Assembly: GCF_030063135.1 (NCBI RefSeq)
Contig: NZ_JASISO010000006.1
Location: forward strand, 1-64,000
Source of the DNA: Streptomyces sp. G-G2
GTDB lineage: Bacteria > Actinomycetota > Actinomycetes > Streptomycetales > Streptomycetaceae
Reading direction: 5' to 3'
Length of the DNA stretch: 64,000 nt
A program made the position numbers and the translations under genes. Under the pieces are notes generated by a model. The model saw nothing but the letters and a program-made list of their open reading frames with translations. It was not told the DNA's origin and made no database searches. Positions 1 to 64,000 of the stretch are shown piece after piece. How positions within the stretch are numbered: the first letter of the stretch is position 1; the number at the start of each line of letters is the position of its first letter.

Positions 1-69
1 CGAGGCCTTCAAAAGGTCATCGACCCGCACGTACAGTGCAGTTGCGAGGGTGTCCATATCGGTCGTCAC
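1..69 (-). CDS. IS982-family transposase, N-terminal fragment (runs off left edge)
   Basis: Reading the minus strand from a GTG at 69 gives VTTDMDTLATALYVRVDDLL and a few further residues before the window ends. This opening (TT-D/N-x-DTLATALYV-x-x-DDLLKA) is what I remember from Streptomyces IS982-family DDE transposases. Only 23 residues are visible, so catalytic residues cannot be checked and I cannot say whether the element is intact. An inverted repeat straddles the start codon. An in-frame ATG at 57 is an alternative start. The identification rests on recalled similarity of a short N-terminus. Confidence 0.6.
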   Translation of the reverse strand, partial: MTTDMDTLATALYVRVDDLLKAS

Positions 70-91
70 ACATCGAGGGTGGACACCCTCG
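45..91. repeat. Inverted repeat around transposase start, with two competing hairpins
   Basis: CGAGGGTGTCCA (45-56) is perfectly repeated in inverted orientation as TGGACACCCTCG (80-91), with the transposase GTG in the loop. A second copy of CGAGGGTG at 74-81 can instead pair with CACCCTCG at 84-91 across a 2-base loop. The two foldings exclude each other. This could be IS-end structure or translational control of the transposase. The pairing is seen directly; the function is inference. Confidence 0.6.
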
Positions 92-417
92 CGTCCGTGC
101 CGCTACCCCTTGGAATCAATCATCTAGCCCCCCCATACGGCCCCGGTACCTATCCCCCCCAGGTACCGGGGCTCCCCCTTTCCCCCGCACGGCCGCCTCA
201 TTCGCCGCCGGGTCCGGCCGGCCTCCGGCGGCGCCTCAATCGCCGGCGGGGCTGAGTTTGCCCCGCGGGACTAGCGAAGCCCAGGCGGGCCATTCCAGCC
301 CGCCGAGCACAGGGCCCGCCATCTCAGCCCGCCCGGCGTTTGAGGGCCCGCCGGAGGCCCCACCTGGCCGCGCCCGGGCGGAACCGGCCGCCCCCGGGCC
401 GGGGGAACCGGCCGCCC
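92..417. other. Non-coding stretch outside the IS end
   Basis: I find no convincing gene here. The sequence is C- and G-rich with short palindromic pieces (for example CTCAATCGCCGGCGGGGCTG near 235-254) typical of Streptomyces extragenic repeats, plus one copy of a 34-bp dispersed repeat. It lies downstream of the WYL regulator, which ends at 418, so part of it may act as that gene's terminator. Confidence 0.5.
325..358 (+). repeat. Dispersed 34-bp repeat, copy 1
   Basis: Thirty-four bases starting CAGCCCGCCCGGCGTTTGAG occur here and again, perfectly, in inverted orientation at 28673-28706. Both copies are intergenic and just beyond a gene's 3' end. This resembles the small extragenic repeats common in Streptomyces genomes. 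Confidence 0.7.
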
Positions 418-1377
418 CTAGCGGGCGACGGCCGCGGACGTCAGGCGCGTGCCCAGCGCACGCGCGGCGGCCGCCAGCGACGGCGGCCCGTCGACGGTGA
501 ACGGCAGCCCCGCCAAAGCGATCCGCACCGCCAGCCACTCCGGCGCATCCGCACAGGAGAACCGCACCCGGCACCCCCCACCCGGCAACGCCACCGCCGA
601 CCCCAACCACCCCGGCACCGCCTCCGGTTCGGCCTCGAACCGCAGGTCCACCTCATAGGCCGGCGTCCCGCCACCCCCGCCCCGCAGGCCCCGCTCCACG
701 AACGCCACCGCGTCCATCGGCAGCTCCCTCGGTACGAACCTGGCCCCCGTCGCGAACGGCTCGCTCACCCGGTCCACCCGGAAGGTCCGCCAGTCGTCGC
801 GGTCCAGGTCGAAGGCGACCAGGTACCAGCGCCATCCGGTGCTCACCAGCCGGTTCGGCTCGACCAGTCGCCGCGTACCGGCCCCGTCCGCCGCCCGGTA
901 GGCGAACCGCAGCCGCTCCCGCCCGGCCGTCGCCGACGCCATCGTCGTCAGCGTCCGCGGGTCGATGCTGGCCCCGTCCCCCCGGGTCAGCGCGACGGTG
1001 GCCGCCTGGAGCGACCCCACCCGGTGACGCAACCGTGACGGCAGTACCTGCTCCAGCTTGGCCAGCGCCCGTACGGACGCCTCCTCGACCCCCTCGATGG
1101 CGTGCCCGGCCCCCGCCCGCAGCCCCACGGCGATCGCCACCGCCTCCTCGTCGTCCAGGACCAGCGGAGGCATGGCCGCCCCGGCCACGAGCCGGTAGCC
1201 TCCCTCCGCGCCCAGCGTGGCCTCCACCGGGTACCCGAGGTCCCGCAGCCGGTCGATGTCGCGCCTGATCGTGCGGGAACTGACCCCGAGCCGTCCCGCC
1301 AGCTCGCTCCCGGGCCATTCGCGGGGCGTCTGGAGCAGGGACAGCAGGGTCAGCAGCCGTGCCGGGGTATCGGTCAT
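418..1377 (-). CDS. WYL-domain transcriptional regulator (YafY/DeoR-like HTH)
   Basis: This is a 319-residue DNA-binding regulator. Residues 1-60 form an HTH_11-type winged helix (ARLLTLLSLLQ, then GVSSRTIRRDIDRLRDLGYPV). A YafY-like middle region with GGYRL follows, then a WYL domain (about 135-300) in which the name-giving W-Y-L is visible in STGWRWYLVAFDLDRDDWRTF. WYL domains are thought to bind small ligands or nucleic acid. The start ATG lies 62 bp from the divergently transcribed efflux transporter, so control of that gene is the natural guess. The length fits the family. The effector is unknown. Confidence 0.9.
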   Translation of the reverse strand: MTDTPARLLTLLSLLQTPREWPGSELAGRLGVSSRTIRRDIDRLRDLGYPVEATLGAEGGYRLVAGAAMPPLVLDDEEAVAIAVGLRAGAGHAIEGVEEASVRALAKLEQVLPSRLRHRVGSLQAATVALTRGDGASIDPRTLTTMASATAGRERLRFAYRAADGAGTRRLVEPNRLVSTGWRWYLVAFDLDRDDWRTFRVDRVSEPFATGARFVPRELPMDAVAFVERGLRGGGGGTPAYEVDLRFEAEPEAVPGWLGSAVALPGGGCRVRFSCADAPEWLAVRIALAGLPFTVDGPPSLAAAARALGTRLTSAAVAR

Positions 1378-1439
1378 GGTTCAAGATTGCCAGGGAAGTA
1401 GGACACCACCTGACCTACATCCCGTCTAGGTTTCTCCCC

Positions 1440-3122
1440 ATGAGCACGGAGACCTCCAAGACATCGCCCGAGAGCGAGACCGGGCCCGAACCAGCAGAGC
1501 GGACGACCGAAGCCCCCGCCGCACCCCACAGCATCGGCGCCGCCCCCCGCGCCGTCGGCGCCGCCCCCGACGCATGGGACCAGACGCCCCTCGACGCCAA
1601 GGCCGACCGCCGCCGCTGGCTGGCGCTCGCCATCGTGATGACCGCGGCCTTCATGGACCTGGTCGACGTCACGATCGTCAACATCGCGATACCCAGCATG
1701 CGGGGCGACCTCAACGCCTCCACCAGCGCCATCCAGTGGATCACCGCGGGCTACGCGCTCGCCTTCGCCGCGGGTCTGATCACCGGTGGCCGCCTCGGTG
1801 ACATCTACGGCCGCAAGCGCCTCTTCCTCGTCGGCATCGCGGGCTTCACCGCCGCCTCGCTACTCTGCGGCATCGCCGCCAACCCGGCCATGCTCGTCTC
1901 CTCCCGGCTGCTCCAGGGGGTGATGGCCGCGATGATGGTGCCGCAGGTGCTCGCCATCATCCACGTCACCTTCCCCCCGCACGAGCGCGGCAAGGTCTTC
2001 GGCCTGTTCGGCGCGATCGTCGGGCTCGGCGCCGTCTCCGGCCCCATGCTCGGCGCGCTGCTCACCGAGTGGAACATGTTCGGCCTCGAATGGCGCCCGA
2101 TCTTCCTGATCAACCTGCCGGTCGGCATCGCGGGCGTGATCCTCGGCCGCAAGTTCATCACCGAGTCCAAGGCCCCCAACGCCCTGCGCCTCGACCTGAT
2201 CGGCGTCGTCATCGCCACCGCGGGCATGGTCATGCTCATCTACCCGCTCACCCAGGGCCGCGAGAACGGCTGGCCGCTGTGGGGCTTCCTGTGCATGGGC
2301 GCGGTCCCGTTCCTGATCGCCGGGTTCATCGCGTACGAGAAGTACAAGATCCGCAAGGACGGCTCGCCGCTCGTCGAGCTGTCCCTGTTCAAGGTCAAGA
2401 GCTTCGCGGCGGGCATCGCCGTCCAGCTCACCTTCGGCATCGCGACCGGCATCTTCTTCCTGGTCTGGACGCTGTACATGCAGATGGGCCTCGGCTGGAG
2501 CGCGCTGCGCGCGGGCACCACCGGCATCCCCTTCTCCATCGCCGTCTCGGCCGCCGCGGGCCTCTCCGTGCAGAAGCTGGTGCCGCGCTTCGGCCGCAAG
2601 GTGCTCCAGGCGGGCGCCCTGACCATGGCCGCGGGCCTGCTCCTCTACATCTGGGAGTCCCAGCACTTCGGCATGGGCATCGCCTCCTGGCAGATGGCCG
2701 CGCCGCTGGTCGTGATGGGCATCGGCATGGGCCTGATCGTGGCGCCGCTGACCGACACGGTCCTCTCCGAGGTACCGCGCGAGCACGCCGGTTCCGCCTC
2801 CGGCCTGATCAACACCACCGGCCAGATGGGCAACGCGCTGGGCCTCGGCCTCACCTCGGTCCTCTACTTCGGCGTGATCGACGACGATACGGTCTTCGGG
2901 CCGCAGTACGTCGACGCGTTCCACAGCGCGCTGTGGTGGGTGGTCGCGGTCCTCGTCGTGATCTTCGCGGTGATGTTCGCGCTGCCGCGCAAGCAGGCGA
3001 CCGCCGCCCACGAGGGCACCGGCCCGGTCGACGGCCCGGTCGATGACGCGGTCGGCGTCGCGGGCGATGACGCCGGCGACGGAGACCCCGTCATCAGCCC
3101 GGAGAAGGTCCCGGTGGCCTAG
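1440..3122 (+). CDS. MFS drug transporter, DHA2 (EmrB/QacA) family
   Basis: This is a 560-residue proton-coupled efflux pump of the 14-TM DHA2 family. The first 55 residues are an acidic, disordered cytoplasmic tail. The first membrane segment holds VIMTAAFMDLVDVTIVNIAIPSM, the DHA2 motif D region, split here by its aspartates. Motif A is visible as GGRLGDIYGRKRLF, and the motif C-like region as GLFGAIVGLGAVSGPMLGALL. I chose ATG 1440 over an upstream in-frame ATG at 1359 because the latter would overlap the divergent regulator's start and add non-family residues. The substrate cannot be told from sequence. A strong terminator follows. Confidence 0.92.
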   Translation: MSTETSKTSPESETGPEPAERTTEAPAAPHSIGAAPRAVGAAPDAWDQTPLDAKADRRRWLALAIVMTAAFMDLVDVTIVNIAIPSMRGDLNASTSAIQWITAGYALAFAAGLITGGRLGDIYGRKRLFLVGIAGFTAASLLCGIAANPAMLVSSRLLQGVMAAMMVPQVLAIIHVTFPPHERGKVFGLFGAIVGLGAVSGPMLGALLTEWNMFGLEWRPIFLINLPVGIAGVILGRKFITESKAPNALRLDLIGVVIATAGMVMLIYPLTQGRENGWPLWGFLCMGAVPFLIAGFIAYEKYKIRKDGSPLVELSLFKVKSFAAGIAVQLTFGIATGIFFLVWTLYMQMGLGWSALRAGTTGIPFSIAVSAAAGLSVQKLVPRFGRKVLQAGALTMAAGLLLYIWESQHFGMGIASWQMAAPLVVMGIGMGLIVAPLTDTVLSEVPREHAGSASGLINTTGQMGNALGLGLTSVLYFGVIDDDTVFGPQYVDAFHSALWWVVAVLVVIFAVMFALPRKQATAAHEGTGPVDGPVDDAVGVAGDDAGDGDPVISPEKVPVA

Positions 3123-3141
3123 GTCGTCCGGCCCCTTTTCG

Positions 3142-3181
3142 CGGACATGCCCGCCTTTGGTGGCGGGCATGTCCGTTTTTT
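3142..3181 (+). terminator. Rho-independent terminator after the DHA2 transporter
   Basis: A 14-bp perfect stem, CGGACATGCCCGCC (3142-3155) with GGCGGGCATGTCCG (3162-3175), closes a 6-base loop and is followed by six T. This classical T-tailed terminator is unusual in such a GC-rich genome and separates the pump from the fructose operon. Confidence 0.93.
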
Positions 3182-3182
3182 A

Positions 3183-3211
3183 TTGTTTCGAGTCCGGTGT
3201 GGGCGTAAGAT
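3183..3211 (+). promoter_or_regulatory. Probable promoter of the fructose operon
   Basis: TTGTTT (3183-3188) and TAAGAT (3206-3211) are separated by 17 bases, a good vegetative-sigma (HrdB-type) arrangement. It sits about 45 bases before the regulator ATG and directly abuts the preceding terminator. No experimental start site is known to me. Confidence 0.6.
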
Positions 3212-3255
3212 CAAGGAAACCCACTGAGTCGGGCATCGAACGGACGTAAAACCAC

Positions 3256-4017
3256 ATGTACGCACCGGAGCGCCAGCAGGAGATCCTCCGCCTCGCCCGC
3301 GAGGCCGGGCGGGTCGACGTCCTCTCCCTCGCCGAGCGGTTCCAGGTCACCGCCGAGACCGTACGCCGCGACCTCACCGCCCTGGACCGGGCCGGACTCG
3401 TCCGCCGCGTCCACGGCGGGGCCATCCCGGCCGGGCGCCTGGACTTCGAGCCCGACCTGACCGAGCGGGAGTCCACCGCCGCCGACGAGAAGGACCGCAT
3501 CGCGGCCGCCGCCCTCGCCGAGCTGCCCGACGGCGGCAGCGTGATCCTCGACGCGGGCAGCACCGTCGCCCGCCTCGCGGCCGCCATCCCCGTCGACACC
3601 GCGCTCACCGTGGTCACCCACGCGCTGCCCGTCGCCGCCCGGCTCGCCGACCACACCGGCATCGACCTGCACCTCGTCGGCGGCCGCGTCCGCCACCGGA
3701 CCCGGGCCGCCGTCGACGCCTGGGCGCTGCGCGCGTACGCCGAGATCCGCGCCGACGTCCTCTTCCTCGCCGCGAACGGCTTCACCGCCGCCGGTGGTCT
3801 CACCACCCCCGACCTCGCCGAAGCCGCCGTCAAGCGCGCCGCCGTCGCGGCCGCCCGCCGCGTCGTGGTCCTGGCCGACTCCTCGAAGTCCGGCCAGGAG
3901 CAGTTCGCGTGCTTCGCCTCCTTCGCCGACGTGGACCTCCTCATCACGGACCAGGGTCTGACCCCCGAAGACAAGGCGGCGATCGAGGCCGCCGGTACGG
4001 AAGTTGTGCTCGTATGA
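3256..4017 (+). CDS. fruR: DeoR-family transcriptional regulator of the fructose operon
   Basis: This 253-residue protein has an N-terminal DeoR winged helix (residues 1-55: RQQEILRLAREAGRVDVLSLAERF, then TAETVRRDLTALDRAGLVRRVHGG, split here by position) and a C-terminal DeoRC sugar-phosphate sensor domain with ILDAGSTVARLAAAI, VVTHALPVAARL and LADSSK. In this family, binding of a phosphorylated sugar (fructose-1-phosphate for FruR) releases the operator. The stop overlaps the fruK start (ATGA at 4014-4017), so the three fru genes are translationally coupled and the regulator is probably autoregulated with them. The family is certain; the FruR role comes from context. Confidence 0.92.
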   Translation: MYAPERQQEILRLAREAGRVDVLSLAERFQVTAETVRRDLTALDRAGLVRRVHGGAIPAGRLDFEPDLTERESTAADEKDRIAAAALAELPDGGSVILDAGSTVARLAAAIPVDTALTVVTHALPVAARLADHTGIDLHLVGGRVRHRTRAAVDAWALRAYAEIRADVLFLAANGFTAAGGLTTPDLAEAAVKRAAVAAARRVVVLADSSKSGQEQFACFASFADVDLLITDQGLTPEDKAAIEAAGTEVVLV

Positions 4018-4967
4018 TCCTCACCGTCACCCCCAACCCCTCCCTGGACCGGACGTACGAGGTCCCCGCGCTGGACCGCGGTGCGGTCCTGCGCGCCACC
4101 GCCGAGCGGGTCGACCCCGGCGGCAAGGGCGTCAACGTCTCCCGCGCCGTCGCGGCCGCGGGCGTACGCACGACGGCGGTCCTCCCGCTGGGCGGCGCCC
4201 CCGGTACCCTCATCGCCGCACTCCTCGGCGCCCAGGGCGTGGACGTCACGGCGGTCAGCATCACCGGCCAGACCCGTTCCAACATCTCGGTCGCCGAACC
4301 CGACGGCACCCTGACGAAGATCAACGCGGCCGGTCCCGAACTCAGCGAAGCCGAATCCGGCCTCCTCCTCGACACCGTCCGCACCTGCGCCGGCGGCGCC
4401 GACTGGATCGCCTGCTGCGGCAGCCTCCCGCGCGGCCTGGCCCCCGAGTGGTACGCCGACCTGGTCACCCGGGCCCACGAGGCGGGCGCGCGGATCGCCC
4501 TCGACACCTCCGGTCCGGCCCTGACCGCCGCGCTGCGGGCCCGCCCGGACGTCATCAAGCCCAACGCCGAGGAACTCGCCGCCGCCGTCGGCCGCCCCCT
4601 GCCCACCCTGGGCGACGTGGTCAAGGCCGCCGAGGAACTGCGCGACCTGGGCGCCGGTGCGGTCCTCGCCTCCCTCGGCGCGGACGGCCAGCTCCTGGTG
4701 TCCGCCGAGGGCACGTACTACGGCACGGCGGCCGTCTCGGCGGTACGCAGCGACGTGGGCGCCGGTGACGCCTCCCTGGCCGGTTTCCTGATCGCGGGCG
4801 GCGCGGGCCCCGAAGCCCTCGCCTCCGCCCTGGCCCACGGCGCGGCCGCGGTCCAGCTCCCCGGCAGCGCCATGCCGACCCCCGCGGACCTGCGTCCCGA
4901 CGCGGTCCGCGTCACCCAGGACATCCCCCTGGACCTCCCCCTGTCCGAACGGAGCGACGAGCGATGA
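4014..4967 (+). CDS. fruK: 1-phosphofructokinase
   Basis: This 317-residue PfkB-family kinase phosphorylates fructose-1-phosphate at C6 to fructose-1,6-bisphosphate, linking PTS fructose uptake to glycolysis. Visible hallmarks are the start MILTVTPNPSLDRTYEV, the substrate-binding DPGGKGVNVSRAVAAAG segment, and the PfkB signature with catalytic aspartate in SDVGAGDASLAGFL near the C-terminus. The ATG is fixed by the 4-nt overlap with fruR. The 3' end overlaps fruA in the same ATGA way (4964-4967). Confidence 0.95.
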   Translation: MILTVTPNPSLDRTYEVPALDRGAVLRATAERVDPGGKGVNVSRAVAAAGVRTTAVLPLGGAPGTLIAALLGAQGVDVTAVSITGQTRSNISVAEPDGTLTKINAAGPELSEAESGLLLDTVRTCAGGADWIACCGSLPRGLAPEWYADLVTRAHEAGARIALDTSGPALTAALRARPDVIKPNAEELAAAVGRPLPTLGDVVKAAEELRDLGAGAVLASLGADGQLLVSAEGTYYGTAAVSAVRSDVGAGDASLAGFLIAGGAGPEALASALAHGAAAVQLPGSAMPTPADLRPDAVRVTQDIPLDLPLSERSDER

Positions 4968-7051
4968 GCGAGCCGACCATGATGATCACCGCGGAGCTGG
5001 TCGACCTCGACCTCGCCGCCGACTCCAAGGAAGCGGCGGCCCGCTCCCTGGCCCGGCGCATGCTCGCGCTGGGCCGGGTCACGGACCTGGAGGGCTTCCT
5101 CGCGGACGTGGCGGCGCGGGAGGCGCAGATGCCGACCGGGCTGGAGGGCGGGATCGGCATCCCGCACTGCCGCAGCGCGCACGTGTCCGCCCCCACCCTC
5201 GCCTTCGGCCGGGCCCCGGCCGGGGTCGACTTCGGCGCGCCGGACGGGCCCGCGGACCTGATCTTCCTGATCGCGGCCCCCGCCGGGGCGGACGACGCCC
5301 ACCTGACGATCCTGTCCTCCCTGGCCCGCCGCCTGATGCGGCCCGAGTTCGTCGCCGCCCTGCGCTCCGCCACGACCCCGGCGGAAGCCGCGGCCCTGGT
5401 ATCGGGCGACACCCCGGACTCAGGAGCCCCGTCGGCGCTTGCGGCGCACGATCCGGCCCCACCGGCCCCCGAGGCGAGTGACCCGCCCCCGCCGGCGCCC
5501 GAGGCGAGTGACCCGCCCCCGCCGGCGCCCGAGGCGCGGGGGACCGGAGAGGGCGGAGCGCCCTTCACGGTGGTGGCCGTCACCTCGTGCCCCACCGGCA
5601 TCGCGCACACCTACATGGCCGCCGAATCCCTCCAGCAAGCCGCCGCCGCCGCGGGCATCACCCTCACCGTCGAAACCCAGGGCTCCGCCGGTTTCACCAA
5701 GCTCGACCCCGCCGCCATCGCCGCCGCCGACGCGGTCGTCTTCGCCCACGACGTGCCCGTCCGCGACCGTGCCCGCTTCGCCGGGAAGCCCACCGTCGAC
5801 GTGGGCGTCAAGGCCGGGATCAACCGCCCCGCCGAACTCCTCGCGGAGGCCCGCGACAAGGCCGCCCGCGGCGAGAGCGGCGGGGCGGATGCCCCGAGGA
5901 CCCCCGTGGACGAGGCGGGCGCACCGGGCGAGGGCTACGGCTCCAAGCTCCGCACCTGGCTCATGTCCGGCGTCAGCTACATGGTCCCCTTCGTCGCCGC
6001 GGGCGGCCTCCTCATCGCCCTCGCCTTCGCCATCGGCGGCTACGGCATCAACGAGGCCCCCTCCGTCGCCGAGCACTTCGTCTGGACCGAGTCCGCCAGC
6101 TGGGCGGCCCTGCTCTTCCAGACCGGCGGCCTCGCCTTCGGGTTCCTCGTCCCCGTCCTCGCCGGATACATCGCCTACGGCATGGCGGACCGCCCCGGCC
6201 TGGTCCCCGGCTTCGTCGGCGGCGCCGTCGCGCTCACCATCGACGCCGGGTTCCTCGGCGGTCTGATCGCCGGTCTGATCGCGGGCGGTACGGTCCTGGC
6301 CGTCCAGCGGGTGAGGGTCCCGGCCGCGATGCGCGGGATCATGCCGGTGGTGGTCCTGCCCCTGATCGGCTCGGCCGTCACCGCGTTCCTGATGTTCCTC
6401 GTCATCGGAAAGCCGGTCGCCTCGCTCCAGCAGGCCCTGACCGACTGGCTGTCCGGCCTCTCCGGCGCCAACGCGGTCATCCTCGGGATGATCCTCGGCA
6501 TGATGATGTGCTTCGACCTCGGCGGCCCGCTCAACAAGGTCGCGTACGCCTTCGCCATCGGCGGTCTGGCCGCCCCCAACGAGGGCAGCCTGAAGGTCAT
6601 GGCGGCCGTGATGGCCGCGGGCATGGTGCCGCCGCTCGCCATGGCGCTGGCCACCACCGTGCGCGGGAAGCTCTTCTCCAGGACCGAGCGCGAGAACGGC
6701 AAGGCCGCCTGGTTCCTGGGCGCCTCGTTCATCAGTGAAGGGGCCATCCCCTTCGCCGCGGCCGACCCGCTGCGGGTCATCCCCGCCTCCATGGTGGGCG
6801 GCGCGGTCACCGGAGCCCTCTCGATGGCCTTCGAGTGCACCCTGCGGGCCCCGCACGGCGGCATCTTCGTGATCCCGCTGATCGGCAACCCGCTGCTCTA
6901 CCTGATCGCCATCGCCGCCGGTACGGGCGTCGCCGCGGGCCTGGTCATCCTCCTCAAGGGGATGCGCCGCACCGACCCGGCCACCACCGAGCCGGAGGCC
7001 GGGGCCGAGACCGAGACCGGGACCGGGACGAAGGTCGCGGTCGCCGCCTGA
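4964..7051 (+). CDS. fruA: PTS fructose transporter, fused subunits IIA-IIB-IIC
   Basis: This 695-residue transporter imports fructose and phosphorylates it to fructose-1-phosphate. The EIIA domain spans residues 1-145 with phospho-His68 in GIGIPHCRS. A Pro/Ala/Asp linker (about 150-195) contains a 10-residue duplication. The EIIB domain has phospho-Cys209 in VAVTSCPTGIAHTYMAAES. After a second linker the EIIC membrane domain starts near residue 325 (LRTWLMSGVSYMVPFVAAGG) and contains FISEGAIPFAA. The A-B-C order is common in actinobacterial FruA. It is translationally coupled to fruK; the operon ends here, beside the 17-bp repeat array. Confidence 0.95.
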   Translation: MSEPTMMITAELVDLDLAADSKEAAARSLARRMLALGRVTDLEGFLADVAAREAQMPTGLEGGIGIPHCRSAHVSAPTLAFGRAPAGVDFGAPDGPADLIFLIAAPAGADDAHLTILSSLARRLMRPEFVAALRSATTPAEAAALVSGDTPDSGAPSALAAHDPAPPAPEASDPPPPAPEASDPPPPAPEARGTGEGGAPFTVVAVTSCPTGIAHTYMAAESLQQAAAAAGITLTVETQGSAGFTKLDPAAIAAADAVVFAHDVPVRDRARFAGKPTVDVGVKAGINRPAELLAEARDKAARGESGGADAPRTPVDEAGAPGEGYGSKLRTWLMSGVSYMVPFVAAGGLLIALAFAIGGYGINEAPSVAEHFVWTESASWAALLFQTGGLAFGFLVPVLAGYIAYGMADRPGLVPGFVGGAVALTIDAGFLGGLIAGLIAGGTVLAVQRVRVPAAMRGIMPVVVLPLIGSAVTAFLMFLVIGKPVASLQQALTDWLSGLSGANAVILGMILGMMMCFDLGGPLNKVAYAFAIGGLAAPNEGSLKVMAAVMAAGMVPPLAMALATTVRGKLFSRTERENGKAAWFLGASFISEGAIPFAAADPLRVIPASMVGGAVTGALSMAFECTLRAPHGGIFVIPLIGNPLLYLIAIAAGTGVAAGLVILLKGMRRTDPATTEPEAGAETETGTGTKVAVAA
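5471..5530 (+). repeat. 30-bp tandem duplication in the fruA IIA-IIB linker
   Basis: Two exact copies of a 30-base unit (5471-5500 and 5501-5530) encode EASDPPPPAP twice. The linker is expected to be flexible, so a change in copy number would keep the frame and be tolerated. Confidence 0.85.
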
Positions 7052-7057
7052 CCCCGG

Positions 7058-7176
7058 CCCTCACCCTGGCGCCACCCTCACCCTGGCGCCACCCTCACCC
7101 TGGCGCCACCCTCACCCTGGCGCCACCCTCACCCTGGCGCCACCCTCACCCTGGCGCCACCGTCATCCCGGCGCCA
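7058..7176. repeat. 17-bp tandem repeat array (6 exact copies plus 1 diverged)
   Basis: The unit CCCTCACCCTGGCGCCA is repeated exactly six times (7058-7159), with a seventh diverged copy at 7160-7176. Each unit carries the palindrome TGGCGCCA. The array fills the space between the converging fruA and DUF6227 genes. It may serve as a bidirectional terminator region. Variable copy number is likely. Confidence 0.9.
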
Positions 7177-7195
7177 CCGTCATCCCGTCACACCG

Positions 7196-7963
7196 TCACC
7201 GCACCCGCGCGCGGAGCTCCATGGCTCCGCGCGCGGTGCTCTCGCTCTCGTACACCTCGCACATGTGCCGCCCGTCCGGCGTGGCCGTGTGCTCGACCTC
7301 CCACAGGCTCAGCTCGGTCCCGTCCAGCAGGACGAAGGCGTGCTCGTAGAGGGTGAAACCGGCGGCCCTGCCGTCCGCGAGGCACTGCCTGCCGCCGAAG
7401 GCCTGGGTGATCTGGTGCGCGTACGCCCCGCGCAGCAGGACGGCCACCTCCTCGCCCGGCCGGTCGGCGTTCTCCGCGCGGCGCAGCACCCGGCGGGCGT
7501 GGTCGGCGGACTGCTCCACCGCGTACTCCCGGCGGAGCTGGACCGGGCCGGAAGCGGCGAGCAGGGCGCTCAGCGGGTCCTGGCCGGCCGCCTCGCCCTC
7601 GGCCTCCTCCAGCAGCGCGAAGTCCCGTACGGCGGCCGGGTCCTCGCCGAAGATCCGGACCGCGGCCAGGGCGGCCTCCGCACGGCTGACGAAGACCTCA
7701 TGCCGCGTCACCCGGTCCTGCTCCAGCCGGTACGCCAGCTCCCACAGGGTCACCGCCCCGCCGTCGGAAAGCAGGTAGGCGTGCTGGTGGGTCTCCCGCC
7801 AGTGACCCGCGGCCGGTCCGTGGTGCGTGCTGTGGAGCGAAGAGCTGTGGGCGAGCGCCGTGCCGAGGCGCTCGACCAGCCGGTCGGGCAGGTCGAAGGA
7901 GTTGAGGGCGCGGCCCAGGAGTCGGTCGAGGTGGGCCTCGGTTGTCTCGTACGGATCGCTCAA
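7196..7963 (-). CDS. DUF6227-type protein, Streptomyces-specific
   Basis: This soluble protein of 255 residues starts MSDPYETTEAHLDRLLGRAL and contains two regions suggestive of a duplicated fold, HQHAYLLSDGGAVTLWELAYRL and LYEHAFVLLDGTELSLWEVEH, which read as similar alpha/beta hairpins. I recognise it as the DUF6227 type from Streptomyces genomes; no function is known to me. It has no signal peptide or membrane segment. It stands alone, convergent with the fructose operon. Confidence 0.75.
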   Translation of the reverse strand: MSDPYETTEAHLDRLLGRALNSFDLPDRLVERLGTALAHSSSLHSTHHGPAAGHWRETHQHAYLLSDGGAVTLWELAYRLEQDRVTRHEVFVSRAEAALAAVRIFGEDPAAVRDFALLEEAEGEAAGQDPLSALLAASGPVQLRREYAVEQSADHARRVLRRAENADRPGEEVAVLLRGAYAHQITQAFGGRQCLADGRAAGFTLYEHAFVLLDGTELSLWEVEHTATPDGRHMCEVYESESTARGAMELRARVR

Positions 7964-8146
7964 GGTGGGTCTCCAGGCCGTCGCAGCTTGTCACTTCGCG
8001 GACGCTCAACGTAGCCCCTGGGTCTGACATTACGTCCGGGGTTCGGTAAAACGTCCGGGAAGTATCAGGGGTTCCCGGCCCTTCAATCGGTCAACTTGCG
8101 TACGAATAGCGACGGTTCGCCACTATCAATGGCGAAGTGCGGGACT

Positions 8147-8806
8147 ATGGGACACATGGCAACGAATACAGTGGGCGTCCCCCGCCAGCAGGGGCAGACC
8201 CGCGCTCCACACGAAGGCGAACCGGGAGAACCGGTCGCGTCCCCCCGCGCGCTGGCCTGGCTGCTGGTGCTGACGGGGGCGGCGGGGCTGCTGGCCGCCT
8301 GGGTGATCACCCTCGACAAGTTCCTCCTGCTGGAGGATCCCGACTTCAAGCCCGCGTGCAGCCTCAACCCGGTCGTCTCCTGCGGCAGCGTCATGCGGAG
8401 CGACCAGGCGGCCGTCTTCGGCTTCCCCAACCCGATGCTGGGGCTGGCCTGTTACGCCGTCGTGGTGTGCGTCGGCATGGGCCTGCTGGCCGGCGCCCGC
8501 CACCGCGGCTGGTTCTGGCTGGGTCTGAACGCGGGCACCCTGTTCGGCGTCGGCTTCTGCACCTGGCTGATGGCGCAGTCGCTGTACGAGATCAACGCGC
8601 TGTGCCTGTGGTGCTGTCTGGCCTGGGTGGCGACGCTGGTCATGTTCTGGGCGGTGACGGCGCACACCGTTCGCACGGGCGTCCTGCCCGCCCCCGGTCC
8701 GGTGAAGGGATTCTTCACCGAATTCGGCTGGGCCCCGCCCGTGCTGCACGTCGGCGTGATCGGGATGCTGATCCTGACCCGCTGGTGGGAGTTCTGGACG
8801 AGCTGA
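8147..8806 (+). CDS. Vitamin K epoxide reductase (VKOR) family membrane protein
   Basis: This integral membrane protein of about 219 residues reoxidises DsbA-like thiol oxidases using menaquinone. About five hydrophobic segments are visible from LAWLLVLTGAAGLLAAWVI onward. The paired cysteines of the family are present: the loop pair in CSLNPVVSCGSVM and the active-site CxxC in INALCLWCCLAW. Actinobacterial VKORs of this length lack a fused thioredoxin domain, and no DsbA partner is adjacent. ATG 8147 and ATG 8156 are both possible starts; neither has a clear ribosome site. A shared terminator lies between this gene and the converging rodlin. Confidence 0.9.
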   Translation: MGHMATNTVGVPRQQGQTRAPHEGEPGEPVASPRALAWLLVLTGAAGLLAAWVITLDKFLLLEDPDFKPACSLNPVVSCGSVMRSDQAAVFGFPNPMLGLACYAVVVCVGMGLLAGARHRGWFWLGLNAGTLFGVGFCTWLMAQSLYEINALCLWCCLAWVATLVMFWAVTAHTVRTGVLPAPGPVKGFFTEFGWAPPVLHVGVIGMLILTRWWEFWTS

Positions 8807-8838
8807 CGCGAGGGCGCCGCGGCAGCGGCGGCACGGCG

Positions 8839-8871
8839 AGGGCCCCGGCGGCTGGACGCTGCCGGGGCCCT
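8839..8871. terminator. Hairpin between VKOR gene and rodlin gene
   Basis: AGGGCCCCGGC (8839-8849) pairs perfectly with GCCGGGGCCCT (8861-8871) across an 11-base loop. The genes on both sides converge on it, so it can terminate both. Confidence 0.7.
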
Positions 8872-8922
8872 GTCACTTCGCTCCACGGGCGCGGGGGCCC
8901 GGACCGTAATCGAGAGCGGAGA

Positions 8923-9330
8923 TCAGCTGCCCGCGGAGAGGTTGCCCGAGAGGATCGGGATGTTGTCCAGGATGTGCGAGAGGGACTCGTCGCCCTTGGC
9001 CTGGGTGGAGTTCTCGGTGCACTGCTGGGTCATCGGGTTGGACAGGATGGGGATGTCCTGGACGCCGACGTTGGCCAGGCCCACCAGCGACTGGACGTTG
9101 ATCTTGGCCGGCAGGGCGACGCAGGGCTTGTTGGCGCTGCCCTGGACCAGGCTGAGCTGCGGGCTCATGTCGCCGTAGGTCTTCTGGTTGCCGTACACCT
9201 GGGACGAGCCGTTGCCGTTGACCGTGTTGACGCCGTTGTCGTTGCCGATGGCCAGGGCGGGGGCGGCCGTGGCGACACCCGCGGTGAGCACGGACGCGCC
9301 GATCAGGGTGGCCTGGACGAGCTTGTTCAT
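8923..9330 (-). CDS. Rodlin, secreted rodlet-layer protein (copy 1)
   Basis: This secreted protein of 135 residues organises chaplin fibrils into rodlets on aerial hyphae and spores. It has a signal peptide with cleavage near ATAAPALA, then the rodlin core: NDNGVNTVNGNGSSQVYGNQ, KTYGDMSPQLSLVQGSANKPC, ILSNPMTQQCTENSTQAKGD, and the end LSHILDNIPILSGNLSAGS. Two cysteines are conserved with the second rodlin at 12890. ATG 9330 lies at better distance from AAAAGG than ATG 9333, so I chose the second of two adjacent ATGs. It corresponds to RdlA/RdlB of S. coelicolor, but I cannot tell which. Confidence 0.93.
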   Translation of the reverse strand: MNKLVQATLIGASVLTAGVATAAPALAIGNDNGVNTVNGNGSSQVYGNQKTYGDMSPQLSLVQGSANKPCVALPAKINVQSLVGLANVGVQDIPILSNPMTQQCTENSTQAKGDESLSHILDNIPILSGNLSAGS

Positions 9331-9601
9331 CATGTTCCTTTTGTCGCACGAGTGCCCGCTAGTGGAGCGCCCTGATCAACTGCCCGGCCGGGGGGTTGGT
9401 TCCGCTGCTTCACTCAAACGGCCCGCTTGCGCGCGGGTTTTCCCCAGCCCGGGTGAGAGCGCTCCGGACGCTTGCGCGAAGCCCGTACGCAGCCAGTAGG
9501 GATCAAGATCCGGTTGCGGTGCGTAGAACCTATTAGCACGGTGGGTGAAATAAGTGGACTTTCGTGGTCCGCCCCGGCCCGAGCACCCGTAAGGAACCGT
9601 C
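9331..9601. promoter_or_regulatory. Divergent promoter region of rodlin and the 9602 secreted-protein gene
   Basis: This stretch of 270 bases between two divergent genes is less GC-rich near 9500-9560 (TATTAGCACGGTGGGTGAAA). AAAAGG serves the rodlin and AAGGAACCGTC precedes the ATG at 9602. Streptomyces rodlin and chaplin genes are under developmental control (sigma BldN); I could not assign exact -35 and -10 boxes. Confidence 0.45.
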
Positions 9602-10072
9602 ATGCACCGCACCAAGGCGTCCCGCGTCCTCGTCCCGTCGGCCCTCACCGCCGCCATACTGCTCGGCGCCGCGGCCCCGGCGAGTGCCCTCGACGGCGAG
9701 AAGGCGGCCGCGCTCACCGAACGGGTCGCCACGGTCCAGCAGCAGATCGACGCACGCGTCGCGGCGGCCGGTCCGATCGACGACCTCCTCGCGTCCCTCA
9801 CCAAGACCATCGCGGACCTGCTGAAGACGCTGCAGGGCCTGATCCCCGACATCAAGCTGCCGGAGGTGCCCGGGGTCAAGCTCCCGGACATCAAGCTGCC
9901 CGAGGTGAAGATCCCGGACATCAAGCCGCCCAAGCTGCCCAACGTCCCCGCGATCCCGGCCGTCCCCGGGGTCCCGGCGGTTCCGGCCGTCCCTACGGTC
10001 CCGGGCGCGCCCGCGGTGACACCCGCGGTACCCGACATTCCCGACATTCCCGACATCCCTGGCCTCGGCTGA
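9602..10072 (+). CDS. Secreted low-complexity protein with LPEV/PDI and VPAVP repeats
   Basis: This 156-residue protein has a clear signal peptide (residues 1-28, ending ASA) and an amphipathic helical region at 35-80 (LTERVATVQQQIDARVAAA, then IDDLLASLTKTIADLLKTLQ). Its C-terminal half is built from short repeats such as KLPEVPGVKLPDIKLPEV, VPAVPAVPTVP and IPDIPDIPDIPGLG. Regularly spaced prolines with aliphatic residues suggest an extended, surface-exposed polyproline-like tail. It sits between a rodlin and a chaplin, so a role in the hyphal or spore surface is plausible but unproven. I do not recognise a named family. The RBS is AAGGAA. Confidence 0.75.
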   Translation: MHRTKASRVLVPSALTAAILLGAAAPASALDGEKAAALTERVATVQQQIDARVAAAGPIDDLLASLTKTIADLLKTLQGLIPDIKLPEVPGVKLPDIKLPEVKIPDIKPPKLPNVPAIPAVPGVPAVPAVPTVPGAPAVTPAVPDIPDIPDIPGLG

Positions 10073-10215
10073 CCGGGCGAGTCCATGGCGCGTTACGACT
10101 ATTGGGCTGAACAGGTCTGATCGCGCCCCTCGCCGTGTCGTTCTGGGCGCTGGACCGTTTCGCTCGGTGTGAGCCCCGGTACGGGGCAGAACATCGAACA
10201 GAAGGTGCAATTCCC

Positions 10216-10455
10216 ATGAACTCTGCCAAGAAGGCCGCCCTGGTCATGGCCGCCGCTGGTCTCGCCGCGGCCGGTGCCGCCGGTTCCGCCGCTGCCGACG
10301 CCTCGGCCGAGGGTGCGGCCGTGGGCTCCCCCGGTGTCCTGTCGGGCAACCTCGTTCAGGTCCCGGTTCACATTCCGATCAACGTCTGCGGTAACTCCGT
10401 GAACGCCGTCGGCGCCCTGAACCCGGCATTCGGCAACGTCTGCATCAACGACTGA
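10216..10455 (+). CDS. Short chaplin (ChpF/G/H type)
   Basis: This 79-residue secreted amyloid-forming hydrophobin-like peptide lowers surface tension and coats aerial hyphae. The signal peptide is residues 1-28. The mature chaplin domain runs GSPGVLSGNLVQVPVHIPIN, then VCGNSVNAVGALNPAFGNVCIND, with both cysteines that normally form the intramolecular disulfide. GAAGGTGC precedes the ATG. It is followed by a very strong hairpin terminator. Confidence 0.95.
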   Translation: MNSAKKAALVMAAAGLAAAGAAGSAAADASAEGAAVGSPGVLSGNLVQVPVHIPINVCGNSVNAVGALNPAFGNVCIND

Positions 10456-10472
10456 CGCCAGCCACCGCATGT

Positions 10473-10513
10473 GACTGTGGGCGCCACCGGCATCGCCGGT
10501 GGCGCCCACAGTC
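10473..10513 (+). terminator. Strong hairpin terminator after short chaplin
   Basis: A 19-bp perfect stem (10473-10491 with 10495-10513; arm starts GACTGTGGGCGCCACCGG) encloses a 3-base loop. It lies between the chaplin and a converging secreted-protein gene and may serve both. Confidence 0.88.
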
Positions 10514-10533
10514 GTTTGCCCGGGTGCGGGGAC

Positions 10534-10878
10534 TCAGCCCTGGCCGCCGTTGAGCTTCACGCCACCCAGCATCGGGGTCAGCTTGGTGGCCGAGTTGGCG
10601 GCGCCCAGTACCTCGGTCGGCCCAGCGTTGCGCAACTTGTTCACCTTCTGCGCGGTGCCCACCACCTTGCCCACGGTGTCGCCCTGCTCGGCCAGCCCGT
10701 TGCCCAGGGTCTGCGGGAGTGAGGCGGAGATCGGCGCGGCCGCGTTGAGCACCTCGGTCGCCCCGCTCGTGAGGCTCATGGGCGGCAGCGCTCCCGGCTC
10801 GGCCGCGAAGGCCGGGGTCACGGCGCCGAGGGCGGCGACGGAGCCTGCGAGAACAGCGGCGACCTTCGTGTACTTCAT
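10534..10878 (-). CDS. Small secreted protein of unknown function in the chaplin cluster
   Basis: This 114-residue protein has an N-terminal signal peptide (MKYTKVAAVLAGSVAALG, cleavage after AFA). The mature part is about 87 residues, weakly amphipathic, without cysteines, with segments such as LTSGATEVLNAAAPISASLP and TEVLGAANSATKLTPMLGGV that look like two copies of a short TEVL-x-AA motif. AAAAGGATTTCG precedes the ATG. I know no function; similar small exported proteins accompany chaplins in other Streptomyces, from memory. Location suggests a cell-surface role. Confidence 0.75.
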   Translation of the reverse strand: MKYTKVAAVLAGSVAALGAVTPAFAAEPGALPPMSLTSGATEVLNAAAPISASLPQTLGNGLAEQGDTVGKVVGTAQKVNKLRNAGPTEVLGAANSATKLTPMLGGVKLNGGQG

Positions 10879-11015
10879 TATCGAAATCCTTTTCCAGCGA
10901 CGACCGGCGCGTCACTTTCGCCCTGGGTAACGATTCCTGGCGGCTACGGAAACTCTGTTGCCCGAACTGTCCGGAAGTTCCTCGAACGCGAGGCGAACGG
11001 TAAGACGAACGGCAA

Positions 11016-11048
11016 CGGCCGGAGAATCCGCTGGGGATTCTCCGGCCG
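11016..11048 (-). terminator. Hairpin terminator after the long chaplin
   Basis: CGGCCGGAGAATCC (11016-11029) pairs perfectly with GGATTCTCCGGCCG (11035-11048) across a 5-base loop, 25 bases beyond the long chaplin's stop codon on the minus strand. Confidence 0.8.
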
Positions 11049-11072
11049 CTATTTCTTCCTCTTGCCGTCCGG

Positions 11073-12272
11073 TCAGGAGATACGAGACCTGCGGTACAGG
11101 ATCGACCCGCCGAGCAGCAGCGCCGCGGCGAGGGCGGCGGCGGCCGCGGGCTGGCCCGCGGCTCCCGTCTCGGCCAGCATCGGTCCGGCGACCGGTGCCG
11201 CGGGCATCTCGCGGACCGGAGCGGGAGCGGGCGCGGGGGCCGGCACCGGAGCCGGGAGCAGATGGATCGGGGCGTCCCCGGCCGGAGCGGCCGGGGGCTG
11301 GTCCACCGCGTGCACGGCCGGACGTACGGCCTCCGCTACGGGCGCCGGGGCGGGCGCGGGACGCGGCGCGGCGACGGGAGCCGGTGCCGGGGCGGGAGCC
11401 GCCGGGTGCTCGGCCATCTGGCTGCCGTGCCGCGGCGGCCGGGGGGCGGGGGCCTCCTCGGCCACCACGGGGGCGGGCGCGGGCGCCGGGGGCGGGGCGG
11501 TGGCGGCCTTGGAGCCGGGGGGCGGCCCGCCCTCCCACACGGGGGCGGGCAAGGGCTTCGGCGCGGGCGCCGCGTGGCGCGCGGGCGCGGGCTTCGGCTT
11601 GGCGTGCGCGGGCCCGTGCGCGGGGCGCGGCGCGGGAGCCTCGTGCACCGCGGGGGCCGGGGCGGCGCGGGGGTGTTCGTCGCAGTCCTCCTCCGGACCG
11701 CCGGAGCCCGTGGAGCCGCCCGGGCCCCCGCGGTGCTCGGGACCGCGCTGCTCGGGGCCGCGCTGCTCGGGCATCCGGTGCCGGCCGGTGCCCGCGCGCT
11801 GCTCGTCCCGCTCGCGCCGCTCGTCGGCGTGGTCGTCGCGCTCTTCACCACGCTCTTCACCACGCTCGTCGGCGGGGCCGCCGGCGTGCTGGTCGCCCCG
11901 CTCCTGGCCCCGCGCGTGCTCGTGCTCGTCGAGGTAGCGCTCCAGGGCCGCGGCGTGTTCCGGGCTCAAGTAGCGTTCGTACTCCGCGTAGTCGCCGGAG
12001 CGTCCGCCCCGGCCGTCCGCGGTCACGCAGGTGCTGCCCATGGAGGGGTTCAGCGCGGCCGCGCCGTCCACGCTGTTGCCGCAGACGTTCGGCGAGAACG
12101 TGATCGGTACCGAGACGCTGTTACCGGCGAGCACGCCCGGTGAGTGTGCGGCCTCGGCTGTCGCTCCGGGATGGGCGTAGGCCGCACCGGTCGCGATCGA
12201 CAGCAGGCTCGACGCGGCCGCGGCCGTGAGCACTCCCTTGCCCAGTACTTTTCGGCTCAGTACCTGTCGCAT
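11073..12272 (-). CDS. Long cell-wall-anchored chaplin with a single chaplin domain
   Basis: This 399-residue protein has a signal peptide (1-33), then one chaplin domain at 41-84 (HSPGVLAGNSVSVPITFSP, then NVCGNSVDGAAALNPSMGSTC) with Cys64 and Cys82. A charged segment rich in Glu, Arg, Asp and His (about 90-190) and a long Ala/Pro-rich spacer (190-360) follow. The sortase motif LAETG (366-370), a hydrophobic segment and the tail YRRSRIS end the protein. Class E sortases of Streptomyces anchor LAXTG proteins. Described long chaplins (ChpA-C) have two chaplin domains and are much shorter. I chose ATG 12272 because it starts a proper signal peptide. Confidence 0.9.
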   Translation of the reverse strand: MRQVLSRKVLGKGVLTAAAASSLLSIATGAAYAHPGATAEAAHSPGVLAGNSVSVPITFSPNVCGNSVDGAAALNPSMGSTCVTADGRGGRSGDYAEYERYLSPEHAAALERYLDEHEHARGQERGDQHAGGPADERGEERGEERDDHADERRERDEQRAGTGRHRMPEQRGPEQRGPEHRGGPGGSTGSGGPEEDCDEHPRAAPAPAVHEAPAPRPAHGPAHAKPKPAPARHAAPAPKPLPAPVWEGGPPPGSKAATAPPPAPAPAPVVAEEAPAPRPPRHGSQMAEHPAAPAPAPAPVAAPRPAPAPAPVAEAVRPAVHAVDQPPAAPAGDAPIHLLPAPVPAPAPAPAPVREMPAAPVAGPMLAETGAAGQPAAAAALAAALLLGGSILYRRSRIS

Positions 12273-12395
12273 GGGTCCTTCCCTGTCTACCGGCGGGGCC
12301 GCCGGTGCTGAATCGAAGGCGGCCCCGGAGTGCACCGCCGTGCACTCCGAGGCCACCCCGAGGAGGTCTTGTCCCTTAAGGGCTCAGGCGCTTCG

Positions 12396-12629
12396 TCAGG
12401 CGTTGACGCAGGTGTTGCCGAACGCCGGGTTCAGCAGCGCGATCACGTTGACCGTGTTGCCGCAGATGTTGACCGGGATGTGCACCGGCACCTGGAGCAC
12501 GTTGCCGGACAGCACACCGGGGGAGCCGACGGCCTTGCCCTCGGCGTTGGCGTCCGCCATGGCGGGGGCAGCGGCACCCACGGCCATCAGAACACCGGCG
12601 GCCAGTACAACTGCCTTCTTGTACGTCAT
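12396..12629 (-). CDS. Short chaplin
   Basis: This 77-residue secreted chaplin starts MTYKKAVVLAAGVLMAVG, with signal cleavage after AMA. The mature peptide has GSPGVLSGNVLQVPVHIPVN, then ICGNTVNVIALLNPAFGNTCVNA, with both conserved cysteines. A good ribosome site (GGAAAGGAC) precedes the ATG. The upstream in-frame ATG at 12719 would put residues before the signal peptide and is rejected. Confidence 0.95.
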   Translation of the reverse strand: MTYKKAVVLAAGVLMAVGAAAPAMADANAEGKAVGSPGVLSGNVLQVPVHIPVNICGNTVNVIALLNPAFGNTCVNA

Positions 12630-12838
12630 GAGAATTCCAGTCCTTTCCCGCAGGGGCGTATCCACTGCACAAATTACAACGAGCCGCGCCGGGAAAAGAA
12701 ACCGCGAAAATCCAGGCAACCCGCGCGGCCCTGAGTCAATTCACCCCAATGCCTGGAGTGCGGGAATGCGCGGTATATACCCGGGCATTTTCGAGGGGCC
12801 GGAACGGATGTGCGTTCCATGCGGGGCGGACACAAGGG

Positions 12839-12873
12839 CGGGGCCGCCGCGACCCGAAGGTGCGACGGCCCCG
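12839..12873 (-). terminator. Hairpin after second rodlin
   Basis: CGGGGCCG (12839-12846) pairs with CGGCCCCG (12866-12873). It lies just downstream of the rodlin stop on the minus strand. The stem is short, so confidence is moderate. Confidence 0.5.
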
Positions 12874-12889
12874 ACTGCGTGTTCCGCGA

Positions 12890-13300
12890 TCAGCTGCCGG
12901 CGGAGGCGTTGCCGGAGAGGACCGGGATGTTGTCCAGGATGTGCGACAGCGGCTCGTCGCCCTTGGCCTGGGTGGAGTTCTCGGTGCACTGCTGGGTCAT
13001 CGGGTTGGACAGGATGGGGACGTCCTGGATGCCGACGTTCACAGCGGCCACCAGCGACTGCAAGTTGGCCTTGGCGGGCAGGGCGATGCAGGGCTTGTTG
13101 AGGGAGCCCTGGACCAGCGCCATCTGCGGGCTCATGTTCCCGTAGGTGGCCTGGTTGCCGTAGATCTGCGCGGCACCGTTGCCGTTGACGGTGTTGACGC
13201 CGTTGTCGTTCCCGATAGCCATCGCCTGCGGGGCCATGGCCGCACCCATGCCCACGACGGAGGCGGCGACGGCCGCGGCGGCCATCATCTTCTTGATCAC
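12890..13300 (-). CDS. Rodlin, secreted rodlet-layer protein (copy 2)
   Basis: This 136-residue secreted rodlin closely matches the one at 8923 through NDNGVNTVNGNG, the YGN-x-TYG-MSPQ segment and PILSNPMTQQCTENSTQAKG, with the same C-terminal SHILDNIP and SAGS end. The signal peptide cleaves near PQAMA. Translation starts at a GTG with AAAAGGGAC upstream. The two rodlins of S. coelicolor are adjacent; here two chaplins and two other secreted-protein genes lie between them. Confidence 0.93.
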   Translation of the reverse strand: MIKKMMAAAAVAASVVGMGAAMAPQAMAIGNDNGVNTVNGNGAAQIYGNQATYGNMSPQMALVQGSLNKPCIALPAKANLQSLVAAVNVGIQDVPILSNPMTQQCTENSTQAKGDEPLSHILDNIPVLSGNASAGS

Positions 13301-13418
13301 AATCGTCCCTTTTCTGCAAGATTGCCCGGTACAGGAGCACCCGGAACAACTGTCGTGTCCCGGGATGGGTTGCGCGGATTCACCCGGATGCCGACGTTTC
13401 GGGCGGCGCGGTTGACGG

Positions 13419-13672
13419 TCAGGCGTTCACACGGCTGGTGCCGAACGCCGGGTTCAGCAGGGCGATCAGGTTCACGGTGTTGCCACACGCGTTCACCGGA
13501 ACGTCGACCGGGACCTGGGGCAGGTCGCGCTCAGGACGCCGGGGGATCCCGCGGTGGCACCGTGCGCCGAGGCGCCGTCGCCACCGTGGGCGGAGGCGAG
13601 GCCGGCGCCGCCCATCAGCACCGCGGCGCCCGCGACCGCCAGCGTGGTGCCGCGCGACAGCCTCTTCCCCAT
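13419..13672 (-). pseudogene. Short chaplin broken by a one-base deletion
   Basis: From ATG 13672 the frame encodes a normal chaplin signal peptide and start (MGKRLSRGTTLAVAGAAVLM, then SAHGATAGSPGVLS) and then leaves frame. The remaining domain (PQVPVDVPVNACGNTVNLIA, then LLNPAFGTSRVNA) continues in the next frame and ends at a TGA at 13419. The break falls at the conserved GVLSGN-L turn: GCGACCTG is read where the family predicts GGCAACCTG. The total of 254 nt is one short of a multiple of three. The second chaplin cysteine is Arg (SRVNA), which hints at relaxed selection. A sequencing error is possible. Confidence 0.85.
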
Positions 13673-13848
13673 CTCCGTTATCCCTTTCGGTTCGAACAAT
13701 GGTGCATCCCCATAACGACCTCCTCTGCGGGAGGGTGCGTGGTATCGCCCAAAAGGCCGTACGCGCGAGTCCGGCGTGATTTCCAGCTTGATTTCTGACA
13801 AAGTTCACTACTGTTTTGTCCCCTTGATCGAAAAATGGAGACAGGGTC

Positions 13849-14964
13849 ATGGGTTCCTCCCGCAGAATCCTCGGTTCGCTCGCCCTGCTGTCCTGCCTCG
13901 CGCTTTCAGTGAACGTTTCTGCGGCCGGTGCCGCGGGCTCGCCCCCGAAGGCTCCCGCGCAACGGGAAATGACCCGTGTGCCCTTCACTCCGCGTTATCA
14001 GGCCCAGCTGCACGGCGGCCTCGTACGGGCTTCCAACGCGGGCATCAGCTGCCGCAAGGAGGAGTCCCCCCAGGCCGAGCCCTGCGAGGAGGTCAAGCGC
14101 GGCGCGGCCGGGGTCAACAGCGACTTCGACATGTTCTACACGGAGGTCGACAAGGACCCCGACACCTACAACTCCACCCGCGCCGAGCTGAAGGTCCCGC
14201 AGGGCGCGAAGATCGCGTACGCCCGTCTCTACTGGGGCGGGAACCTGCGCGTCGGGGAGCAGAAGCCGCCGGAGGACAGCGGCCGGGTGCTCCTGGCCGA
14301 GCCCGGGGGCGCGTACAAGGAAGTGCTGGCGGACACCGTGATCGGGCACCGCTCGGACGCGGGCAGCGATGCCTACCAGGCCTCGGCCGATGTCACCCCG
14401 CTGGTCCGCGAGGGCGGCGCCGGGATGTGGACGGTGGCGCAGATCAACATCGCCATGGGCAATTCGCCGGTGGGCGCGTGGGGCGGCTGGACGCTGGTCG
14501 CGGCCTACGAGCAGCCGCAGGAGCCGGTGCGCCGGGTCGCGGTGTGGGACGGCTTCGAGGAGCTGCGCGCCGGGGCCGGTCAGCAGGCCGCGGAAACGGT
14601 GGAGGTGTCCGGGGTGGACGCGCCCCCCGGGGCGGCGGGCCGGGTCGGGATGGTCGGTTACGACGGGGACCGGGGGGTCCTGGGGGACTCACTGACGGTG
14701 ACCGCGGACAGCGGTCGGCGGTTGAACCTGAGCGACGGCGAAAACCCGTTCAATGACGTGATGAATTCGACGATCACTGATTTCGGGCATTCCGCTTCAG
14801 TACGACAGCCTGAAAATATGAATAATCTCGGATATGACGCGGACGTGTTCGATCTGAGTCCCGCCCTGTCCGGTGGTGCCCGCAAGCTGACTTTCCGCTT
14901 GACGGGCGAAAACCAGGGTCATTTCCTCGGCGTGCTCTTCGTTCAGACCGACGCGCGCCGCTGA
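13849..14964 (+). CDS. Secreted DUF3344-like beta-rich protein
   Basis: This 371-residue exported protein has a signal peptide (1-27, ending AAG/SAAGAAG). It contains GAKIAYARLYWGGNL, WTVAQINIAMGNSPVGAWGGWTL split across the middle, and the C-terminal pattern NNLGYDADVFDLSPALSGG and FRLTGENQGHFLGVLFVQTD. These segments recall DUF3344-type extracellular domains in actinobacteria. There are two cysteines near the mature N-terminus. It is adjacent to the chaplins and upstream of the polysaccharide cluster, so a cell-envelope role is likely. The specific function is unknown. Confidence 0.75.
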   Translation: MGSSRRILGSLALLSCLALSVNVSAAGAAGSPPKAPAQREMTRVPFTPRYQAQLHGGLVRASNAGISCRKEESPQAEPCEEVKRGAAGVNSDFDMFYTEVDKDPDTYNSTRAELKVPQGAKIAYARLYWGGNLRVGEQKPPEDSGRVLLAEPGGAYKEVLADTVIGHRSDAGSDAYQASADVTPLVREGGAGMWTVAQINIAMGNSPVGAWGGWTLVAAYEQPQEPVRRVAVWDGFEELRAGAGQQAAETVEVSGVDAPPGAAGRVGMVGYDGDRGVLGDSLTVTADSGRRLNLSDGENPFNDVMNSTITDFGHSASVRQPENMNNLGYDADVFDLSPALSGGARKLTFRLTGENQGHFLGVLFVQTDARR

Positions 14965-14983
14965 TCGCAGGAGACCGCTCCAC

Positions 14984-16276
14984 GTGCCGTCAGACCGAGT
15001 ATCAGACCATGCGCCGAATCCCGCTCCGCATCCCGCTCCGGACCGTGAGCCGGACCGCGCGCCGCATTCAGCGCGGCATTCCGCGCCGCATTGCGCGCCG
15101 GACCCCGCGCCGGAACGGATGACCGTCCTCCATCTCGTCCAGCCCGTGGAGGGCGGGGTCGCCCGGGTCGTCATCGACCTCGTCCGCGCCCAGAGCGCCG
15201 CGGGCATCCGCGCCGTCGTCGGCTGCCCGCCCGGCGGACAGCTCGCCGACGGCGCCCGGGAAGCCGGGGCCGAGGTGCTCCCCTGGCGGGCCGGGCGGGC
15301 CCCCGGGCCGGGGCTCGCCGCCGAGGTCGCGGGCGCCGTCCGGCTGGTCCGCCGGGTCCGGCCCGACCTGCTGCACGCGCACAGCGCCAAGGCGGGCCTC
15401 GCCGGACGGCTCGCCGTGCGCGGGACGCTGCCCACCGTCTTCCAGCCGCACGCCTGGTCCTTCGACGCGGCCACGGGCGCCACCGGCGCGCTCGCCCTGC
15501 GCTGGGAGCGCTTCGCCGCCCGCTGGGCCGACCGGGTGCTCTGTGTCAGCGAGGCGGAACGGCGCGCGGGCGAGGCCGCGGGCATCACCGCCCGCTGGTC
15601 GGTCGTCCGCAACGGGGTGGACCTCGACCACTTCCGCCCCGGCCGCGGCTCCCCGGCGGACGACCGGAAGGCCGCCCGCGCAGGACTCCCGCTGCCCGCC
15701 GGGTTCGCGGACGGCGCTCCGCTCGCCGTGTGCGTCGGCAGGCTCTGCGAGCAGAAGGGCCAGGACGTCCTGCTGCGCGCCTGGCCGGAGCTGCTCGGAG
15801 CGCTGCCCGGCGCCCGCCTGGTCCTGGTCGGCGACGGCCCCGACGCCGAGCGGCTGCGCCGGACGGCGCCGCCCGGGGTGTTCTTCGCCGGAGCCGCCCC
15901 GGACATCCGACCGTGGCTTCGGGCCGCCGATCTCGTTGTACTTCCGTCGCGGTGGGAAGGGATGGCGCTCGCCCCGCTCGAAGCCATGGCCTGCGGCCGC
16001 CCGGTCCTGGTCTCCGACGTCAGCGGCGCCCGGGAGAGCCTGCCGCCGGGCCAGGGCCGGTTGTGCCTGGTGCCGCCGGAGGACCCGACGGCGCTCGCCA
16101 AGGCGCTCGGCCTGCTGCTGGCCGAACCGCGGCTGCTCACCGAGCTGGGCGAGCAGGCGCGACAGCACGCGCGGACGGACTTCGACGTGCGGCGGAGCGC
16201 GGACGCGGTCACCGGTCTGTATCACGAACTGCTGGGCAGGCCCCGGCCCTTGAACCAGGAGCGCATCAGCCGATGA
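14984..16276 (+). CDS. Glycosyltransferase family 4 (exopolysaccharide)
   Basis: This 430-residue GT-B enzyme transfers a sugar from a nucleotide donor. After 45 residues of Ala/Pro/His/Arg low complexity the fold begins with MTVLHLVQPVEGGVARVVID. The donor domain shows VCVGRLCEQKGQDVLL and the EGMALAPLEAMACGRPVL block with the E-x7-E pattern. AGGAG lies ten bases before the GTG at 14984, supporting the long N-terminus; ATG 15119 is the alternative. The stop overlaps the next start (ATGA, 16273-16276). Acceptor and sugar are unknown. Confidence 0.9.
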   Translation: MPSDRVSDHAPNPAPHPAPDREPDRAPHSARHSAPHCAPDPAPERMTVLHLVQPVEGGVARVVIDLVRAQSAAGIRAVVGCPPGGQLADGAREAGAEVLPWRAGRAPGPGLAAEVAGAVRLVRRVRPDLLHAHSAKAGLAGRLAVRGTLPTVFQPHAWSFDAATGATGALALRWERFAARWADRVLCVSEAERRAGEAAGITARWSVVRNGVDLDHFRPGRGSPADDRKAARAGLPLPAGFADGAPLAVCVGRLCEQKGQDVLLRAWPELLGALPGARLVLVGDGPDAERLRRTAPPGVFFAGAAPDIRPWLRAADLVVLPSRWEGMALAPLEAMACGRPVLVSDVSGARESLPPGQGRLCLVPPEDPTALAKALGLLLAEPRLLTELGEQARQHARTDFDVRRSADAVTGLYHELLGRPRPLNQERISR

Positions 16277-17781
16277 CGATGGACAGCGCACACGCCCGGC
16301 CCACCGGGCAGAGCGGCACCGGGCCCGCGGGCACCACCGCGGTCCGGCGCTCCGCGGCCGCCATCCACCCGCCGCGCGGTCCCAAGGCCGAACAGGCCCG
16401 GCCCGCCCTGCGCCCGCAGCGGGTCCGCCGCCGGGACGGGGTCGGTGCGCTGCTGGCCGTGGACGTACTGGCCGCCGCGGCCACCGCGACGGCCCTTCCC
16501 GGCACCGGCCTGCCGGTCCAGGCCGCCGCTCCGATCGCGCTGCTCGCCGCGGCCCTGCACGCCCAGGCCGGGCTCTACCGGCCGCGCCTGGCACCCTCCG
16601 CGCTGCTCGAACTGCCCACGCTGGCGGGCCGGGCCGCCGTGCTGTGGTGCGGGGTCGCCGCCGTGGTCGCCGCCGCCGCGCCCCGTCAGGCCCTCGGCTG
16701 GGGCGTCCTGGTCACCTGTGTGAGCCTGCAGTTCGTCCTGGCCTGCGCGGGACGCGGGCTGGTGAACCAGCTGCGCCGCCGTACGGCCGTGCGCGCCCCC
16801 CGTTCCGCGCTGGTCGTCGGCCCCGGGGCCGGGGCGGGCGCGGTGGCCGCCGCCCTGCACGGGCGGCCCGAGTACGGCCTGCGCCCGGTCGGGCTCGCCG
16901 ACACCGGCCCCGGCGCCGAAGGCGCCGCCGGGGCCGGTCTGCCCGTACTGGTCACCCACGAGGACATCCGGCGCGCCGTCATCCAGAACTCCGTGCGCCA
17001 CGCGGTCTTCACCCGCCCGCCGGAGGCCGACGAGCGCACCGCCTCCCTGGTGCGGCTCTTCCACGACCACGGGTGCAGGCTCTGGCTCGCCGACCCGGCC
17101 GGGACCGCCAAGGTCACCGGGATGCGGGTGGCGCGGCCCGCCGACCACCTGTGGGGTTACGCCGTACAGCCGCTGCTGCCGCGCCCGGCCCGGCCGCTGG
17201 AGCGGCACGGCAAGCGGATCATCGACTCCACGCTCGCCGCCCTCGCGCTGTGCGCCGCCGCCCCCGTGATGGGCGCCTGCGCGCTCGCCGTACGTCTGGC
17301 CGACGGACCGGGGGTGATCTTCCGTCAGGAACGCGTGGGCCTGTACGGGCGCCCCTTCACCCTGCTGAAGTTCCGCACCCTGCGCCCCGCCGACGAGCAC
17401 GAGTCCGCCACCCGCTGGACCGTCGCCAACGACAACCGGATGGGCCCGGTGGGCTCCTTCCTGCGCAAGTCCTCGCTCGACGAACTGCCCCAGCTGTGGA
17501 ACGTCGTACGAGGTGACATGAGCCTGGTCGGACCGCGTCCGGAACGGCCCTTCTTCGTCGCGAAGTTCGCCAGCGTCCACCCCGGCTACGAGGCGCGGCA
17601 CCGGATGCCCGTCGGCATCACGGGACTGGCCCAGATCAACGGGCTGCGCGGGGACACCTCCATCGAGGACCGGGCCCGCTTCGACAACCACTACATCGAC
17701 ACCTGGTCGCTCTGGCAGGACCTGTGGATCCTGGCCCGCACCGCGGCCTCCTTCTTCCGCTTCCGGCTCGGAGGCAGCTGA
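16273..17781 (+). CDS. Exopolysaccharide polyprenyl glycosylphosphotransferase (initiating sugar transferase)
   Basis: This 502-residue membrane enzyme loads the first sugar-phosphate onto undecaprenyl phosphate. N-terminal transmembrane segments (about 55-150) are followed by a degenerate CoA-binding-like domain. The WcaJ-type bacterial sugar transferase domain starts near residue 310: RHGKRIIDSTLAALALCAAA, VIFRQERVGLYGRPFTLLKF, RKSSLDELPQLWNVVRGDMS, LVGPRPERP. These are the classical catalytic motifs. It is translationally coupled to the preceding glycosyltransferase and starts the assembly line encoded here. Confidence 0.93.
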   Translation: MTMDSAHARPTGQSGTGPAGTTAVRRSAAAIHPPRGPKAEQARPALRPQRVRRRDGVGALLAVDVLAAAATATALPGTGLPVQAAAPIALLAAALHAQAGLYRPRLAPSALLELPTLAGRAAVLWCGVAAVVAAAAPRQALGWGVLVTCVSLQFVLACAGRGLVNQLRRRTAVRAPRSALVVGPGAGAGAVAAALHGRPEYGLRPVGLADTGPGAEGAAGAGLPVLVTHEDIRRAVIQNSVRHAVFTRPPEADERTASLVRLFHDHGCRLWLADPAGTAKVTGMRVARPADHLWGYAVQPLLPRPARPLERHGKRIIDSTLAALALCAAAPVMGACALAVRLADGPGVIFRQERVGLYGRPFTLLKFRTLRPADEHESATRWTVANDNRMGPVGSFLRKSSLDELPQLWNVVRGDMSLVGPRPERPFFVAKFASVHPGYEARHRMPVGITGLAQINGLRGDTSIEDRARFDNHYIDTWSLWQDLWILARTAASFFRFRLGGS

Positions 17782-17783
17782 GC

Positions 17784-19133
17784 ATGAGCACCGCCCACGC
17801 CCCCTCCCCGGTCCGCGTCCTTCCTCTCGGTGGTCCGGGGGCACTGCGCAGGCACTGGCCGCTGCTGCCGCTCGCCGCGACCGTACTGCTGCTGTGCGCC
17901 CCGCTCCCGGCGGGCGACGCGACCGCCTCCGGCAAGGTCACCCCGGCCGACGCCGCCTCCCTGCTGCTGGTGTTCTGCTGCGCGGTGCAGGTGCTGCGCG
18001 GGCAGACCCGACGGCTGAGCCCGCTGGGCGCGTTCCTGCTCGGGCTGCCCGCCGTCGGGCTGGCGGTCGCGACCGTGACCGCCGCCGATCCCTACGCCGC
18101 CCTGCCCGGGTTCGTGCGCTACCTCCAGGTGTTCGTACTGGTCCCGGGGGCGGTGGTGCTGCTGCTGCGCGACGCGCGGGAGTTCCGGCTCGCCGGGGGG
18201 TGCTTCGTGGTGCTGGCGCTGGTCCAGGGAGCGGTGGGCGTCGTCCAGTTCGCCACGCACACCGGAGCCTCGTACCAGGGCTCGGACATCCGGGCCGTCG
18301 GCACCTTCGGCCCCGGTGACGTCATGGGCATGGCCACCGTGGTGGCGTACGGGCTGATCATCGCCACCGCCGCCGCGCTGACTCCCACGCTGTCGCACCG
18401 GGTCCGGCGCACGGCCACCCTCTGCGCGCTGGCGCTGCTCGTCCCGCTCGGGCTGTCCTTCAGCCGGGGCGCGTGGATCGCGACCTTCGCCGCCGGGCTC
18501 GTCGTGATGCTGATGGCCGGGGTGCGGCGGGCGCTGAAGGTGCTCGTGGCGCTCGGGGCGGCCGGGGTGGTGCTGGTGGGCGGCCTCGGCTTCGGCTCCG
18601 AGATGATCGCCGAGCGGCTCGGCTCCATCACGCAGGTCTCCAGCGCCCCCGACCAGTCGGTGACCGACCGCTACACGATGTGGGCCGCCGCCGAATCGAT
18701 GTGGCGGGAGCGGCCCGCCGCCGGGGTGGGCCTCAAGGGCTTCCCCGCCAACCGCGACAGCCACTCCTCGCTGGGGCTGTCCTCGGGCAGTGACACCGCG
18801 GGCGCGGGCCAGGCCTTCATCCGCCAGCCGCTGCTCTCCCCGCACAACATGTACCTGCTGGTCCTGAGCGAGCAGGGGCTGATCGGGCTGACCGCCCTCG
18901 CGGGCGGCTGGGCGGCGCTGCTGGTCGCCGGGGTACGACGGGTGCTCGCCCCGGACCCGAGCGCCCGCCGGATCCGGGACTGCGGCCTCGTCGCCGCCGG
19001 GCTGTTCGTCTGGCAGCTGACCGACTTCCTGTACGCCGACATCGGCGGCCCCTCGACCGTCCTCACCGGGGTGATCATCGGCCTGGCCGCCTGGTGGGCC
19101 CTGCCGTCCCCGGATGGCGCGGCCGCCGCGTGA
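17784..19133 (+). CDS. O-antigen ligase/polymerase-like membrane protein
   Basis: This 449-residue polytopic membrane protein has about ten or more hydrophobic segments and a large central extracellular loop holding GVGLKGFPANR and LLSPHNMYLLVLSEQGLIG. The H-N-x-Y/F-L-x-x-x-x-E-x-G-L/I-x-G pattern is typical of the Wzy_C/WaaL superfamily. It probably polymerises or ligates the exported repeat units. ATG 17784 lies two bases beyond the previous stop; the end overlaps the next gene's GTG (GTGA, 19130-19133). Confidence 0.88.
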   Translation: MSTAHAPSPVRVLPLGGPGALRRHWPLLPLAATVLLLCAPLPAGDATASGKVTPADAASLLLVFCCAVQVLRGQTRRLSPLGAFLLGLPAVGLAVATVTAADPYAALPGFVRYLQVFVLVPGAVVLLLRDAREFRLAGGCFVVLALVQGAVGVVQFATHTGASYQGSDIRAVGTFGPGDVMGMATVVAYGLIIATAAALTPTLSHRVRRTATLCALALLVPLGLSFSRGAWIATFAAGLVVMLMAGVRRALKVLVALGAAGVVLVGGLGFGSEMIAERLGSITQVSSAPDQSVTDRYTMWAAAESMWRERPAAGVGLKGFPANRDSHSSLGLSSGSDTAGAGQAFIRQPLLSPHNMYLLVLSEQGLIGLTALAGGWAALLVAGVRRVLAPDPSARRIRDCGLVAAGLFVWQLTDFLYADIGGPSTVLTGVIIGLAAWWALPSPDGAAAA

Positions 19134-21337
19134 CCGATACGACGCCCGCGCCGGGCGCCCGGAGGCCCGCCCCCGCCCCAGCGGCGGGAGCGGGCCCCGC
19201 CCACGTCCCCCCCTCCGCCCCGCCCTTCCCGGACCGGCCTCCGGTGCGGGGCCACATCCTGGGCACGGGCCCGAACACCGGTCTGCGACCGGCCGGGTAC
19301 GGGCCCGCCTCCGGCACCGCGGACCGGGCGGCCGGTCGTCCCGCGGGCCCCGGCAGCGCCCCGGGCCCCGCGGCTCCCGGGTCCGGCGCGCCCGTCGGGC
19401 CCGGACCCGGACCGGAGCAGGAACCCGCGCCCGAGCAGGAACCCGCGCCCGAGCAGGAACCCGAGCCCGCGCAGGTTCTGCGGGCCGGGCCGGGGGCGCG
19501 GCCCGCGGTGCGGCGGGGCGGGCACGGCGCCGACGGGCGGGGCCCCGGCTTCGCCGCCGCCGGGACCCGGGTCCAGGACCCGCCGGGCCCCGCCCCCGGC
19601 CGCGCTCCGCGGCGCCCCGGCCTCCCGGGCGGGGACCGGACCGTCCGCCGCGGCGGCGCCGGGGCCTTGGGCGCCGAGACCCCCGGGCCGGGGCGGGACG
19701 CGGGGCCGGGAGTCCGCGCGGAGCGGGACGGGGACGGCGCCGGGGCCGCTCCGCTCGGCCGGTTCCTCGCCAAGGCCGCCGCCGTGACGGCCGGGCTGAC
19801 CGTCGCCGGGGCCGCCTTCGGGCTGTTCCGGGACCAGACCATCGCGCACCTCTTCGGCGCCGGGCACGACAGCGACGCCTTCCTGATCGCCTGGACCGTG
19901 CCCGAGATGGCCTCGACGCTGCTGATCGAGGACGCGATGGCGCTGCTGATGGTGCCCGCCTTCAGCCACGCCCTGGCCCGCCGCGCGGGCAGCCGGGCCG
20001 GGCTGACCCGCAAGGAGGCCCGCGCCCAGGACCCCGTACGGCTGCTGGTCGGGGCGACTCTGCCGCGCCTCGCCGTCCTGCTGGCCGTGGTGGCCTGCGT
20101 ACTCGTCGTCGCCGCGCCGCTCGTCGTCGCCGTGCTCGCCCCGGGGCTGCCGGACCCCGAACTCGCCATCCAGTGCACCCGGCTGACCGCGCTCACGGTC
20201 CTCAGCTTCGGCATCGCGGGCTACTTCAGCGCCGCGCTGCGCGCCCACCGCTCCTTCGTCCCCCCGGCCGCGATCTACGTCGGCTACAACGTCGGGATCA
20301 TCGGCGGCATGCTGGCCCTGCACGCCGTGTGGGGGGTGCGGGCCGCCGCCGCGGGCGTCGCCGTCGGCGGGCTGTTCATGATCCTGGTCCAGCTGCCCGC
20401 CTTCATCCGCAATGTCGGCTTCGGACCGCCCCGCGCCAACGGCGCCAGCCGCCGTCAGCAGGGCCGCGACCGGCCCACCCTGATCGCCTTCGGGGTGATC
20501 GCCCCGGTCATCTTCTTCGCGGTCTTCCGCCAGTCCCAGGTCCTGGTGGAGCGGTTCCTGGCCGCCTCCCTGCCGCCCGGAGCGATCTCGCACCTCAACT
20601 ACGCGCAGAAGGTCGCGCAGATGCCGATGGTGCTCTCCCTGATGATCTGCACCGTCACCTTCCCCGTGGTCGCCCAGGCGATGGCGGGCGGCGAGCGGGA
20701 GAAGGCCCGGCGCCGGGTCGAGCAGGACCTCGCGCTCGCCTCCCTCGCCGTCCTCGTGGGCACCGCCCTCGTCATCGGGTACGCGCCCCAGATCATCCAG
20801 GTCCTCTTCGAACGCGGTGCCTTCACCCACCGGGACACCGAGGCCACCGCCTCCGTCATGCGGGTCTACGGCATCGGACTGCTCGGCCACTGCCTCGTCG
20901 GGGCGCTGTCCCGGCCCTTCTTCTCGACCGCCCGGCCCACCTGGTTCCCGGCGCTCGCGATGGGCGCCGGACTCCTCGTCAACATCGTCGCCGGGGCCTT
21001 CGCGGTGGGCCCGTGGGGGACCTACGGGATCGCCGCCGCCAACGCCGCCGGGATCTCCACCACCGCCGCCCTCCTGCTCACCGGCCTCGGCTCCCGGATC
21101 ATCGCCATCCAGGTCCGCCGGGTCGCCACCAGCATCGGCCGCCTCTCCCTGGCCGCCGCCGCGGCCTGCGCCACCGGCTGGATCGCCGGACCGATGATCC
21201 CCGACCCGCTGCTCAGCGCAGCCCTCGGCTGCCTGCTGGTCCCGGCCATGTTCGGGGCCACCGGCATGGCCCTCCGGGCCCTCGAAATCACCGCCCTGCC
21301 CGCCCTGATCACCCAGAGGTTCCGTCATGTCCGCTGA
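19130..21337 (+). CDS. MurJ/Wzx-like lipid-linked saccharide flippase with long disordered N-terminus
   Basis: This 735-residue protein has a MVF/MurJ-type membrane domain from about residue 215 (FLAKAAAVTAGLTVAGAAFG, GLFRDQTIAHLFGAG) with around 14 hydrophobic segments, ending at ITQRFRHVR. The first 210 residues are Pro/Gly/Ala/Arg-rich and include three near-identical EQEPAPEQEP-type repeats. The GTG start is set by the overlap with the previous stop. In this context it most likely flips undecaprenyl-linked exopolysaccharide units rather than lipid II, but the essential MurJ role cannot be excluded from sequence alone. Confidence 0.85.
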   Translation: MTDTTPAPGARRPAPAPAAGAGPAHVPPSAPPFPDRPPVRGHILGTGPNTGLRPAGYGPASGTADRAAGRPAGPGSAPGPAAPGSGAPVGPGPGPEQEPAPEQEPAPEQEPEPAQVLRAGPGARPAVRRGGHGADGRGPGFAAAGTRVQDPPGPAPGRAPRRPGLPGGDRTVRRGGAGALGAETPGPGRDAGPGVRAERDGDGAGAAPLGRFLAKAAAVTAGLTVAGAAFGLFRDQTIAHLFGAGHDSDAFLIAWTVPEMASTLLIEDAMALLMVPAFSHALARRAGSRAGLTRKEARAQDPVRLLVGATLPRLAVLLAVVACVLVVAAPLVVAVLAPGLPDPELAIQCTRLTALTVLSFGIAGYFSAALRAHRSFVPPAAIYVGYNVGIIGGMLALHAVWGVRAAAAGVAVGGLFMILVQLPAFIRNVGFGPPRANGASRRQQGRDRPTLIAFGVIAPVIFFAVFRQSQVLVERFLAASLPPGAISHLNYAQKVAQMPMVLSLMICTVTFPVVAQAMAGGEREKARRRVEQDLALASLAVLVGTALVIGYAPQIIQVLFERGAFTHRDTEATASVMRVYGIGLLGHCLVGALSRPFFSTARPTWFPALAMGAGLLVNIVAGAFAVGPWGTYGIAAANAAGISTTAALLLTGLGSRIIAIQVRRVATSIGRLSLAAAAACATGWIAGPMIPDPLLSAALGCLLVPAMFGATGMALRALEITALPALITQRFRHVR

Positions 21338-22124
21338 CCCCGACACGGCCGCCGCCGCGGCGGCCCCCGCCCGCAAGGGCACGCCCGCATCGCCGTGGGT
21401 GCTCATGTACCACTCGGTCGCCGAGTTCACCGATCCCGCCGAGGACCCGTACGGCATCACCGTGACCCCCGGCGCGCTGGAGGCCCAGCTGCTGTGGCTG
21501 CGGGCGCGCGGGCTGCGCGGGGTCTCCGTCGGCGAACTGCTGACGGCCCGGGCGCGGGGGCGGGGCGCCGGACTGGTCGGCCTGACCTTCGACGACGGCT
21601 ACAGCGACTTCCTCACGCACGCGCTGCCGCTGCTCCAGCGGCACGGCTGCACCGCCACCCTGTTCGTGCTGCCCGGGCGGCTCGGCGTGGACAACGTGTG
21701 GGACCCGCTGGGCCCGCGCAAACCCCTGCTGAGCGCCGAGGGGATCCGCGTGGTGGCCGGGGCGGGCCAGGAGATCGCCTCGCACGGGCTGCTCCACCAG
21801 CACCTGACCGCCGTACCCGACGACGTGCTCCAGCAGGAGCTGCGCGGCAGCCGCGAACTGCTGCGGGAGCTGACCGGGACCCTGCCCGCCGGGTTCTGCT
21901 ACCCCTACGGCTCCATCGACCGGCGCGTCGTCGAGGCGACACGGGCCGCCGGGTACCGGTACGCCTGCGCGATCGGCCCCGGGGCGCTGGAAGGCCCGTA
22001 CGCGATGCCCCGCACCCACATCAGCCAGGCCGACGGCGGGGCCCGGCTGCGGATCAAGCGGCTGCGCCACCAGGCGGCCCGGCTGACCCGGATCGCCCGG
22101 GTCCGGCGGGCGGTGCGCGGATGA
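21327..22124 (+). CDS. Polysaccharide deacetylase (CE4/NodB family)
   Basis: This 265-residue deacetylase removes acetyl groups from N-acetylated sugars. CE4 motif 1 is clear (LTFDDGYSDF, with catalytic Asp and metal-binding Asp), and motif 2 is visible as ASHGLLHQHL (His-x4-His zinc ligands). FCYPYG corresponds to motif 3. WVLMYHSV at the N-terminus is typical of the PgaB/IcaB-like type. There is no signal peptide, so it may be cytoplasmic or poorly exported. It overlaps MurJ's end by 11 bases and its own stop overlaps the next ATG. Confidence 0.92.
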   Translation: MSADPDTAAAAAAPARKGTPASPWVLMYHSVAEFTDPAEDPYGITVTPGALEAQLLWLRARGLRGVSVGELLTARARGRGAGLVGLTFDDGYSDFLTHALPLLQRHGCTATLFVLPGRLGVDNVWDPLGPRKPLLSAEGIRVVAGAGQEIASHGLLHQHLTAVPDDVLQQELRGSRELLRELTGTLPAGFCYPYGSIDRRVVEATRAAGYRYACAIGPGALEGPYAMPRTHISQADGGARLRIKRLRHQAARLTRIARVRRAVRG

Positions 22125-23470
22125 GCACCCCCACCTCCCTCAAGGCGCTGCACATCATCACCGGGCTCGGTGTCGGCGGCGCCGAGCAGCAACTGCGGCT
22201 GCTGCTGCGTCACCTGCCGATGCGGTGCGACGTGCTGACCCTGACCAACCCCGGGCCGGTCGCGGAGGGGCTGCGGGCCGACGGGGTCCGCGTGGTCAAC
22301 CTCGGGATGCGCGGCAACCGCGACCTGGGGGCGCTGCCGAGGATGGTGAAGTTCATCCGGCGCGGCGAGTACGACCTGGTCCACACCCACCTCTACCGGG
22401 CCTGCGTGTACGGGCGGCTCGCGGCCAGGATCGCGGGCGTCGGCGCGACCGTGGCCACCGAACACTCGCTCGGCGAGGCCGAGATCGAGGGCCGCCCGCT
22501 GTCGGGCGGGGTCCGGGCCCTCTACCTGGCCAGCGAGAAGCTGGGCGCGGCGACGGTGGCGGTGTCGGACACGGTGGCCGCGCGGCTGGCGGACTGGGGG
22601 GTGCCCGCGGCCCGGGTGCACGTCGTACCCAACGGGATCGAGGCGGTCCGGTTCCGCTTCGACGAGTCGGTGCGCCGGGCCACCCGCACCCGCACGGGCC
22701 TGCCCGAGCGGGCGTTCGTGATCGGCGGGGTCGGGCGGCTGGTGCCCGGCAAACGCTTCGACGTCCTGGTCCGGGCGGTCGCCGCGCTGCCGGGCGCGCA
22801 CCTGCTGCTGGCCGGGGACGGACCCGAACGCGCCAAGCTGCGGGCCCTCGCCGCCGAACTGGGGGCGCAGCACCGGATCCACCTGCTGGGCGAGCGGGAC
22901 CCGCTCGGCGACAGCGCGGACGGGCGCACGCCCGGCATCCCCGCCCTGCTCGCCGCCATGGACGTCTTCGTCTCGCCGTCGCGCGAGGAGGCGTTCGGGC
23001 TGGCGGTGATCGAGGCGCTGGCCGCCGGGCTCCCGGTCCTGCACGTCACCTGCCCCGCGATCGACGACCTCCCGGCGGCCCAGGCCCCCGGCGCGCGCCG
23101 GATCGGGCCCGGCCGGGCGGAGCTGACCGCGGCCCTGCGCGGCCACATGGAGGCCGGCGCCCGCAGGCTCCCGCCGCCGCCCGTCGTACGCCGCTACGAC
23201 ATCGCCCGCAGCGCGGAACAGCTCCTGCACGTCTACGAGCGGGCGCTGGCCCCGCCCCGCGCCCCGGCCGCCCGCCGCCCCGGGGCCGGACCGGCCGCCG
23301 CCGGGCCCGGCGCCGCGGGGCCGCTCGCCGCCGGGCCCGTCATCGACGACCCGGACGCCGCCGGGCCCGCGGCCGGGGCGCGCGCGTCGGCCGACGACCC
23401 GGACGACACCGACCACCGGCCGCGCACACCGCGCGGGCCGGAATCCGAACTCCCCTCCACGAGGAAGTGA
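22121..23470 (+). CDS. Glycosyltransferase family 4 (exopolysaccharide)
   Basis: This 449-residue GT-B enzyme starts MSTPTSLKALHIITGLGVGG, with the GxGGAEQQL donor-side loop of GT4 enzymes. The C-terminal domain shows IGGVGRLVPGKRFDVLVRAV and SPSREEAFGLAVIEALAAGL with the E-x7-E motif. The last 65 residues (after PPRAPAARRPG) are an Ala/Gly/Pro/Asp tail without recognisable fold. The ATG overlaps the deacetylase stop (ATGA), so the cluster is translationally coupled. Confidence 0.92.
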   Translation: MSTPTSLKALHIITGLGVGGAEQQLRLLLRHLPMRCDVLTLTNPGPVAEGLRADGVRVVNLGMRGNRDLGALPRMVKFIRRGEYDLVHTHLYRACVYGRLAARIAGVGATVATEHSLGEAEIEGRPLSGGVRALYLASEKLGAATVAVSDTVAARLADWGVPAARVHVVPNGIEAVRFRFDESVRRATRTRTGLPERAFVIGGVGRLVPGKRFDVLVRAVAALPGAHLLLAGDGPERAKLRALAAELGAQHRIHLLGERDPLGDSADGRTPGIPALLAAMDVFVSPSREEAFGLAVIEALAAGLPVLHVTCPAIDDLPAAQAPGARRIGPGRAELTAALRGHMEAGARRLPPPPVVRRYDIARSAEQLLHVYERALAPPRAPAARRPGAGPAAAGPGAAGPLAAGPVIDDPDAAGPAAGARASADDPDDTDHRPRTPRGPESELPSTRK

Positions 23471-23478
23471 GCACGCAC

Positions 23479-24252
23479 ATGGCCGAGACCCCCGACCACA
23501 AGAAGACCGACCGCACGCCGGAGCAGAGCCCGGCGCCCCGCAGGCGGCGGGGGCACCGCGTGCGGGGGCGGCTGCGGCCGCTGCCCGTGTGGTGGCCGCT
23601 GCCCGCCTGCGCCCTGCTGGGCCTGGCCGCGGGCGGGGCGTACGGGGTGCTGAAGGCCCCCGAGTACGCCGCCACCAGCTACGTCGTCGCCGTCCCGGGC
23701 GCCAACACCGAACCGGCCACCGCCCTGGGCTTCGCCCAGGCCTACGGCCGTATCGCCACCAGCAGTTCCACCCTCGCCTACGCCCAGCCCCGGGCCGGGA
23801 TCGCCGCCGAGCAGCTGCGCACCCAGGTCCGCGCCGAGACCTCCCCCGAGTCCCCGATGATCGCGATCACCGGCACCTCCCGGACCGCCACCGGGGCCGC
23901 CGACATCGCCAACGCGGTCGCCGACGCGCTGTCCCTGAGCAGCAACACGGCCGCCAAGAACACCGGCGTGCAGCTGCTCCTCTTCAACCAGGCCGTCGCG
24001 CCCACCGACCCGGCCTCCCCGTCCGCCCCGCTCAGCGGCGCGGTCGGCCTGTGCGCGGGCGGCCTGATCGGCGGCCTGTGGCTGCTGGCCCGGCCCGGCC
24101 GCAAGCGCCGCCGGGCGGACGGCACGGTCGCCGCGGACGGGGCAGTGACCGCGGCCGGACACGCCGAGTCCGGCTACGTGACCTCGCTGCCCGCACAGGG
24201 CGAGGCCGCCGACGCGGCGGCCTCCGCGAAGGAGAAGGAGTCGGTGCGATGA
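23479..24252 (+). CDS. Wzz-like chain-length determinant/capsular polysaccharide protein
   Basis: This 257-residue protein has a basic N-terminal tail (1-38), a transmembrane segment (PLPACALLGLAAGGAYGVL), an extracytoplasmic region of about 130 residues (PEYAATSYVVAVPGA, AYGRIATSSSTLAYA) and a second transmembrane segment (AVGLCAGGLIGGLWLLA). The topology matches Wzz/PCP co-polymerases, though it is shorter and lacks the BY-kinase domain seen in other actinobacterial versions. It likely sets chain length with the polymerase. The 3' end overlaps the next gene by four bases. Confidence 0.8.
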   Translation: MAETPDHKKTDRTPEQSPAPRRRRGHRVRGRLRPLPVWWPLPACALLGLAAGGAYGVLKAPEYAATSYVVAVPGANTEPATALGFAQAYGRIATSSSTLAYAQPRAGIAAEQLRTQVRAETSPESPMIAITGTSRTATGAADIANAVADALSLSSNTAAKNTGVQLLLFNQAVAPTDPASPSAPLSGAVGLCAGGLIGGLWLLARPGRKRRRADGTVAADGAVTAAGHAESGYVTSLPAQGEAADAAASAKEKESVR

Positions 24253-25391
24253 GCGCGGGCTCCACGGGGGTCCTGTCGGTGACGCTGTGCCGCGACCCCC
24301 GGCAGTTCGCCGGGCTGGAGGAGCCCTGGAACCGGCTCGTGCGCGCATGCCCCACCGCCACCCCCTTCCAGAGCCACGCCTGGCTGCACTCCTGGTGGCT
24401 GTCCTACGGCCGGGACGGGCGGCTGCGCGTCGTGCTGGTGCGGCGCGGGGGCGAACTGGTCGGCGCGGCCGCGCTGATGCTCGTACACCGGCCGCTCCCG
24501 CTGCTGGTCCCGCTCGGCGGGGGCATCACCGACTACTTCGACGTCCTGGTGGACGCGGAGTACGCCGACCAGGTCGTCCCCGCGCTCGCGCACGGCCTGC
24601 ACCGGGCCGCCCGGGGCGCGGTGATCGACCTGCGCGAGGTACGGCCCGGGGCGGCCGCCGAGCGGCTGTACGGGGAGTGGCCCGGCGCCCGGACCCGGCT
24701 GGCCGACTCCACCTGCATGGAGTTGCCCGCGCTGCCCTTCGACGAGCTGGTCAAGCGGATGCCGAAGGCGGGCGCCCAGCGGGTGCGCGCCAAGCTCCGC
24801 AAGACCGACGCGGCGGGCATCGAGGAGCACGAGGTCACCGAGCAGGAAGTGCCGAGCGCGGTGCGGAACTTGCTGCGCCTGCACGAGAAGCAGTGGCGCG
24901 GGCGCGGGGTGACCCCCGAGCACCTCAAGCCGCGGTTCGCCGAGCACCTGACCCGGGCGACGCGGCGGATGGTGCGCTGCGGGGAGGGGCGGCTCACCGA
25001 GTTCCGGCTGGAGGGGAAGGTGGTCGCCGCGAACGTCACCCTGCTGTCGGCCGGGCTGAGCGGCGGCTACCTGTACGGCGCCGATCCCGGTCTGCGGGAC
25101 CGGAAGGTGGACGTGGCGACGCTGCTGCTGCGCTACGAGACGGGGCGGGCACTCGCGGAGGGGCGGCCGGTGGTCAGCTTCCTGCGCGGGTCCGAACCGT
25201 ACAAGAACCACTGGCGGCCCGAAGTCGTGGTCAACCAGCGGCTCCTGCTGGCCACGGCCCCGCTCGCGCCCCTGCTGCGACTGCACGAGTCGCAGCTGTC
25301 GGGGCGCGAGCGGGCGGTGGGCGCGCTACGCGAGTCCCTGCCCGCCGCCAGGGACTGGCGGGCCCGGCTGAACGAACTGCGCGTCCGGTGA
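24249..25391 (+). CDS. BioF2/FemAB-like GNAT acyltransferase of the polysaccharide cluster
   Basis: This soluble protein of 380 residues belongs to the BioF2-like (CelD/FemAB-type, tandem GNAT fold) group. PFQSHAWLHSWWLSYGRDGR is the classical N-terminal motif. LLRLHEKQWRGRGV, GGYLYGADPGL and VSFLRGSEPYKNHWRPEV are typical of the C-terminal half. Related enzymes in exopolysaccharide loci add acyl or aminoacyl groups to sugars. The ATG overlaps the Wzz-like stop, so it is part of the same operon and its last gene on this strand. Confidence 0.85.
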   Translation: MSAGSTGVLSVTLCRDPRQFAGLEEPWNRLVRACPTATPFQSHAWLHSWWLSYGRDGRLRVVLVRRGGELVGAAALMLVHRPLPLLVPLGGGITDYFDVLVDAEYADQVVPALAHGLHRAARGAVIDLREVRPGAAAERLYGEWPGARTRLADSTCMELPALPFDELVKRMPKAGAQRVRAKLRKTDAAGIEEHEVTEQEVPSAVRNLLRLHEKQWRGRGVTPEHLKPRFAEHLTRATRRMVRCGEGRLTEFRLEGKVVAANVTLLSAGLSGGYLYGADPGLRDRKVDVATLLLRYETGRALAEGRPVVSFLRGSEPYKNHWRPEVVVNQRLLLATAPLAPLLRLHESQLSGRERAVGALRESLPAARDWRARLNELRVR

Positions 25392-25408
25392 CCCGGGCGC
25401 CGCTCCGG

Positions 25409-26980
25409 CTAGAACGGCCACCACGTGCTGTCCTCACCCAGGTCGATCTTGAAGCAGATCGCCTGCTTTCCGACGATCTTGGACAGCCACTCGCCGAAGT
25501 TGAGCGGGACGCACCACTGGGACGGGACGGACGGCGGCTTCGGAGCCACCACCGGCGGCTTCAGGGGTGTGGGCACGGGCGCGGGCACCGGAGCGGGCGA
25601 GGGCGACCCGGGGACGGGGACCTCGACGGGACTGGGCACGACGGGACTGGGAGCGACGGGGCTGGGGACGGCCGGCGACGGCTGCGGCGCCGAGGGGACG
25701 ACGGGGCTCGGTACGACGGGGCTGGGCGCGACGGGCGTGGGCACGGTTTCCGGGGCAGGGATCTCGGGGGAGGGCACGACCGGGGTCGGGACGACGGGAC
25801 TCGGGAGGACGGGACTCGGGAGGACGGGCGTCGGGAGGACGGGCGTCGGCACAGCCGGGCTCGGCACCTGCGGGGTCGGGACCTGGGGCGTGGGGACCTG
25901 GGGCGTGGGGACGACCGGCGTCGGCACCACGGGCGTCGGGATGACCGGCGTCGGGACCACCGGGGTCGGGATGACCGGCGTCGGGACCACGGGCGTCGGC
26001 AGCGGGTCCGGCTTGGCGCTCAGCGCGTCCCGGAAGGCCTTGGAGGAGCGCGGGTTCTGCTTGCACTGCCACACGCCGTGCGGGCAGTAGTCCGTGATGG
26101 TGTGGTAGGCGGGCTTGTGCTCCTCGATCCACTGGATCATGCGTCGCACGTACTCCGGGTTGTCCCCGTGCCGGAACAGTCCCCACTCCGGGTACGAGAT
26201 CTCCTTGCCGTGTGCTTTCGCGAAGTCCACGTGCTTCTGGAGACCGTACGGCTGGCTCACCTGGTCGTCGAAGGTGCTGCCCGGACCCTGGTCGTACGAG
26301 TCCATCCCGACGATGTCGACGACGTCGTCGCCGGGGTAGCACCGGGTCCAGCCGATGGCGTCCGTACCCCGGTTCGGCGCGTAGTCGAACTTGAACCGCT
26401 GCCCCGGCACCGAGCGCATCGCGGTCACGACGCGCTTCCAGTACACCTTCCAGCGCTCCGGGTCCGGGCCGCAGCGGTGGGTGTAGGTGGTGCCGTTCAT
26501 CTCCCAGCCCAGCACGATCACCGTGTCCGGCACGCCCAGCGAGACCAGCCGCTCGGCCAGCTTCTTGAAGTGGGCGTCGTTCTGGCCGTCCGCGCCCGCG
26601 CGGATCAGCCGGGCCACCTGGTGGTCCGGGATCCGGCTCTCGTTGCGCTCCTGCATCGGGACGTTCAGGACGAACATCCGGTTGGAGCGGGCCTGGCGCC
26701 ACTCGGCCCAGTCCGCGAGGAAGTCGGTGCCCTCGATGTTCGACCAGCGGTCGCCGGGCAGGTAGGTGTGGCCGACCCGGATCTCCCTGCCGCCCAGCCA
26801 GCGCGACAGCAACGGGATCCGTGCCACGCCGGACGGGCCGTAGTCGAGGTAGGCGCCCATCGCGATGCCGGACCCGGCCGGCTCCTCCCCGGGGGCAGCG
26901 AGCGCGGCGCCGGTGGCGAGCAGTCCGGCCGTGACCGTACCGACGCAGGTGCTCACCAATCTGCGGTGTGGTCTGGACAT
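25409..26980 (-). CDS. Secreted GH26-like glycosidase with long PTPVVPTP repeat region
   Basis: This 523-residue protein has a signal peptide (1-30). Its TIM-barrel catalytic domain (35-320) resembles glycoside hydrolase family 26 (mannanase/beta-glucanase-like). Probable acid/base Glu160 is in VLGWEMNGTTYTH and nucleophile Glu265 in ISYPEWGLF. From about 322 to 490 it is a run of P-[TS]-P-[VIAQ]-[VL] repeats, a rigid spacer, and it ends with a short conserved piece containing two cysteines (QWCVPLNFGEW, KQAICFKIDLGED). It converges on the exopolysaccharide operon; cleavage or remodelling of that polymer is a reasonable inference. Confidence 0.88.
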   Translation of the reverse strand: MSRPHRRLVSTCVGTVTAGLLATGAALAAPGEEPAGSGIAMGAYLDYGPSGVARIPLLSRWLGGREIRVGHTYLPGDRWSNIEGTDFLADWAEWRQARSNRMFVLNVPMQERNESRIPDHQVARLIRAGADGQNDAHFKKLAERLVSLGVPDTVIVLGWEMNGTTYTHRCGPDPERWKVYWKRVVTAMRSVPGQRFKFDYAPNRGTDAIGWTRCYPGDDVVDIVGMDSYDQGPGSTFDDQVSQPYGLQKHVDFAKAHGKEISYPEWGLFRHGDNPEYVRRMIQWIEEHKPAYHTITDYCPHGVWQCKQNPRSSKAFRDALSAKPDPLPTPVVPTPVIPTPVVPTPVIPTPVVPTPVVPTPQVPTPQVPTPQVPSPAVPTPVLPTPVLPSPVLPSPVVPTPVVPSPEIPAPETVPTPVAPSPVVPSPVVPSAPQPSPAVPSPVAPSPVVPSPVEVPVPGSPSPAPVPAPVPTPLKPPVVAPKPPSVPSQWCVPLNFGEWLSKIVGKQAICFKIDLGEDSTWWPF

Positions 26981-27112
26981 GGCGTCTCCCGAGCTTCCCC
27001 GAATCGGTGTGCTTACCAGAGACGTTAGGCATCACATCTGACGAATGGCCTGTCCGGTGGCCGCAGCGTAGGCCATTCGCAGCTGCGCACCCTCTCCGTT
27101 TGGTCCGACTAG
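26981..27112. promoter_or_regulatory. Divergent promoter region (GH26-like gene / ATP-grasp gene)
   Basis: These 132 bases lie between two divergent starts. The sequence is less GC-rich near 27020-27045 (AGACGTTAGGCATCACATCT). I could not fix promoter boxes with confidence. Confidence 0.35.
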
Positions 27113-28603
27113 GTGAAAGACACCGCTTCCATGCACGCGTTCGCCAACCATGTGCCCGCTGTTCTGCTCAGACTCGATCGGAATCCGTTCCACCACGGAA
27201 CCCTCGGCGCCGTCAGATCCCTTGGGCGCAAGGGCGTGGAGGTCCATGCCGTCGTCGAGACCGGGGGAGGTCCCATGGGTCGGTCGCGCTATCTGCGCGC
27301 GGTGCACCCCGGGCCGTCCGACGGGGTCGACCCCGAACGCCCCGAGGGGCTGCTGGAGTGTCTGACCGGGGTCTCGGAGCGGATCGGCCGTCCCGCGGTG
27401 CTCGTCGCCATGGACGATCTCAGCGCCATCGCGGTGTCGCGGATCGCGCCGATGCTCCAGGACCGGTTCCGGATCCCCCATCAGCCGGACGGCCTGCCCG
27501 CCCGGGTGGCCGACAAGGCGGAGCTGTCACGGCTCTGCGAGCGCTGGGACATCCCGCACCCGGAGACGGTGATCCCGCAGAGCGCCGCCGAGGCCGTCGA
27601 GGCCGCCTGGCGGCTGGGGCTGCCGGTGGTCGCCAAGTGGAGCCGCCCCTGGCTGCTGCCCGCGGGCGTCGGCCTGCGCAGCACCACGCTGGTGCACACC
27701 ACCGCCGAGGCGCGGCGGCTGTACGAGCGTTCCGCCGAGGCCGGGAGCCCGCTGCTGCTCCAGCGGTTCCTGCCCGCCGGGACCGACACGGACTGGTTCT
27801 TCCACGGCTGCTTCACCCGGGGCGGGCACCCGCTGCTCACCGGCTCGGGGCGCAAGGAGCTGTCCTGGCCGGTGCGTACGGGGCTGACGGCGATGGGGCG
27901 TTGGCTGCCGGACCCGGCGGTGGAGGAGGCGGGGCTGCGGATCGCGGAGCGGCTCGGCTACCAGGGGATCCTCGACCTGGACTTCCGCCGGGACGAGCGG
28001 GGGTGCTTCCGGCTGGTGGACTTCAACCCGCGGCCCGGGGCGCAGTTCCGGCTGTTCACCGACGCGGGCGGGCTGGACGTCGTACAGGCGCTGTACCGGG
28101 ACCTGACGGGGCAACGGGTGCCGGAACCGGTGGGCGGCCCGGGGCGGGTGTTCGTGGCGGAGAACTACGCGCTGCTGGCGGCCGTACGGGGGCCGCTGCC
28201 GAGGCGGGCCGCGCCGGTCGTGGTGGCGACGCCCGCGAAGCCGGTGGCGGGGGAGAGCGCCGCGCGGCCGGTGCGGGTCGTTCCGGCGGCGGAGCGGGGG
28301 CGGGTGGAACTGGCCTGGTTCGCGGCGGACGACGTCCTGCCGTTCCTGGCGATGGTCGCGGCGTTCCTGGGGCGCGGGGCGGACAAGGGGGCGCGGGGTG
28401 CGTGGAACGCGCTGAGCGAGGTGCCGGCGAGGGGGTGGCGGACGGCGCGGGCCGTGGCGCGGGCGCCTCGGCAGCGGGTCGCGCCGGGGGCGCGGGTGGT
28501 GGGTGGGGTGGGTGAGGCGGCCGAGTCGCTCGCGTCCGCCGCGTCCGTCGAGTGCGTCGAGTCGGCCGAATCCGCCGAGCCGGAGGGGCTGGTGACCCGG
28601 TGA
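27113..28603 (+). CDS. ATP-grasp domain carboxylate-amine/thiol ligase-like protein
   Basis: This 496-residue protein has an N-terminal pre-ATP-grasp region (AVLLRLDRNPFHHGTLGAVR, VLVAMDDLSAIAV) and an ATP-grasp core: ADKAELSRLCERWDIPHPET, the lysine in GLPVVAKWSRPW, LLQRFLPAGTDTDWFFHG, and the metal-binding ILDLDFRRDERGCFRLVDFN. The last 100 residues are low complexity (Ser/Ala/Glu/Val). The family joins a carboxylate to an amine using ATP; the substrate is unknown. A GTG at 27113 and an ATG at 27131 are both possible. The flavoprotein gene 340 bp downstream is a usual neighbour in Streptomyces, from memory. Confidence 0.85.
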   Translation: MKDTASMHAFANHVPAVLLRLDRNPFHHGTLGAVRSLGRKGVEVHAVVETGGGPMGRSRYLRAVHPGPSDGVDPERPEGLLECLTGVSERIGRPAVLVAMDDLSAIAVSRIAPMLQDRFRIPHQPDGLPARVADKAELSRLCERWDIPHPETVIPQSAAEAVEAAWRLGLPVVAKWSRPWLLPAGVGLRSTTLVHTTAEARRLYERSAEAGSPLLLQRFLPAGTDTDWFFHGCFTRGGHPLLTGSGRKELSWPVRTGLTAMGRWLPDPAVEEAGLRIAERLGYQGILDLDFRRDERGCFRLVDFNPRPGAQFRLFTDAGGLDVVQALYRDLTGQRVPEPVGGPGRVFVAENYALLAAVRGPLPRRAAPVVVATPAKPVAGESAARPVRVVPAAERGRVELAWFAADDVLPFLAMVAAFLGRGADKGARGAWNALSEVPARGWRTARAVARAPRQRVAPGARVVGGVGEAAESLASAASVECVESAESAEPEGLVTR

Positions 28604-28941
28604 CGGGGTGACGGGGTGACGCCGGGGGTGCGCGTGGGGTGTGCGGTGTGCGGGTCGCGTGGTCCGCGCGGTGCCTCCGGCGGGCCCTCAAACGCCGGGC
28701 GGGCTGGTTGTGGCCGGGCTGGAGGTGGGTGGGCGGGACGGTTGTGGGCGGGACGGTTGTGGCCGGGCCGGAGGTGGCGGGGCGGGCTGGTTGTGGGTGG
28801 GCTGGCTGGTTTCGGCCGGGCCGGTTGTGGCTGCTCCGGTTCGGAGTCGGGGGCGGTGCGTGGAAGGGATCCGGGCCCGGGATGCGGGAGCGGACGGGTA
28901 GCTAGGGCCGGTGTGAGACCGGCAGGAGACTGGAGACTGCC
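28604..28941. other. G-rich intergenic region with dispersed repeat
   Basis: No gene is visible. It begins with short direct repeats (GTGACGGG, three times), holds a copy of the 34-bp repeat, and then strongly G-skewed GGTTGTGG-type repeats from 28707 to 28830 that could form G-quadruplexes. A ribosome site (GGCAGGAGAC, then TGGAGA) precedes the flavoprotein GTG. Confidence 0.6.
28673..28706 (-). repeat. Dispersed 34-bp repeat, copy 2 (inverted)
   Basis: This is the exact reverse complement of 325-358, read here as GCCTCCGGCGGGCCCTCAAA and onward. It lies about 70 bases after the ATP-grasp gene's stop. Confidence 0.75.
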
Positions 28942-30243
28942 GTGGCGCGCATGGACGATCTCGTGGTGGTCGGCGCGGGACCGTACGGGCTGTCCGTCGC
29001 CGCCCACGCGGCGGCGGCCGGGCTCGGCGTACGGGTGCTCGGCCGCCCGATGGCCTCCTGGCGGGACCACATGCCCGAGGGCATGTACCTCAAGTCCGAG
29101 CCGTGGTCCTCGAACCTGTCCGCGCCGGGCGGGCGCTACACCCTGGCCGACTTCTGCGCCACTCGCGGCACGGTCGCGGAGCACGGCACTCCGCTGCCGA
29201 TCGGGACCTTCAGCGCGTACGGGCTCTGGTTCGCCCGGCACGCCGCGCCCCCGGTCGAGGAGGTGACGGTCACCGAGGTCACCCCGCAGGGCGCCGGGTT
29301 CCGGATCAGCACCGACGGGGGCGAACCCCTGCTGGCCCGTACGGTCGCCCTCGCGGTCGGGGTGATGCCCTTCGTGAACCACCCGTCCGCGCTGCGCGCG
29401 CTGCCCCCGGCCCACTATTCGCACAGCAGCGACCACCGGGACCTGACCCGCTTCGCCGGTCAGGAGGTAGCGGTGCTCGGCGCGGGTCAGGCCGCGCTGG
29501 AGACCGCCGCGCTGCTGGCCGAGGCCGGGGCCCGGCCCGTACTGGTGGCCCGCCGGTCCCGGCTGAACTGGAACACCCTCCCGCAGCCCCTGGAGCGCCC
29601 CCTGACCCGGGCCCTGCGCGATCCGCACAGCGGGCTCGGCACGGGCTGGCGCGGCTGGGCCTGGTCGGAGCTGCCCTGGGCGGTGCGCAGGCTGCCCGCC
29701 GCGACCCGGGAGCGGATCGCGGCCACCGAGCTGGGCCCGGCCGGGGCCTGGTGGCTGCGGGACCGGTTCGAGAGCCGGGTGCCCGTGCTGCTGGGCCACG
29801 CCCTGCACCGGGCGGTGCCGGTGGGCGCCCGGACCCGGCTGGGGCTGACCACCGCCTCCGGTGAGTCGGTGGTCCTGGACGTCGCGCACGTGATCGCGGC
29901 GACCGGCTTCCGCCCGGGGCTGGGGCGCCTCGGACTGCTGGACGCGGGACTGCGTACGGCGGTGCGGACGGCCGCGAGCGCGGATCCTGCCGGGGGCCCG
30001 GACGTCCCCGAGCTGAGCGCGCACTTCGAGTCCTCGTGGCCGGGGCTGTTCTTCGCGGGACTGCTCACGGCTCCCTCATTCGGCCCTTCCATGCGATTCG
30101 TACACGGCGCGGGCTTCACGGCGGGGAGACTGGTGAGAGGAGTCCGCAAGCGCCTGGGCGCCCAGGGCCCGCTGCCGGGCTCCACCGGCGCCGCCGCCCC
30201 CCGGGGCCTCGGTGCCGGGCATCAGAAGACCTATCCGGTGTGA
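28942..30243 (+). CDS. FAD-dependent NAD(P)-binding oxidoreductase (flavin monooxygenase-like)
   Basis: This 433-residue flavoprotein has an FAD-binding GxGxxG Rossmann motif at the start (VVVGAGPYGLSVAAHA) and a second nucleotide-binding motif in the middle (VAVLGAGQAALETAALLAEAG, with VLVARR following). VIAATGFRPGL is the ATG motif typical of flavin-dependent monooxygenase-like proteins. LKSEPWSSNLSAPGGRYTLA resembles lysine/ornithine N-monooxygenase relatives. The GTG start has a strong GGAGA upstream. It is probably functionally linked to the ATP-grasp enzyme before it, but the reaction is unknown. Confidence 0.85.
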   Translation: MARMDDLVVVGAGPYGLSVAAHAAAAGLGVRVLGRPMASWRDHMPEGMYLKSEPWSSNLSAPGGRYTLADFCATRGTVAEHGTPLPIGTFSAYGLWFARHAAPPVEEVTVTEVTPQGAGFRISTDGGEPLLARTVALAVGVMPFVNHPSALRALPPAHYSHSSDHRDLTRFAGQEVAVLGAGQAALETAALLAEAGARPVLVARRSRLNWNTLPQPLERPLTRALRDPHSGLGTGWRGWAWSELPWAVRRLPAATRERIAATELGPAGAWWLRDRFESRVPVLLGHALHRAVPVGARTRLGLTTASGESVVLDVAHVIAATGFRPGLGRLGLLDAGLRTAVRTAASADPAGGPDVPELSAHFESSWPGLFFAGLLTAPSFGPSMRFVHGAGFTAGRLVRGVRKRLGAQGPLPGSTGAAAPRGLGAGHQKTYPV

Positions 30244-30267
30244 GAGCCGGTGCGAAAGGGGTCCGCG

Positions 30268-30507
30268 ATGAGCCCGGAGAGAGCACAGGGGCGGGGCTGG
30301 GTCCACATTCCGGCCAGCCGCGCGGAGCAGCCCGCCGGGCCGGGCCGCGGGAGCGCGGCCCGGCCGCCGCAGCCACCGCAGGGGGACCAGCCCGCCATCT
30401 ACCTCTCCCTGGTCACGCGCTGGCGGGAGGCCGGACGCACCCTTCCAGGGCATCCTGACGAGGAGTGGGAGCGGTTGATCTCCCAGCCGTGCTGGCCCGG
30501 CCGATAG
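30268..30507 (+). CDS. Small conserved-looking hypothetical protein
   Basis: This 79-residue protein is soluble, Pro/Gly/Arg-rich at the N-terminus, with an ordered C-terminal half (AIYLSLVTRWREAGRTLPG, DEEWERLISQPCWPGR). AAAGGGG at good distance supports ATG 30268 over the GTG at 30250. It sits 25 bases after the flavoprotein and 13 bases before the phosphatase, so it is likely cotranscribed with both. I recognise no family. Confidence 0.65.
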   Translation: MSPERAQGRGWVHIPASRAEQPAGPGRGSAARPPQPPQGDQPAIYLSLVTRWREAGRTLPGHPDEEWERLISQPCWPGR

Positions 30508-30519
30508 GTGGTGTGACGC

Positions 30520-32592
30520 GTGGCAGCGGCGGAGCACGACGGGCCCGGACCGCCCCCGGCGATCACCGCCGAGGAGCGGCTCGCACTGAACGGCATGGGC
30601 AGCTTCGAGTGGGACCTGGGCTCGGGGACCATGGAACTGGACCCGGCCGGGATGGTGGTCTTCGACCTGGAGCCGGCGGAGTTCGACGGCACCCCGGAGG
30701 GTTTGGGGCTGCGGATCCCGGCCGATGACAGCGCCCGGCTGGCGGACTCGGTCCTGGCGACCCTGGACGGCGGCGGGGACACGTACGGCTCGTACTTCAC
30801 GGTCCGGCGGCGCGACGGCCGCGACCAGTGGACCCACACCCAGGGCCGGGTGCTGCGCGACGAGGACGGGCGGCCCCGGCGGATCGTGGGGATCGTCCGC
30901 GACGCGACCGCCGAACTGGCCCACGCCACGCTGCTGCGGAAGCTGGAGGCGGCGCGCGCCAAGCAGAGCACGATCGTCCAGCGGACCACGGAGGCCCTGT
31001 CCCGGGCGGTGACGGTGGACGACGTCACGGCCACGCTGACCGGCGCGGGCGCGCTGGAGCGGCTCGGCGCGGAGGGGCTGGCGCTGGGGCTGGTCGAGAA
31101 CGGCGCGATGAAGATCATCGCGCTGAGCGGGGAGACGCTGGAGATCCTGAGCGAGCGACAGTTCACCCGGTTGGACGGATCGCTGCCGCTGTCCCAGACG
31201 GTCCTCACGCGCAAGGCGCGTTTCGTCAACGACCTGGGCGAGCTGGCGGCCGAGTTCCCGCTGTTCGCGCCCTACCTGAGCCGGATCCGGTTCAACGCGG
31301 CCGCCTATCTGCCGCTGATCGCCCAGGCCAAGGCGATCGGCGGGCTGGTGCTCTTCTACGAGCGGCGCAGCGAGTTCAGCCCCGAGGAGCGGAACCTGTG
31401 CCTGGGGCTGGCGGGCATCGTCGCCCAGTCGCTCCAGCGCGCGCTGCTCTTCGACCAGGAGCGGGAGTTCGCCACCGGCCTGCAGGCGGCCATGCTGCCC
31501 CGGCGGATCCCGGAGATCACCGGCGGCGAGATCGCGGTGCGCTACCACTCGGCGTGGAGCGGGCGCGAGGTCGGCGGCGACTGGTACGACGTGATCGCGC
31601 TGCCCCGGGACCGGGTCGGGATCGTGGTCGGCGACGTCCAGGGCCACGACACGCACGCGGCGGCGATCATGGGGCAACTGCGGATCGCGCTGCGGGCGTA
31701 CGCGGGCGAGGGCCATCCGCCCGCCACGGTCCTCGCCCGCGCCTCGCGCTTCCTCGCCGAACTGGACACCGAACGCTTCGCGACCTGCACCTACGCCCAG
31801 GTGGACCTGGAGACGGGCGGGGTACGGGCGGTGCGCGCCGGACACCTGGGCCCGCTGATCCGGCACACCGACGGGCGCACCGGCTGGCCGAACCTGCGCG
31901 GCGGCCTCCCGCTGGGCCTGGCCTCGGTCTTCGAGCAGGAGGACTTCCCCGAGACCCGGCTCGACCTGGTGCCCGGCGAGACCCTGGTGCTGTGCACGGA
32001 CGGGCTGGTGGAGGAGCCCGGTACGACGATCACCACCGGGATGGACGCGCTGGCGCACGCGGTGCGCTCGGGCCCCCAGGAGGCCGGGGCGCTGGCGGAT
32101 CACCTGCTGGACCGGCTGTGGGAGCGCTGGGGCTCGGGCGACGACGTGGCCCTGCTGGTGCTGCGCCGGGCCCCGGACCCGGGCACGCACCGGGCGCCCC
32201 GGATCCACCAGTACGTCCACCAGGCCGACCCCGAGGGCCTCTCGGAGGCCCGTTACGCGCTGCGCCAGGCGCTGCGCGACTGGGGGGTGCCGGGGCTGGC
32301 CGACGATGTGGAGCTGGCGGCGGGGGAGTTGCTGGTCAATGCGCTGCTGCACACCGAGGGCGGCGCGGTGCTGACCATGGAGGTGCTGCCGGAACCGGTG
32401 CGCCGGATCCGGCTGTGGGTCAAGGACCGTTCCAGCGTGTGGCCGCGCAGGCGGACCCCGGGGGAGGCGGCGACGACCGGGCGCGGGCTGCTGCTGGTGG
32501 ACGCGCTGGCCACGCACTGGGGCGTGGAGTCCCGGGGCGACGGCAAGGCGGTGTGGTGCGAGTTCGACGCGCCTCCCGATGACTCCGGGTGA
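30520..32592 (+). CDS. SpoIIE-type PP2C phosphatase with PAS, GAF and HATPase domains
   Basis: This 690-residue signalling protein has, in order, a PAS-like domain (residues 20-130, with ending GRPRRIVGIVRDATAEL), a GAF domain (about 150-310), and a SpoIIE/PP2C_2 phosphatase domain (about 320-540: SAWSGREVGGDWYDVIAL, VGIVVGDVQGHD with metal-binding Asp, LVLCTDGLVEEPGT). The C-terminal RsbW-like HATPase_c domain (570-690) shows ELAAGELLVNALLH and RGLLLVDALATHWG. Such Streptomyces proteins combine an anti-anti-sigma phosphatase with an anti-sigma kinase-like module in one chain, for partner switching. The GTG is the best-supported start. The partner is unknown. Confidence 0.92.
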   Translation: MAAAEHDGPGPPPAITAEERLALNGMGSFEWDLGSGTMELDPAGMVVFDLEPAEFDGTPEGLGLRIPADDSARLADSVLATLDGGGDTYGSYFTVRRRDGRDQWTHTQGRVLRDEDGRPRRIVGIVRDATAELAHATLLRKLEAARAKQSTIVQRTTEALSRAVTVDDVTATLTGAGALERLGAEGLALGLVENGAMKIIALSGETLEILSERQFTRLDGSLPLSQTVLTRKARFVNDLGELAAEFPLFAPYLSRIRFNAAAYLPLIAQAKAIGGLVLFYERRSEFSPEERNLCLGLAGIVAQSLQRALLFDQEREFATGLQAAMLPRRIPEITGGEIAVRYHSAWSGREVGGDWYDVIALPRDRVGIVVGDVQGHDTHAAAIMGQLRIALRAYAGEGHPPATVLARASRFLAELDTERFATCTYAQVDLETGGVRAVRAGHLGPLIRHTDGRTGWPNLRGGLPLGLASVFEQEDFPETRLDLVPGETLVLCTDGLVEEPGTTITTGMDALAHAVRSGPQEAGALADHLLDRLWERWGSGDDVALLVLRRAPDPGTHRAPRIHQYVHQADPEGLSEARYALRQALRDWGVPGLADDVELAAGELLVNALLHTEGGAVLTMEVLPEPVRRIRLWVKDRSSVWPRRRTPGEAATTGRGLLLVDALATHWGVESRGDGKAVWCEFDAPPDDSG

Positions 32593-32645
32593 CTTTTCCC
32601 TCACGTCGAGTCGCGGGTTCGGCCGGGGCGGGTGATGATCCGGTC

Positions 32646-32819
32646 ATGGAGAGGATTCGGCCGTGGGGGCTCGTACTGCTGGCGGCGCTGGTGATCGCGG
32701 TGATCGCGGGCGCCGCCCCGAGGATCGCGGACTGGACGGCGGGCCGCGCGCACGCGGCGCCCGGGTGCCGGTCGGTGGCCTTCATGTCGATGACCGGCGC
32801 GGCGCCGGAATGCCGGTAG
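32646..32819 (+). CDS. Small single-pass membrane protein, hypothetical
   Basis: This 57-residue protein starts MERIRPWGLVLLAALVIAVI, a clear hydrophobic segment, followed by a short exported or periplasmic tail with two cysteines (PGCRSV, PECR). The upstream in-frame start at 32589 adds unrelated residues overlapping the phosphatase end. Translation is plausible but a ribosome site is not obvious. Confidence 0.5.
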   Translation: MERIRPWGLVLLAALVIAVIAGAAPRIADWTAGRAHAAPGCRSVAFMSMTGAAPECR

Positions 32820-32885
32820 CGGCGGCTACCGGTCGGAGCGGGCCGCGGGGCGGGGCCGCGGGCCCGGGTCGTACGGCGGCGCCCG

Positions 32886-33338
32886 TCAGTGGCCGTCGAT
32901 CGTGAGGCCGTGACCGTCCTGCGCGAGGACGTCCTGGGAGAACGAGGTCGGCACCAAGGAGTGGCCGTGCGCCCGGGTGGCGGTCAGCCGGGCCTCGGTC
33001 TCGGCGGCGCCGGGGTGCAGACCGGGGGCGACCCCGACGGTGCCGGTGACGGACCACTCGTGGACGGCGCCGTCGCACGCGGCGCTGCCCGCGCCCATGC
33101 CGAGGCGCTTGTCGCCGTCCTGGCGCACCAGGGTCTGGATCTGCACCCCCTCGGGTGATCCGGGCGCGCAGCGGTAGACCCCGGAAAGGGTGACGCGGCC
33201 GTCCCGGGTGATGGTCGCGTGGTCCCGTACGGAAATCGTATTCAGGCCGGAATCGGCGGTCGCCGGTACGGCGCAAACGGCGCCGGCGGCCAGTGCGGCC
33301 AGCGCGGACAAGGTGATGCGGGAGACGGGCGTGCCCAT
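32886..33338 (-). CDS. Secreted DUF6299-like protein
   Basis: This 150-residue exported protein has a signal peptide of 29 residues (MGTPVSRITLSALAALAAGA, ending PATA). The mature domain opens NTISVRDHATITRDGRVTLS, followed by GVYRCAP and two conserved cysteines, and reads as an all-beta immunoglobulin-like fold. I recall this pattern as DUF6299. GGAGGAACG precedes the ATG. It is divergent from the lipoprotein gene at 33492. Function is unknown. Confidence 0.75.
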   Translation of the reverse strand: MGTPVSRITLSALAALAAGAVCAVPATADSGLNTISVRDHATITRDGRVTLSGVYRCAPGSPEGVQIQTLVRQDGDKRLGMGAGSAACDGAVHEWSVTGTVGVAPGLHPGAAETEARLTATRAHGHSLVPTSFSQDVLAQDGHGLTIDGH

Positions 33339-33491
33339 CGTTCCTCCAGGTGGGTGCGGGCGGTGAATTCCGCCGGAACGAATTGTGCAGGTCGCTCGGC
33401 GGTATCCCGCTCCGGTCACTCGTGTCGGTGAGTGCAATTTCCCGTCCGGGCGCGTGAGACTGGCCGCAATACATCCCCGAAGGGATCCCGC

Positions 33492-34103
33492 ATGCGCCAG
33501 CCCGCCTCCGTTCTCGCCCTCGCCCTCCTGCCCCTCCTGCTGTTCGGGTCCACCGCCTGCCAGAGCGCCCCCGAGGGGGCCGCGCTCGCGCCCGCCGCCG
33601 CCCCGGCCGTCCCCGTCGACGACGGCGTGCCCGGCGGCGCCGACGAGGAGGCCGCGGCGGCCCCGGGCGCGCTCGCGGGCCCGGCCGTCAAGGAAGCCCA
33701 TGTGGGTGACCCCGTACGAGTGCGCGGTCAGCAGGTGGGCAGGCACCTCCAGGCGGTGCTCACCGCGTACGTCGACCCGGCGGTCAGTGTCGACCAGACC
33801 TTCGCCCCGGCCGCGGGCAAGCGCTGGGTGGGGGCCGGGATGTCCTTCGTCAACGTGGGCGGGTCGACGTACGGGGCGCTCGGGAGCATGTGGGCGTACG
33901 ACAGCGCGGGACAGCGCTATCCGGCGGTGAAGACGGGCGGGCTGACCACCGGCAAGCCCCTCGTCTTCGATTCGCTTTCGGTCGGTGACCGGGCCGAGGG
34001 ATGGGTCGCGTTCGAAATCCCGGAAAACGTGCGGATCGTACGCCTCCAGTACCAGGACGCGAACACGCAGGCGAATTCCGGAGAGGGATTCTGGGCGGTC
34101 TGA
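33492..34103 (+). CDS. Putative lipoprotein with DUF4352-like domain
   Basis: This 203-residue protein starts MRQPASVLALALLPLLLFGS and has a lipobox-like TAC with modified Cys, then an Ala/Pro-rich linker. The DUF4352-like beta-sandwich follows (about 75-203: VGDPVRVRGQQVGRHLQAVL, RWVGAGMSFVNVGGSTYG, GDRAEGWVAFEIPE). It is anchored to the outer face of the membrane. The lipobox -3 position is Ser rather than Leu, so lipidation is likely but not certain. CCCGAAGGGATCCCGC precedes the ATG. Confidence 0.75.
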   Translation: MRQPASVLALALLPLLLFGSTACQSAPEGAALAPAAAPAVPVDDGVPGGADEEAAAAPGALAGPAVKEAHVGDPVRVRGQQVGRHLQAVLTAYVDPAVSVDQTFAPAAGKRWVGAGMSFVNVGGSTYGALGSMWAYDSAGQRYPAVKTGGLTTGKPLVFDSLSVGDRAEGWVAFEIPENVRIVRLQYQDANTQANSGEGFWAV

Positions 34104-34161
34104 ACCCACCCGGGTGAAGCGCCGGGAAATAGCGGGGGGAAAGGCCACTAAGGTGCGGGCC

Positions 34162-34668
34162 ATGACTTCGACTCACACCGAACTCGACCGGTCCCACCTT
34201 GGCACCCTTTCGGTGCTCGCGTGGATCGGCGACCCCGAGGACGGGCACAACATTCCGTACCTCATCGCCTACACCCTGGGCGACTGCCCGCACGGTCACG
34301 AGGCCGCGGAATCGTCCGCGCGCGGGCTGCTGGAGCACCTGGGGCTGCGGATCGGCGACGAGGTGCTGGACGGCACCACCCACCCCCACAAGTTCCCGGT
34401 GAAGATCCTCGTCGAGGGCGACCAGGTCGCGCTCACCGTCGTGGGCGAGGACATCGGCCTCAACGCCCGGTGCACCGCGCCGCCGGAGTGGGTGGCCGCG
34501 GCCGCCGACAGCGACGAGGTCTACTTCCTCTTCGCCACCCGCCCCTGGCCCCAGGCCAAGCCCGGCGAGCCCCTCGACGCCGAGGCGCTGCAGCAGTTCG
34601 TCGGCGACGAAGAGGTCCTGACCAGCAGCGTGCACGCGGTGCTGCGGGTGCAGCGGCTCAAGAAGTAG
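34162..34668 (+). CDS. DUF5949-like cytosolic protein
   Basis: This 168-residue protein starts MTSTHTELDRSHLGTLSVLA and contains IPYLIAYTLGDCPHGHEAAE, VKILVEGDQVALTVV and YFLFATRPWPQAKPGEPL. It has no membrane segment or signal. The pattern recalls DUF5949 of Streptomyces, from memory and without function. TAAGGTGCGGGCC precedes the ATG. It stands alone between a lipoprotein gene and the converging P450. Confidence 0.65.
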   Translation: MTSTHTELDRSHLGTLSVLAWIGDPEDGHNIPYLIAYTLGDCPHGHEAAESSARGLLEHLGLRIGDEVLDGTTHPHKFPVKILVEGDQVALTVVGEDIGLNARCTAPPEWVAAAADSDEVYFLFATRPWPQAKPGEPLDAEALQQFVGDEEVLTSSVHAVLRVQRLKK

Positions 34669-34771
34669 CCACCGGGCGCGGGGCGCCGACCGCCGGCCGC
34701 CGGGCCCCCAGCCTGCCCGGTGGCCGGCCCGCGCGGGCGGTCGTACGCCCTCCGCGTGCGGGTGTGGCGGC

Positions 34772-36043
34772 TCAGGTGTCGAACGCGAACCGCAGCGACC
34801 GGACCCGGTTGTCGAAGTTCGACCCGGCCAGCTCGGGCAGTCCCACCGCGCGCAGCCCCACCGGGCGGCTCAACAGCTCGCGGAACAGCGCCTTCATCTC
34901 CACCCGGGCCAGGTGGGCGCCCAGGCAGAAGTGCGGACCGCCGCCCCCGAAGCCCAGGTGCGGGTTGGGCGAGCGGGTGATGTCGAAGGCGTCCGGATCC
35001 GGGAAGACCGCCTCGTCGCGATTGGCGGACGCGTAGTACAGCACCACCTTGTCGCCCGGCGTGAACAGGTGCCCGCCCAGGGTGTGTTCGGCCACCACCG
35101 TGCGGCGGAACTGGATGATCGGCGTCGAGTGCCGGACCATCTCGTCCACCGCGCCATCGGCGTACTTCTCGAAGTCCCCCAGCAACAGCGCGCGCTGGTC
35201 CGGGTGATCGGTCAGCAGGGCCAGCCCGTGGGTGATCGCGTTCCGGGTGGTCTCCACTCCCGCCACCATCAACAGCGAGAAGAACGCGCCCAGTTGACGC
35301 ACGCCCAAGGCCTGGCCGTCCACGTTCGCGGTCACCAGCGCCGAGATCAGGTCGTCGCCGGGGGCCCGCCGCCGCTCCTCGGCGATCCCCGCGACCATCC
35401 GCTGCATCCGGGCCAGCGCCCGCAGCCCGCGGCCCGGCATCCGCAGCCGCGCGGTCAGGCCGCGCTCCACACCGATGTTCTCCGAGGCGTGGTTGACCCG
35501 GTCGGCGATCTCCGACCGGTACTCCTCGGGAATCCCCATCATGTTGCAGATGACGTCCAAGGGCAGCCGCGAGGAGACCGCCGAGACGAACTCCGCGGGC
35601 CGCTCGGCCAGTACGTCGTCCACGATCCGCGCGGCCACCGCGTGGACGTCCGCCTCGGCCGCGGCCAGCAGCCGCGGGGTGAAGGCCCGTTGCACGATCT
35701 TGCGCAGCTGCGCGTGGTCCGGACCGTCCAGGTTGACCATCGAGTCCCCGAACAGCGCCCGCACCCAGCGGGCCGGCTCCGGCGTGGTCACCCCCGGCGC
35801 GCTCGCGAACACCTTGGGCAGCCTGCTCGCCTCCTGCACGTCCGCGTGCCGTACGAGCGCCCAGTGCGCGCGCTCGGGACGGCGCCAGGACGCCGGGCGC
35901 TCGACGAACCGGCGCGGGCCGTCCAGGGCCCGCAGCCGCGCGAAGGCCGCGATCCGGGCCTCCGGGGGGAGCTGCCAGAACGCCGGGTCGGCGAGATCGG
36001 TGTCGGACGGATGCCGCTGTGCCGGGACCGTCATGGCCCGCAC
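34772..36043 (-). CDS. Cytochrome P450
   Basis: This soluble 423-residue bacterial P450 has the I-helix oxygen-binding motif in LLMVAGVETTRNAITHG, the ExxR-type pair (DEMVRHSTP), and the heme loop GFGGGGPHFCLGAHLAR with ligand Cys373. The GFGGGGPHFCLG form is shared by CYP124/125/142-like and related families acting on steroids or branched lipids, but this is not enough to name a substrate. No ferredoxin or partner oxidase is adjacent. ATG 36043 and 36034 are both possible starts. Confidence 0.93.
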   Translation of the reverse strand: MRAMTVPAQRHPSDTDLADPAFWQLPPEARIAAFARLRALDGPRRFVERPASWRRPERAHWALVRHADVQEASRLPKVFASAPGVTTPEPARWVRALFGDSMVNLDGPDHAQLRKIVQRAFTPRLLAAAEADVHAVAARIVDDVLAERPAEFVSAVSSRLPLDVICNMMGIPEEYRSEIADRVNHASENIGVERGLTARLRMPGRGLRALARMQRMVAGIAEERRRAPGDDLISALVTANVDGQALGVRQLGAFFSLLMVAGVETTRNAITHGLALLTDHPDQRALLLGDFEKYADGAVDEMVRHSTPIIQFRRTVVAEHTLGGHLFTPGDKVVLYYASANRDEAVFPDPDAFDITRSPNPHLGFGGGGPHFCLGAHLARVEMKALFRELLSRPVGLRAVGLPELAGSNFDNRVRSLRFAFDT

Positions 36044-36119
36044 CTTCTTCCAGATGGTCAGGGTGTCCAGGGCGCCCTGGAGCCTCGTGCGCCCCCGCCG
36101 TCCCCCGCGGCCCCCGCAC

Positions 36120-37274
36120 TCACGCTTCTGAACGCGCCCGGTGCCGCAAGGTCACGCCCAGCGCCACAGTGGCCGCCGCCACCAGCCCCGCCCACAGCAC
36201 CGCCTGCTGGCCCGTCCAGGCGCAGCCCAGCACCGCCAGCGCCGCCACCGGCAGCAGCAGCTGCTGGGCCGCGCCCTGCTTGAAGTGCCTCGCGTGCAGC
36301 AGCCACACCACGGCCAGGAACAGCGCGGCGGGCACGGTGACCCCCAGGTTCGCGGCCAGCAGCGAGACGTGGGCCTTGCCGACCGCCTGCTCCACCGACA
36401 CCTCGACGCCCGCGCCGATCGCCGCGGCCGACCCGAGGATCGCGAAGTGCCCGTAACCCCACGGGATCGCCGCCCGGTTGTCCGTCACCCGCTCGTGCGC
36501 GGGCACCGCGAAATAGATCCACCAGGCGGCGAACACCAGCAGTAGCGCGCCCGCCGCGATCGGCAGCAGCTCGCCCAGCACCTCCTCCTCGTCCAGGGCC
36601 GACTGCACGGCGACCGTGCTCGCGGACACGGTCTCGCCGAGCACGATCAAGGTGAACAGCCCGTACCGCTCCACGATGTGATGGGCGTGCCACGGCGTCT
36701 GGTGGTAGCGCTCGGCGATCATCGGAACCGACAGCTCCGCCACCACCATCACCAGGAACAGCCAGTGCCGGGCCGGCGCGGGCGCCACCAGCAGCGCCAC
36801 CCAGCCGCACTGGCACACCAGCAGCCCCACCGCGTAGAAGAGCGCGGCGCGCCGCGCCCGGCCGCTCTCCCCGACGGCGGCCCGCAGCCACTGCGCGGTC
36901 AGCGCCGCCCGCATCACCAGGTAGCCGATGACCGCGATGGTCCAGTCGTTGGAGTCGAAGGCACGGGGCACGCCCGCCGCGTAGACCAGCACGCCGGCGA
37001 TCTGGACCAGGACCGCGATCCGGTACGGGACGTCATCGGTGTCGTAGGCGGACGAGAACCAGGAGAAGTTGACCCAGGCCCAGAACACGCCGAAGAAGAC
37101 GAACAGGTAACCGCTGATCCCCGCGCCCACGTGCCCCTCGGCCAGCGCGTGCACCAGCCGGGCGCCCGCCTGCGCCACGGCGACGACGAAACACAGGTCG
37201 AAGAACAGTTCCAGCGGGGTCGCCGCCCGGTGGCCCTCGTCGGGACTCCGGGCGGTCATGGGTACGTATGCCAT
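36120..37274 (-). CDS. Low-temperature-requirement protein A (LtrA) family membrane protein
   Basis: This 384-residue protein has about ten transmembrane segments. The family opening RAATPLELFFDLCFVVAVAQ is clear, as are FFGVFWAWVNFSWFSSAYDT, AERYHQTPWHAHHIVERYGLFT (the conserved His/Glu/Arg stretch, split here by position), and VLGETVSASTVAVQ. LtrA function is poorly defined. It was named from a cold-sensitive Listeria mutant. ATG 37274 begins MAYVPMTARSP; ATG 37259 is an equally good alternative. The P450 gene follows 76 bp downstream on the same strand. Confidence 0.9.
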   Translation of the reverse strand: MAYVPMTARSPDEGHRAATPLELFFDLCFVVAVAQAGARLVHALAEGHVGAGISGYLFVFFGVFWAWVNFSWFSSAYDTDDVPYRIAVLVQIAGVLVYAAGVPRAFDSNDWTIAVIGYLVMRAALTAQWLRAAVGESGRARRAALFYAVGLLVCQCGWVALLVAPAPARHWLFLVMVVAELSVPMIAERYHQTPWHAHHIVERYGLFTLIVLGETVSASTVAVQSALDEEEVLGELLPIAAGALLLVFAAWWIYFAVPAHERVTDNRAAIPWGYGHFAILGSAAAIGAGVEVSVEQAVGKAHVSLLAANLGVTVPAALFLAVVWLLHARHFKQGAAQQLLLPVAALAVLGCAWTGQQAVLWAGLVAAATVALGVTLRHRARSEA

Positions 37275-37649
37275 ACCGGCAATCACAGCAGTGCCGGGCC
37301 GCCTGGCAGGCCAGGCGCGCGGCCCGCCGCATCCTGGTACCCCGCGCGGACTCGTAGCGGTCCACCACCAGCCCCTCCAGTAGCGCGGGGAGGTCGATCC
37401 GGCGGTGGAAGCCGTCGCCGGGCAGCAGCGGGACCACCACCGAGCCCGGGTGCGGAGCCGTAGCCGTAGCCGTAGTGGGAGCCTCAGCGGCAGCCTTACG
37501 GCAGCGCGGGCGCGCGACCAACGCACTGTGGGCGACAGGACCTTGTCCTGTCGCCCACACGACGTTGTCCCCTGACGCGGGACACGGCCCGGGGCGGACT
37601 CTGGATACGTCAGGACTCCCAGCACGATTCCCAACGTTCAGGACACGCC
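37275..37649. other. Divergent intergenic region between ltrA and narK1
   Basis: This stretch of 375 bases has no clear gene, although the minus strand is open from about 37560 through 37275 and reads as ordinary-looking protein (VVPLLPGDGFHRRIDLPALL), possibly a gene remnant. It contains a 33-bp perfect hairpin (37527-37559) and TGTCCC-N7-GGGACA (37566-37584) ahead of narK1. Both are candidate control elements for narK1. Confidence 0.45.
37527..37559. promoter_or_regulatory. Perfect 15-bp inverted repeat upstream of narK1
   Basis: TGTGGGCGACAGGAC (37527-37541) and GTCCTGTCGCCCACA (37545-37559) flank CTT. No gene ends here on either strand, except a doubtful open frame starting inside it, so a terminator is not the obvious role. 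An operator or RNA structure in the narK1 leader is possible. Confidence 0.55.
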
Positions 37650-39071
37650 ATGAGTTCCGCCACCCAGGACGTGCGCCCGGCGACCGGCCGCGCGCAGGCG
37701 CCCGACCCGGCGCAGTACCGGCCCGGCCGCACCATCACCGAATGGACTCCGGAGGATCCGTCCTTCTGGCGGTCCACCGGCAAGAAGGTCGCCACCCGCA
37801 ACCTGTGGATCGCGGTGCCCGCGCTGCTGGTGGCCTTCGTGGTGTGGCAGGTCTGGAGCATCACGGCCACCAACCTCAAGGACGTCGGCTTCGGCTTCAG
37901 CCAGTCGCAGCTGTTCTGGCTGACGGCCGTCCCGGGCATCACGGGCGGTACCGCCCGCGTCTTCTACACCTTCCTCGGTCCGATGATCGGCCAGCGCCGT
38001 TTCACCGCGCTCTCCACGGTCGTCCTGATCGTTCCGCTGCTGTGGCTGGGCTTCGCGGTCCAGGACCCGCAGACCTCGTACACCACGATGGTCGCGATCG
38101 CCGCGCTCTGCGGCATCGGCGGCGCCAACTTCTCGTCCTCGCTCGCCAACATCGGCTTCTTCTACCCGAAGCAGGAGAAGGGCAACGCGACCGGCATCAA
38201 CGGCGGCCTGGGCAACCTGGGCGTCTCGGTGGTGCAGCTGCTGACCCCGATCCTGATCACCTCCTCGGTGCTGGCGATCGGCGCGGGCCAGAAGAAGGCG
38301 AACGGCTCGGAGATCTACCTCCAGAACGCCGCCTTCGTGTGGGTGCCGGTGCTGGTGGTCCTCGCGGTGGTGGCCTGGTTCGGGCAGAACGACCTCAAGG
38401 TCGCCGCCACCCCCTTCGGCCAGCAGAAGGTCATCTTCAAGCGCAAGCACAACTGGGTGATGACCTGGCTCTACGTCGGCACCTTCGGCTCCTTCATCGG
38501 CTTCGCGGCGGCCCTGCCGCTGCTGATCAAGACCACCTTCCCGGCGTACTCGGTGGCCACCTACGCCTGGATGGGCCCGGCCCTGGGCGCCCTGGCCCGG
38601 TGGGCGGGCGGCTGGATCGCGGACAAGCTGGGCGGGGCGCGGGTCACGATCCTGTCGTTCGTGGGCATGGCCGCGTCGATCATCGGCGTGATCACCTTCC
38701 TGCCCGCGGGCTCCGATCCCGGCTCCTTCCACGGCTTCTTCCTCTGCTTCCTGTCGGCGTTCTTCTTCTCCGGCATCGGCAACGGCTCGACCTTCCGGCA
38801 GATCCCGGTCATCTTCCGAGGCCAGCACCTGAAGGGCCTGGCGGAGGGCACCCCGCGGTACGCGGCCGCGCTGAAGCAGGCGGAGATCGAGTCGGGCGCG
38901 GTCACCGGTTTCACCGCCGCGATCGCCGCGTACGGGTTCTTCTTCATTCCGGCGATGTTCGCGAACTTCGCCGTGACGAGCGCGATGTGGGGCTTCGTGG
39001 CCTTCTATGCCAGCTGTGTGGTCGTGGCCTGGTACTTCTACGCCCGCAAGGGCGCGGAGGCGCCCAGCTGA
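37650..39071 (+). CDS. narK: NarK-family nitrate/nitrite transporter (copy 1)
   Basis: This 473-residue MFS transporter has 12 predicted segments. The family signatures are clear: GITGGTARVFYTFLGP near TM3, GIGGANFSSSLANIGFFYPK with the NarK glycine-rich nitrate signature, KGNATGINGGLGNLGVSVVQ, and a second glycine-rich stretch SGIGNGSTFRQIPVIF. It imports nitrate or exports nitrite. It has the N-terminal TGKKVATRNLW extension typical of actinobacterial NarK. It closely resembles the copy at 47878. A strong hairpin terminates it, so pflB has its own promoter. Confidence 0.94.
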   Translation: MSSATQDVRPATGRAQAPDPAQYRPGRTITEWTPEDPSFWRSTGKKVATRNLWIAVPALLVAFVVWQVWSITATNLKDVGFGFSQSQLFWLTAVPGITGGTARVFYTFLGPMIGQRRFTALSTVVLIVPLLWLGFAVQDPQTSYTTMVAIAALCGIGGANFSSSLANIGFFYPKQEKGNATGINGGLGNLGVSVVQLLTPILITSSVLAIGAGQKKANGSEIYLQNAAFVWVPVLVVLAVVAWFGQNDLKVAATPFGQQKVIFKRKHNWVMTWLYVGTFGSFIGFAAALPLLIKTTFPAYSVATYAWMGPALGALARWAGGWIADKLGGARVTILSFVGMAASIIGVITFLPAGSDPGSFHGFFLCFLSAFFFSGIGNGSTFRQIPVIFRGQHLKGLAEGTPRYAAALKQAEIESGAVTGFTAAIAAYGFFFIPAMFANFAVTSAMWGFVAFYASCVVVAWYFYARKGAEAPS

Positions 39072-39101
39072 GGGCTGCGCGTGCCCGTGCCGCAGGTGCC
39101 C

Positions 39102-39140
39102 CCGACGGGGCCGGAGTCCTGGTGACTCCGGCCCCGTCGG
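39102..39140 (+). terminator. Hairpin terminator after narK1
   Basis: A 17-bp perfect stem (39102-39118 with 39124-39140; left arm CCGACGGGGCCGGAGTC) encloses a 5-base loop. It lies 31 bases beyond the narK1 stop and directly upstream of the Rex-type operator. Confidence 0.88.
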
Positions 39141-39167
39141 TGCGTACGGACACACACGCCGACATCT

Positions 39168-39185
39168 TTGTGAATGTATTCACAA
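39168..39185. promoter_or_regulatory. Rex-type operator upstream of pflB
   Basis: TTGTGAATGTATTCACAA is a perfect match to the Rex consensus TTGTGAA-N4-TTCACAA, with 8-bp perfect arms. Rex, first described in S. coelicolor, represses respiratory and fermentative genes when NADH is low and releases DNA when NADH accumulates at low oxygen; in Firmicutes it controls pflB among others. The site also satisfies the CRP half-site pattern TGTGA-N6-TCACA. It lies about 175 bases before the pflB ATG, between the narK1 terminator and the pflB leader. Confidence 0.82.
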
Positions 39186-39194
39186 GCGAACCAA

Positions 39195-39206
39195 GGACTT
39201 TGGTCC
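39195..39206. promoter_or_regulatory. Possible DosR/OsdR-like dormancy box
   Basis: GGACTTTGGTCC matches the core of the mycobacterial DosR box (GGACT-W-W-A-GTCC) at 11 of 12 positions but lacks the outer bases. It starts ten bases after the Rex site. Streptomyces has a DosR homologue, OsdR. The match is short and could be chance. Confidence 0.35.
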
Positions 39207-39334
39207 GGCTCGAAATGCCAGGTCAGGGGCGGGGTAGGGGGCTGGAAGGCGGATTGCGCGGGACCTTCGGGCGTCAGGTGGGGACCAACGCGGCCGTAAA
39301 TGATCGATCAAAAGGCGTCCAATGGAGGCAAGCA

Positions 39335-39364
39335 ATGAGGCGACTCGGAAGGTGCGGGCGATGA
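39335..39364 (+). CDS. Possible 9-residue leader peptide overlapping pflB start
   Basis: ATG 39335 follows TGGAGGCAAGCA, the best ribosome site in the region, and encodes MRRLGRCGR before a TGA that overlaps the pflB ATG (ATGA, 39361-39364). Such an arrangement allows translational coupling to pflB. It is too short to evaluate by coding statistics. It could instead be fortuitous, with GGAAGG serving pflB directly. Confidence 0.4.
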
Positions 39365-41631
39365 CTGCCACCCCTGCGGAAACCACGAAGAACGGCGGAG
39401 CCTGGAACGGCTTCAAGGGCGGACTGTGGCGCGACGCCATCGACGTCCGCGACTTCATCCAGCAGAACTACACGCCGTACGAGGGTGACGACTCCTTCCT
39501 CGCGGGCCCGACCGAGCGCACCACCGCCGTGTGGAAGGCGATCACGGACAAGTTCCCGGAGGAGCGCGAGAAGGGCGTCTACGACGTCGCGCACGACATC
39601 CCCTCCACGATCACCGCGCACGCTCCCGGCTACATCGACCGCGACAAGGACCTGATCGTCGGCCTCCAGACGGACGCCCCGCTCAAGCGCGCGATCATGC
39701 CGTACGGGGGCTGGCGCCTGGTCGCCGGCGCCCTGGAGACCTACGGCTACCCGGTCTCCGAGGACCTGGAGAAGGTCTTCACGGAGTACCGCAAGACCCA
39801 CAACGCCGGTGTCTTCGACGCCTACACCCCCGAGATCCGCGCCGCCCGCAAGGCGGGCATCGTCACCGGGCTGCCCGACGCCTACGGCCGCGGCCGCATC
39901 ATCGGCGACTACCGCCGCGTGGCCCTCTACGGCGTCGACCGCCTCATCGCCGTGAAGAAGGAGGAGAAGGAGGAGCTGAACGCCCTCCCCGCGGGCGACC
40001 GCTCGCTGGAAGAGACGATCCGCCTGCGCGAAGAACTCGCCGAGCAGATCCGCGCGCTCGCCGAGCTGAAGGCCATGGCGGCCTCCTACGGCCGCGACAT
40101 CTCCGGCCCGGCGGGCAGCGGCCACGAGGCCGTCCAGTGGCTGTACTTCGGCTACCTCGCCGCCGTGAAGGAGCAGAACGGCGCGGCCATGTCGCTGGGC
40201 CGCACCTCCACCTTCATCGACGTCTACCTCCAGCGCGACATCGAAGCCGGTCTCCTGACGGAGGAAGCGGCCCAGGAGCTGGTGGACGACTTCATCATCA
40301 AGCTCCGCATCGTGCGCTTCCTGCGCACCCCGGACTACGACGAGCTGTTCTCCGGCGACCCCACCTGGGTCACCGAGTCGATCGCGGGCATGGGCGAGGA
40401 CGGCCGCCCGCTGGTCACCAAGTCCTCCTTCCGCTACCTCCAGACCCTCTACAACCTCGGCCCGGCCCCCGAGCCGAACATGACGGTCTTCTGGTCGCCG
40501 CGGCTGCCGCAGGGCTTCAAGGAGTTCTGCGCCCGGGTCTCCATCGACACCTCGTCGGTCCAGTACGAATCGGACGAGCTGATGCGTCCGCGCTTCGGCG
40601 ACGACACCGCCATCGCGTGCTGCGTCTCGGCGATGCCCGTCGGCAAGCAGATGCAGTACTTCGGCGCCCGCGTGAACGTCGCCAAGACCCTGCTCTACGC
40701 GATCAACGGCGGCCGGGACGAGAAGTCCGGCGCCCAGGTCGGCCCCTCGACCGGCGCGCTGACCTCGGAGGTGCTCGACTACGACGAGGTCATGGCCAAG
40801 TTCGACGAGCAGATGGAATGGCTCGCGGGCACCTACGTGCACGCGCTCAACGTCATCCACTACATGCACGACAAGTACGCCTACGAGCGCATCGAGATGG
40901 CGCTCCACGACCGCGACGTGCGCCGCACGATGGCCTGCGGCATCGCCGGTCTCTCGGTCGCGGCGGATTCGCTGGCCGCCATCAAGTACGCCGGGGTCAC
41001 CCCGGTCCGCGACGAGACCGGCCTGGTCACCGACTACGTGACCGAGGGCGAGTACCCGGCGTACGGCAACAACGACGACCGGGTCGACGACATCGCGGTC
41101 TGGCTGGTCGAGGAGTTCATGAAGAAGGTGCGGGGGCACGCGACCTACCGCGGCGCCGAGCACACCCAGTCGGTGCTGACCATCACCTCGAACGTCGTCT
41201 ACGGCAAGAAGACCGGCAACACGCCGGACGGCCGCCGCGCGGGCGAGCCGTTCTCCCCGGGCGCCAACCCGATGAACGGCCGCGACACCCACGGCTACGT
41301 CACCTCGGCCCTGTCGGTCGCCAAGCTGCCGTACGAGGACGCCGAGGACGGCATCTCGCTGACCAACACGGTCACCCCCGACGGCCTGGGCCGCACCCCC
41401 GAGGAGCGGATCAAGAACCTGGCGGGTGTCCTCGACGGCTACATGGCCAGCGACGGCTTCCACATGAACGTCAACGTGCTCAACCGCGACACGCTCATGG
41501 ACGCCATGGAGCACCCGGAGGACTACCCGCAGCTGACCATCCGCGTGAGCGGGTACGCGGTGAACTTCGTCCGGCTGACCCGCGCGCAGCAACTGGACGT
41601 GCTGAACCGCACGTTCCACGGCTCGCTGTAG
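39361..41631 (+). CDS. pflB: Pyruvate formate-lyase (formate C-acetyltransferase)
   Basis: This 756-residue glycyl-radical enzyme converts pyruvate and CoA to acetyl-CoA and formate. All functional landmarks are present: the adjacent catalytic cysteines Cys420-Cys421 in AIACCVSAM, the radical glycine Gly731 in RVSGYAVNF, and the PFL opening [20 protein letters not shown]. Length and residue positions match the E. coli enzyme (760 residues, Cys418/419, Gly734) almost exactly, so this is a true PFL rather than a diol dehydratase relative. The radical is destroyed by oxygen, so it should work only anaerobically. The activase gene follows. I chose ATG 39361 over 39322 because of GGAAGG. Confidence 0.97.
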
Positions 41632-41699
41632 GACGCCGACGGGCCGCGCGAGCCTCGCGGGGCCTCGCGGGGCTCACGGGGCGCCATGACCCGTGCGGC

Positions 41700-41723
41700 C
41701 CGGGGCGGGGCCTCCCGCCCCGG
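41700..41723 (+). promoter_or_regulatory. Stem-loop between pflB and pflA
   Basis: CCGGGGCGGG (41700-41709) pairs with CCCGCCCCGG (41714-41723) across four bases. In a 175-bp gap within the pfl operon it could be a partial terminator or an mRNA-stability element that lowers activase expression relative to the lyase. Confidence 0.5.
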
Positions 41724-41806
41724 CCCCGGGACCGCGCGACTCCCACCGCCCCACCCGATCACCCGGCCCCACACCAGATCAGCCTCTCGCATCTGGAGCA
41801 CCTGCC

Positions 41807-42643
41807 ATGACCGTCCTGTTCGGTACGAACATCCCCGTCGGCGCCGCCAACGCCGTCCCCGTGAGCCCGGGCCGAAGCCCCCGGACCCCCGCCGCCGCGG
41901 CGACCCAGCGGCCGAGCGAGGGCTCCGTGCACTCCTGGGACCTGTCGACCGGTGTGGACGGCCCCGGGACCCGGTTCGTGACGTTCCTGGCGGGCTGCCC
42001 GCTGGCCTGCCTGTACTGCCACAACCCCGACACCCTGCGGATGCGCAACGGCAGGCGGACCTCCGCCGACGACGTGATCGCCGAGGCGGGCAAGTACACC
42101 CGGTTCATCACCGCCTCCGGCGGCGGCGCCACCATCTCCGGCGGCGAGCCGCTGCTCCAGCCGGTCTTCGCGGGCGAGCTGCTGCACCGGATGAAGCACG
42201 ACCTCGGGCTGCACACCGCCCTGGACACCTCCGGCTTCCTCGGGGCCCGCGCCGCCGACGCGCTGCTGCGCGATGTGGACCTGGTGCTCCTGGACATCAA
42301 GTCCTGGGACCGGGAGACCTACCAGCGCGTCACCGGCCGCCCCTTGGAACCCACCCTCGACTTCGCCCGCCGCCTCGCCGGCCTCGGCAAGGAGGTGCAC
42401 CTGCGCTTCGTCCTGGTGCCGGGGCTGACCGACGCCCGGGAGAACGTCGAGGGTGTCGCCGCCTTCGCCGGGGGACTCGGCAACGTCTCGCGGGTCGACG
42501 TACTGCCCTTCCACAAGCTCGGCGAGAGCAAGTGGGACGCGCTCGGCATGGAGTTCTCGCTGCGCGACACGCCGTCGCCGACCGGCGAGCAGATCGCCGA
42601 GGCCAAGGCGGTCTTCGCGGCCCGCGGCCTGACTGCGGTCTGA
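41807..42643 (+). CDS. pflA: Pyruvate formate-lyase activating enzyme (radical SAM)
   Basis: This 278-residue radical-SAM activase uses S-adenosylmethionine and a 4Fe-4S cluster to make the glycyl radical on PflB. The cluster motif C-x3-C-x2-C is Cys64, Cys68 and Cys71 in GCPLACLYCHNPDT. The GGE motif of SAM binding is in TISGGEPLLQ, and LLDIKSWDRETYQRVTG is typical of activases. The first 35 residues are an Ala/Pro/Ser-rich extension. TGGAGCA precedes ATG 41807. Adjacency to pflB makes the pairing very likely. Confidence 0.95.
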   Translation: MTVLFGTNIPVGAANAVPVSPGRSPRTPAAAATQRPSEGSVHSWDLSTGVDGPGTRFVTFLAGCPLACLYCHNPDTLRMRNGRRTSADDVIAEAGKYTRFITASGGGATISGGEPLLQPVFAGELLHRMKHDLGLHTALDTSGFLGARAADALLRDVDLVLLDIKSWDRETYQRVTGRPLEPTLDFARRLAGLGKEVHLRFVLVPGLTDARENVEGVAAFAGGLGNVSRVDVLPFHKLGESKWDALGMEFSLRDTPSPTGEQIAEAKAVFAARGLTAV

Positions 42644-42793
42644 TCCGCCGCCCCGGGCGGTCCGCACGACCGCCCGTACGACCGCCCGTGTGGGCGGTCC
42701 GCACCGGCCCCGCTGAATGGCCTTCGCTCGAATGGCTCAGCAATAAGGGCTTAATAACGGGCTGAACCAGGACATACGCCCTAGCGTGGTTCT
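42644..42793. promoter_or_regulatory. AT-richer promoter region of the molybdoenzyme operon
   Basis: After a short GC-rich inverted stretch near 42660-42700, the sequence AATAAGGGCTTAATAACGGG (42741-42760) stands out as AT-rich. TAGCGT at 42782-42787 is a good -10 box only seven bases from the GTG, and no ribosome site is visible, which suggests a leaderless transcript. No Rex site is seen here. Confidence 0.45.
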
Positions 42794-43909
42794 GTGCCCG
42801 AGCCCTCAGAAGTACTCGCCGCAGCGCCACCCCCCGACGAGGCGCCCGTTCCGCAGCCCCCGCCGCGGCCGGAGCCGGGCGCGGGACGGTCCGTCACCGC
42901 GCGGGCCACCCTGGCGGGCGCCGTGGTCTCGCTGCTCCTGATCGCCGCGATCGTCCTGGGCAGCAGGCTGCTGCGCGACTTCGACTCGGCGCTGCTCCCG
43001 TACGCGGTCGCCACCGTCTTCCTCGCCTTCGGCGTCGCCTACCGCTACACGGTCTGGGTCTCCGCGCCCGGCGCGCGCCGTCTCTTCAAGAAGGGGTTCG
43101 GCAGCCTCTTCTCGGCGGCCAACTTCCGCAAGGCACCCACCGCGCTGCCGAAGATGATCGCCACCTACCTCGGCTTCCAGAAGTTCCTCGGCGCCCGCTC
43201 GCACGCCCGCTGGGCCGCCCACCAGCTGATCTTCTGGGGCTGCGTCCTGGCCGCGATGATCACCTTCCCGCTGACCTGGGGCTGGTTCACCTTCACCTCG
43301 AACAGCGCCTCGGGACCCGGCTACGAGATGCGCATCTGGGGCTTCAAGGTGCTCGGCTTCGACTCGCTGAACATCCTGGGCTGGCTGATGTTCCACGGCC
43401 TCGACATCGCCGCCGCCCTGGTCATCCCCGGGGCCTCGTACTTCCTGTGGCGGCGGATGAAGGACCGCGGGGCCATCACCGGGCAGCGCTTCGCCTACGA
43501 CCTGCTCCCGCTCATCATGCTGATCGTCATCTCGGTGACCGGGCTGCTGCTCACCTTCTCGTCGATCTTCCTGCACGGCGGGGGGTACGAGTTCCTGGCG
43601 ATCCTGCACATGGTCTCGGTGGTCTTCACCCTCATCTACATCCCCTTCGGGAAGTTCTTCCACATCGTGCAGCGGCCCGCGGCCGTCGGGATGCAGCTCT
43701 TCAAGTACACCGGCCGCCAGGACGACCAGGTCTTCGCCTGCAAGCGGTGCGGGGAGCCCGTGGACACGGCCCCGTACGTCGAGAACCTGCGCGGCACCAT
43801 GCGGGACCTGAAGCTCGACTTCGACGCCTGGGCGGAGTACTGCCCGCGCTGCAAGCGGGTGCTGCGCGGCGGCGCGTACCTCGACCACGTGAAGAAGGGC
43901 TTCAAGTGA
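42794..43909 (+). CDS. Membrane cytochrome-b-like electron-transfer subunit with C-terminal zinc ribbon
   Basis: This 371-residue protein has a Pro-rich cytoplasmic N-terminus and about six hydrophobic segments. Histidines sit at helix positions suited to two b hemes (AHQLIFWG, MFHGLDIAA, ILHMVSVVF, FGKFFHIVQ), as in NarI/HdrE-like cytochromes. Its C-terminus is a rubredoxin- or zinc-ribbon-like knuckle: Cys316-x2-Cys319 in CKRCGEP and a second CxxC in YCPRCKRV. Database entries tend to call such proteins MFS transporters, which the topology does not support. It is coupled by GTGA to the molybdoenzyme gene and likely passes electrons from menaquinol. Confidence 0.75.
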   Translation: MPEPSEVLAAAPPPDEAPVPQPPPRPEPGAGRSVTARATLAGAVVSLLLIAAIVLGSRLLRDFDSALLPYAVATVFLAFGVAYRYTVWVSAPGARRLFKKGFGSLFSAANFRKAPTALPKMIATYLGFQKFLGARSHARWAAHQLIFWGCVLAAMITFPLTWGWFTFTSNSASGPGYEMRIWGFKVLGFDSLNILGWLMFHGLDIAAALVIPGASYFLWRRMKDRGAITGQRFAYDLLPLIMLIVISVTGLLLTFSSIFLHGGGYEFLAILHMVSVVFTLIYIPFGKFFHIVQRPAAVGMQLFKYTGRQDDQVFACKRCGEPVDTAPYVENLRGTMRDLKLDFDAWAEYCPRCKRVLRGGAYLDHVKKGFK

Positions 43910-46206
43910 GCAAGCAGCGCATCCCGCTCGACCCTTCGATCTCCCCGCCCGGAACCCGCAACTTCCGCGACGCGGGCGGCATCCCGGCCGATCAGTGGCA
44001 CGCCGACCAGAACGGCGAGACCCTCGTCCCCACCCACTGCTGCTTCTGCGGGGTGCAGTGCGGGATGTACCTGCGCGTCGACAAGGGCGGCAAGGTCTTC
44101 GGCGTCGAACCGCGCAACCACGACATCAACCGGATGCGCCTGTGCCCCAAGGGCATCAACGCCTACCAGCAGGTCAACCACCCCGACCGGCTGACCGCCC
44201 CGCTGATGCGCCGCTCCCGCGAGGAACCCTTCAAGGAGGTCTCCTGGGACGAGGCGCTGGACCACACCGTCGCCGAGGTCCGGCGCATCCAGGCCGCGCA
44301 CGGCAACGACGCCTTCGGCCTGCTCGGCGGCGCCAGCCTGTACTCGGAGAAGACCTACCTGGTCGGCAAGTTCGGCCGGGTCGCCCTCAAGACCCGGCAC
44401 GTGGACTACAACGGCCGGCTGTGCATGGTCAGCGCCGCCGGGGCCAACAAACTGGCCTTCGGCATCGACCGGGCGGGCAACCCCTTCTCCGACATCCTCC
44501 TCACCGACTGCCTGCTGATCGCCGGGTCGAACGTGGGGGAGTGCTTCCCCGTGATGACCCAGTACGTGTGGGGCGCCCGGGACCGGGGAGCCCTCCTCAT
44601 CGTGATCGACCCGCGTGAGACGGCGGTCGCGCGGACCGCCGACATCCACGTCGCCCTCAAGCCCGGCACCGACTCGGCCTTCTTCAACGCCGTCCTCAAC
44701 GTCGTCGTCGAAGAGGGACTGACCGACGAGGCCTTCCTCGCCGAGCACACCACGGGCTGGGACGAGGTCAAGAAGACCGTCGCGCAGTACCCGCCCTCCC
44801 GCTCCGCCGAGATCTGCGGGATCCCGGCCTCCCAGATCGTCCAGGTCGCCCGCGCCTTCGCGGGCGCCGGGAACGCCATGGCCATGCACGCGCGCGGCGT
44901 GGAGCACCACTCCCAGGGCGTCGAGAACTGCCTGTCGATCATCAACCTCTGCACGGCCACCGGGAACCTCGGCAAGCCGGGCGCCGGATACGGCACCATC
45001 ACCGGCCAGGGCAACGGTCAGGGCGGCCGCGAACACGGCCAGAAGTCCGACCTCCTGCCCGGCGGCCGCTCCATCATGAACGAGGAGCACCGCCGCCAGA
45101 TCTGCGCGATCTGGGGCATCGAGGAATCCGAACTCCCGCTCGCCGGCACCTCCATGATGGAGATGGTCTGGCAGATGCAGCGGCGCGAGATCCGCGGTCT
45201 GATCGGCATCTGCAACAACCCTTTCGTCTCGCTCCCCAACTACGCGACGGTCAAGGAGGGGTACGACGCCCTCGAATTCCACGCCCAGTTCGACTTCTTC
45301 CTCTCCGAGACCGCCGCCAACGCGCACGTGGTCTTCCCGGTCACCGTGTGGGCCGAGGACGAGGGCGTCATGGCCAACACCGAGGCCCGCGTCGTCAAGC
45401 ACAACAAGGCGCAGGAGCCCCCGGCCGGGGTACGCACCGACACCTGGGTGATGTGCGAACTGGCCCGCCGCCTCGGCGTCGGCGAAAAATTCGACTTCCC
45501 CGGCTCCCGCGAGGTCTTCGAGGAGCTGCGAGTCGCCTCCGCGGGCACGGTCAACGACTACTACGGGATCACCTACGAGCGCCTGGAGGAGACCGGCGGC
45601 ATCGTCTGGCCGTGCCCTTCCACCGACCACCCGGGCACCCCCCGGCTGTTCGAGGGCGGCAAGACCTTCCACCCCGACGAGAAGGTCCACCTGCAGGTCG
45701 TCGAGTGGCATCCGCCCATGGACGCCTACACCGAGGAGTACCCCCTCTCCCTCACCACGGGCCGCACCGTCGCGCACTTCCTCTCCGGCAACCAGACCCG
45801 CCGTCTGGGTGCCCTGGTCGAGCAGACCCCGCGCCCCTGGGTGGAGGTCCACCCCTCGCACGGGTTCCGCAACGGCGATCCGGTCCGGGTGGTCACGCGC
45901 CGGGGCAGCGAGGTCTTCCCGGCCCTGGTCACCGAGGCCATCCGCCCGGACACCGTCTTCATCCCCTACCACTGGCCCGTCCCGACGGCCGCGAACGCCC
46001 TGACCATCGACGCCCTCGACCCCCGGTCCAAGATCCCCGAGTACAAGGTCTGCGCCGCCCGGATCGAGGCCGCCGAGCGGGTCGACGAGGTGCCCGCCCC
46101 GCCGACCGCCCCCGGGCACGTGGCCTACCCGGAAACCCAGGTCTCCCGCACCGACCCCCTGCCACCCTCGTCCCCGCAGGGGCGCGGCACGGCGGACAGG
46201 AGCTGA
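43906..46206 (+). CDS. Molybdopterin oxidoreductase, NasA/NarB-like (putative nitrate reductase)
   Basis: This 766-residue catalytic subunit has the N-terminal 4Fe-4S site Cys45-x2-Cys48-x3-Cys52-x27-Cys80 (CCFCGVQCGM, then RLCPKG). The bis-MGD domain follows, with probable molybdenum ligand Cys173 in YNGRLCMVSAAG, the pattern of assimilatory nitrate reductases (RLCMSSA) rather than the CHGPS type of formate dehydrogenase. A C-terminal molydop-binding domain (TTGRTVAHFLSGNQTRR) is present. It lacks a Tat signal, so it should be cytoplasmic. Nitrate is the best-guess substrate, given two NarKs. Formate, made by the adjacent PFL, remains possible. Confidence 0.9.
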   Translation: MSKQRIPLDPSISPPGTRNFRDAGGIPADQWHADQNGETLVPTHCCFCGVQCGMYLRVDKGGKVFGVEPRNHDINRMRLCPKGINAYQQVNHPDRLTAPLMRRSREEPFKEVSWDEALDHTVAEVRRIQAAHGNDAFGLLGGASLYSEKTYLVGKFGRVALKTRHVDYNGRLCMVSAAGANKLAFGIDRAGNPFSDILLTDCLLIAGSNVGECFPVMTQYVWGARDRGALLIVIDPRETAVARTADIHVALKPGTDSAFFNAVLNVVVEEGLTDEAFLAEHTTGWDEVKKTVAQYPPSRSAEICGIPASQIVQVARAFAGAGNAMAMHARGVEHHSQGVENCLSIINLCTATGNLGKPGAGYGTITGQGNGQGGREHGQKSDLLPGGRSIMNEEHRRQICAIWGIEESELPLAGTSMMEMVWQMQRREIRGLIGICNNPFVSLPNYATVKEGYDALEFHAQFDFFLSETAANAHVVFPVTVWAEDEGVMANTEARVVKHNKAQEPPAGVRTDTWVMCELARRLGVGEKFDFPGSREVFEELRVASAGTVNDYYGITYERLEETGGIVWPCPSTDHPGTPRLFEGGKTFHPDEKVHLQVVEWHPPMDAYTEEYPLSLTTGRTVAHFLSGNQTRRLGALVEQTPRPWVEVHPSHGFRNGDPVRVVTRRGSEVFPALVTEAIRPDTVFIPYHWPVPTAANALTIDALDPRSKIPEYKVCAARIEAAERVDEVPAPPTAPGHVAYPETQVSRTDPLPPSSPQGRGTADRS

Positions 46207-46212
46207 CCCGCC

Positions 46213-46812
46213 ATGATGGGCAGAACGATCTTCATCGACCCGGGCCGCTGCATCGGCTGCCAGGCGTGTGTCTCCGCCTGCCGCGAATGCGACTCGCACC
46301 GCGGCACATCGATGATCCACCTGGACTACACCGACCCCGGCATGTCCGTCGCCTCCCTTCCCACCGTGTGCATGCACTGTGAGGACCCGGTCGCGCCCTG
46401 CGCCGAGGTCTGTCCCGCCGACGCGATCCTCGTGACCGCCGACGGGGTGGTGCAGCAGGCCGACACCACCCGCTGCATCGGCTGCGGCAACTGCGTCAAC
46501 GCCTGCCCCTTCGGCGTCCCGAAGATCGACCTCCAGGCGAAGCTGCAGATGAAGTGCAACCTCTGCTACGACCGCACCGCCTACGGCCTCGCCCCGATGT
46601 GCGCCACGGTCTGCCCCACCGGGGCGCTGTTCTACGGCACCCTCGAGGAACTCCAGGCCGAGCGCCCCGGCGTCCAGGTCGCCGACTCCTTCGTCTTCGG
46701 CGATGTCGTCGTCCAGACCGGGGTGGCGATGGTCGTCCCCGCCGACAAGGTGCAGTGGCCCGTCCCGGGCGGGCTCCCCGTCGTCGAGATCAACGGAGTC
46801 GATGTCCGATGA
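46213..46812 (+). CDS. Four-cluster 4Fe-4S electron-transfer subunit (DmsB/NrfC-like)
   Basis: This 199-residue ferredoxin-like subunit has four cysteine groups: CIGCQACVSACREC, CMHCEDPVAPCAEVC, CIGCGNCVNACPFG, and CNLCYDR paired with CATVCP. This is the layout of the beta subunits of DmsB/FdnH/NrfC enzymes. It has no signal peptide, in keeping with a cytoplasmic complex. It links the membrane cytochrome to the molybdenum subunit. It starts six bases after that gene's stop, and its own stop overlaps the Rieske gene's ATG (46809-46812). Confidence 0.95.
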   Translation: MMGRTIFIDPGRCIGCQACVSACRECDSHRGTSMIHLDYTDPGMSVASLPTVCMHCEDPVAPCAEVCPADAILVTADGVVQQADTTRCIGCGNCVNACPFGVPKIDLQAKLQMKCNLCYDRTAYGLAPMCATVCPTGALFYGTLEELQAERPGVQVADSFVFGDVVVQTGVAMVVPADKVQWPVPGGLPVVEINGVDVR

Positions 46813-47516
46813 GCGTCACCGAACAGCCCGCTCCGCCCCCCGGCGGCGACTCCGGCCCTGGCCCCGGCGGCGGATCCGGCTCGGGCAGCGGACCCGCCGC
46901 CGATACGGGGGTGGACGCCGCCGCCGAGCAGCTCCGCGACCGGATCAGCGCCGACTCCCTGACCACCCGGCGCGACTACCTGCGGATCGTCGCCACCGTC
47001 TCCGGCGGACTCGCCGTCGGCGGGGTGGGCGTGGCGGCGGGCATCCTGCACCGGCACGGCGACTCCGAGAAGCCGCCCAAGGCCAAGAAGGTCGTCGACC
47101 TGCTCCCGCCGGGGGAGTCGGTGGCCTTCCGGTTCCCCGGCGAGGAGGACCGGGCCCTCGCGGTCCGCCTCAAGGACGGCACCCTCGTCGGCTACTCCGC
47201 CGTGTGCACCCACTTGGCCTGCGCGGTGCTCTGGCGCGAGGACCGCGGCCCGGAAGGGGAGCTGTACTGCCCCTGCCACGAGGGCGTCTTCGACGCCCGC
47301 ACCGGCGAGGTCACCGCGGGCCCCCCGCCCCGCCCGCTGCCCAGGATCTTCCTGACCGAGGAGGTGGACGGCAGCGTCTGGGCCGTGGCCACCTCCCGGT
47401 CCGGAGAGCCGGCCAAGGACGCCCTGTGCCGGCAGTTCAGCGAGGCCCGCCCGGACATGGCCGCCCGCCTGGGCTGCCCGGGCGGGGCCCGCGCCACCGA
47501 GAGCAGGCGGACATGA
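46809..47516 (+). CDS. Rieske 2Fe-2S protein with Tat-like signal anchor
   Basis: This 235-residue protein has a Gly/Ser/Pro-rich N-terminus of about 50 residues, a twin-arginine-like motif (TTRRDYLRIV) before a hydrophobic segment (GGLAVGGVGVAAGIL), and then a Rieske domain. Its two cluster-binding boxes are CTHLAC and CPCHEGVFD, with the disulfide cysteines. By analogy with QcrA the domain would be exported folded and anchored. A Rieske protein in a molybdoenzyme operon suggests a bc1-like quinol-oxidising path. It overlaps both neighbours by four bases. Confidence 0.93.
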   Translation: MSVTEQPAPPPGGDSGPGPGGGSGSGSGPAADTGVDAAAEQLRDRISADSLTTRRDYLRIVATVSGGLAVGGVGVAAGILHRHGDSEKPPKAKKVVDLLPPGESVAFRFPGEEDRALAVRLKDGTLVGYSAVCTHLACAVLWREDRGPEGELYCPCHEGVFDARTGEVTAGPPPRPLPRIFLTEEVDGSVWAVATSRSGEPAKDALCRQFSEARPDMAARLGCPGGARATESRRT

Positions 47517-47881
47517 ACGACGAGCGGCTCCCGCCGCGCCCCGAGTACGTGCCCGGCAGCGCCCAGCCCCGGCTGAACCGGCCGGTCCGGGAGCGCTATC
47601 CCCAGATCCGTGCCACCAGTGGCTACGGCGACCCCCGGATCCGGCACACGGGCCCCGGCCCGGGGGCGGGCACCGAGCAGGAGCCGGAACGCTCCTCGAA
47701 GCTCAACGCCCGTCTCGCCCTCGCCCTCACCGTCGTGATCGGCCAGCTCTGGGCGCTGACCGTGACCGTCAACGAGTGGATGAAGGGCAATACCCACACG
47801 GCCTGGTGGGGGGCGGGATTCCTGTTCCTGTCCTTCCTGGTCGTGCTGGGTCTGTGGCTCCTCGACCCGAAGGACCGATGA
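47513..47881 (+). CDS. Small two-TM membrane protein of the molybdoenzyme operon
   Basis: This 122-residue protein has a Pro/Arg-rich soluble N-terminus (1-68) and two hydrophobic segments: ARLALALTVVIGQLWALTVT and AGFLFLSFLVVLGLWLLD. There are no histidines in the membrane part except HTAWW in the loop, so it is not an obvious heme protein. It may be an assembly or anchoring subunit specific to this complex. It overlaps its neighbours on both sides through ATGA junctions. I recognise no family. Confidence 0.8.
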   Translation: MNDERLPPRPEYVPGSAQPRLNRPVRERYPQIRATSGYGDPRIRHTGPGPGAGTEQEPERSSKLNARLALALTVVIGQLWALTVTVNEWMKGNTHTAWWGAGFLFLSFLVVLGLWLLDPKDR

Positions 47882-49317
47882 CCATGTCCATACCCACCCC
47901 CACTCCCACCTCGCGGGCGCCCCGGTCCCACCGGGCCGAGACCTACAAGCCGGGCGCCACGATCGGGGACTGGCGCCCCGAGGACGACGGCTTCTGGCAG
48001 TCCACCGGCCGCACTGTGGCCCAGCGCAACCTGTGGATCTCGATCCCCGCGCTGATGCTCGGCTTCGTGGTCTGGCAGGTCTGGTCGGTCACCGTCGTCA
48101 AGCTCAACGACGTCGGTTTCGGCTTCTCCACATCGCAGCTGTTCTGGCTGACCGCCATTCCCGGCATCACCGGCGGCACCTTCCGGATCCTGTACACCTT
48201 CATCGGGCCGATCTTCGGCGAGCGGAAGTTCACCGCGCTCAGCACCCTGGTCCTGGTGGCCCCGATGCTGTGGCTGGGCTTCGCGCTCCAGGACACCGGG
48301 ACGCCGTACTGGGAGCTGGCCCTGATCGCGGCCGTCTGCGGCATAGGCGGCGCCAACTTCGCGTCCTCGATGGCCAACATCGGCTTCTTCTTCCCCAAAC
48401 GGGAGAAGGGCAGCGCCAACGGCCTCAACGGCGGCCTCGGCAACCTCGGCGTCAGCGTCGTCCAGCTGGTCGCGCCGCTGGTGGTCACCGCCGCGGTGCT
48501 CGGCGCCCCGGCGGGCGGACCGCAGCACGACGCCAAGAAGGACACCGACATCTGGCTGCAGAACGGCGCCTTCCTCTGGGTGCCGCTGCTGGTCATCATG
48601 GCGCTGCTCGCGTGGTTCCTGATGAACGACCTCAAGGTGGCCGCGTCCCCCTTCAGCGCACAGAAGATCATCTTCAAGCGCAAGCACAACTGGCTGATGA
48701 CCTGGCTCTACGTCGGCACCTTCGGGTCCTTCATCGGCTTCGCCGCGGGCCTGCCGCTGCTGATCAAGAACAACTTCGAGGCCCAGGGCTACCAGGCCAC
48801 CACCTATGCCTGGATCGGCCCCTTCGTCGGCGCGATCATGCGGTGGGTGGGTGGCTGGCTCTCCGACAAGATCGGCGGGGCCAGGGTCACCATGCTGTCC
48901 TTCGTCGGCATGGCGGCCGCACTGGTCGTGGTGATCTTCGCGCTGCCTTCCGGAAGCGACCAGGGAAGCTTCTGGACCTTCTTCATCGGCTTCCTCGTGG
49001 CCTTCTTCTTCTCCGGGATGGGCAACGGCTCGACCTTCCGGCAGATCCCGGTCATCTTCCGGGACCAGCACGCGAAGCTGGCCGAGGGTCAGGGCCCCGA
49101 GGTGCAGGCCGCCGCCCTGAAGCAGTCGGAGATGGAGGCGGGCGCCGTCACCGGCTTCTCCTCCGCGATCGCCGCCTACGGCTTCTTCTTCATCCCGGCG
49201 ATGTTCGCCGCCATGGCGGTCACCAACGCGCTGTGGATGTTCATCGGGTTCTACGCGACCTGTCTGGTCGTCTGCTGGTGGTTCTACGCCCGCAAGGGCG
49301 CCGAAGCTCCCAGCTGA
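47878..49317 (+). CDS. narK: NarK-family nitrate/nitrite transporter (copy 2)
   Basis: This 479-residue transporter is closely similar to the first copy throughout: GITGGTFRILYTFIGP, GIGGANFASSMANIGFFFPK, KGSANGLNGGLGNLGVSVVQ, SGMGNGSTFRQIPVIF. It differs mainly in the loop after TM6 (AGGPQHDAKKDTDIW). It is translationally coupled to the molybdoenzyme operon (ATGA, 47878-47881), so substrate uptake is co-expressed with the enzyme. This is the best contextual argument that the enzyme reduces nitrate. One copy may import nitrate and the other exchange nitrite; sequence alone does not decide. Confidence 0.95.
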   Translation: MTMSIPTPTPTSRAPRSHRAETYKPGATIGDWRPEDDGFWQSTGRTVAQRNLWISIPALMLGFVVWQVWSVTVVKLNDVGFGFSTSQLFWLTAIPGITGGTFRILYTFIGPIFGERKFTALSTLVLVAPMLWLGFALQDTGTPYWELALIAAVCGIGGANFASSMANIGFFFPKREKGSANGLNGGLGNLGVSVVQLVAPLVVTAAVLGAPAGGPQHDAKKDTDIWLQNGAFLWVPLLVIMALLAWFLMNDLKVAASPFSAQKIIFKRKHNWLMTWLYVGTFGSFIGFAAGLPLLIKNNFEAQGYQATTYAWIGPFVGAIMRWVGGWLSDKIGGARVTMLSFVGMAAALVVVIFALPSGSDQGSFWTFFIGFLVAFFFSGMGNGSTFRQIPVIFRDQHAKLAEGQGPEVQAAALKQSEMEAGAVTGFSSAIAAYGFFFIPAMFAAMAVTNALWMFIGFYATCLVVCWWFYARKGAEAPS

Positions 49318-49348
49318 CCGGCCGCGGGGGCGGCCGTACCCTTGAGGC

Positions 49349-49549
49349 ATGAGTACCGCCCCCGCCTCCGGCCCGCAGTCACCCCAGCCCGCCGGGTCCC
49401 GGCCGAAGCCCAGGCTCGACTTCGACGACCCGCTGGACCGGCAGTCGTCGGACGACACGGACCGGGGCTGGGGCGAACGGCCGGCCGCCGCGGACAGCGC
49501 TGCCGATCTGGCCCGCTTCCTCGACGAGAAGCCCCCGCACCACATCTGA
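49349..49549 (+). CDS. Small acidic hypothetical protein
   Basis: This 66-residue protein is Pro/Ser-rich at the N-terminus, then PRLDFDDPLDRQSSDDTDRG and a short helical end (SAADLARFLDEKPPHHI). It has no membrane segment. It ends one base from the converging mscL stop. Coding use looks typical of the genome. I know similar short proteins beside mscL in Streptomyces from memory, without function. Confidence 0.65.
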   Translation: MSTAPASGPQSPQPAGSRPKPRLDFDDPLDRQSSDDTDRGWGERPAAADSAADLARFLDEKPPHHI

Positions 49550-49550
49550 G

Positions 49551-50036
49551 TCAGGCCGAGGCGTCGCGCCCCTGGCCGCCCGCGTTCCGCTGAGCGACGA
49601 GCGCGTCGCGGATCTCCTTGAGCACCTCCAGCTCGGTGATCTCCATGGTCTCCTGAACGCCTTCCCTGGCCTTGCGGCGCAGCTCCTGCTTGGCGAGGTA
49701 CTTCGCCATCGGCAGCACCATCAGGAAGTAGACGACGGCGGCGGTGATCAGGAAGCTGAGCGTCGCGTTCAGCACGGAACCCCACATGATGGGGATGCCG
49801 GACACGACCTCGCCCTTGGCGTTGGTCTGGCAGGGGCTCTTCAGGCAGGACGAGTACGCGTCCAGGTCCTTGGTGCCGATCGCGCCGACCAGCGGGCTGA
49901 TGATCCCCTTCACCACGGAGTTCACGATGTTCGTGAACGCCGCGCCGATGACTACGGCCACCGCGAGGTCGACCACGTTGCCGCGCATCAGGAAGGCCTT
50001 GAAGCCTGCCAGAACGCCGGTCTTCTTCTCGCTCAC
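49551..50036 (-). CDS. mscL: Large-conductance mechanosensitive channel
   Basis: This 161-residue channel subunit opens under membrane tension to release solutes in osmotic downshock. TM1 holds the gate motif RGNVVDLAVAVVIGAAFTNI, TM2 is LSFLITAAVVYFLMVLPM, and the C-terminal helix (EITELEVLKEIRDALVAQ) is typical of bundle-forming MscL ends. An insert in the periplasmic loop (SSCLKSPCQTNAKGE) with two cysteines is longer than in E. coli. Two consecutive GTGs (50039 and 50036) are possible starts. Confidence 0.95.
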   Translation of the reverse strand: MSEKKTGVLAGFKAFLMRGNVVDLAVAVVIGAAFTNIVNSVVKGIISPLVGAIGTKDLDAYSSCLKSPCQTNAKGEVVSGIPIMWGSVLNATLSFLITAAVVYFLMVLPMAKYLAKQELRRKAREGVQETMEITELEVLKEIRDALVAQRNAGGQGRDASA

Positions 50037-50201
50037 CACTGCATCTCATTTCGCTCGTACTGAACTCGGAGCCAACGGTTCCGAAAGCTACGGCAGTCCG
50101 GGCGCGGCGTGTCCAATCGGGGCCCACCTTCAGGTGACTTGACTGCGCGCGCGTGCGAGTCCGCGTGCGAGTGCAGACGTCATCGCGAGTACCCGTACGC
50201 G

Positions 50202-50765
50202 TCAGCACAGGGTCACCGCCAGCCGCGTCATGGCACCCGCCCCCACGAGAGCCCGCGCGGTGTCCCGGGGCACCGACAGGACCACGAGCGCCCCACCGTC
50301 CCCGACACCCTTGTCCGGATCGGGTACTTCGGCAACCCGGGCCGACTCCGCGAGCACCCGCGGCGGCCCGTCCCGCTCCGCCGCCACCACGTCCACCCGG
50401 TCCCCCGGGCTCAGCAGCCGGACGGTCGCCGCGTCCGCGATCCGCACCGGCGCCGACACCAGCGGCACCGGCCGCGCCCCCGCCGCGGGCGCCACCACCG
50501 GCCGCGGCGGCGGGGACGGCGCGCCCCGCGAGGCCTGCGCCTCGGGCCCGACGGCGGCGGCCAGCACGGCCGCCGTCACCGCCAGCCCCGCACCCACCAC
50601 CCGCCGCCTGCGCCGCACCGCCCTGCGCAACCGGTCCCCGCCGCGCCCCACCCGCAGCGGGGCGAAGTCGGGCACCGTGTGCGCGGGCCCGCACGGGACG
50701 GCCGGGACAGCGGGGCCGGCGGGGCCGGGGAGTGAGGATCGGGTGGATCGAGTGGAACCGGACAT
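50202..50765 (-). CDS. SAF-domain protein (CpaB/RcpC-like)
   Basis: This 187-residue protein has a cytoplasmic Arg-rich N-terminus, one transmembrane segment (VVGAGLAVTAAVLAAAVG) and a SAF/beta-clip domain (APVRIADAATVRLLSPGDRV, DVVAA, VLSVPRDTARALVGAGA). It resembles CpaB-type pilus assembly proteins but no other pilus genes are present. The ATG at 50765 follows a run GTGGTGACC that also offers GTG starts. Function here is unknown. Confidence 0.8.
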   Translation of the reverse strand: MSGSTRSTRSSLPGPAGPAVPAVPCGPAHTVPDFAPLRVGRGGDRLRRAVRRRRRVVGAGLAVTAAVLAAAVGPEAQASRGAPSPPPRPVVAPAAGARPVPLVSAPVRIADAATVRLLSPGDRVDVVAAERDGPPRVLAESARVAEVPDPDKGVGDGGALVVLSVPRDTARALVGAGAMTRLAVTLC

Positions 50766-50992
50766 GGTCACCACACCCTTCGCCAGGTGAACTCCGGGCA
50801 CCCTGCCCGGACTCCCCACACGATCCGCCGATTCCCCGGACCCCGCTCCGGCCTGTGGACGGTCCCCAGGTTGTGGACAACCCCGTCACCCGCACGAGGG
50901 GCCGACAGGGCAGGGTGCGGACGACCGATGAGTTCCGCCGCCGCCCGCGGTCCTACCTGTGACCGCGCCCGACACCCAGCAAAGGACCCGCC

Positions 50993-51892
50993 ATGACCGC
51001 CACCGACGGCCTCCACCCCCAGTCGCACACCCTCCGGGTGCCCGGGGCCCTCCTGCACTACGAGGTACGCGGCGCCGGGCCGCTGCTCCTGCTGCTGGGA
51101 GCGCCGATGGACGCCTCGGCCTTCGGCGGGCCCGCCGAGGTTCTCGCCGCCGACCACACCGTGGTCACCCTCGACCCCCGGGGCATCTCCGGCAGTGTGC
51201 TCGACGACCCCGGGCAGGACTCCACGCCGGAGCTGCGGGCCGACGACGTCGCCGCCGTCCTGGACGCGCTGGGCGCGGAGTCCGCCGACGTGTTCGGCAG
51301 CAGTGGCGGCGCCGTGACCGGCCTCGCGCTCGTCGCCCGCCACCCCGGGCGGGTACGGACCCTCGTCGCGCACGAACCGCCCCTGCTGGAACTGCTCCCC
51401 GACGCCGCCGAACGCCGCGCCGATGCCGAGGCGGTCGTCGAGGTGTTCCGCCGGGAGGGCGTGGGCGCGGCCTGGGCCCGCTTCATGGCCACGATCGACA
51501 CGGCCCCGGGAGCCCCGGCGACCAGCGCCGACGCCCCGCCCCAGGCGACCCGGCAGGCCCCGGCGGCGACCCCGGCGGATACGGGGCCGGACAGGGACGC
51601 GGAGGCGCCCTTCGAGCCGTCCCCGCAGGACCTGCTGAACAGCGCCCGCTTCTTCGGCCACGAGCTGCACGGCACCGTCACCCACCAGCCCGATTTCCGG
51701 GCCCTGGCCGCCGGTACCAGCCGCATCGTCGTCGGCGTGGGCGCCGATTCCCGGGGCCAGACCGCGCACCGCACGGCCCTCGCCCTGGCGGACCGCCTCG
51801 GCTCCGCTCCGGCGGTCGAGTTCCCGGGCGACCACGCCGGATTCCTCGCGCACCCGAAGGAGTTCGCCGACCGCCTCCGCGAAACCCTCTGA
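50993..51892 (+). CDS. Alpha/beta hydrolase
   Basis: This 299-residue serine hydrolase has the nucleophile elbow in DVFGSSGGAVTGLALV, oxyanion-side LLLLLGAPMDASAFGG, and catalytic His in FPGDHAGFLAHP. A 45-residue Ala/Pro/Asp-rich insertion (about 165-210) sits in the cap region. The substrate cannot be predicted. There is no signal peptide. An AAAGGACC ribosome site precedes the ATG. Confidence 0.9.
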   Translation: MTATDGLHPQSHTLRVPGALLHYEVRGAGPLLLLLGAPMDASAFGGPAEVLAADHTVVTLDPRGISGSVLDDPGQDSTPELRADDVAAVLDALGAESADVFGSSGGAVTGLALVARHPGRVRTLVAHEPPLLELLPDAAERRADAEAVVEVFRREGVGAAWARFMATIDTAPGAPATSADAPPQATRQAPAATPADTGPDRDAEAPFEPSPQDLLNSARFFGHELHGTVTHQPDFRALAAGTSRIVVGVGADSRGQTAHRTALALADRLGSAPAVEFPGDHAGFLAHPKEFADRLRETL

Positions 51893-51960
51893 CGCGAGGA
51901 CGCGAGGACGCGAGGTACGGGGCGGCGGGAACCCCATACCGCACGAGCCCCGGCGGCGGC

Positions 51961-52767
51961 CTACGGCAGTTCGATGCCCAGGTCCCAGCCGTCGTGGGCG
52001 TGCGTGCACAGGCAGTCGCGCGACTCCGTCACCGGGAGGGCGGCCACCGCGTCGAAGAGCACCTCGCGCAGGCGGCCGACGTTCTCGCCGAACACCCGCA
52101 GGACCTCGGTGTGGGAGACCCCCTCGCCGGTCTCCGCGCCCGCGTCCAGGTCCGTGACCAGGGCGATCGAGGTGTAGCAGAGCCCCAGCTCGCGGGCGAG
52201 GACGGCCTCGGGGTGGCCGGTCATGCCGACCACCGACCAGCCCGCCGCCGCGTGCCAGCGGGATTCGGCGCGGGTCGAGAAGCGCGGGCCCTCGATGACG
52301 ACCATGGTGCCGCCGTCCACCGGTTCCCAGTCGCGGCCGACCGGGCAGTACGGGTCGGCGAAGGTGGTGTGCACGACGTTCGGAACCGGTCCTCCCCCTG
52401 GCAGGGGTTCGCCGTCGAAGTAGGTCTGGGCGCGGGACTTCGTACGGTCGACCAGCTGGTCCGGTACGAGCAGGGTGCCGGGGCCGTACTCGGGGCGGAG
52501 CCCGCCCACCGCGCAGGGGCCGAACACCTGGCGCACGCCGACGGAGCGCAGGGCCCACAGGTTGGCCCGGTAATTGATCTTGTGCGGCGGGACCTTGTGG
52601 TCGCGCCCGTGACGGGGGACGAACGCGACCTGGCGCCCGGCCAGCTCACCGACGAAGAGGGAGTCGCTCGGCCTGCCGTACGGGGTGTCCACCTCGATCT
52701 CGGAGACGTCCTCCAGGAAGGAGTAGAAGCCCGAACCGCCGATGACACCGATCTCTGCGTTCACCAT
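51961..52767 (-). CDS. mtnP: S-methyl-5'-thioadenosine phosphorylase
   Basis: This 268-residue enzyme cleaves methylthioadenosine with phosphate to adenine and 5-methylthioribose-1-phosphate in methionine salvage. Hallmarks are the phosphate-binding IGVIGGSGFYSFL, VPRHGRDHKVPPHKINYRAN (split by family convention), GPRFSTRAESRW and VVGMTGHPEAVLARELGLCY with the substrate-contacting Met-Thr and the base-binding Asp region. Length fits the family. It may also act on related nucleosides. Confidence 0.94.
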   Translation of the reverse strand: MVNAEIGVIGGSGFYSFLEDVSEIEVDTPYGRPSDSLFVGELAGRQVAFVPRHGRDHKVPPHKINYRANLWALRSVGVRQVFGPCAVGGLRPEYGPGTLLVPDQLVDRTKSRAQTYFDGEPLPGGGPVPNVVHTTFADPYCPVGRDWEPVDGGTMVVIEGPRFSTRAESRWHAAAGWSVVGMTGHPEAVLARELGLCYTSIALVTDLDAGAETGEGVSHTEVLRVFGENVGRLREVLFDAVAALPVTESRDCLCTHAHDGWDLGIELP

Positions 52768-52876
52768 GTCCTGAACCTTAGGCCGTGTGGTCGAAGGACC
52801 TTCCCCCGGCTACCGCCGGGAGGTGCCCCGGGGCCGGTGGGGGCTGGTGCGCGCTCCCAGGCCCGGGCATGCGAAG

Positions 52877-52908
52877 GGCCCCGCCGCCGGTATGACCGGC
52901 GCGGGGCT
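52877..52908 (-). terminator. Hairpin after fmdB
   Basis: CCCCGCCGCCGGT pairs with ACCGGCGCGGGG across a 3-base loop with a single bulged C. It lies 20 bases beyond the fmdB-like stop on the minus strand, before mtnP. Confidence 0.7.
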
Positions 52909-52928
52909 CGAACGCGGAGGGTGGGGCG

Positions 52929-53249
52929 TCAGGCGGCCGAGGTGCCGCTGCTGCTCTTGGACCCCGCCGAGGAGGACGAGGACGTCGAGGAGGACGCCGA
53001 AGCGGTGGACGTCGAGGACGACGCCGCCGGGGCGGACGCGGGCTTGGAGGCCGGCGTGCTGCTCGACGACGAGCCGCGGCTGTCGTTCCGGTAGAAACCG
53101 GAACCCTTGAAGACGATGCCGACCGCGGAGAACACCTTCTTCAGGCGTCCGTCACAGCTCGGGCACACGGTCAGCGCGTCATCGGTGAACTTCTGCACGG
53201 CCTCAAGGCCCTCACCGCACTCGGTGCACTGGTACTGGTAGGTCGGCAC
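52929..53249 (-). CDS. FmdB-family zinc-ribbon protein
   Basis: This 106-residue protein has an N-terminal FmdB/CxxC-CxxC zinc ribbon (PTYQYQCTECGEGLEAVQKF, then VCPSCDGRLKKVF) and the family's FKGSGFYRNDS segment. A 45-residue tail is almost entirely Ser, Ala and Thr. Starts at a GTG with AGGAGG upstream. The founding member regulates formamidase; roles in most bacteria are unclear. Given the formate-related genes nearby, no link should be assumed. Confidence 0.92.
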   Translation of the reverse strand: MPTYQYQCTECGEGLEAVQKFTDDALTVCPSCDGRLKKVFSAVGIVFKGSGFYRNDSRGSSSSSTPASKPASAPAASSSTSTASASSSTSSSSSAGSKSSSGTSAA

Positions 53250-53316
53250 GAATTTCCTCCTGGCACTCTGACTCAATGAGTGCTAACGACGTTCCATGGT
53301 GACGTATTCCGGCGGA

Positions 53317-54636
53317 TCAGTCCACCGTCACCGGTACGCGGTGACCGACGACACGCTCGTTCGCACGCTCGTTCACCCGCACGGTAGCCGTAGGACGGGA
53401 CGCGCCGATGATCCGGCTCGGGGCCTTCGGAGCCAGCTTGGAGCGCAGCGCCAGCAGTGTGACCAGCGCGAGCGCGGTGGCGACGGCCGGGACCAGGAAG
53501 CCGTACGAGGACCCGTGGGCGTCGGTCAGGCGGCCCGCGACGGTGACCGCGGCGGCCTGCCCGAAGGCGACCGCTCCGGTCAGCGCGGTGAACGCCTCGG
53601 TCCGCGAAGCGGCCGGAATCAGCTGCTCGACCATCGTGTAGCCGGTGATCAGGGCCGGGGCGATGCACAGGCCGACGACCAGGCCGAGCCCGCCGAGCAG
53701 GAAGACCGAGTTCACGGTCCAGAGGACGGAGGCGGCGGCCGTGAGGCCGACGTAGCCGAGGATCAGGCGCCGACGCGGGCCGATCTTCCAGGCGACGGTG
53801 CCGCAGGCGATGCCCGCGATCATGTTGCCGCCCGCGAAGACGCCGTAGAGCAGGCCGTTCGCGCCCGGGTTGCCGATCTCCTCGGAGAAGGCGGCGAGCG
53901 AGATCAGCATGCCGCCGAAGACGGCGCCGATGCCGACGAAGGCGATGATCAGGACGCGCAGACCGGGGAAGGACAGCGCCGAGGCGTGCTTCGCCTGGCC
54001 CGCGACGCGCGGGGCCGGCGTGGGCTGGGTGCCGCGCCGCGCGGCGAACAGCAGACCGCCGATGAGGGTCAGGCCCGCCTCGGTGAGCAGCCCGGCCGAG
54101 GGGTGGACCTGGGTGCACAGGAAGGTCGCGAGCACCGGGCCGACCACGAAGGTCAGCTCGTCGGTGACGGACTCCCACGCGGCGGCCGTCGGCAGCAGCG
54201 GCGAGCCTTCGAGCTTGACGGCCCAGCGGGCCCGGACCATCGGCCCGACCTGCGGCACCGAGGCGCCGGCCGGTACGGCGGCCAGGGCGAGGGCCCACAG
54301 CGGCGCGCCCAGCAGCGCGAGCACGGTCAGCCCGACGACGGAGGCGGCGTGGAGGAAGACGATGGGGATCAGGACGGCGGCCTGGCCGCGCCGGTCGGCG
54401 AGCTTGCCGGTCTGTGAGGCGAACAGGGCCATCGAGACGCCGGTGACGGTGGCGACGATGCCCGCGTCACCGAAGGATCCGGTGGTGTTCTGGACGAGCA
54501 GGACGATGCCGATGGTCAGCATCGCGAAGGGCTGCCGGGCGGCGAAGCCGGGGATCAGGAAGCTGAGGGCACCGGGAGTGCGCAGGAGCTGCCCGTAGCC
54601 GGGGCGGGTCGTGTCGGTCGTGACCGCGGATGTCAC
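53317..54636 (-). CDS. MFS transporter, DHA1-like
   Basis: This 439-residue transporter has 12 predicted segments, starting LLRTPGALSFLIPGFAARQP. ASQTGKLADRRGQ is the loop 2-3 motif A equivalent. The last 40 residues are basic and possibly cytoplasmic. GTG 54636 with GGAAAGG upstream gives the family-length protein; earlier in-frame starts add non-conserved Arg-rich residues. The substrate is unknown; Streptomyces relatives are described as sugar- or drug-efflux-like. Confidence 0.88.
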   Translation of the reverse strand: MTSAVTTDTTRPGYGQLLRTPGALSFLIPGFAARQPFAMLTIGIVLLVQNTTGSFGDAGIVATVTGVSMALFASQTGKLADRRGQAAVLIPIVFLHAASVVGLTVLALLGAPLWALALAAVPAGASVPQVGPMVRARWAVKLEGSPLLPTAAAWESVTDELTFVVGPVLATFLCTQVHPSAGLLTEAGLTLIGGLLFAARRGTQPTPAPRVAGQAKHASALSFPGLRVLIIAFVGIGAVFGGMLISLAAFSEEIGNPGANGLLYGVFAGGNMIAGIACGTVAWKIGPRRRLILGYVGLTAAASVLWTVNSVFLLGGLGLVVGLCIAPALITGYTMVEQLIPAASRTEAFTALTGAVAFGQAAAVTVAGRLTDAHGSSYGFLVPAVATALALVTLLALRSKLAPKAPSRIIGASRPTATVRVNERANERVVGHRVPVTVD

Positions 54637-55072
54637 GGCCTGGCCTTTCCGCTGCCTGGTAGAACTCCCCGACTGCGGACGGTGCGCCGCCTTGTGAGCG
54701 AGCCGCACCCGTACATGTGGGAGCCCCGAGAGCTGTCCTCTTGCGCCGAACCGAGTGATACCTGGGCGCCCACTGCGGGAGGGAGCCACGGCCGCCGAGC
54801 GGTCGCGCCAGCTCTGCGTCAGACAGAGTTGGTTCGATATGGTGTGCCTTCATGCTACAGGCAAAGTGCCCATAGCGCCCTGTGATTGCGGCGACATCGA
54901 ATGTCTTCACCTGCGATTAACGGGAACTTCGCCTTCCGGTACCCCTGAAAACAGGGCAGAACCGGCCAGTGGGCATCGAACCTGTCTCCTTTCGACCTCA
55001 GCCCGGCCGCGCCCCGAGCCCACCCCGGCCACGCCTCGACCCCGACGGCAGGCCCCCGGCCCCGCCGGGGCC
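54637..55072. other. Long upstream region of the MFS gene
   Basis: This stretch of 436 bases has no convincing gene. It includes an AT-richer part near 54830-54920, an imperfect CTCTG-N7-CAGAG palindrome near 54820, and on the minus strand a very short open frame (54976 to 54917, MPTGRFCPVFRGTGRRSSR) behind a perfect AAAGGAGA. Promoter elements for the MFS gene are expected here. Confidence 0.45.
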
Positions 55073-56626
55073 CTACTTCGGCCCCGTCCTGGGCCCCTGC
55101 TTCGGACCCGGCCCCCGGTGCGTCACGGCCGTTGCCCCGCCCGTCCCCAGCCAGCCCGCCAGCTTGCCGCCCCGGGCCACCGCCCGCAGCCGCGCCTCCG
55201 TGGCGTCGCGCACCGGGTCGGTCGCCACCACCAGCAGCTCGTCCCCGCGCCGCAGCACGGTCGCGGGCAGCGGTACGAAGCTCTTCGTGTCCCGGACCAC
55301 CAGTGTCACGGCCGCCCCGGCGGGCAGCCGCAGCTCGCTGACCTCGACCCCGCTCATCCGGGAGCCCTCCGGGATCCCGAACGACAGCAGGTGCCCGCGC
55401 AGCCGCTCCAGCGGCGCCGATTCGATCCCGAGGTCCGCGGCGGCCGCCCCCGAGTCCCCGAGCTTGAGCGTGCGCGCCAGCCACGGCAGCGTCGGCCCCT
55501 GGACCAGGGTGTAGACGACGACCAGCACGAAGACGATGTTGAAGACCCGGTCGCTGCCCTCGATCCCGGACACCATCGGGATGGTCGCCAGGATGATGGG
55601 GACGGCGCCGCGCAGGCCCGCCCAGGACATCAGGGCCTGCTCCTGCCAGGGCACCCGGAAGGGCAGCAGGCTCAGGAACACCTCCAGCGGGCGCGCCACC
55701 ATGGTCAGCACCAGGCCGATGATCACCGCGGGCCAGAAGTCGTGCACCAGGTCGTGCGGGGTGACCAGCAGACCGAGCAGGACGAACATGCCGATCTGGG
55801 CGATCCAGCCGAGCCCGTCCGCGAACCCGCGGGTCGCGGGCCAGTGCGGCAGCTTCGCGTTCCCCAGCACCATCGCGGCCAGGTACACGGCGAGGAAGCC
55901 GGAGCCGTGGGCCATCGCGCCCGCCGCGTACGCCGTCACGGCGATCGCCATCACGGCGATCGGGTAGAGGCCGGAGGCGGGCAGGGCCACGTGCCGCAGG
56001 CCGTAGGCCCCCACGAAGCCCACGGACAGGCCTATCGCGACGCCGATGGCGAGTTCCAGGGCTATCTTCCCGAGCAGGACGTACCAGTCGTCGACCGGAC
56101 CGACCGTGGCGAAGGCCACGACCAGGATCACCACGGGAGCGTCGTTGAAGCCGGATTCGGCTTCCAGCACACCGGTCACCCGCGAGGGAAGCGGCACCTT
56201 GCGCAGTACGGAGAAGACGGCGGCGGCGTCCGTCGAGGAGACGACGGCCCCGATCAGCAGCGCCTGGCGCCACTCCAGCCCCACCAGGTAGTGCGCTCCG
56301 GCGGCCGTGACGCCCACGCTGACCGCGACGCCGACCAGCGACAGCACGATCGCCGCGGGCAGCGCCGGTCTGACCTCTTTCCACTTCGTGCCCAGACCAC
56401 CCTCGGCGAGGATCACCACGAGGGCCGCGTAGCCGATGACCTGCGTCAGTTCGGCGTTGTCGAAGACGACGTTGCCGATGCCGTCCTGGCCTATCGCGAT
56501 ACCTATGCCGAGGTAGATGAGCAGACTGGGGAGCCCGCTGCGCGAGGAGACGCGCACCGCCGCGACGGCGATGAGCAGCACGAGCGAGCAGACCAGCAGA
56601 AGCTCATTGAGCTGGTGAACAGTCAG
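55073..56626 (-). CDS. K+/H+ antiporter, NhaP2/CvrA family, apparently CTG-initiated
   Basis: This 517-residue CPA1-type cation/proton antiporter has about 12 transmembrane segments, including SSTDAAAVFSVLR and ESGFNDAPVVILVV with the conserved acidic residues, then a cytosolic TrkA_C domain (about 405-490: GVEVSELRLPAGAAVTLVVR). Reading upstream of the GTG at 56581, the first transmembrane helix continues (LTVHQLNELLLVCSLVLLIA) to a CTG at 56626 with GAGGGAAGGA seven bases ahead and no ATG, GTG or TTG before a stop. Starting at 56581 would delete half of TM1. Likely function is K+ efflux or pH and turgor control. Confidence 0.85.
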   Translation of the reverse strand: MTVHQLNELLLVCSLVLLIAVAAVRVSSRSGLPSLLIYLGIGIAIGQDGIGNVVFDNAELTQVIGYAALVVILAEGGLGTKWKEVRPALPAAIVLSLVGVAVSVGVTAAGAHYLVGLEWRQALLIGAVVSSTDAAAVFSVLRKVPLPSRVTGVLEAESGFNDAPVVILVVAFATVGPVDDWYVLLGKIALELAIGVAIGLSVGFVGAYGLRHVALPASGLYPIAVMAIAVTAYAAGAMAHGSGFLAVYLAAMVLGNAKLPHWPATRGFADGLGWIAQIGMFVLLGLLVTPHDLVHDFWPAVIIGLVLTMVARPLEVFLSLLPFRVPWQEQALMSWAGLRGAVPIILATIPMVSGIEGSDRVFNIVFVLVVVYTLVQGPTLPWLARTLKLGDSGAAAADLGIESAPLERLRGHLLSFGIPEGSRMSGVEVSELRLPAGAAVTLVVRDTKSFVPLPATVLRRGDELLVVATDPVRDATEARLRAVARGGKLAGWLGTGGATAVTHRGPGPKQGPRTGPK

Positions 56627-56848
56627 CGGGCGATCCTTCCCTCGGAGCGCCTGCCGGAACGTTCCTCCGGCGGCAAGTACTTCGTTACCTTACCTAATCT
56701 TTGACGATTTCTTGACGGTCGATCCCATTGTGAAACGCCCGGCGGTTCCGCTGCCGGCCGCCGGGACCCCTCGCGGATCACCGCGAGGCGCCCTGCGCCT
56801 ATGGTTGCTCCAGCACTCCAGGACCACCCTGCCCCGCGAAGGACAGCG

Positions 56849-59683
56849 ATGCCCGCCAACGAATCCGCCCCTTCCGTCAAGAAGAAGGGACGACGCGCCC
56901 GTCTGATCGTGCTCACGCTGGTGCTGGCGCTCGTCGCGGGCCTTGGCTACGGGGCGTACTGGAGCGTGGACAGTGTGCGCGCCTCCTACCCGCAGACGAC
57001 CGGCACCCTCAAGCTCGCCGGGCTCACCGCGCCCGTCGAGGTCAAGCGCGATGCCAACGGCATTCCGCAGCTGTACGCCGACACCGATCAGGACCTCTTC
57101 CGAGCGCAGGGCTTCGTGCAGGCGCAGGACCGGTTCTGGGAGATGGACGTACGACGCCACATGACCTCCGGCAGGCTCTCCGAGATGTTCGGATCCGGTC
57201 AGGTCGAGACGGACGCCTTCCTGCGCACGCTGGGCTGGCGTCAGGTCGCGCAGACCGAGTACGACACCAAGCTCTCACCCGAGACGAAGAAGTACCTCCA
57301 AGCCTACGCCGATGGGGTCAACGCGTACCTCAAGGGCAAGTCCGGCAAGGACCTCTCGGTGGAGCACGCGGCCCTCAAGCTCAGCGAGGACTACCAGCCC
57401 GAGCAGTGGACCCCGGTCGACTCGGTGGCCTGGCTCAAGGCTATGGCCTGGGACCTGCGCGGCAACATGCAGGACGAGATCGACCGCTCGCTGATGACCG
57501 GAAAGCTCACGCAGGCCCAGATCGACGAGCTGTACCCGCCGTACCCGTTCGACCGGAACAAGGCGATCGTCGACGGCGGCAAGGTCGAGGGCGGCAAGTA
57601 CGTCGCCCAGGGCAGCACGGCCTCCGGTTCGTCGAGCGGATCGGGCGCGAACACCAGCACGTCGGCGAGCACCGGCGCCTCCGCGAACACTGGCACCTCC
57701 GCGAGCACCGGCGCCTCCGCGAACACCAGCGCCGTGGACAACACCACCGTCCAGGGCGCCAGCGCGGGCCTGCGCACCCGGCTGACCTCGCTGGCCGCCA
57801 CCCTGGACCAGATCCCGGCGCTGCTCGGTCCCAACGGCAGCGGCATCGGCTCGAACTCCTGGGTCGTCGCGGGCAAGTACACGACCACCGGCAAGCCGCT
57901 GCTCGCGAACGACCCGCACCTCGCCCCGCAGCTGCCCTCCGTCTGGTACCAGATGGGCCTGCACTGCCGCGCGGTCTCCGCGTCCTGCCAGTACGACGTC
58001 GCCGGGTTCACCTTCTCGGGCATGCCCGGTGTGGTCATCGGACACAACGCCGACATCGCCTGGGGCATGACCAACCTCGGCGCCGACGTCACCGACCTCT
58101 ACCTTGAGCAGATCAAGCCCGAGGGCTACGTCTACGACGGCAAGGTGCTCCCCTTCACCACCCGTGAAGAGGTCATCAAGGTCGCGGGCGGCCCCTCGAA
58201 GAAGATCACCGTGCGGACCACCAACAACGGTCCGCTGGTCTCCGACCGCAGCGACGAGCTGGGCACCGTCGGCAACCGCGCCCCGGTCGGCGGCGCGGCC
58301 CCCGACCGCGGCAACGGCTACGGCGTCGCCCTGCGCTGGACCGCCCTGGACCCGGGCAAGTCGATGGACGCGGTCTTCAAGATCAACCGGGCGAAGGACT
58401 GGCCGGGCTTCCGGGCCGCAGCCGCCGAGTTCGAGGTCCCCTCGCAGAACCTGATCTACGCCGACAACAAGGGCGCCACGGGCAACATCGGCTACCAGGC
58501 CCCGGGCAGGATCCCGCTCCGCACCACGGGCGACGGCCGGATGCCCGCCCCGGGCTGGGACTCGAAGTACGCCTGGAAGGGCTTCATCCCCCAGGCGGAG
58601 CTGCCCTCCGAGTTCAACCCGCAGCGCGGTTACGTCGTCACCGCCAACCAGGCGGTCGTGGAGAGCGGCACCGGCTCCGGCAAGTACCCGTACACGCTGA
58701 CCACCGACTGGGGCTACGGCGCCCGCAGCCAGCGGATCAACGACCTCATCGAGGCGAAGATCAAGGACAGCGGGAAGATCTCCACCGACGACATGCGGAC
58801 CATGCAGATGGACAACAGCAGCGAGATCGCCGCGCTGTTGGCGCCCATGCTGACCAAGATCTCCGTCTCGGACCCGGACGTGCGCTCCGCCCAGAAGCTG
58901 CTGGAGGGCTGGAACTACACCCAGGAGCCCGACTCGGCGGCGGCCGCCTACTTCAACGCGGTCTGGCGCAACATCCTCAAGCTGTCCTTCGGCGACAAGA
59001 TGCCCAAGGAACTCCGGGTCAGGGACAGCTGCATGAACGTCAAGGGCAATGGCACCGGCCCGGCCGACGACCTGGCCGTGGTGGTCCGCGAATGCGGCGA
59101 GCGCGGCCCGGACTCGGCTCAACCGGACGGCGGTGACCGCTGGTTCGAGGTGGTCCGCAAGCTGGTCAAGGACGAGAAGTCGGCCTGGTGGCAGTCGCCC
59201 GCCCTGTACTCGGACCAGGCGACCTCCACCCGCGACGAGCTGTTCGCGCGGGCCATGAAGGACGCCCGCTGGGAGCTGACGGCCAAGCTCGGCAAGGACC
59301 AGTCGAGCTGGAGCTGGGGCCGCCTGCACCAGCTGACGCTGAAGAACCAGACCATCGGCACCGAGGGTCCCGGCGCACTGAAGTGGCTGCTCAACCGCGG
59401 TCCCTGGAACCTGGGCGGCGGCGAGGCCACGGTCAACGCCACCGGCTGGAACGCCTCCAGCGGCTACGCGGTCACCTGGGTCCCGTCGATGCGCATGGTC
59501 GTCAACCTCAACGACCTCGACAAGTCCCGCTGGATCAACCTGACCGGGGCCTCGGGCCACGCCTACGCCGACCACTACACCGACCAGACGGACATGTGGG
59601 CCAAGGGCGAGCTGCTGGACTGGGCGTTCGGCAAGGACGCGGTCGCCAAGGCGACGGTCGAGACCCTGACCCTCAAGCCCTAG
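56849..59683 (+). CDS. Penicillin acylase family Ntn-hydrolase
   Basis: This 944-residue precursor cleaves amide bonds (beta-lactam side chains, acyl-homoserine lactones or related). The N-terminal membrane anchor is RLIVLTLVLALVAGLGYGAY. The alpha chain has VEVKRDANGIPQLYADTDQD. A Ser/Thr/Ala/Asn repeat linker (about 258-295) follows. Autocleavage would be before Ser335 in GIGSNSWVVAG, which becomes the catalytic N-terminal Ser of the beta chain; GKPLLANDPHL and the long beta chain follow. The linker of NTGTSASTGASANTS-type repeats is longer than usual. ATG 56849 has GAAGGAC upstream. The end shares CTAG with the next gene. Confidence 0.92.
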   Translation: MPANESAPSVKKKGRRARLIVLTLVLALVAGLGYGAYWSVDSVRASYPQTTGTLKLAGLTAPVEVKRDANGIPQLYADTDQDLFRAQGFVQAQDRFWEMDVRRHMTSGRLSEMFGSGQVETDAFLRTLGWRQVAQTEYDTKLSPETKKYLQAYADGVNAYLKGKSGKDLSVEHAALKLSEDYQPEQWTPVDSVAWLKAMAWDLRGNMQDEIDRSLMTGKLTQAQIDELYPPYPFDRNKAIVDGGKVEGGKYVAQGSTASGSSSGSGANTSTSASTGASANTGTSASTGASANTSAVDNTTVQGASAGLRTRLTSLAATLDQIPALLGPNGSGIGSNSWVVAGKYTTTGKPLLANDPHLAPQLPSVWYQMGLHCRAVSASCQYDVAGFTFSGMPGVVIGHNADIAWGMTNLGADVTDLYLEQIKPEGYVYDGKVLPFTTREEVIKVAGGPSKKITVRTTNNGPLVSDRSDELGTVGNRAPVGGAAPDRGNGYGVALRWTALDPGKSMDAVFKINRAKDWPGFRAAAAEFEVPSQNLIYADNKGATGNIGYQAPGRIPLRTTGDGRMPAPGWDSKYAWKGFIPQAELPSEFNPQRGYVVTANQAVVESGTGSGKYPYTLTTDWGYGARSQRINDLIEAKIKDSGKISTDDMRTMQMDNSSEIAALLAPMLTKISVSDPDVRSAQKLLEGWNYTQEPDSAAAAYFNAVWRNILKLSFGDKMPKELRVRDSCMNVKGNGTGPADDLAVVVRECGERGPDSAQPDGGDRWFEVVRKLVKDEKSAWWQSPALYSDQATSTRDELFARAMKDARWELTAKLGKDQSSWSWGRLHQLTLKNQTIGTEGPGALKWLLNRGPWNLGGGEATVNATGWNASSGYAVTWVPSMRMVVNLNDLDKSRWINLTGASGHAYADHYTDQTDMWAKGELLDWAFGKDAVAKATVETLTLKP

Positions 59684-60285
59684 GGTCCGAAACGGCGCAC
59701 CCCCGACGGGGTGACCACGGCGTGCACGGGGTGGTCGTGCGGTTCCTCCGGGACCCGCGCGACCACCTCTTCGTCGTAGAGGAGCACCACCAGCGCCGGA
59801 TGCGCGCCCGCGCGCTCCAGGCGCGCGAGCACCCGGTCGTACGAGCCCCCGCCGCGCCCCAGCCGCATCCCGCGCCCGTCCACCGCCAGCCCGGGCAGCA
59901 GGACCGCCCCGGCGCCGGTCACCGCGTCCGGCCCGAGCCGCGGACCGGCGGGTTCCAGCAGGGCCATCTTCCCGGCGTGCGCCGTGCCGGCCAGGCTCGC
60001 GGGCCCGTCGTACGCGGCCCAGTCGAGGTCGTTGTCGGGGAGCAGGACGGGCAGCAGGACGCGGACCCCGCGCTCGCGCAGCGCGTCGAGCAGGTCGCGG
60101 GTGCCGGGTTCGGCGCCGACGGAGACGTACGCCGCGACGGTGCCCGCGTCGGACAGCTCGGGCAGGCCGAGGGCGCGGTGGGCGAGCGCGCGGGCCGACG
60201 TACGCACCGAGGCGTCGGTCAGGGCGCGGCGACTGGCGAGAAGTGAGCGGCGCAATTCCGCTTTGTTGGAACGGTTCTGTACCAC
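59680..60285 (-). CDS. 5-formyltetrahydrofolate cyclo-ligase
   Basis: This 201-residue enzyme converts 5-formyl-THF to 5,10-methenyl-THF with ATP, returning stored folate to one-carbon metabolism. KAELRRSLLASRRAL is the N-terminal motif, LLPGLAVDGRGMRLGRGGGSYDR is the ATP/folate loop region (split here by convention), and VVTPSGVRRF ends the protein. Starts at GTG 60285. Its TAG stop and that of the penicillin acylase gene are the two strands of the same CTAG (59680-59683). Confidence 0.93.
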   Translation of the reverse strand: MVQNRSNKAELRRSLLASRRALTDASVRTSARALAHRALGLPELSDAGTVAAYVSVGAEPGTRDLLDALRERGVRVLLPVLLPDNDLDWAAYDGPASLAGTAHAGKMALLEPAGPRLGPDAVTGAGAVLLPGLAVDGRGMRLGRGGGSYDRVLARLERAGAHPALVVLLYDEEVVARVPEEPHDHPVHAVVTPSGVRRFGP

Positions 60286-60380
60286 AGCTGGCTCGAAAAC
60301 CCTTCTAATTCAGGACAGACAGGGGAAAAATTCACCGGGTTCTCGCATAGCAGTCCGGGCCACCGACTATCGTTTCGCCC

Positions 60381-61283
60381 ATGACTCAGTTGCACCCCGT
60401 GATCAAGAAGGCCGTCATCCCGGCCGCGGGCCTCGGCACTCGCTTCCTTCCGGCGACGAAGGCCACCCCGAAGGAAATGCTCCCGGTCGTGGACAAGCCG
60501 GCCATCCAGTACGTGGTCGAGGAGGCCGTCGCGGCCGGACTCGACGACGTACTCATGATCACTGGGCGTAACAAGCGTCCCCTGGAAGACCACTTCGACC
60601 GGAACTACGAGCTGGAGTCGGCCCTCATCGCCAAGGGCGACGACGACCGGCTGAAGAAGGTCCAGGAATCCAGCGACCTGGCCACCATGCACTACGTCCG
60701 CCAGGGCGACCCGCGCGGCCTCGGCCACGCCGTCCTCTGCGCCGCCCCGCACGTGGGCGACGAGCCCTTCGCCGTCCTCCTCGGCGACGACCTGATCGAC
60801 CCGCGCGACCCGCTGCTCCAGCAGATGGTCGAGCTGCAGCAGCGCACCGGCGGAACCGTCATCGCGCTGATGGAGGTGGACCCCAAGTCCATCCACCTCT
60901 ACGGCTGCGCCGCCGTCGAGAACACCGACGAGGACGGGATCGTCCGGATCACCGGTCTGGTCGAGAAGCCGGACGCGGACGAGGCACCCAGCAACTACGC
61001 GATCATCGGACGCTACGTCCTCAGCCCCACGATCTTCGACATACTGCGGGAGACCGAGCCGGGCCGCGGTGGGGAGATCCAGCTCACCGACGCCCTGCAG
61101 AAGCTGGCCGCCGACGAATCCATCGGCGGCCCGGTGCACGGCGTGGTCTTCCGGGGCCGTCGCTACGACACCGGGGACCGCGGGGACTACCTGCGGGCCA
61201 TCGTCCGCCTCGCGTGCGAGCGCGAGGACCTGGGCCCGGAGTTCCGCACCTGGCTTCACAGTTACGTCACGGAGGAGATGTAG
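60381..61283 (+). CDS. galU: UTP-glucose-1-phosphate uridylyltransferase
   Basis: This 300-residue enzyme makes UDP-glucose, a precursor of cell-wall and exopolysaccharide sugars, and so may supply the cluster at 15-25 kb. The nucleotidyltransferase signature KAVIPAAGLGTRFLPATKAT (with PKEMLPVVDKPAIQY following) is complete, and IVEKP-like GLVEKPDADEAPSNYAIIGR is present. No truncation. It shares a short gap of four bases with moeA, but their functions are unrelated. Confidence 0.96.
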   Translation: MTQLHPVIKKAVIPAAGLGTRFLPATKATPKEMLPVVDKPAIQYVVEEAVAAGLDDVLMITGRNKRPLEDHFDRNYELESALIAKGDDDRLKKVQESSDLATMHYVRQGDPRGLGHAVLCAAPHVGDEPFAVLLGDDLIDPRDPLLQQMVELQQRTGGTVIALMEVDPKSIHLYGCAAVENTDEDGIVRITGLVEKPDADEAPSNYAIIGRYVLSPTIFDILRETEPGRGGEIQLTDALQKLAADESIGGPVHGVVFRGRRYDTGDRGDYLRAIVRLACEREDLGPEFRTWLHSYVTEEM

Positions 61284-61287
61284 CACC

Positions 61288-62628
61288 TTGACCAGTTCCG
61301 CACCGGGGGAAACCGGCCACCAGCGCCTGTGGTCGGTCGACGAGCACCTCGCGGACGTCCTCGCCACGGTCCGGCCGCTGGAGCCGATCGAGCTCCAGCT
61401 GCTGGACGCCCAGGGCTGTGTCCTGGTCGAGGACGTCACCGTGCCCGTCGCCCTGCCGCCCTTCGACAACAGCTCCATGGACGGGTACGCCGTCCGCGTC
61501 GCCGATGTCCAGGGTGCGAGCGAGGAGTTCCCCGCGGTGCTGACGGTCATCGGGGACGTCGCGGCGGGCAGCGGAGACCTGCCCACCGTCGGCCCCGGCG
61601 AAGCCGCCCGCATCATGACCGGAGCCCCGCTGCCCCCCGGCGCGGAAGCCGTCGTACCGGTCGAATGGACCGACGGCGGTACGGGCGGCGGCGCGGCCTC
61701 GGGGATGACCCCGGCCAGTGCGGATCCCGACGGCGCGGGCGGCGAGGTCCGGGTGCACCGGGCCGCCGAGGCCCGCGCGCACGTCCGCCCGCGCGGCAGC
61801 GACGTACAGGCCGGGGACCTCGCGCTGAGCGCGGGCACCGTGCTCGGCCCCCCGCAGATCGCGCTGCTCGCCGCCATCGGACGCGCCACCGTCCGGGTGC
61901 GCCCGCGCGCCCGGGTGGTCGTCATGTCCACCGGCAGTGAACTGGTCCAGCCCGGCGAACCGTTGACCGACGGCCGGATCTACGACTCCAACAGCTTCGC
62001 GCTGGCCGCCGCGGCCCGCGACGCCGGAGCCATCGCCTACCGCGTCGGCGCGGTCGCCGACGACGCCGACACGCTGCGCTCCACCATCGAGGACCAACTG
62101 ATCCGGGCCGACCTGGTCGTGACGACGGGCGGCGTCAGCGTCGGCGCGTACGACGTGGTCAAGGAGGCGCTGACCAGCGTGTCCCGCGGTGAGGACGACG
62201 TCGACGCCGCGGGGGTGGACTTCCGCAAGCTCGCCATGCAGCCCGGCAAGCCGCAGGGCTTCGGCACGGTCGGCCCCGACCACACCCCGCTGCTCGCCCT
62301 GCCCGGCAACCCGGTGTCGTCGTACGTCTCCTTCGAACTCTTCGTCCGCCCCGCGATCCGGGCCCTGATGGGCCTGCCCGCCGCGGATCCGCACCGTCCG
62401 GTGCTCCGGGCCGCGCTCCGGGCCGACAAGGCGCTGCGCTCCCCGGCCGGGCGCCGCCAGTTCCTGCGCGGCGCGTACGACCCGGCGGCCGGCACGGTCT
62501 CCCCGGTCGGCGGATCGGGTTCGCACCTGATCGCCGCCCTGGCGCACGCGGACTCGCTGATGGTCGTACCGGAGGACGTCACCTCGGTCGAGCCCGGGAC
62601 CGAGCTGGAAGTGGTCCTGCTCGGCTGA
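61288..62628 (+). CDS. moeA: Molybdopterin molybdenumtransferase
   Basis: This 446-residue enzyme inserts molybdate into adenylated molybdopterin. It has FDNSSMDGYAVRVADV, MTGAPLPPGAEAVVPVEWTD and the MoeA/Glp core VVVMSTGSELVQPGEPL with VTTGGVSVGAYDVVKEAL and ALPGNPVSSYVSFELFV. The TTG at 61288 follows GGAGGAG at correct spacing and gives a full-length protein. A Gly/Ser insertion (about 130-150) is unusual but lies in a loop. It begins the moeA-moaC-mogA operon, which supplies the cofactor for the molybdoenzyme at 43906. Confidence 0.95.
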   Translation: MTSSAPGETGHQRLWSVDEHLADVLATVRPLEPIELQLLDAQGCVLVEDVTVPVALPPFDNSSMDGYAVRVADVQGASEEFPAVLTVIGDVAAGSGDLPTVGPGEAARIMTGAPLPPGAEAVVPVEWTDGGTGGGAASGMTPASADPDGAGGEVRVHRAAEARAHVRPRGSDVQAGDLALSAGTVLGPPQIALLAAIGRATVRVRPRARVVVMSTGSELVQPGEPLTDGRIYDSNSFALAAAARDAGAIAYRVGAVADDADTLRSTIEDQLIRADLVVTTGGVSVGAYDVVKEALTSVSRGEDDVDAAGVDFRKLAMQPGKPQGFGTVGPDHTPLLALPGNPVSSYVSFELFVRPAIRALMGLPAADPHRPVLRAALRADKALRSPAGRRQFLRGAYDPAAGTVSPVGGSGSHLIAALAHADSLMVVPEDVTSVEPGTELEVVLLG

Positions 62629-62701
62629 ACCCCGCCCGGTGCGGGTAGCGTGTTGCACCACACAGGCCCTTGCGGGGCCCGGACGGGAGCGGCACGCACT
62701 T

Positions 62702-63181
62702 ATGAGCACGCACAGCAGGCTGACGCACATCGACGAGGCCGGCGCGGCCCGGATGGTCGACGTGTCCGAGAAGGACGTCACGACCCGGACGGCCCGCGCG
62801 AGCGGCCGCGTCCTCGTGTCGCCCCGGGTGATCGAACTGCTGCGGGGCGAGGGCGTGCCCAAGGGCGACGCCCTCGCCACCGCGCGGATCGCCGGGATCA
62901 TGGGCGCGAAGCGGACCCCCGACCTGATCCCGCTGTGCCACCCGCTGGCCGTCTCGGGCGTCAAGGTCGACCTGTCGGTGACGGACGACGCCGTGGAGAT
63001 CCTCGCCACCGTCAAGACCACCGACCGTACGGGCGTCGAGATGGAGGCGCTGACCGCCGTCGCGGTCGCCGGACTCACCGTGATCGACATGGTCAAGGCC
63101 GTGGACAAGGGCGCGGTCATCACCGACGTCCGGGTGGAGGAGAAGACCGGCGGCACGTCCGGCGACTGGAACCGCGCGTGA
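62702..63181 (+). CDS. moaC: Cyclic pyranopterin monophosphate synthase
   Basis: This 159-residue enzyme completes the first step of molybdenum cofactor synthesis with MoaA. Hallmarks are LTHIDEAGAARMVDVSEKDV, the catalytic DLIPLCHPLAVSGVKVD, and GVEMEALTAVAVAGLTVIDM with KAVDKG. No moaA is in the window. The GTG of the next gene overlaps its stop (63178-63181). Confidence 0.96.
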   Translation: MSTHSRLTHIDEAGAARMVDVSEKDVTTRTARASGRVLVSPRVIELLRGEGVPKGDALATARIAGIMGAKRTPDLIPLCHPLAVSGVKVDLSVTDDAVEILATVKTTDRTGVEMEALTAVAVAGLTVIDMVKAVDKGAVITDVRVEEKTGGTSGDWNRA

Positions 63182-63768
63182 ACGCCCCGCGGGGCGGCGA
63201 GGTCCACAGCCACAGCCACACCCCCGTGGGCGGCGAGGCCTGGAGCCACGCCCCGGCCGCCGCCGAGGCCGCCGCCCCGCTGCGCGCCCTGGTCGTCACC
63301 GCCTCCAACCGCGCCGCGCGGGGCGTGTACGCCGACAAGGGCGGCCCGCTGCTCGCGGACGCCCTGGCCGGTCTCGGCTTCGCGGTGGACGGCCCGCGCG
63401 TGGTGCCGGACGGGGACCCCGTCGAGCAGGCCCTGCGCGAAGGGGTGGCCGCCGGGTACGACGTCATCCTCACGACCGGCGGTACCGGGATCTCGCCCAC
63501 CGACCGGACCCCGGACGCCACCGCGCGGGTCCTGGACTACGAGGTCCCCGGCATCCCGCAGGCCATCCGCGCCGAGGGCCTGGCGAAGGTACCGACCGCC
63601 GCCCTGTCCCGGGGCCTGGCGGGGGTGGCCGGGCACACGCTGATCGTCAACCTGCCGGGTTCGACCGGCGGCGTACGGGACGGCCTGACCGTCCTGGACC
63701 GCATCCTGCTCCACGCCGTCGACCAGATCCGGGGCGGCGACCATCCCAGACCCGGGAGCCCGAGCTGA
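63178..63768 (+). CDS. mog: Molybdopterin adenylyltransferase (MogA/MoaB)
   Basis: This 196-residue enzyme adenylates molybdopterin before molybdate insertion by MoeA. An N-terminal extension rich in His, Ser and Ala (about 30 residues; VHSHSHTP) precedes the fold. VVTASNRAARGVYADKGGPL, TTGGTGISPTDRTPD and LIVNLPGSTGGVRDG are the family motifs. GTG start is fixed by the 4-nt overlap with moaC. The His-rich extension could bind metal, but this is speculation. Confidence 0.93.
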   Translation: MNAPRGGEVHSHSHTPVGGEAWSHAPAAAEAAAPLRALVVTASNRAARGVYADKGGPLLADALAGLGFAVDGPRVVPDGDPVEQALREGVAAGYDVILTTGGTGISPTDRTPDATARVLDYEVPGIPQAIRAEGLAKVPTAALSRGLAGVAGHTLIVNLPGSTGGVRDGLTVLDRILLHAVDQIRGGDHPRPGSPS

Positions 63769-64000
63769 ACGGACCCACCTGGCCGGTGGTGCTGACGGAC
63801 GGCGATGTCACGCTCCGGCCGATAAGAGTCCGTGACCAGCGCGCCTGGCGCGAGGTGAACCGGCGCAACCGCGACTGGCTGCGGCCGTGGGAGGCGACGA
63901 TCCCGCCCGCCGCGCCCTGGGGGCCGGTCGTGCAGCGGCCGACGTACCGCCAGATGGTCCGCCATCTGCGGGCCGAGGCCAACGGGGGCCGGATGCTGCC
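63765..64000 (+). CDS. RimJ/RimL-type GNAT acetyltransferase, truncated by window end
   Basis: The visible 78 residues read DGDVTLRPIRVRDQRAWREV, then NRRNRDWLRPWEATIP, typical of ribosomal-protein or amino-acid N-acetyltransferases of the RimJ group. There is no ATG. A CTG at 63765 overlaps the mogA stop (CTGA) with GGGAG upstream; GTGs at 63786 and 63789 are alternatives with weaker sites. The catalytic acetyl-CoA-binding part lies outside the window. Confidence 0.8.
   Translation, partial: MNGPTWPVVLTDGDVTLRPIRVRDQRAWREVNRRNRDWLRPWEATIPPAAPWGPVVQRPTYRQMVRHLRAEANGGRML

Follow-up and report, generated by a model that had tools for sequence, protein, structure and literature searches.

A probable membrane-bound nitrate reductase of apparently undescribed make-up beside pyruvate formate-lyase genes in Streptomyces sp. 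G-G2

Gene content and layout of the locus

The window analyzed here, i.e., the first 64,000 nucleotides of contig NZ_JASISO010000006.1, carries nine consecutive genes on one strand (Table 1): narK, pflB, pflA, genes for a cytochrome b-like protein, a molybdoenzyme, a four-cluster ferredoxin, a Rieske protein and a small membrane protein, and a second narK. Gene coordinates and family matches bear out the order that an earlier note on this DNA had claimed for 37650-49317. These genes look like three units, namely narKa, pflBA and a tightly packed six-gene operon whose counterparts elsewhere we call the module. A single transcription unit was rejected, given the hairpin and Rex site 5′ of pflB and the conserved element 5′ of the module. 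The hairpin region (39095-39150) folds at -45.5 kcal/mol (z -6.4; 0/200 shuffles as good); it was not among the listings of the terminator scan, and the sigma-70/terminator scan was unproductive, as were the tRNA and Rfam scans. The two transporters share 67% identity, and the start of narKb overlaps the preceding gene by ATGA.

The earlier note also spoke of an “island” and proposed looking in other Streptomyces for pflB beside the same gene order. Forty PFL loci were read (the best-scoring PFL places, the rest picked by hand), and pflBA and the module occurred together in 22. As mscL came next in 20 of these 22 and in 16/17 loci of a second reading, the locus occupies a conserved chromosomal place, and an island or recent insertion was rejected. 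Upstream, an LtrA-type gene was seen in 10/22, many of the stretches stopping short of that gene.

Table 1. Coordinates and supporting evidence for the genes and predicted elements of the locus.
Feature	Position	Strand	Evidence
narKa, NarK-family nitrate/nitrite MFS transporter, own unit	37650..39071	+	TIGR00886 315 bits (cut-off 312)
Strong hairpin 3′ of narKa, possible terminator without T-run	39102..39140	+	predicted fold
Predicted Rex operator TTGTGAATGTATTCACAA, upstream of pflBA	39168..39185	+	perfect match
pflB, pyruvate formate-lyase (C433, C434, G744)	39322..41631	+	TIGR01255 1180 bits (cut-off 994)
pflA, radical SAM PFL-activating enzyme	41807..42643	+	TIGR02493 280 bits (cut-off 232); CX3CX2C
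Promoter-like element, about AACRGG ... TASSGT, leaderless-type	42753..42787	+	conserved; ends 6 bases before module GTG
Membrane cytochrome b-like subunit, C-terminal CXXC pair	42794..43909	+	invariant residues
Nas-type molybdenum nitrate reductase catalytic subunit	43906..46206	+	NCBIfam score, signature, tree
Four [4Fe-4S] electron-transfer subunit, FDH-beta/DmsB-like	46213..46812	+	family matches, cysteines
Rieske [2Fe-2S] protein, N-terminal TTRRDYLRIV, one hydrophobic segment	46809..47516	+	PF00355
Small membrane protein, DUF6755-like	47513..47881	+	PF20540 24 bits (under cut-off 27)
narKb, NarK-family transporter, last of six-gene operon	47878..49317	+	TIGR00886 329 bits (cut-off 312)

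Pyruvate formate-lyase and the elements around it

Pyruvate formate-lyase (PFL) is an oxygen-sensitive fermentation enzyme, and judged by sequence both it and its activase look intact. The window PflB scores above a curated equivalog cut-off, is 64% identical to E. coli PflB and is followed by a dedicated radical SAM activase. The catalytic cysteines and radical glycine named in the earlier note hold up: C433-C434 and G744 align with the Cys-Cys pair and the RVSGYAV glycine of E. coli PflB, which we take to be the catalytic and radical sites, respectively.

A perfect Rex operator occurs once in the window, upstream of pflB (0/100 shuffles gave one), and the genome has one PF06971 gene, a family that we take to be the Rex N-terminal domain. 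Among distinct regions upstream of module-linked pflB genes (one row per distinct region; pflB matches covering at least 80% of the gene), 26/45 carry a perfect site and 18/45 lack it (5-7 mismatches). In the 26, the half-sites are fixed and the spacer varies, and 0/100 shuffles of each region gave as good a match. The pflB gene looks to be switched by cell redox state, and the perfect operator fits use of pflBA under redox stress. Published work on S. avermitilis Rex shows the same operator consensus, with no perfect site in the S. avermitilis genome and no pfl target named in the passages of that study considered here; Rex of S. aureus is described as binding upstream of the pflB operon, and its regulon (pflBA, narG, nir) likewise has a Rex site of the same consensus before pflB.

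The earlier note knew of no such combination in the genus, and as a novelty for Streptomyces the pairing of PFL with nitrate reductase had to be given up. Passages of PMC6302529 place the S. lividans PFL SCO0206 and nitrate reductase SCO0216-0219 (Nar2) in the OsdR group, and PFL goes unnamed where passages of PMC5069765 treat the Nar2 genes SCO0216-0219. Of 295 genus genomes, 110 have a PFL-family match, which in a few is a fragment. According to these sources, the SCO0206-SCO0219 region of S. coelicolor and S. lividans also has PFL near nitrate reductase and transporter genes, linked to hypoxia; PFL lineages aside, its nitrate reductase is NarGHJI, in contrast to the window with its Nas-type complex and its Rex operator. 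OsdR-like boxes (≤1 mismatch, 300 bases 5′ of pflB) appeared in 48% of 62 regions vs. 5% of shuffles, compared with 3% vs. 8% before the cytochrome b-like gene and 12% vs. 9% before narKa. The window itself has no such box at 0-1 mismatch, its best having 2 mismatches.

The molybdoenzyme and its partner subunits

By its sequence, the catalytic subunit is Nas-type, neither a formate dehydrogenase nor NarG. The best NCBIfam model is NasC at 767 bits, under the cut-off of 1100 (a second NasC-type protein in this genome likewise falls short, at 796), and the Fdh-alpha model reaches 564 (cut-off 666); NarG (TIGR01580) has no match over cut-off in this genome. The active site reads Cys173-Met with TGQGNGQGGREHGQK, as in the aligned Nas proteins. 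Cys173 and the four cysteines for the [4Fe-4S] cluster are kept in 13 sequences, Cys173 invariantly. Trees were built from the window enzyme, four Nas proteins, of which three are encoded next to an annotated nirB, two formate dehydrogenases and NapA; they place the enzyme with the Nas proteins at 100/99. Together with the NarK neighbors in the window, this signature and clade uphold the nitrate-type molybdoenzyme proposed in the earlier note. By eye, no Tat signal was seen on the molybdoenzyme.

In the cytochrome b-like protein, H143, H272, H290, C316, C319, C350 and C353 do not vary among the 13 sequences compared, which come from Streptomyces, other Actinomycetota and Deinococcus, and the subunit may carry heme; it has no Pfam match, only weak QmoC/TmcC matches and a poor AlphaFold model (pLDDT 48.9). 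Sixteen of the 17 cysteines invariant among 13 ferredoxin sequences fit four clusters. The Rieske motifs CTHLAC and CPCH and the RR pair are invariant across 23 Streptomyces sequences, and the ligands are retained in 13 broader ones. The gene at the small-membrane-protein position in Deinococcus is annotated DUF6755, a family for which we found no paper in the open-access literature. Just 5′ of the operon, the promoter-like element could be aligned across 28 selected loci (pfl present in 16, absent from 12) and may act as the operon's promoter.

Passages of PMC7331816 describe the Nas clade as lacking four-cluster and membrane subunits and confine NasA/NasC exclusively to nitrogen assimilation. 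Both subunits are present in the window operon, in five loci outside the genus and in two Deinococcus plasmids, and their position beside an apparent Nas-clade enzyme contradicts the generalization as those passages state it. The window complex thus shares clade and active-site signature with NasC/NasA/NarB, but adds to them a four-cluster ferredoxin, a membrane subunit and a Rieske protein. With NarGHI it would share the expected job, i.e., quinol-linked nitrate reduction through a four-cluster electron-transfer subunit and a membrane cytochrome b, but its catalytic subunit is not NarG, a Rieske protein is added, and no NarJ family match was found among the nine genes. Arsenite oxidase AioAB is also a molybdoenzyme with a Tat-type Rieske subunit; the window complex differs from it by a cysteine ligand to Mo and by the extra four-cluster and membrane subunits. 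For the module we found no description in the open-access literature, and together with the Rex site it is what looks new here, as a probable membrane-bound nitrate reductase of apparently undescribed make-up.

Distribution and ecological interpretation

In many Streptomyces, the first five genes of the module are found with no pfl genes beside them. Their order is complete in 4/5 actinobacterial loci read outside the genus, the fifth ending at a contig edge, and is kept on Deinococcus plasmids (four plasmid records have the cytochrome b-like gene; two were read). NarK is a less constant companion: among the best 80 of 168 relatives, 47/80 module loci show no NarK neighbor within the stretch read, and therefore the NarK-based argument for nitrate is not general. 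Downstream of the five genes, a NarK-type gene comes next in 2/5 of the non-genus actinobacterial loci and on both Deinococcus plasmids read; the other 3/5 show none, one of them ending at a contig edge. Two NarK-type genes tested beside non-Streptomyces modules had NarK models on top at 222 and 277 bits, below the cut-off of 312. Among the same best 80 of 168 relatives, S. xanthophaeus has both units, and in S. griseus the module has no pfl neighbor; six of the 80 loci start <1.7 kb from the module's first gene, where further pfl genes are possible.

Module, NarG and PFL were compared across the same 101 genomes (a set matched by handles and sizes), with the cytochrome b-like gene as module marker (27 of 29 matches counted, one partial match and one at E 5e-4 being dropped) and three fragment matches left out of the PFL list. 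In one of the 27 marker genomes most of the module is gone, and in another it is cut by the contig. A full PFL gene is absent from 16/27 marker genomes; pflBA and the module appear to be transcribed separately and to have had different histories. The two are not associated across genomes (11/36 vs. 16/65, p = 0.64, Fisher, ignoring kinship). NarG over cut-off was found in 3/27 marker genomes vs. 27/74 others (Fisher p = 0.014, likewise ignoring kinship).

Our preferred reading, to which we give a probability of a little under 0.6, is that the locus holds two neighboring units for low-oxygen life, i.e., a Rex-controlled pflBA and a quinol-linked nitrate reductase operon. Rising NADH would take Rex off its operator and turn pflBA on; PflA would install the glycyl radical on PflB, which would convert pyruvate to acetyl-CoA and formate with no NADH made. 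The six-gene operon would encode a membrane-bound, quinol-linked nitrate reductase standing in for NarGHI. Specifically, NarK would bring nitrate in and let nitrite out, electrons from menaquinol would enter via the cytochrome b-like subunit and the Rieske protein, and the four-cluster ferredoxin would pass them to a cytoplasmic Nas-type molybdoenzyme that reduces nitrate to nitrite. Several results weigh against this reading: the module loci lacking a NarK neighbor, the 18/45 pflB regions lacking a Rex site, the missing association of PFL with the module, the decay of pflB or of the module in some strains, the NasC score under its cut-off, the lack of an OsdR-like box at 0-1 mismatch in the window and the poor cytochrome model.

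Assimilation is the first alternative: the complex would reduce nitrate for a NirB-type enzyme, drawing its electrons from quinol rather than ferredoxin or NADH. The clustering of the catalytic subunit with Nas proteins, three of them beside nirB, and the restriction of NasA/NasC to nitrogen assimilation in passages of PMC7331816 speak for this role, which we nonetheless consider rather unlikely. No PF01077 match was found on the window's contig, nor is a PF01077-type gene annotated within 9 kb in the two Deinococcus plasmids (their gene table being incomplete), whereas a separate NasC-type gene, 44% identical, sits in the same genome on a contig with a PF01077 (nitrite/sulfite-reductase-family) gene. 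The membrane anchor and four-cluster subunit would also suit quinol-linked respiration, and the module seldom co-occurs with NarG. Because the separate NasC-type protein presumably covers assimilation, the six-gene operon most likely serves respiration or redox balance.

That pflBA is a relic, i.e., inherited or traded, rarely expressed and being lost, we regard as unlikely. It is missing beside the module in many strains, with pflB broken or fragments or a lone pflA left in several, and the S. lividans pflA is reportedly annotated as a putative pseudogene fragment. The window frames are nonetheless open with catalytic residues kept, the Rex operator is retained with fixed half-sites in the 26/45 regions noted above, and S. 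lividans SCO0206 is reported to rise, along with the OsdR group, from 0 to 74 TPM.

It is improbable that the complex acts on another oxyanion or in the oxidizing direction, a reading prompted by the AioAB-like pairing of Rieske protein and molybdoenzyme and by the many loci without NarK; sequence does not by itself fix the substrate. Placement and signature are those of Nas, and the Mo cysteine ligand and the four [4Fe-4S] cysteines are kept, whereas AioA is described in passages of PMC7331816 as having no protein ligand to Mo. Finally, a formate dehydrogenase oxidizing PFL-made formate, suggested by the Fdh-alpha score and by the best solved relatives in sequence, was rejected as very improbable, since the enzyme has Cys-Met and GQGNGQGGREHG rather than the Cys/Sec-His of formate dehydrogenases (Cys-His and GQNNVQG in the two aligned), groups with Nas proteins and occurs mostly in marker genomes that lack a full PFL.

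Beyond the preferred reading of two low-oxygen units, we hold at even odds that the module represents a class of respiratory nitrate reductase, linked to quinol and hitherto undescribed, that spans Actinomycetota and Deinococcota. In such a class, a Nas-type cytoplasmic catalytic subunit would have acquired a four-cluster ferredoxin, a cytochrome b-like anchor of non-bc1 type that ends in a CXXC tail, an outside Tat-type Rieske protein and a DUF6755 protein, with NarK in some lineages. It would replace NarGHI in many Streptomyces and in some, beside a Rex-switched PFL, form part of an anoxic survival kit for “aerobes.” The module is also a counter-example to the statement on the Nas clade in passages of PMC7331816, and bears on how respiratory molybdoenzymes evolved. 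Passages of PMC5069765 describe streptomycetes as obligate aerobes with anaerobic enzymes, an “anaerobic paradox,” for which anaerobic growth is impossible. A NarGHI-free, nitrate-reductase-type operon with a conserved promoter-like element of its own, beside a PFL with a perfect Rex operator, makes this paradox testable, given S. xanthophaeus as a carrier of both units and S. griseus as one of the module with no pfl neighbor; together the two units could aid the survival of an “aerobic” soil bacterium when oxygen is absent.

Three adjoining units in the window

All nine genes described in the earlier note, from narKa through the pyruvate formate-lyase (PFL) pair pflBA to the six-gene module that ends in narKb, were found on the + strand at 37650–49317. 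With 1180 bits, PflB clears the cut-off of the curated equivalog TIGR01255 (994), as PflA does that of TIGR02493 (280 bits; cut-off 232), and both NarKs reach the TIGR00886 cut-off. PflB is 64% identical to E. coli K-12 PflB and does carry the claimed catalytic cysteines and radical glycine (C433-C434 and G744, which align with the Cys-Cys pair and the RVSGYAV glycine of the E. coli enzyme), and PflA (39% identity to K-12) keeps CX3CX2C; we take the roles of these residues over from the E. coli enzyme.

A very stable hairpin lies directly 3' of narKa, and the module, whose start codon is GTG, follows a promoter-like element common to 16 loci with pfl and 12 without, possibly a leaderless promoter. 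In order, the six module genes encode a cytochrome b-like protein (cytb), a molybdoenzyme, a four-cluster ferredoxin, a Rieske protein, a small membrane protein, and NarKb; they overlap by 4 bases, except at one 6-base gap. We infer that narKa, pflBA, and the module are separate transcripts. Elsewhere in the window, three small secreted-looking proteins presumably resemble rodlins or chaplins.

Features of the window and of three other loci read (L numbers)
Feature	Locus	Position	Strand	Remark
Small secreted-looking protein	window	8923-9333	-	no Pfam match
Small secreted-looking protein	window	10534-10878	-	no Pfam match
Small secreted-looking protein	window	12890-13300	-	no Pfam match
narKa	window	37650-39071	+	
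Rex operator match TTGTGAA-N4-TTCACAA	window	39168-39185		ahead of pflBA; perfect; sole one in window; 0 in 100 shuffles
pflB	window	39322-41631	+	
pflA	window	41807-42643	+	
Promoter-like element	window	42753-42794		ends 6 bases before GTG of module; conserved in 28 aligned loci
Cytochrome b-like gene	window	42794-43909	+	no Pfam match
narKb	window	47878-49317	+	
Cytochrome b-like gene	L187	8836-9948		no Pfam match
Partial cytochrome b-like gene	L093	9056-10283		beside a narK piece
Partial pfl unit	L096	12558-14847		

The module and its catalytic subunit

The catalytic subunit, the molybdoenzyme, fits the NasC model best, with 767 bits (below the cut-off of 1100); the formate dehydrogenase alpha model gives 564 bits (below its cut-off of 666). 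Among proteins of solved structure, those nearest to it in sequence are formate dehydrogenases. Its active site, however, shows Cys-Met and GQGNGQGGREHG, like the aligned Nas proteins; the counterparts in the two formate dehydrogenases of the alignment are Cys-His and GQNNVQG. In a tree of 14 proteins, made up of module enzymes, Nas proteins, formate dehydrogenases, and NapA, the seven module enzymes unite (100/99) and then join four Nas proteins (100/99), with formate dehydrogenases and NapA separate; the module–Nas grouping holds with NapA and one long Nas branch removed.

Three His and four Cys in the membrane protein, 17 Cys in the ferredoxin, the ligands of the Rieske protein, and the Mo-ligand Cys173 do not vary across 13 sequences. 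Because the structure model of the membrane subunit is poor, its heme number and sidedness are predicted from sequence; its conserved C-terminal CXXC pair suggests a possible metal site. Deinococcus records annotate this protein as “MFS transporter.”

The cytochrome b-like gene was matched in 8 of 100 phylum genomes (our own, five clear non-genus relatives at 54–59% identity, and two marginal). The order of the first five module genes is whole in four of the five non-genus loci, the fifth ending at a contig end, and a distant NarK-type gene lies 3' of it in two. Four Deinococcus plasmids match, and the two read show this gene order, together with a DUF6755 gene and one of NarK type. One actinobacterial and one Deinococcus protein of the NarK type, scored against TIGR00886, fall short of its cut-off of 312 with 222 and 277 bits. 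According to PMC7331816, no member of the clade of NasA/NasC, AioA, and NapA is associated with four-cluster or membrane subunits. The module, in contrast, has both, and its operon, conserved across two phyla, is a counter-example to that statement. No description of the module was found in the open-access literature searched.

Chromosomal place, apparent loss, and possible replacement

A PFL-family match occurs in 110 of 295 genus genomes drawn (a few of them fragments). Among 40 PFL loci read, the module adjoins pflBA in 22; in two more pflBA sits at this place and the module is missing, one contig is too short, and 15 carry pflBA elsewhere. The flanks do not bear out an “island”: mscL comes next in 20 of the 22, and in 16 of 17 further loci picked for presence of the module, 15 of these 17 having no pfl gene and two only pflA. 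Upstream, 10 of these 22 loci have an LtrA-type gene; many of the stretches read stop short of that point.

Among 80 named Streptomyces module loci, the best of 168 loci, an apparently full pflB is present in 31, pflB fragments only in 2, pflA without pflB in 4, and no pfl gene in 43 (within the stretch read). Partial units (narKa-pflA with pflB missing, in S. virginiae, or pieces of pflA or pflB) were seen in L096, L117, L113, L134, L160, and L176, which suggests that the pfl unit may repeatedly have been lost while the adjoining module stayed. Most of the module is gone in one of the 17 further loci, L093; the module itself can apparently be lost by internal deletion, as in this genome (G038).

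Two lineages of the PflB tree (53 rows), ~74% alike, occur at the module place and also have a few stand-alone members each; a third, of 10 rows, stands alone. In ten loci (L120, L121, L137, L138, L140, L141, L147, L173, L175, and L178), the PflB at the module place, with a perfect Rex site, is only 71–75% like the window's while the adjoining molybdoenzyme is 87–90% like it, which looks like replacement of pflB in place.

Candidate regulatory sites and probable nitrate reduction

The operator ahead of pflBA matches the consensus worked out for Rex in S. avermitilis (PMC5355995), and pflB is under Rex control in S. aureus (PMC2883068); our genome has one Rex-type gene (PF06971). Among 61 distinct pflB upstream regions, the 45 from loci with the module have a perfect site in 26, one mismatch in 1, and none in 18 (5–7 mismatches), and the 16 without it a perfect site in 1, one mismatch in 1, two in 1, and none in 13. 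Half-sites are constant and spacers variable, and regions with ≤2 mismatches were equalled by 0 of 100 shuffles in each case. Among the 18 site-less module-linked regions are those of S. gardneri, S. wedmorensis, and S. exfoliatus; nine of the 18 are represented in the PflB tree, all inside one group of 11 rows (89/90). OsdR-like boxes (≤1 mismatch; pattern built here from sites quoted in PMC5069765) were looked for in 62 regions covering the 300 bases before pflB and occur in 48% of these versus 5% of single-base shuffles; the figures are 3% versus 8% before cytb and 12% versus 9% before narKa, and the window's best box has two mismatches.

None of the six molybdopterin-family genes of our genome exceeds the NarG cut-off. 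One of the six encodes another NasC-type protein (44% identity to that of the module) and lies on a contig with a nitrite/sulfite-reductase-family gene, a family with no match on the window's contig. Another locus in this genome (L074, G000:C85) has a 1177-residue open frame fusing a molybdoenzyme to a flavohemoprotein-reductase-like domain.

Across 101 genus genomes, and with kinship ignored throughout, 3 of the 27 that have the module marker cytb carry NarG, versus 27 of the other 74 (p 0.014); at least one of NarG and the module is present in 27 of 36 PFL genomes versus 27 of 65 others (p 0.0017), and PFL and module alone show no association (p 0.64). By coordinates, PFL and module are neighbours in 10 of the 11 genomes that have both, and in two genomes picked for this (G057, G048) the distance from PFL to a narG match above cut-off is ~5 and ~12 kb. 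The simplest reading takes the module for a quinol-linked nitrate reductase that does what NarGHI would do, with PFL recurring close to a nitrate reductase of either kind. A NarK neighbour is present in 33 and absent in 47 of the 80 named loci (the best of 168), and most module-only loci have none, which speaks against a strict link of the module to nitrate transport.

The combination is not new to the genus: PFL near nitrate reductase in Streptomyces is already published, with SCO0206 (PFL) and SCO0216-0219 (Nar2) of S. lividans rising together with OsdR (PMC6302529). The observation is confirmed and its interpretation partly supported; what makes the stretch interesting is the module, along with the Rex site, rather than the mere presence of PFL.
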